DNA of 10,961 nucleotides from Corallincola sp. (GTDB lineage Bacteria > Pseudomonadota > Gammaproteobacteria > Enterobacterales > Neiellaceae). Each line of letters opens with the position of its first letter. The stretch's first letter is position 1. A program made the translations under genes and the position numbers. The notes under the pieces are model-generated. The model worked only from the letters and a program-made list of their open reading frames with translations. It had not been told where the DNA came from and searched no databases. The stretch lies in the NCBI GenBank assembly GCA_017998495.1, contig JAGOCY010000016.1, positions 1 to 10,961 of the forward strand, read 5' to 3'. Below are positions 1 through 10,961 of the stretch, piece after piece.

Positions 1-19
1 ACCCCAGCAGGACCCGATC

Positions 20-865
20 ATGACCACCATCCCCGCCGAAGGCATGCGCTTGAATAAATATGTCAGCGACAGCGGCAAGTGCTCGCGGCGCGAGGCGGAC
101 CGCTGGATCGAAGAGGGGCGGGTGACCCTCAACGGCAAGCCGGCGGAGCTGGGCAGCAAGGTGCGGCCGGGCGATGAGGTGCGGCTGGATGGTGAGCTGC
201 TGCAGCCCAATGAGCCGCTGGTTTACATCCTGCTCAACAAGCCGGTAGGCATCACCTGCACCACCGAGCGCGATGTGGAAGACAACATCATCGATTACAT
301 GGACCACCCGCTGCGCATCTTTCCGGTTGGGCGCCTCGACAAGATGTCGGAAGGGCTGATCCTGCTGACCAACGACGGCGATATCGTCAACCAGATCCTG
401 CGGGCCGGTAACGCCCACGACAAGGAGTATCAGGTGCTGGTGGACAAGCCGGTGACCCCTGAGTTTCTGGAGGGGATGCGCCGTGGGGTGCCCATTCTCG
501 GCACCCGTACCCGCCCGTGCCGGGTCTCTGCCATCGGCGAGCAGAGCTTCAAAATCATCTTGAATGAAGGTCTGAACCGTCAGATCCGCCGTATGTGTGA
601 GTACTTTGATTACCGCGTTCGCCGGTTGCAGCGGGTGCGCATCATGCACCTGACCATCGACGGCCTGCCGGTGGGCCACTGGCGCGAACTGACACCACTG
701 GAGCTGAGCGCCCTGCATGATCAGGTCGCCCATTCGGTGAAAACCGCCGAGCCCGGCAGTCAGCGCCGGCGCCCGGCCAAAGGCAGTGAGGCGGGGGCCA
801 ACGCTGGCCAAAAGACGCAGTGGCGGCGGCCGCCGCGCACCGATTTCGGTAACAAGGGTGACTAA
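20..865 (+). CDS. rluF: 23S rRNA pseudouridine synthase RluF
   Basis: This 281-residue protein belongs to the RsuA/RluB/RluE/RluF family, which isomerises uridine to pseudouridine in rRNA. E. coli RluF modifies U2604, and U2605 to a lesser degree, of 23S rRNA. An N-terminal S4 RNA-binding domain spans about residues 9-60 (RLNKYVSDSGKCSRREAD), followed by the catalytic domain. The family motif GRLDKMSEGL lies at 104-113 with the presumed catalytic Asp at 107. The signature GLNRQIRRMCEYF follows near residue 185. The basic, proline-rich C-terminal tail is typical of RluF. AGGA seven bases before the ATG at 20 supports this start; an internal ATG at 44 would still keep the whole S4 domain. Close resemblance to E. 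coli RluF through the catalytic domain favours this assignment over RluB or RluE. Confidence 0.93.
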   Translation: MTTIPAEGMRLNKYVSDSGKCSRREADRWIEEGRVTLNGKPAELGSKVRPGDEVRLDGELLQPNEPLVYILLNKPVGITCTTERDVEDNIIDYMDHPLRIFPVGRLDKMSEGLILLTNDGDIVNQILRAGNAHDKEYQVLVDKPVTPEFLEGMRRGVPILGTRTRPCRVSAIGEQSFKIILNEGLNRQIRRMCEYFDYRVRRLQRVRIMHLTIDGLPVGHWRELTPLELSALHDQVAHSVKTAEPGSQRRRPAKGSEAGANAGQKTQWRRPPRTDFGNKGD

Positions 866-890
866 CACCTGGGTAATGAAGGAGCCTTTG

Positions 891-1106
891 ATGAGCAGCA
901 ACGACGAGCTGATCGCCGCCCTCAAGGTGGCCTTCACCTATATGCCACGGGCCATCGAGGTCACCCGCTATGACTACGGCGACCGGGTCGACACCGTGCT
1001 GGCGCAGATTGAGCAGGTGCGCGAAGCGCTGCTGGCCCACGGCATCGACCCGGAAGAGGTTTACGGCGAGGTCAACCCCGACAACACCCCTAACTCCTGC
1101 TACTGA
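891..1106 (+). CDS. Small hypothetical protein (71 aa)
   Basis: The start is set by a strong AAGGAG six bases before the ATG at 891, although the frame is open further upstream into rluF. The 71-residue product is soluble, mildly acidic and mostly helical by appearance. It has a central stretch of alternating charged and hydrophobic residues (DRVDTVLAQIEQVREALLAHG) and ends NSCY. There is no signal peptide or membrane segment. It lies 25 bp after rluF on the same strand and may be co-transcribed with it. Its 3' end overlaps the convergent gene by 7 bp. I do not recognise the family and assign no function. Confidence 0.7.
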   Translation: MSSNDELIAALKVAFTYMPRAIEVTRYDYGDRVDTVLAQIEQVREALLAHGIDPEEVYGEVNPDNTPNSCY

Positions 1107-1933
1107 CGCTGGCGCTGCCGCCATAGCAGCACCAAGCTGATGCCCAGCAGTGCCAGCGCGCTGCCCTCCGGCACCTCGGTCTTCACATCCGACACGCTGA
1201 CAAAGCTGGTGATGCGGAAGTGGTAGGTGGTGGCATCGTGAGTTTCAATCAGATCGCCGAATTTGTACTCATAGGCCGGAGCGTCCAGCTGGATGCGCCA
1301 ATCGGGCAGCCCTTTGTCGTCCTTGCCGATGGCTACATCTGACCACTGGGTCGAGCCTTTGCTACCGGTGTTGGCGCCGCCGATCTTGTGGTCGCTGTTG
1401 GCGTGGATGTTGGGATCATTTACGCCTACGCGCGGCTTGCTGGGATCATCCTCCAGCCCCCACAGAAACAGGGCATGGCCCCATTTCCGCTCGGTTTCAT
1501 AGCCAAGCAGGATGATCAGTTCGCCATCCTGCCACTCCTTGAGCAGGGCGGCGTAGCTCAGATCGCGGGTGTAGAAGGTTTTGATCTTGGCGTCGAATTT
1601 GCGCTCCTTGAAGGTCTCCTTGAGCCCTTTGGTCAGCTCAGCGGCGCTGGCATCGGTCTGTTTGAACTCCGGATCATATTTCTGGTGAAAGCTCTCCTGT
1701 TGGTCGCCGATGGCGCTGTTGTCATCGACCAGTTCATCGTTGCCCGGCTGGTTGTCGAGGTAGTTGAGCAGGTTGACCGCAGCCACATCGACACAGCAGG
1801 CGTGTTCGCCCTCATAGCCGTAATCGATGGGGTCGCCTGTCAGGGTAACCGGGCCTGCCAGGGCGCCGGGGATGGTAAACAGCAAAAAAACCAGCAGTGC
1901 TGCCGGCCGTTGGCAAAGGTGCGTGATGGCCAT
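1100..1933 (-). CDS. Secreted papain-fold-like protein with PEP-CTERM-like tail
   Basis: The 277-residue product starts with a signal peptide: a hydrophobic core at about 11-22 and a likely cleavage site at ALAG (24-27). The ATG at 1933 has GGGAG seven bases upstream, whereas the longer upstream reading would bury the signal peptide. A cysteine-peptidase-like pattern is visible: HACCVDVAAVNLLNYL (Cys46/Cys47 at the start of a helix), WGHALFLWGL (His153) and VGVNDPN (Asn172/Asp173). That is the Cys-His-Asn/Asp order of papain-like and C39-like folds. The C terminus reads VPEGSALALLGISLVLL followed by WRQRQRQ, resembling a PEP-CTERM sorting signal: a short motif, one membrane helix and a basic end. 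Proteolytic activity is inference, and the protein could be an inactive relative. No exosortase gene lies in this window. Confidence 0.7.
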   Translation of the reverse strand: MAITHLCQRPAALLVFLLFTIPGALAGPVTLTGDPIDYGYEGEHACCVDVAAVNLLNYLDNQPGNDELVDDNSAIGDQQESFHQKYDPEFKQTDASAAELTKGLKETFKERKFDAKIKTFYTRDLSYAALLKEWQDGELIILLGYETERKWGHALFLWGLEDDPSKPRVGVNDPNIHANSDHKIGGANTGSKGSTQWSDVAIGKDDKGLPDWRIQLDAPAYEYKFGDLIETHDATTYHFRITSFVSVSDVKTEVPEGSALALLGISLVLLWRQRQRQ

Positions 1934-1940
1934 GGGGTAA

Positions 1941-1968
1941 CTCCCGCTTGGGAGCGCGCTGGCGCTCC
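1941..1968 (-). promoter_or_regulatory. Two competing leader hairpins at the ribosome binding site
   Basis: In the leader of the PEP-CTERM-like gene, reading the minus strand, GGAGCGC (1968-1962) can pair with GCGCTCC (1957-1951) around a four-base loop. The end of that second arm plus one base, CTCCC (1954-1950), can instead pair with GGGAG (1945-1941), which is the ribosome binding site seven bases before the ATG. The two hairpins share bases 1951-1954 and exclude each other, so one leaves the ribosome binding site free and the other hides it. Both stems are seen in the sequence; regulation is inference. Confidence 0.45.
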
Positions 1969-2112
1969 ACAGGGCCGATAAACCCGATTGGTACGGCATC
2001 GGTAGGACTGATGGCCGGCGTGACCGCATGCCGCCACCGGCCGAAGCTTAGTTGAAGCTGCCGCGTGTTTGCGACAGTGGCCGCCGCTCACGATTACCGA
2101 AGTTAACGGGGA

Positions 2113-2340
2113 TCAAGCCTCGGGTTTGGCCTGCCGGCGTTTGAGCCACCAGCCGAGGCCCATCAGCCCGGCGCCAAGCAGCGAAAAATCAAGCCACCAG
2201 ATGCTGCGCAGGCAGCTGTCGCCATCGCGCAGGAGGCACAGGCCATAACGGAACAGGGTGGGTTCGGCCGGGTTGTAGCTGAAAAACCAGGGGGCGATCA
2301 GCCACACGCCAACACCGGCAATCATCAGTAAACGAGACAT
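2113..2340 (-). CDS. Small two-helix inner-membrane protein (75 aa)
   Basis: GGAG seven bases before the ATG at 2340 sets this start; the frame is open further upstream but only into the intergenic region. The 75-residue product has a hydrophobic segment at about 4-20 (LLMIAGVGVWLIAPWFF), a short polar loop with two cysteines (Cys35 and Cys43), a second hydrophobic segment at about 48-65, and a basic tail KRRQAK. The two cysteines could form a disulphide in the loop. It is divergent from malF, with about 164 bp between the two starts. I do not recognise the family. The divergent position does not by itself imply a maltose role. Confidence 0.6.
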   Translation of the reverse strand: MSRLLMIAGVGVWLIAPWFFSYNPAEPTLFRYGLCLLRDGDSCLRSIWWLDFSLLGAGLMGLGWWLKRRQAKPEA

Positions 2341-2412
2341 AAGCAAACTCCAGCACAACATGATGCGCCGATGATGGTGCGCCCACCTTAACCCGGCCTT
2401 AAGCCGCGCCAT

Positions 2413-2424
2413 GGTTGCGCAACC
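2413..2424. promoter_or_regulatory. 12-bp perfect palindrome upstream of malF
   Basis: GGTTGCGCAACC is a perfect palindrome in the malF upstream region, 80 bp before the malF start. The same 12-mer occurs again at 9275-9286 upstream of vapB. An even palindrome centred on CG is the general shape of LacI-family operators. No protein is identified and chance cannot be excluded. Confidence 0.3.
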
Positions 2425-2504
2425 TTGATGCAACACACTGTTTTATCTATGGGAAACGGCATAATCCGGGCTGTGGTAGCGGATCTTTGGGATGGCAGGC
2501 AAGG

Positions 2505-4079
2505 ATGAGCAGCAGGCAGTGGTGGCATTGGTGGTGGTGGTTGCCGGTATTGCTGCTCGCCTGTTGGGGGGCGCTGGCCTGCTGGGCCAATGGTGATTAC
2601 AGTTTTGCCGCCATCCTGCTGTTTGCCGCCGCGTCGGCCATCTTGATCTTCAGCCGGGGTGGCCACATTGGCTGGCGCTTTCTCTATCCGGCGCTGCTTG
2701 GCACCTTTATCTTCATGCTGCTGCCGCTCGCCCTGACGGTGAGCTACGCCTTTACCAACCACAGCAGCAACCACCAGCTGCCGCTCAAGGCGGCAACCCA
2801 TTACCTGCTGGAACAGACCATCCTGACCGCCAACGAGCGGCTGGCACTGCGCATCGAGCCACTCGAGGGCGAGCAATACCGGCTGTGGTTGCAGCAGGCC
2901 GATGATGATGCCCTGGCTACTGCCCCCTTTGCCCTGGAGTATGACAGCAGCGGCGCCCTGATCGGCCCGCAGCGGTTGGCGGTCAGCCCACAGCCGGGCC
3001 CTGTGCCAGTTGGCTTGGGGCTGCGCGAGCAGGCGCCACTGCGCCCCTTGCTCAAGGCGTTGGTGCTGGTACGCGGTGATCGCCAGGAGCTGCGGCTGCT
3101 GGGGATGCGTGAGTTTGCCCCGCTGATCCCCGCCTATCGTGCCGACCTGCCCGCGCCACCAGCGCTGGCCGGCATCTCGCCGCTCGTTTATGAGCAGGCC
3201 AGTGGCCATTGGTATGGTGCCAATCTGGCGCGCGGCTTCTTTGAGCGGCTGGATGAGCAGGGCCAGTTTAGCGGCCAGCAGATCAACCCGGGTTTTGTCG
3301 CCAATATAGGTCTGGCCAACTTTCGCCTGATCGTCAGCAAGGGGGAGTCGGGCGAACTGCTGCACCGGCTGGGGCTCTTTACCCTGGCGCTGGCGGTGCT
3401 CAGCGTGGTGCTCAGTTTCGGCATCGGCCTGCCGCTGGCGGCGTTGCTGTTGTGGCCACGTCTGCCCTTTGCCCGGCTGTTCCGGGCGATCGCCCTGTTA
3501 CCCATGGCGGTGCCCGTGTTTATCACCGCTGCGGTGTTGGGCAGCATGTTCAGCCCCAATTTCGGCGTGGTTAACCAGTTACTCGGCCAGCTGATGAGCG
3601 AGCCGCCTCAGTGGTTTGTCTCGCCCTTGGCCACTCAGCTGATGTTGATCGCTATCTCGGTGTGGTTGGCCACCCCCTATGCGGTGATGGTGGGCATGGG
3701 GCTGATCCAGAGCGTCTCCCCCGAGCTGACCGAGGCGGCGGTACTGGATGGCGCTGGCCCGCTGCGCCGCTTCATCCATGTCACCCTGCCGTTGCTGTGG
3801 CCGGCCCTGATCCCGCTGCTGCTGGCCTCCTTTGCTTTTCATTTCAACAATTTTGGTCTGGTGATCTTGATCACCGGCGGTAGTCCGATGTTTGAGGACA
3901 GCTTTGCTATGGCCGGCCACACCGACACCCTGCTCAGCTATGCCTACGACTTAGCGTTTGTTCAGGGTGGCCGCGAGATCGCACTGGCCAGCGCTTACAG
4001 CCTGTTGCTGTTTCCGCTGCTGATCGTGCTGGTGGGAGCACAACTGTGGTGGGTCAGACGTAGCCGGGGAGGGCTCTAG
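2505..4079 (+). CDS. malF: Maltose-type ABC transporter permease MalF
   Basis: The 524-residue membrane protein is one half of the channel of a binding-protein-dependent sugar transporter; in E. coli, MalF pairs with MalG and the MalK ATPase to import maltose and maltodextrins. Three hydrophobic segments occur at about 12-28, 32-50 and 57-82. A large periplasmic loop (about 84-285) corresponds to the P2 domain that marks MalF. Five more segments follow. The cytoplasmic coupling EAA loop is clear at 410-430 (EAAVLDGAGPLRRF, ending LP). FAFHFNNFGL at 443-452 closely resembles the E. coli sequence at that place. The start at 2505 is preferred over an upstream in-frame ATG at 2415 because the upstream part is not membrane-like and carries the palindrome; CAGG lies close before 2505. 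The exact sugar is inferred. Confidence 0.87.
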   Translation: MSSRQWWHWWWWLPVLLLACWGALACWANGDYSFAAILLFAAASAILIFSRGGHIGWRFLYPALLGTFIFMLLPLALTVSYAFTNHSSNHQLPLKAATHYLLEQTILTANERLALRIEPLEGEQYRLWLQQADDDALATAPFALEYDSSGALIGPQRLAVSPQPGPVPVGLGLREQAPLRPLLKALVLVRGDRQELRLLGMREFAPLIPAYRADLPAPPALAGISPLVYEQASGHWYGANLARGFFERLDEQGQFSGQQINPGFVANIGLANFRLIVSKGESGELLHRLGLFTLALAVLSVVLSFGIGLPLAALLLWPRLPFARLFRAIALLPMAVPVFITAAVLGSMFSPNFGVVNQLLGQLMSEPPQWFVSPLATQLMLIAISVWLATPYAVMVGMGLIQSVSPELTEAAVLDGAGPLRRFIHVTLPLLWPALIPLLLASFAFHFNNFGLVILITGGSPMFEDSFAMAGHTDTLLSYAYDLAFVQGGREIALASAYSLLLFPLLIVLVGAQLWWVRRSRGGL

Positions 4080-4080
4080 C

Positions 4081-4941
4081 ATGGCGATGGTGGAAGGCCG
4101 TGGGGTGCGCTGGCGCATCGCCGGCAGCGTGCTGCTGCTGACTCTGGGATCGCTGGTAACCTTGGCCCCTTTTCTGCTGGTGGTGCTGATCTCGCTGCGC
4201 CCCGGCCACTTTATCGAAGGCTCGCTGTGGCCGGAGCAGTTCAGCCTTGAGCATTGGCGGGCGATCATGACTTGGCAGGGTGAGCGACCGGTGCTGCTGT
4301 GGCTGTGGAACTCGGTCAAGGTATCGGCCATTAGCGCCGCATTGCTGGTGGTGCTGGCTGCCCCGCCGGCCTATGCCTTGGCCCGCATCCGCTTTCGTGG
4401 CCGGCAAAAGCTGCTGGAGTGGACCCTGATCCTGCAGAGTTTTCCGTCGGTGGTCGGGCTCTTTGCCTTTTACGCCATGTGGCTGCGGCTCAAGGAATAC
4501 GCACCGGGGCTGGCCGATAACGGCCAGTACGCGCTGATCCTGATCTATGCCGGTGGTGTGCTCGGCTCCACCTGGCTGCTGCGTGGTTATTTTCAGACCC
4601 TGGACCCGGCGCTGGAGGAGGCGGCCATTATCGATGGCGCCAACCGCTGGCAGATCTTTCGCTATGTGATGCTGCCGCTGGCGTTGCCGATGTTGGCCAT
4701 CACCTTCGTACTGGCTTTTGTCGGCACCTTTGGCGATTTCATCATGCCTGCTGCGCTCATTGCCCAAGACCACCAGCAGACGCTGGCGGTGGGGTTGCAG
4801 CGCTTTCGTCAGGGCTACCATGTTCAGTGGGGCACCCTGGCTGCCGCGGCGTTGCTGGCGGCGGTGCCGGCGGTGGTGCTCTTTACCCTGGCGCAGAAGG
4901 CGCTGATCCGTGGCATGAGCGCCGGCAGCGTCAAAGGTTGA
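4081..4941 (+). CDS. malG: Maltose-type ABC transporter permease MalG
   Basis: The 286-residue partner permease starts one base after the malF stop, with GGGGAGGG about seven bases before the ATG, so the pair is translationally close and surely one operon. It shows about six hydrophobic segments, a short periplasmic loop after the first (about 40-70), and the EAA coupling loop at 180-200 (EAAIIDGANRWQIF, ending LP). The C terminus, GMSAGSVKG, matches the conserved MalG end, which contacts MalK in the E. coli complex. No ATPase or binding-protein gene lies beside it, so MalK and MalE must be supplied from elsewhere if the system works as maltose import. An alternative is a related oligosaccharide permease. 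Confidence 0.87.
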   Translation: MAMVEGRGVRWRIAGSVLLLTLGSLVTLAPFLLVVLISLRPGHFIEGSLWPEQFSLEHWRAIMTWQGERPVLLWLWNSVKVSAISAALLVVLAAPPAYALARIRFRGRQKLLEWTLILQSFPSVVGLFAFYAMWLRLKEYAPGLADNGQYALILIYAGGVLGSTWLLRGYFQTLDPALEEAAIIDGANRWQIFRYVMLPLALPMLAITFVLAFVGTFGDFIMPAALIAQDHQQTLAVGLQRFRQGYHVQWGTLAAAALLAAVPAVVLFTLAQKALIRGMSAGSVKG

Positions 4942-4982
4942 GCTGAACCGCCGCGGCTGAGTTGGATCAAGGCCAGCCAGCA

Positions 4983-5000
4983 GTCAGTGGCTACACTGAC
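4983..5000. repeat. Inverted repeat between malG and the zinc-ribbon gene
   Basis: GTCAGTG and CACTGAC form perfect 7-bp arms around a four-base loop (GCTA), 29 bp before the zinc-ribbon start. There is no T run after it on either strand, so an intrinsic terminator is unlikely. It could be an operator or a leader hairpin for the next gene. Confidence 0.35.
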
Positions 5001-5028
5001 CAGCATGGACAAGAGGCGGGAGCAGCCC

Positions 5029-5259
5029 ATGACCGACAGCCTTTACCACTGCCCCTGGTGCAGCGCCAGCGTCAATGGCGGTGACAATCCGTGCCCCCAC
5101 TGCCGTGCGGCCATCGCCTGGCACGCCCACTGCCCTGACTGTCAGGCGTTGCTGGACAAGGTCGCCGCCTGCGGTTCGGTCAGCTACTTCTGCCCCAGCT
5201 GCAACAGCCTCAAATCGCGGCGGACGATTGACTGGATATTGGACGCTGGCGCTCTCTAG
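5029..5259 (+). CDS. yfgJ: YfgJ-like zinc-ribbon protein
   Basis: The 76-residue protein contains four CxxC pairs: Cys8/Cys11, Cys22/Cys25, Cys35/Cys38 and Cys55/Cys58, with a further Cys48. This fits a double zinc ribbon. The stretch from HCPDCQ through ACGSVSYFCPSCN and the short basic tail resembles E. coli YfgJ (DUF1407 family), whose function is not established. GGGAG six bases before the ATG at 5029 sets the start; an in-frame ATG at 5005 lacks such a site. It lies 87 bp after malG and may have its own promoter. It is convergent with the tetR gene, with only about 42 bp between their ends. Confidence 0.75.
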   Translation: MTDSLYHCPWCSASVNGGDNPCPHCRAAIAWHAHCPDCQALLDKVAACGSVSYFCPSCNSLKSRRTIDWILDAGAL

Positions 5260-5301
5260 ACATCAGTCATGCGCTGGATGCCGGCGCCCTGTGATTAATC
5301 C

Positions 5302-5841
5302 TTAGTCGCTCAGCCCCAGCCAGCGGCGGGCCTCGGCCACCTGGCGGATCACGATCTGCGGTTCGTTGAAGCTGTGGGCCAGCAGCGCCGCCCCCTGCAT
5401 GCGTGCTAATAACTGTTCGGCCTGAGCCTCGCCGCTGTCATCGCCCTCAGCCAGCGCCTCGCTGAGCCACTGGCGCAGCCTACTCAGGCTGTGGGCGGCC
5501 AGCGGCAGCAGCGGTCGCTCATCTTTGGCCAGTTCGCTGCACAGGCTGCCAATCGGGCAGCCATAGCGGGCGAGATCCTCGGCCGCAGCTTCCACCATCG
5601 CCAGAAACGCGCACAGGCGCGCCTTGCCACTGGTTGTTGCCAAGGTTGCTGCCAGTTGCTGATGACGAGTCGTCGTCACCGCCGCCAGCAGTTCGGCTTT
5701 GTTTTTGAAGTAGTAGGCCAGATTGCCCTTGAGCACCCCGGCGGCGGCAGCGACCTCGGCCAGTGAGGTGTCGCTGTAGCCGCGCTCGGCAAACAGCTGG
5801 CCAGCGCTGGCAACAATGCGCTGGCGGACGGCATCACTCAT
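5302..5841 (-). CDS. TetR-family transcriptional regulator
   Basis: The 179-residue repressor has a classic TetR N-terminal helix-turn-helix: LFAERGYSDTSLAEVAAAAGVLKGNLAYYFKNKAELL split over about residues 17-52, with the YYF-K recognition-helix end. The ligand-binding half is short and carries GCPIGSLCSELAKD (Cys95 and Cys101), a motif position common in one TetR subgroup. Its ATG overlaps the end of the upstream redoxin gene by 8 bp, so the two are one operon. A likely operator sits at 6393-6410 before the redoxin gene, which implies autoregulation. The paired cysteines and the redoxin partner make a thiol or electrophile signal plausible, but this is inference. The ligand is unknown. Confidence 0.88.
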   Translation of the reverse strand: MSDAVRQRIVASAGQLFAERGYSDTSLAEVAAAAGVLKGNLAYYFKNKAELLAAVTTTRHQQLAATLATTSGKARLCAFLAMVEAAAEDLARYGCPIGSLCSELAKDERPLLPLAAHSLSRLRQWLSEALAEGDDSGEAQAEQLLARMQGAALLAHSFNEPQIVIRQVAEARRWLGLSD

Positions 5842-6379
5842 GGCGGTGGTGCTCCGCCAGCCAGCGCTCGATGGTGGTCAAGGGCAGATGATCGTCCAGA
5901 TGCTGGCCGTAATGGGCGATGGCGATCCGGCCCTGGGCATCGATCAGCAGATCGGCGGGAACCCGGTTGAGCGGGCCGTTAACAGCGCCGGGCCAGAAGC
6001 CGCTGGCCATCGCTTTGACGGCGGCCACCATCACCGCCGGGTTGAACAGGCCGCGCCAGCGCTGTTCGACGCCAAAGCGGCGGTAAAGCGTCATCTGTGG
6101 ATCGGCGATCAGGGCAAAGGGCGGGTGCTGCTCGCCCACATGGCGGGCCATCGCCGCTGCGGGCGACTGAAACACGCCAACCAGCGCCAGCCCGGCGGCC
6201 TGCAGGCGCGGGTAAGCCTGAATCAGCTGATGAACGCGCAGGTTGCAGATGGGGCAGCCGGCATAGCGATAGAACGACAGCAGCAGGGGTTGGCCGCGCC
6301 GGGCGGTCAGATCGATCTGCTGGCCGCGATAGTCCTGGCCAACCAGTGGTGGACAGTCAGTTCCTGTGGTCAAGCGCAT
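5834..6379 (-). CDS. Peroxiredoxin-like (AhpC/TSA, redoxin) protein
   Basis: The 181-residue product has a thioredoxin-fold redoxin layout: LLLSFYRYAGCPICNLRVHQL at about 32-52 with a CxxC pair (Cys42 and Cys45) at the end of the first strand. A strand follows (ALVGVFQSP), then a segment with a conserved-looking proline (FALIADPQMTLYRRFGV), and a late VPADLLIDAQGRI. This matches the AhpC/TSA peroxiredoxin-like group, which reduces peroxides or acts on thiols. No signal peptide is seen, so it is probably cytoplasmic. The ATG at 6379 has GGAA seven bases upstream; the frame remains open for about 280 bp beyond but crosses the operator and a terminator, so that extension is rejected. It is the first gene of the redoxin-tetR operon. 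The substrate is unknown. Confidence 0.8.
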   Translation of the reverse strand: MRLTTGTDCPPLVGQDYRGQQIDLTARRGQPLLLSFYRYAGCPICNLRVHQLIQAYPRLQAAGLALVGVFQSPAAAMARHVGEQHPPFALIADPQMTLYRRFGVEQRWRGLFNPAVMVAAVKAMASGFWPGAVNGPLNRVPADLLIDAQGRIAIAHYGQHLDDHLPLTTIERWLAEHHRHE

Positions 6380-6392
6380 GGCAAAGTTCCAT

Positions 6393-6410
6393 TTTGGACG
6401 AGCGTCCAAA
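6393..6410. promoter_or_regulatory. 18-bp palindromic operator of the redoxin-tetR operon
   Basis: TTTGGACG and CGTCCAAA form perfect 8-bp arms separated by AG. The site begins 14 bp before the redoxin ATG and touches the predicted -10 box. Size, symmetry and position fit a TetR-family operator, and the regulator is encoded by the second gene of the same operon. Binding is inferred. Confidence 0.75.
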
Positions 6411-6437
6411 TCTAGTCGCGATCCGCACCGGCCACAA
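6409..6437 (-). promoter_or_regulatory. Promoter of the redoxin-tetR operon
   Basis: On the minus strand, TTGTGG (6437-6432) and TAGATT (6414-6409) are separated by exactly 17 bases. This is a reasonable sigma-70 promoter, and its -10 box overlaps the first two bases of the operator. Repressor binding there would block transcription. Confidence 0.5.
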
Positions 6438-6458
6438 GGCGGTTGTGCGGGTGGGGCC

Positions 6459-6487
6459 AAAAAAGCAGAGGCGCCAGATGGCGCCTC
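6459..6487 (-). terminator. Intrinsic terminator of the acyltransferase gene
   Basis: On the minus strand, GAGGCGCC and GGCGCCTC form a perfect 8-bp GC-rich stem with a four-base loop, followed three bases later by six T residues. It lies 11 bp after the stop codon of the acyltransferase, as expected for a Rho-independent terminator. Confidence 0.88.
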
Positions 6488-6498
6488 GCAGGTCAGGA

Positions 6499-7548
6499 TC
6501 AGGCCTTGGCCGTGACTTTGCCGAAGCCGCGCAGGCGGTAGCGCCAGCTGTCGATATGGGCCTGGAACTGAGCCACGCCAATGGCCAGCAGCAGGGTCAC
6601 CAGCGCGCACCATAGGTAATAAGCACCACCGGTGCCGTTGGTCGCCTCGACGATCCAACGCGCCAGCATATGGGTGAGAAACACCGGGTAGGCCAGCTTG
6701 CCCAGCCAGCCGTCGAGCCAGTCGCCCTGGCCCCCTTTAATGCGCTTGAGCAGCTCCCGGGCCAGCGGTACAAACAGCATCATGCCGATCAGCACCTCAT
6801 CCACCGGCTGGGTTTTGAGCATGCCGTTGTGCGACAGAATTACGAAAAAGGCCAGGGCATAGGCGGCGACCGTCCAGCGCACGGCGCTCCGGGCCAGTGG
6901 CTGTTGTTCACCCACATAAGCCAGGTGGCCGAGCAGGAAGGTGAGCACCACCACTTGGGGAAGGGTGTAACCCAGAGCGTTGGGGAAAGACTGGTTACAC
7001 CAGAATTCGGAGATGGCGCTGCAGCCGGGTAGGTGGTCGCCCACGGTGCCGCCCATGGCGAAGATGGTCCACTGCAGCAGCACCAGCACCACCAAGGCGA
7101 CGATCTTGGCGCGCAGGGAGAGCAGCATGATCAGCGGCAGCACCAGATAGAACTGGATTTCGGCTCCCAGCGACCAGCCGGGCACGATCACATCGCTGCG
7201 GCTGCCATCCATCACGAAGATGTAGTTGTAGGGGATGAGCAGTAGTTCATAAAACCAGGTGCCGTTTGCCAGCTTGCCCGCTTTGTTGGGGTCAAAGGCG
7301 AGCCACAGGCAGGAGAGGGCAAACACCAGCAGAAACGCCGGGTAAAGGCGCACCAAGCGGTCGGTGTAGAAAGCCCGTAACGGCGTGGACGAATCCTGCT
7401 GAAAGCGCTGATAAGAGAGCGTCATCAGATAGCCGGAGATGAAGTAAAAGGCGATCACCGCCGAGTCGCCCAAATTGACCGGCAGATAGCGGCCATGCCA
7501 ATGGCTGAAGGCGACCATGAGCGCCAGAAAGAAACGGAATGACCCCAT
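6499..7548 (-). CDS. Acyltransferase 3 family membrane protein
   Basis: The 349-residue protein has about ten hydrophobic segments, typical of the acyltransferase 3 (OafA/YrhL/NodX) family, which transfer acetyl or other acyl groups to surface or exported sugars. Near the N terminus are FRFFLALMVAFSHWHGRY, with the His16 position, and FYFISGYLMTLSYQRF. FYTDRLVRLYPAF at 60-72 has the conserved arginines, and PGWSLGAEIQFYLVLP at 123-138 has the conserved Glu130. The last helices follow KLAYPVFLTHMLARW. It starts at the ATG at 7548, directly before the conserved first helix; no strong ribosome binding site is visible. It is monocistronic and ends in a clear terminator. The acceptor molecule is unknown, and no polysaccharide cluster surrounds it here. 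Confidence 0.88.
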   Translation of the reverse strand: MGSFRFFLALMVAFSHWHGRYLPVNLGDSAVIAFYFISGYLMTLSYQRFQQDSSTPLRAFYTDRLVRLYPAFLLVFALSCLWLAFDPNKAGKLANGTWFYELLLIPYNYIFVMDGSRSDVIVPGWSLGAEIQFYLVLPLIMLLSLRAKIVALVVLVLLQWTIFAMGGTVGDHLPGCSAISEFWCNQSFPNALGYTLPQVVVLTFLLGHLAYVGEQQPLARSAVRWTVAAYALAFFVILSHNGMLKTQPVDEVLIGMMLFVPLARELLKRIKGGQGDWLDGWLGKLAYPVFLTHMLARWIVEATNGTGGAYYLWCALVTLLLAIGVAQFQAHIDSWRYRLRGFGKVTAKA

Positions 7549-7920
7549 AGTGGTGGCTAAGTTATGGCAAGGCAGGAATGGCCGTCACCTTGCCAGATTC
7601 CGGCGTTGCCAGCCAGCGGCGTGAGGCTATGGCTCGCCGGTGGTGGGGCGTGATCATCAGCCTGTGGCGGGACGCCAATGACAGGCTGTGGCTATGGTGG
7701 CGACAGCCACCACCCATTGGCCCAGCAGCGCGGCGCCCACCACAATCAGGCGGTGTCTGCTGTTCACCTTGGGAGGTGGTTATGACTCGCTTGCGCCGCT
7801 CGCTGCAGCCCGCCGTTACCCGTGTGTTACTCGGCTATCGCCGCCAGTGGTTGCTGGCGAGCGAGGTGTTGGTGGCGATGGCTCGCTGACGGTTGTCGTT
7901 TGCCACCGGCGTGGCCAGAG
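7549..7920. other. Hairpin-rich region, no convincing conserved gene
   Basis: No recognisable protein is encoded here apart from a possible 35-residue reading frame listed separately. CAGCCTGT (7658-7665) and ACAGGCTG (7681-7688) are perfect arms enclosing a second stem, GGCG (7666-7669) with CGCC (7673-7676), around a GGA loop. A further perfect stem, GGTGGC (7696-7701) with GCCACC (7706-7711), has a GACA loop. The style matches the structured repeats that follow, and this may be a diverged part of them. Confidence 0.4.
7782..7889 (+). CDS. Possible 35-residue small protein
   Basis: GGGAGG five bases before an ATG gives a good translation start for MTRLRRSLQPAV onward, 35 residues, ending AMAR. 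The product would be strongly basic at its N terminus (five arginines in the first 15 residues) and more hydrophobic later (WLLASEVLVAMA). The only support is the ribosome binding site and length; no family is recognised. It sits at the left edge of the hairpin-rich region and could be chance. Confidence 0.22.
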   Translation: MTRLRRSLQPAVTRVLLGYRRQWLLASEVLVAMAR

Positions 7921-8040
7921 AGCGGCTGCGCCGCTGCAGATTTGCCACTGCGTGGCGGCGGATTGCGGCTACGCCGCCCGGATGCGGGCTTCCGCGCCCG
8001 CGCGACGGGCAGGAGGAGGGTGGCCGGACCCTCCTCCTGC
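7921..8040 (-). repeat. Mini-hairpin array 1 with large hairpin
   Basis: Five consecutive perfect hairpins are separated by short linkers. Three are mini-hairpins with three-base loops: AGCGGC/GCCGCT (7921-7935), GCCAC/GTGGC (7944-7956) and GCGGC/GCCGC (7965-7977). Then comes GCGGGC/GCCCGC with a six-base loop (7984-8001), and finally a 13-bp stem starting GCAGGAGGAGGGT (8009-8040, six-base loop). Linkers are alike: GCAGATTT, GGCGGATT, CCGGAT. Strand is given in the orientation of copy C. It matches array 2 in order, with one unit fewer. To its right the sequence diverges from array 2 exactly where the outer stem of the 170-bp fold would begin. Confidence 0.8.
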
Positions 8041-8274
8041 ACCACCAGCCGGCCCGATAGAGCAGCGCCATCAAGGCCGTGGTTTGTTCCGGTGCTGCTG
8101 GCCGGCCGCTCGACGGCACATCCTTGTGCCGGGCTCGCTCTCGGCAACCTCCTGTTGCCTCGACCTGCCAGTAGCCCCAAGGTTAGGTTTGACTGCTGCG
8201 TGATCGCAGCGCTGCTCAAACGGGTGGACGAAGGCACTGCGCCGTTGCGATGCGCTGTGGTTGAGCTTTGGTTT
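8041..8274. other. Structured non-coding stretch between array 1 and copy A
   Basis: No gene is seen. Three perfect hairpins occur: CGGCACA/TGTGCCG (8114-8131, loop TCCT), GGCAAC/GTTGCC (8143-8159, loop CTCCT) and GCTGCG/CGCAGC (8195-8210, loop TGAT). On the minus strand the first two loops read AGGA and AGGAG, like those in the three-way junction copies. A long open frame on the minus strand across this region is judged an artefact of high GC. Confidence 0.5.
8212..8227 (+). repeat. Direct repeat CTGCTCAAACGGGTGG, first copy
   Basis: This 16-base sequence recurs exactly at 8491-8506, and the similarity continues weakly afterwards (GACGAAGGCAC against GAGAAGACACC). The two copies bracket structured copy A. 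Confidence 0.7.
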
Positions 8275-8448
8275 CCCCCTGGATCACCACCTGCACCCAT
8301 GCCTGCCGACCCAAGGCCAGTCGGGTGTCGGGGGTGAGCTGGCAGGGATGCCAGCGAAAGCACATCTGGGCAGGAGAGCCCATATTTGCGACCCCTCCGC
8401 CCGGCTAGCCGTGCGTAGTTATGCGCCGAGCGGGTAGTGAGCAAGGGG
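8275..8448 (+). repeat. Structured element copy A (rearranged)
   Basis: The core at 8331-8395 is a three-way junction. GGGGT (8331-8335) pairs with ACCCC (8391-8395). Hairpin GCTGGCA/TGCCAGC (8338-8355) has a GGGA loop. A GAAA linker follows at 8356-8359. The second hairpin (8360-8389) has an inner GGGC/GCCC stem and an AGGAGA loop. The left outer arm reads CCCCC then GATCACCACC (8282-8291). The right side is not the normal right arm but an inverted left-end sequence ending GGTAGTGAGCAAGGGG (8433-8448), which still pairs with the left arm at 8 of 10 positions. This copy therefore has two left ends facing each other and looks like a recombination product. Confidence 0.75.
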
Positions 8449-8490
8449 TAGGGCGAAGCATCAGCAGCTGGCTGTAGCCTAGTTACGCAT

Positions 8491-8506
8491 CTGCTCAAAC
8501 GGGTGG
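8491..8506 (+). repeat. Direct repeat CTGCTCAAACGGGTGG, second copy
   Basis: Exact second copy of the 16-base sequence at 8212-8227, lying just right of copy A and 79 bp before the vapC stop. It is followed by GAGAAGACACC, which resembles GCAGAAGACAC at 9709-9719 after another left-end fragment. Confidence 0.7.
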
Positions 8507-8584
8507 GAGAAGACACCCCGCGAATTTCTTTGGCGCAGCTGCATCTGGCTGGCAGTGGCGAGCGTGGGCCGCTCACGCCGCACG

Positions 8585-8989
8585 CTAGCTTTGCGTCCAG
8601 TCTTCAATGCGAATGCCGGCGACGCGGGCGAATTCGCGGCTGTTGTTGGTAACCAGAATCAGCCCCTGGCTGCGGGCGTGGCCGGCGATCATCTGGTCAT
8701 AGGGGCCAATGGGTTGCCCCAGCTGGGCCAGTTCGGCACGGATCTGGCCGCTGTGGATGGCGGCGGGGCGGTCGTAGGGCAGCACCTCAAGGCGGGCGGC
8801 GAAGCCGTCGATCACCGCGAGGTTGCGCTCTGGCGCAGCAGATTTCTCGGCGCCATAGATCAGCTCCATCAGGGTAATGGCGCTGATCGCCATCAGCCCG
8901 TGGTGACGGTTGAAGGCGGCGCGCACCTGCTCTGGCTTGTGCTTGATGGTGTAGATGCAGATGTTGGTATCGAGCAGGTACTTGAGCAT
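8585..8989 (-). CDS. vapC: VapC toxin, PIN-domain ribonuclease
   Basis: The 134-residue toxin closely resembles the enterobacterial and Haemophilus VapC group, which cleaves initiator tRNA. PIN-domain acidic residues are visible: Asp7 in YLLDTNICIY, Glu42 in LMELIYGAEKS, Asp98 in GPYDQMIAGHAR, then TNNSREF at 114-120. The length is normal and all key residues are present, so it should be active. The ATG at 8989 shares its A with the vapB stop codon (TGATG), giving translational coupling; a GTG one codon earlier is also possible. It forms a two-gene operon with vapB. The 3' end abuts a hairpin-forming sequence without a T run. Function as tRNA-fMet cleavage is inferred from the subgroup. Confidence 0.92.
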   Translation of the reverse strand: MLKYLLDTNICIYTIKHKPEQVRAAFNRHHGLMAISAITLMELIYGAEKSAAPERNLAVIDGFAARLEVLPYDRPAAIHSGQIRAELAQLGQPIGPYDQMIAGHARSQGLILVTNNSREFARVAGIRIEDWTQS

Positions 8990-9216
8990 CACAGCGCCTC
9001 GCGCTGCTGCTCCGCCGGCTGGTCGCGGTCGCTGGCAAAATCGGCAGAGACGGCCGGGCCATCAAACCAGCTGTCCCAGGATTCGCCTGCCGGGGTGATC
9101 AGCCGGGCGCGGCCCACGACCACTACCTCCACCCGTTTAACGTCATCTGGCAGCGCCACAGCTTTGGGCAAGCGCACCGCCTGGGTACGGCTGGCCATAA
9201 ATACGGTGGATTCCAT
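8989..9216 (-). CDS. vapB: VapB antitoxin, AbrB/SpoVT-type
   Basis: The 75-residue antitoxin has an N-terminal swapped-hairpin DNA-binding domain (FMASRTQAVRLPKAVALPDD at about 6-25, then VKRVEVVVVGRARLITPAG). Its C-terminal toxin-binding tail is rich in aromatic and acidic residues (SWDSWFDGPAVSADFASDRD). This is the VagC/VapB group normally paired with this VapC type. GAGG six bases before the ATG at 9216 sets the start. It binds and inhibits VapC, and the pair is expected to repress its own promoter through the inverted repeat at 9226-9258. It lies between structured copies A and B. Confidence 0.92.
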   Translation of the reverse strand: MESTVFMASRTQAVRLPKAVALPDDVKRVEVVVVGRARLITPAGESWDSWFDGPAVSADFASDRDQPAEQQREAL

Positions 9217-9225
9217 CGGGCACCT

Positions 9226-9258
9226 CATCTGGGATGTGCGGAGTGAATATCCCAGATG
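9226..9258. promoter_or_regulatory. vapBC operator, 10-bp inverted repeat
   Basis: CATCTGGGAT (9226-9235) and ATCCCAGATG (9249-9258) are perfect inverted arms with a 13-base spacer, 23 bp centre to centre (about two helical turns). The site lies from 9 to 42 bp upstream of the vapB ATG, and one arm overlaps the ribosome binding site. Two-arm sites like this are typical of VapBC autoregulation. Confidence 0.78.
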
Positions 9259-9329
9259 CTAGTCCGCTGGTGGTGGTTGCGCAACCGTTGGTGGGGATGT
9301 GGTTGCGCCTGCAGCGCTGGCTGGTTGTT

Positions 9330-9464
9330 GCCGCTACGCGGCCAGATCCGCCACTGCGTGGCGGCAGATGCGCCTGCGGCGCCGGATTGCGGCTGCGCCG
9401 CCCGGATGCGGGGTGTTGCCCCCGCGCGACAAGCAGGAGGAGGGTGGCCGGACCCTCCTCCTGC
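9330..9464 (-). repeat. Mini-hairpin array 2 with large hairpin
   Basis: Six consecutive perfect hairpins. Four mini-hairpins have three-base loops: GCCGC/GCGGC (9330-9342), GCCAC/GTGGC (9350-9362), GCGCC/GGCGC (9370-9382) and GCGGC/GCCGC (9389-9401). Then GCGGGG/CCCCGC has a six-base loop (9408-9425), followed by the same 13-bp stem as array 1 (9433-9464). Linkers CAGATCC, GGCAGAT, CGGATT and CCGGAT match array 1. The unit at 9370-9382 is extra relative to array 1. Read on the element strand, the triloops are GTA or GCA. It joins structured copy B directly. Confidence 0.85.
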
Positions 9465-9476
9465 ACCACCAGCCGG

Positions 9477-9645
9477 CCCCCAAGCTCACCACCATCAATA
9501 TCTGGCTGATGTTCTGCCGGCCTCCGGGGTCGCAAATATGGGCTGTCCTGCCCAGATTTGCTTTCGCTGGCATCCTTGCCAGCTCACCCCCTGCGCCCGG
9601 CTGGCCGTGCGTTAGCCAGCGCCGTGCGGGTGGTGAGCAAGGGGG
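9477..9645 (-). repeat. Structured element copy B
   Basis: This is a complete copy. The outer stem pairs GCTCACCACC (9484-9493) with GGTGGTGAGC (9629-9638), followed across an AA/AA internal loop by CCCCC (9477-9481) with GGGGG (9641-9645). The three-way junction core lies at 9526-9590: GGGGT (9526-9530) pairs with ACCCC (9586-9590), hairpin GCTGGCA/TGCCAGC (9566-9583) has loop AGGA on the minus strand, then the GAAA linker, and a second hairpin at 9532-9561 has stems GCAAAT/ATTTGC and GGGC/GCCC. Compared with copy C, bases differ but pairing is kept. No open reading frame across it looks real. Confidence 0.85.
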
Positions 9646-9666
9646 GGGAATACGGCGCTGCCGCTG

Positions 9667-9720
9667 AGCGGCTGGTCGTGCGTTGGCCAAACGCGGCGCA
9701 GGTGGTGGGCAGAAGACACA
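9667..9720. repeat. Diverged left-end fragment of the structured element
   Basis: The plus-strand sequence CGGCTGGTCGTGCGTTGGCC, followed by a CAGGTGGTGGGCAGAAGAC segment, resembles the left end of copy B at 9598-9645 (CGGCTGGCCGTGCGTTAGCC, then GGTGGTGAGCAAGGGG). It is a second, decayed left end just outside copy B. The similar sequence at 8399-8448 is part of copy A. Confidence 0.55.
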
Positions 9721-9831
9721 GCTCGCTTTTCACCCATAGCCTGCTGGACTTCTGCGCTGACACGGTATAGAAATCAGCCACACGCATTCAGCTGACCACC
9801 GATTTCCGTTAAGTGGAAACGAGCCAGTAGA

Positions 9832-9860
9832 TTGATCAGGTTGTTAGTGTTTTTTAGAGC
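9832..9860 (+). promoter_or_regulatory. brnT: Possible promoter of the brnT operon
   Basis: TTGATC (9832-9837) and TAGAGC (9855-9860) are 17 bases apart in an AT-rich stretch just before the brnT ribosome binding site. The -10 match is weak. A small inverted repeat, TTTCC/GGAAA (9803-9819), lies just upstream and might bind a regulator. Confidence 0.3.
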
Positions 9861-9877
9861 AAACAGGGAGGTCATAA

Positions 9878-10162
9878 ATGGACTACGAATGGGACGAAAA
9901 CAAGCGGACTAGTAACCTCGAAAAGCATGGTGTAGATTTCGTCGCTGCGGTCGAGGTGTTCAAAGATAAAGACCGTATTGAGACTGAAGATACACGGAAA
10001 GACTACGGTGAGGTACGGCTGCAGAGTATTGGTGAGGCCCGGCCTGGAGTGCTATTTGTAGTTTATACGTTGCGAGACAAGGGCTCGACGCGACGTCTGA
10101 TCTCTGCGCGCAAGGCAAACCTTAAAGAGCGCGCAATTTATCTGTCACTTAAAGGAAAGTAA
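9878..10162 (+). CDS. brnT: BrnT-family ribonuclease toxin
   Basis: The 94-residue protein belongs to the BrnT (DUF497) family, RelE-like ribonuclease toxins. The N-terminal signature YEWDENKRTSNLEKHGVDF (3-21) and the C-terminal signature RRLISARKANLKERAIY (72-88) are both intact. Between them is VEVFKDKDRIETEDTRKDYGEVRLQSIG, and then the strand GVLFVVYTLRD. The length is normal, so it is probably functional. GGGAGGT five bases before the ATG gives a strong start. The gene and the two that follow are clearly AT-richer than the rest of the window, suggesting separate acquisition. Two BrnA-like short proteins follow in the place of a normal antitoxin. Confidence 0.88.
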   Translation: MDYEWDENKRTSNLEKHGVDFVAAVEVFKDKDRIETEDTRKDYGEVRLQSIGEARPGVLFVVYTLRDKGSTRRLISARKANLKERAIYLSLKGK

Positions 10163-10173
10163 GGGGCTGACGC

Positions 10174-10350
10174 ATGAAAAAATACACTGAAGAGCAGCTT
10201 AAGCACATGCAGGACAAGACGGATTACGACCGTCTTGAGAACATGACTGAAGACGAAGTTGAGGAAAATTCGGTCATTGACGAAGATTCATTGACACCAT
10301 CAGATGCTGACCTGGCAAAATTTAAAAAGGTTAAGAATGATGGCCAGTGA
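10174..10350 (+). CDS. Short BrnA-like antitoxin candidate 1 (58 aa)
   Basis: The 58-residue acidic protein begins MKKYTEEQLKHMQDKTDYDR, continues LENMTEDEVEENS, and ends KKVKNDGQ. The KTDYDRLENMTEDEV stretch resembles the N-terminal toxin-facing part of BrnA-type antitoxins (COG3514, typically T-D-W-x-R-L then M-T-D-E). The C-terminal ribbon-helix-helix domain that BrnA uses to bind DNA is absent; the protein stops where that domain would begin. The ATG at 10174 is 11 bp after brnT, with AAGGGG close upstream. It could be a complete short antitoxin or a truncated BrnA. Neutralisation of BrnT is inferred from position and motif. Confidence 0.72.
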   Translation: MKKYTEEQLKHMQDKTDYDRLENMTEDEVEENSVIDEDSLTPSDADLAKFKKVKNDGQ

Positions 10351-10516
10351 AAACTTGAAGCGAGTCAACCAGAAAACGGTCAAGGCAGTAAAGGATAATA
10401 CCGATTGGGACAGGGTTTATTCACAGACCGAAGGTGAAATTCAGAATAATGCAGTATCTGATCCTGATGCGCCCTGTCTGAAAGATGCAGTGTACAAAAA
10501 AGTCGGTAAAAGCTAA
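10337..10516 (+). CDS. Short BrnA-like antitoxin candidate 2 (59 aa)
   Basis: The 59-residue protein overlaps the previous gene by 14 bp in another frame, with AAAAAGG six bases before the ATG at 10337 (a second ATG follows immediately). It carries DNTDWDRVYSQTEGEIQNNA then SDPDAPCLKDAVYKK. TDWDRV, QTEGEI and SDPDAP are again BrnA-N-terminus-like, and also align with KTDYDRLENMTEDEV in the preceding protein. A basic N terminus (LKRVNQKTVKAVK) precedes the motif. It too lacks a ribbon-helix-helix domain. Two tandem paralogous short antitoxins behind one BrnT is the simplest reading; how they share the job is unknown. Confidence 0.68.
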   Translation: MMASENLKRVNQKTVKAVKDNTDWDRVYSQTEGEIQNNAVSDPDAPCLKDAVYKKVGKS

Positions 10517-10530
10517 CAAGCATGGCTAAC

Positions 10531-10558
10531 GGGACTGCCGTCACTTTGCGGCAGTTCC
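10531..10558 (+). terminator. Hairpin after the brnT operon, possible terminator
   Basis: GGGACTGCCG (10531-10540) pairs with CGGCAGTTCC (10549-10558), 10 bp with one G-T pair and an eight-base loop, 14 bp after the last stop codon. No T run follows immediately, so termination is possible but weak. It also lies just outside structured copy C and could mark its edge. Confidence 0.4.
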
Positions 10559-10586
10559 TACCTTCCAGTAGCCACATTTTTCCTCA

Positions 10587-10755
10587 CCCCTTGATCACCA
10601 CCCGCACCCACGCCAGCTAACCCACGGCCAGCCGGGTGTAGGGGTTGAGTCGCCTGGACGGCGACGAAAGCCACTAAGGCACAGGGAGGTGACTTTGTGG
10701 CGACCCCGTAACCCGGCAGAACACAGCACATTGTCGATGGTGGTGATCTCGGGGG
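10587..10755 (+). repeat. Structured element copy C
   Basis: This is a complete copy. The outer stem pairs GATCACCACC (10593-10602) with GGTGGTGATC (10739-10748), then CCCC (10587-10590) with GGGG (10751-10754) across a 2-by-2 internal loop. CACCC (10605-10609) can pair with GGGTG (10634-10638). The three-way junction pairs GGGGT (10641-10645) with ACCCC (10703-10707), with hairpin GTCGCC/GGCGAC (10649-10665, loop TGGAC), linker GAAA (10666-10669) and hairpin GCCAC/GTGGC (10670-10701) whose inner stem ends in loop AGGGAG. Relative to copy B, the stem sequences change on both sides together. Confidence 0.85.
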
Positions 10756-10766
10756 CCGCCGGGATT

Positions 10767-10922
10767 GGTAAGGGCCGGGCGGGTCCGGCCCTTACCTGGC
10801 CAGCGCCGGCCAGTCGGCGCTCTTATCAAATCGCGACGCGATTTGTCTCAACGCCCGCCGCGCAGCGGCAATCTCAGTGACGAGATACGAGTCGCGAACA
10901 GCAGACGCCGCCACGCAGTGGC
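10767..10922 (+). repeat. Mini-hairpin array 3 with large hairpin
   Basis: In the same order as array 2 read on its element strand, a large hairpin comes first: a 12-bp stem starting GGTAAGGGCCGG (10767-10796, six-base loop). Next is GCGCCG/CGGCGC with a six-base loop (10803-10820). A CAAATCGC/GCGATTTG hairpin follows with loop GAC (10827-10845), then GCCGC/GCGGC with loop GCA (10857-10869), ATCTC/GAGAT with a six-base loop (10871-10886) and GCCAC/GTGGC with loop GCA (10910-10922). CCAAATCC after it is the linker type seen in array 1. The array may continue past the window end. Confidence 0.8.
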
Positions 10923-10961
10923 CCAAATCCATGGCGTATGTCGCACACACCCCCTCAATCT

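What the first reader, a model, noticed from the sequence alone, without database searches (positions are those of the whole stretch)
8275..10755. Repeated structured element with covarying stems (three copies)
Copies A, B and C share an unusual fold of about 170 bp. An outer stem encloses a three-way junction closed by GGGGT/ACCCC, with two hairpins joined by GAAA. The sequences differ between B and C, yet pairing is kept. The outer stem is GCTCACCACC/GGTGGTGAGC in B and GATCACCACC/GGTGGTGATC in C, a clean double change. Hairpin 1 is GCTGGCA/TGCCAGC against GTCGCC/GGCGAC, and hairpin 2 changes on both sides too. Selection on folding, not on coding, is the natural explanation. I cannot match it to a known family from memory.
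Basis: partly seen in the sequence, partly recalled or inferred. Interest (0 to 1): 0.85.

Follow-up and report, generated by a model that had tools for sequence, protein, structure and literature searches.

The report
Folded RNA repeats framing gene cassettes
The three repeats belong to a known but functionally unexplained folded RNA family; in this bacterium and a relative they occur in large numbers, often in facing pairs around imported genes such as integron cassettes, and in another genus similar facing pairs often surround genes that resemble anti-virus systems.

Summary
Copies B and C, and a chimeric copy A, fold as described. A covariance model finds at least 39 copies in the window's genome and 130 in a same-genus MAG. 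In 60 copies, 20 of 33 pairs changed on both sides and 98.5% of cells pair.

The family is not new. The core is Rfam RF01731, TwoAYGGAY, an RNA of unknown function. Window copies score below gathering (38.1 and 28.1 against 43); a copy in the same genome passes at 47.3.

What looks unreported is the layout: inverted pairs, 5' ends inward. Of 14 attI copies found by search of both genomes, 13 lie within 260 bp of a facing 5' end (11 intact, 2 truncated) and one lies behind intI. The window unit (9473-10759) holds brnT. In another genus the listed rows give 12 inward and 0 outward pairs; 7 of 10 framed loci read have defence-model hits inside. A strong hairpin follows the core in 23 of 30.

Best reading: a cargo-framing, probably non-autonomous mobile element whose transcript folds and may bind CsrA. 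Mobility, boundaries, enzyme and CsrA binding are unproven.

The parts
   Evidence: R1 72.4 bits; HMM T2 42 bits
8276..8453 (+). copy A of the core, chimeric 3' half
   Evidence: R1 93.3 bits; HMM 1-130 on plus and 1-60 on minus at 8389-8448
9473..9644 (-). copy B of the core (5' end at 9644, facing the brnT cargo)
   Evidence: R1 178.6 bits; RF01731 at 9526-9590, 38.1 bits
9433..9464 (-). tail hairpin of copy B (stem GCAGGAGGAGGGT, 6-nt loop)
   Evidence: read from sequence; same tail class in other copies
9707..9892 (+). attI-like module with a putative cassette promoter, starting 63 bp from the 5' end of copy B
   Evidence: attI HMM 136 bits (this copy was one of the three seeds of that HMM); BLAST to a G001 attI copy 77 bits over 9721-9782. 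A strict sigma-70 scan does not call the promoter
9878..10162 (+). brnT toxin gene, the cargo
   Evidence: PF04365 91.8 bits
10174..10350 (+). small ORF where the BrnA antitoxin usually lies (placement recalled)
   Evidence: ORF only; no NCBIfam match; not scanned with Pfam
10304..10516 (+). second small ORF of the cargo
   Evidence: ORF; no Pfam or NCBIfam match
10512..10560 (+). attC-like 5' half without a matching 3' GTT half
   Evidence: read from sequence; not called by the attC scan
10587..10759 (+). copy C of the core (5' end facing the brnT cargo)
   Evidence: R1 185.0 bits; RF01731 10639-10725, 28.1 bits
10767..10796 (+). tail hairpin of copy C (stem GGTAAGGGCCGG, 6-nt loop)
   Evidence: read from sequence; shared tail class

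Best explanation
The element is a TwoAYGGAY-family structured element: a core of about 170 nt (outer stem, inner stem, three-way junction, two hairpins whose loops keep GGA) followed by an unannotated tail hairpin. SHOWN by calls: the fold is conserved on one strand; copies are very numerous in this genus; adjacent copies are far more often inverted with 5' ends inward than outward; in this genus the space inside repeatedly holds integron parts (attI-like module, cassettes, once intI), and in another genus often genes that hit defence models. INFERRED: a pair works as a frame for accessory cargo. New cargo arrives by recombination between frames, or frame and cargo move as a unit by an unidentified enzyme that reads the folded strand. 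Transcripts leaving the cargo run into the folded core and tail, which may bind CsrA and insulate the neighbouring, mostly convergent, host genes.
For: Covariation. G-U 110 against A-C 17. GGA invariant in hairpin 1 and nearly so in hairpin 2 of 60 copies. Rfam match. Inward against outward pairs: own genus 21 to 4, genus g15 12 to 0 in the listed rows. attI search of both genomes: 14 matches; 12 have an intact element with its 5' end facing, 11 of them within 260 bp and one behind intI; 2 have truncated heads; a head within 260 bp is expected at about 0.005 of sites. intI: TIGR02249 381.9 bits. Defence-model hits inside 7 of 10 framed loci elsewhere. Tail hairpin downstream in 23 of 30, upstream in 2 of 30. 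Downstream neighbour convergent in 44 of 62, by a home-made gene caller. Orthologous sites differ by whole units or by element type between the two species.
Against: No clean empty site or target duplication was found. No enzyme is tied to the elements: no PF01797 hit in the genus, and RAYT loci carry the RNA over gathering in 1 of 20. Same-strand neighbours are common (own genus 14 of 39 pairs; other genera 13 of 25). The 12 inward pairs all come from one genus; other genera give single pairs only (L149; L198). Defence enrichment over outside genes is not significant by ORF (9 of 17 against 2 of 10, p 0.12), and own-genus cargo proteins hit PADLOC in 2 of 13, one only at E 9e-4. CsrA binding, transcription and insulation are untested.
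Confidence: 0.48

Rival explanations
1. The elements are only RNA devices (CsrA-binding 3' structures or insulators) that build up at the borders of foreign islands; they do not move cargo. Their number comes from ordinary duplication and homologous recombination.
For: RMfam reports two CsrA-motif matches in TwoAYGGAY (PMC4333381, one passage seen). G-U excess on one strand. Tail hairpin downstream. Convergent neighbours 44 of 62. At one orthologous site both species carry an element with alignable tail but different core subtype (L145 against L091), as local conversion would give.
Against: 130 matches in one MAG, pairs without cargo at a 45-46 bp spacing, and attI copies repeatedly beside a 5' end look like amplified units.
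Confidence: 0.3
2. They are ends of a REP/RAYT-type system: a Y1 transposase moves the folded single strand.
For: Two framed loci in genus g15 have a RAYT homologue beside the tail (L190, L194; L194 protein NF047646 42 bits, below its cut-off). G001 holds an intact homologue (334-aa frame, 46% identity).
Against: Only 1 of 20 RAYT loci tested holds RF01731 over gathering; PF01797 control loci 0 of 20. Of the 7 G001 stretches with RAYT matches, one holds an R1 match, an element already known, about 1.1 kb from the fragment. RAYT matches are so numerous (up to 48 per genome) that neighbours by chance are expected.
Confidence: 0.1
3. They are miniature inverted-repeat transposable elements moved by a DDE transposase (as in integron mobilization units bounded by Tn3-type TIMEs); the folding is a by-product of terminal inverted repeats.
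For: Inverted copies bounding an integron unit, as in IMU and TIME-COMPs (PMC13367494, passages seen).
Against: Internal hairpins covary as strongly as the outer stem. The G-U against A-C asymmetry is not expected from double-stranded repeats. The 3' flank is shared (tail) while the 5' flank varies more. No direct repeats were found, but unit boundaries are not fixed.
Confidence: 0.1
4. The core is itself a recombination site of the integron integrase, a large attC-like hairpin.
For: Folded single strand next to attI and cassettes.
Against: No consistent GTT-type cut motif in the core alignment (by reading); the same family frames other cargo in genus g15, where the ORFs read inside 10 loci include no integrase that I recognised (not searched by model); attC sites are separate.
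Confidence: 0.02

Closest known systems
TwoAYGGAY RNA, Rfam RF01731 (Weinberg et al. 2010, PMC2864571: one table row seen)
   Same: Three-way junction with two hairpins whose loops hold GGA; same strand; a full-length match over gathering in the window's genome.
   Different: Most copies tested here score below gathering (1 match over it in 20 loci); stems differ; a tail hairpin follows; copies are very numerous and often framed in inverted pairs. Passages of the 5 papers listed do not mention framing; the word integron is absent from the 3 of them searched for it.
Integron mobilization unit and TIME-COMPs (PMC13367494, passages seen)
   Same: Two copies of a non-autonomous element bound an integron segment.
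   Different: Those are Tn3-derived with 5-6 bp duplications; no duplications were found here, and the elements here are constrained as a folded strand.
REP sequences with RAYT transposases
   Same: Dispersed, palindromic, intergenic, strand-specific folding (general knowledge).
   Different: Much larger and multi-branched; RAYT genes not consistently adjacent.
CsrA-binding RNAs such as CsrB/RsmZ
   Same: GGA in hairpin loops (loop consensus recalled; RMfam match in PMC4333381).
   Different: Not a single sRNA gene; a repeat. CsrA binding not tested.

Membership tests
RF01731 TwoAYGGAY | Covariance score at or above gathering (43 bits) | tested here: inconclusive
   Window copies not met: B 38.1, C 28.1. 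A copy in the same genome met: L114:4538-4683, 47.3 bits over 1-168. It was the only match over gathering in the 20 loci of that call.
RF01731 TwoAYGGAY | Two adjacent hairpins with GGA-type (AYGGAY) loops in a junction | tested here: met
   GGA columns invariant in hairpin 1 and nearly invariant in hairpin 2 of 60 copies; alignment to the model shown for L122. Strict AYGGAY occurs only in part of the copies.
RF01731 TwoAYGGAY | Tandem G-A pairs in one stem (reported in PMC4333381) | not tested
   No test made.
Integron | intI integrase | tested here: met
   One copy in G001 (TIGR02249 381.9 bits); none in the window unit.
Integron | attI and attC sites | tested here: inconclusive
   attI-like module in window; attC sites in L122, L050 and L088 by reading; only an attC-like half in the window.
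Tn3-derived TIME / IMU | Tn3-type ends and 5-6 bp target duplications | tested here: inconclusive
   Unit boundaries could not be fixed; no duplication seen; ends were not compared with Tn3 by a tool.
REP/RAYT | RAYT gene flanked by the same element | tested here: not met
   1 of 20 RAYT loci; of 7 G001 RAYT stretches one holds an element, about 1.1 kb away.
CsrA-binding RNA | Binding of CsrA | not testable with these tools
   Only the loop motif is seen.

The most novel reading that the evidence does not exclude
TwoAYGGAY RNAs are the visible ends of an unrecognised class of cargo-carrying element: inverted folded frames that capture and exchange anti-phage systems in at least one other genus and, in this genus, have carried an integron platform (attI with cassettes, mostly without integrase) to many chromosomal sites.
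Probability: 0.32. Interest if true: 0.87.

Novelty: new variant of a known kind. Interest (0 to 1): 0.7.

Why it matters
TwoAYGGAY was described in 2010 and the passages seen give it no proven function. Tying it to inverted frames around defence-like genes and integron cassettes gives the family a testable role. It could also help to find accessory islands without knowing their genes. A genome in which attI has spread in a dozen mostly integrase-free copies would change how integron platforms are thought to disperse.

Tried and rejected
Rfam at gathering on the window: nothing; resolved by E-value search and by relatives. Plasmids and phages by blastn, viral contigs by one exact pattern: no match. 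PF01797 in the genus: none; RAYT found later by protein but not linked to the elements. attC-site idea for the core dropped. A first attC scan was too strict and found nothing; the looser one gives many false hits, so attC claims rest on reading. The gene caller was home-made and misses low-GC genes such as brnT. The promoter scan did not support Pc. The attI count in fetched loci (nearest head-facing in 17 of 18) is biased because loci were fetched through elements; the search of both genomes replaces it. The attI copy on G001 C57 has only a truncated head read by eye, and C67:1412 only a 48-position head.

Empty sites: flanks of 16 G001 sites were joined; 23 of the 32 flank segments, from 14 of the 16 sites (9 with both flanks, 5 with one), were pasted in two queries. 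They gave 5 matches. In one search I paired two of the resulting loci with the wrong G001 locus; one search mends this. L145 aligns with L091: the same gene end carries a type-2-like element in G000 and a type-1 element in G001, with alignable tails. L146 aligns with L056 over 31 bp only. L143 aligns with L064 up to 330 bp from its core and holds no core in its remaining 1.2 kb, but the other flank was not found. L144 starts near a contig end. None is a clean empty site.

Full report
OBSERVATION. The three copies are present. Copies B (9473-9644, conserved strand minus) and C (10587-10759) carry the stems quoted and score 178.6 and 185.0 bits with a covariance model built later, which includes them. 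Copy A scores 93.3 bits and is a chimera; a diverged copy at 8049-8223 scores 72.4.

COPY NUMBER. The window is contig C380 of G000, a 2.2-Mb, 61% complete MAG. Model R1 finds 39 matches in G000 and 130 in G001, a same-genus MAG of 88% completeness; 150 candidates were scored per genome, so these are lower bounds. G001 is JAFOOX01, isolate RGIG665, dairy cattle jejunum: stretches match at 100%. An exact core pattern over one genome for each of 84,980 species hits only that MAG, 45 stretches (that tool may leave out the own genome).

FOLD. From 96 deduplicated full copies (20 from G000, 76 from G001) I aligned 60. RNAalifold gives an outer stem, an inner stem, a GGGG/CCCC junction stem and two hairpins. 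Of 33 pairs 20 have changes on both sides, 98.5% of cells pair, and 0 of 500 shuffles reach the covariation score; one of five measures, further pair types, was reached by 33 of 500. Over 94 copies there are 110 G-U but 17 A-C cells (binomial p 7e-18, copies not independent).

FAMILY. Rfam at gathering finds nothing in the window. Model R1 finds weak matches in 7 further genomes among 295 of the order. Rfam names 3 of the 7 loci fetched for them as RF01731 TwoAYGGAY, 4 matches over gathering. At E-value threshold the same family hits B (38.1 bits) and C (28.1). A copy in G000 passes gathering over the whole model, 47.3 bits, the only one in the 20 loci of that call. TwoAYGGAY was listed in 2010 as a probable RNA and probably not cis-regulatory (PMC2864571, table row seen). 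It was later matched to the CsrA motif, with a sequestration hypothesis (PMC4333381, one passage seen). I saw passages of the 5 papers that one search lists for the name; none of these passages mentions framing. The word integron is absent from the 3 in which I searched for it.

LAYOUT IN THIS GENUS. Adjacent cores within 6 kb in the fetched loci: inward 21, same strand 14, outward 4 (inward against outward p 0.0009). Three inward pairs are 45-46 bp apart and hold no cargo. The downstream neighbour gene faces the tail in 44 of 62 (home-made gene caller that misses low-GC genes). G001 C1 holds an integron integrase (TIGR02249 381.9 bits against cut-off 265), an attI-like region and several cassettes with attC sites between a type-2 element and a type-1 element. 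L050 and L088 hold attI, cassette genes and attC without intI between elements. In the window, B and C frame an attI-like module, brnT (PF04365), two small ORFs and half an attC-like site. L107 holds YefM-YoeB. vapBC lies outside, on the tail side of B.

ATTI TEST. Because loci had been fetched through elements, I searched both genomes with one attI copy: 14 matches, 12 in G001 and 2 in G000. From the coordinates, 12 of 14 have an intact element with its 5' end facing, 11 within 260 bp and one behind intI. The other two have truncated heads (C67, 48 positions; C57, read from sequence, where R1 finds no element on that 3.5-kb contig). A head within 260 bp is expected at about 0.5% of sites.

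OTHER GENERA. RF01731 occurs in 85 of 295 genomes of the order at E 0.001 or better (the two genomes of this genus included), over its cut-off in 65, and in none of 14 control genomes. Only the best 9 candidates per genome are scored and the list is cut. Counting the listed rows by hand, neighbours under 6 kb are inward 12, outward 0, same strand 13. All 12 inward pairs come from 9 genomes of one genus (g15). Single inward pairs in other genera are L149 and L198 (second element). I fetched all 12 and the L198 pair and read 11 of the 12 plus L198. Of these 12 loci 10 have more than 500 bp inside, 9 from g15 and L198. PADLOC hits at E 0.001 occur inside 7 of the 10: PDC-S49, NsnA-like, PDC-M11A with RTasSLATT, PDC-S31 twice, Septu-like PDC-M01, Lamassu LmuB. 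By ORF, 9 of 17 tested cargo ORFs hit, against 2 of 10 outside genes, p 0.12; several cargo ORFs were not tested. In the own genus 2 of 10 cassette or cargo proteins hit, one only at E 9e-4, and 0 of 3. A hairpin of 10 or more pairs with a 4-9 nt loop follows the core in 23 of 30 loci (best match per genome) and precedes it in 2 of 30.

HISTORY OF SITES. At the yifB-like 3' end (gene name recalled) G001 has cargo and a second element that G000 lacks. At another gene G001 has an extra element with cargo. At a third both carry an element with alignable tail but different core subtype. At L107 and L114 the neighbouring elements differ from G001 in orientation or type. These show turnover, not its mechanism.

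MECHANISM. Shown: folding constraint, framing in two genera, attI adjacency. Inferred: exchange or movement as a unit, insulation, CsrA binding. The enzyme is unknown; RAYT was tested and not supported.

VERDICT. A known RNA family in a strongly amplified variant with an apparently unreported layout.

Noticed in passing
window 7900-8050, 9343-9430, 10800-10922 and behind many cores: Runs of small palindromes with GCA or GTA triloops (for example GCGGCGCAGCCGC, GCCACGCAGTGGC), on the same strand as the core, follow the tail; stems vary while the loop stays.
   Followed up: partly
L122:623-1630 (G001 C1): Integron integrase with an array of several cassettes and attC sites in a cattle-gut gammaproteobacterium MAG.
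   Followed up: partly
left flanks of L044, L062:3247, L070, L050:253: A repeat like GCCCTTCGACAGGCTCAGGGCGAACGGG directly before several elements.
   Followed up: no
L267 (G001 C57) and L251 (G001 C37): RAYT-like transposase fragments and one intact gene; an attI module sits beside rhs-like sequence (by eye) on C57.
   Followed up: partly
behind elements in L043, L122, L078 and others: Tandem AGATACGAG repeats of variable length follow some tails.
   Followed up: no
window 8585-9228 (minus): vapBC pair on the tail side of copy B, conserved with B in G001 (L088, 92% identity).
   Followed up: partly
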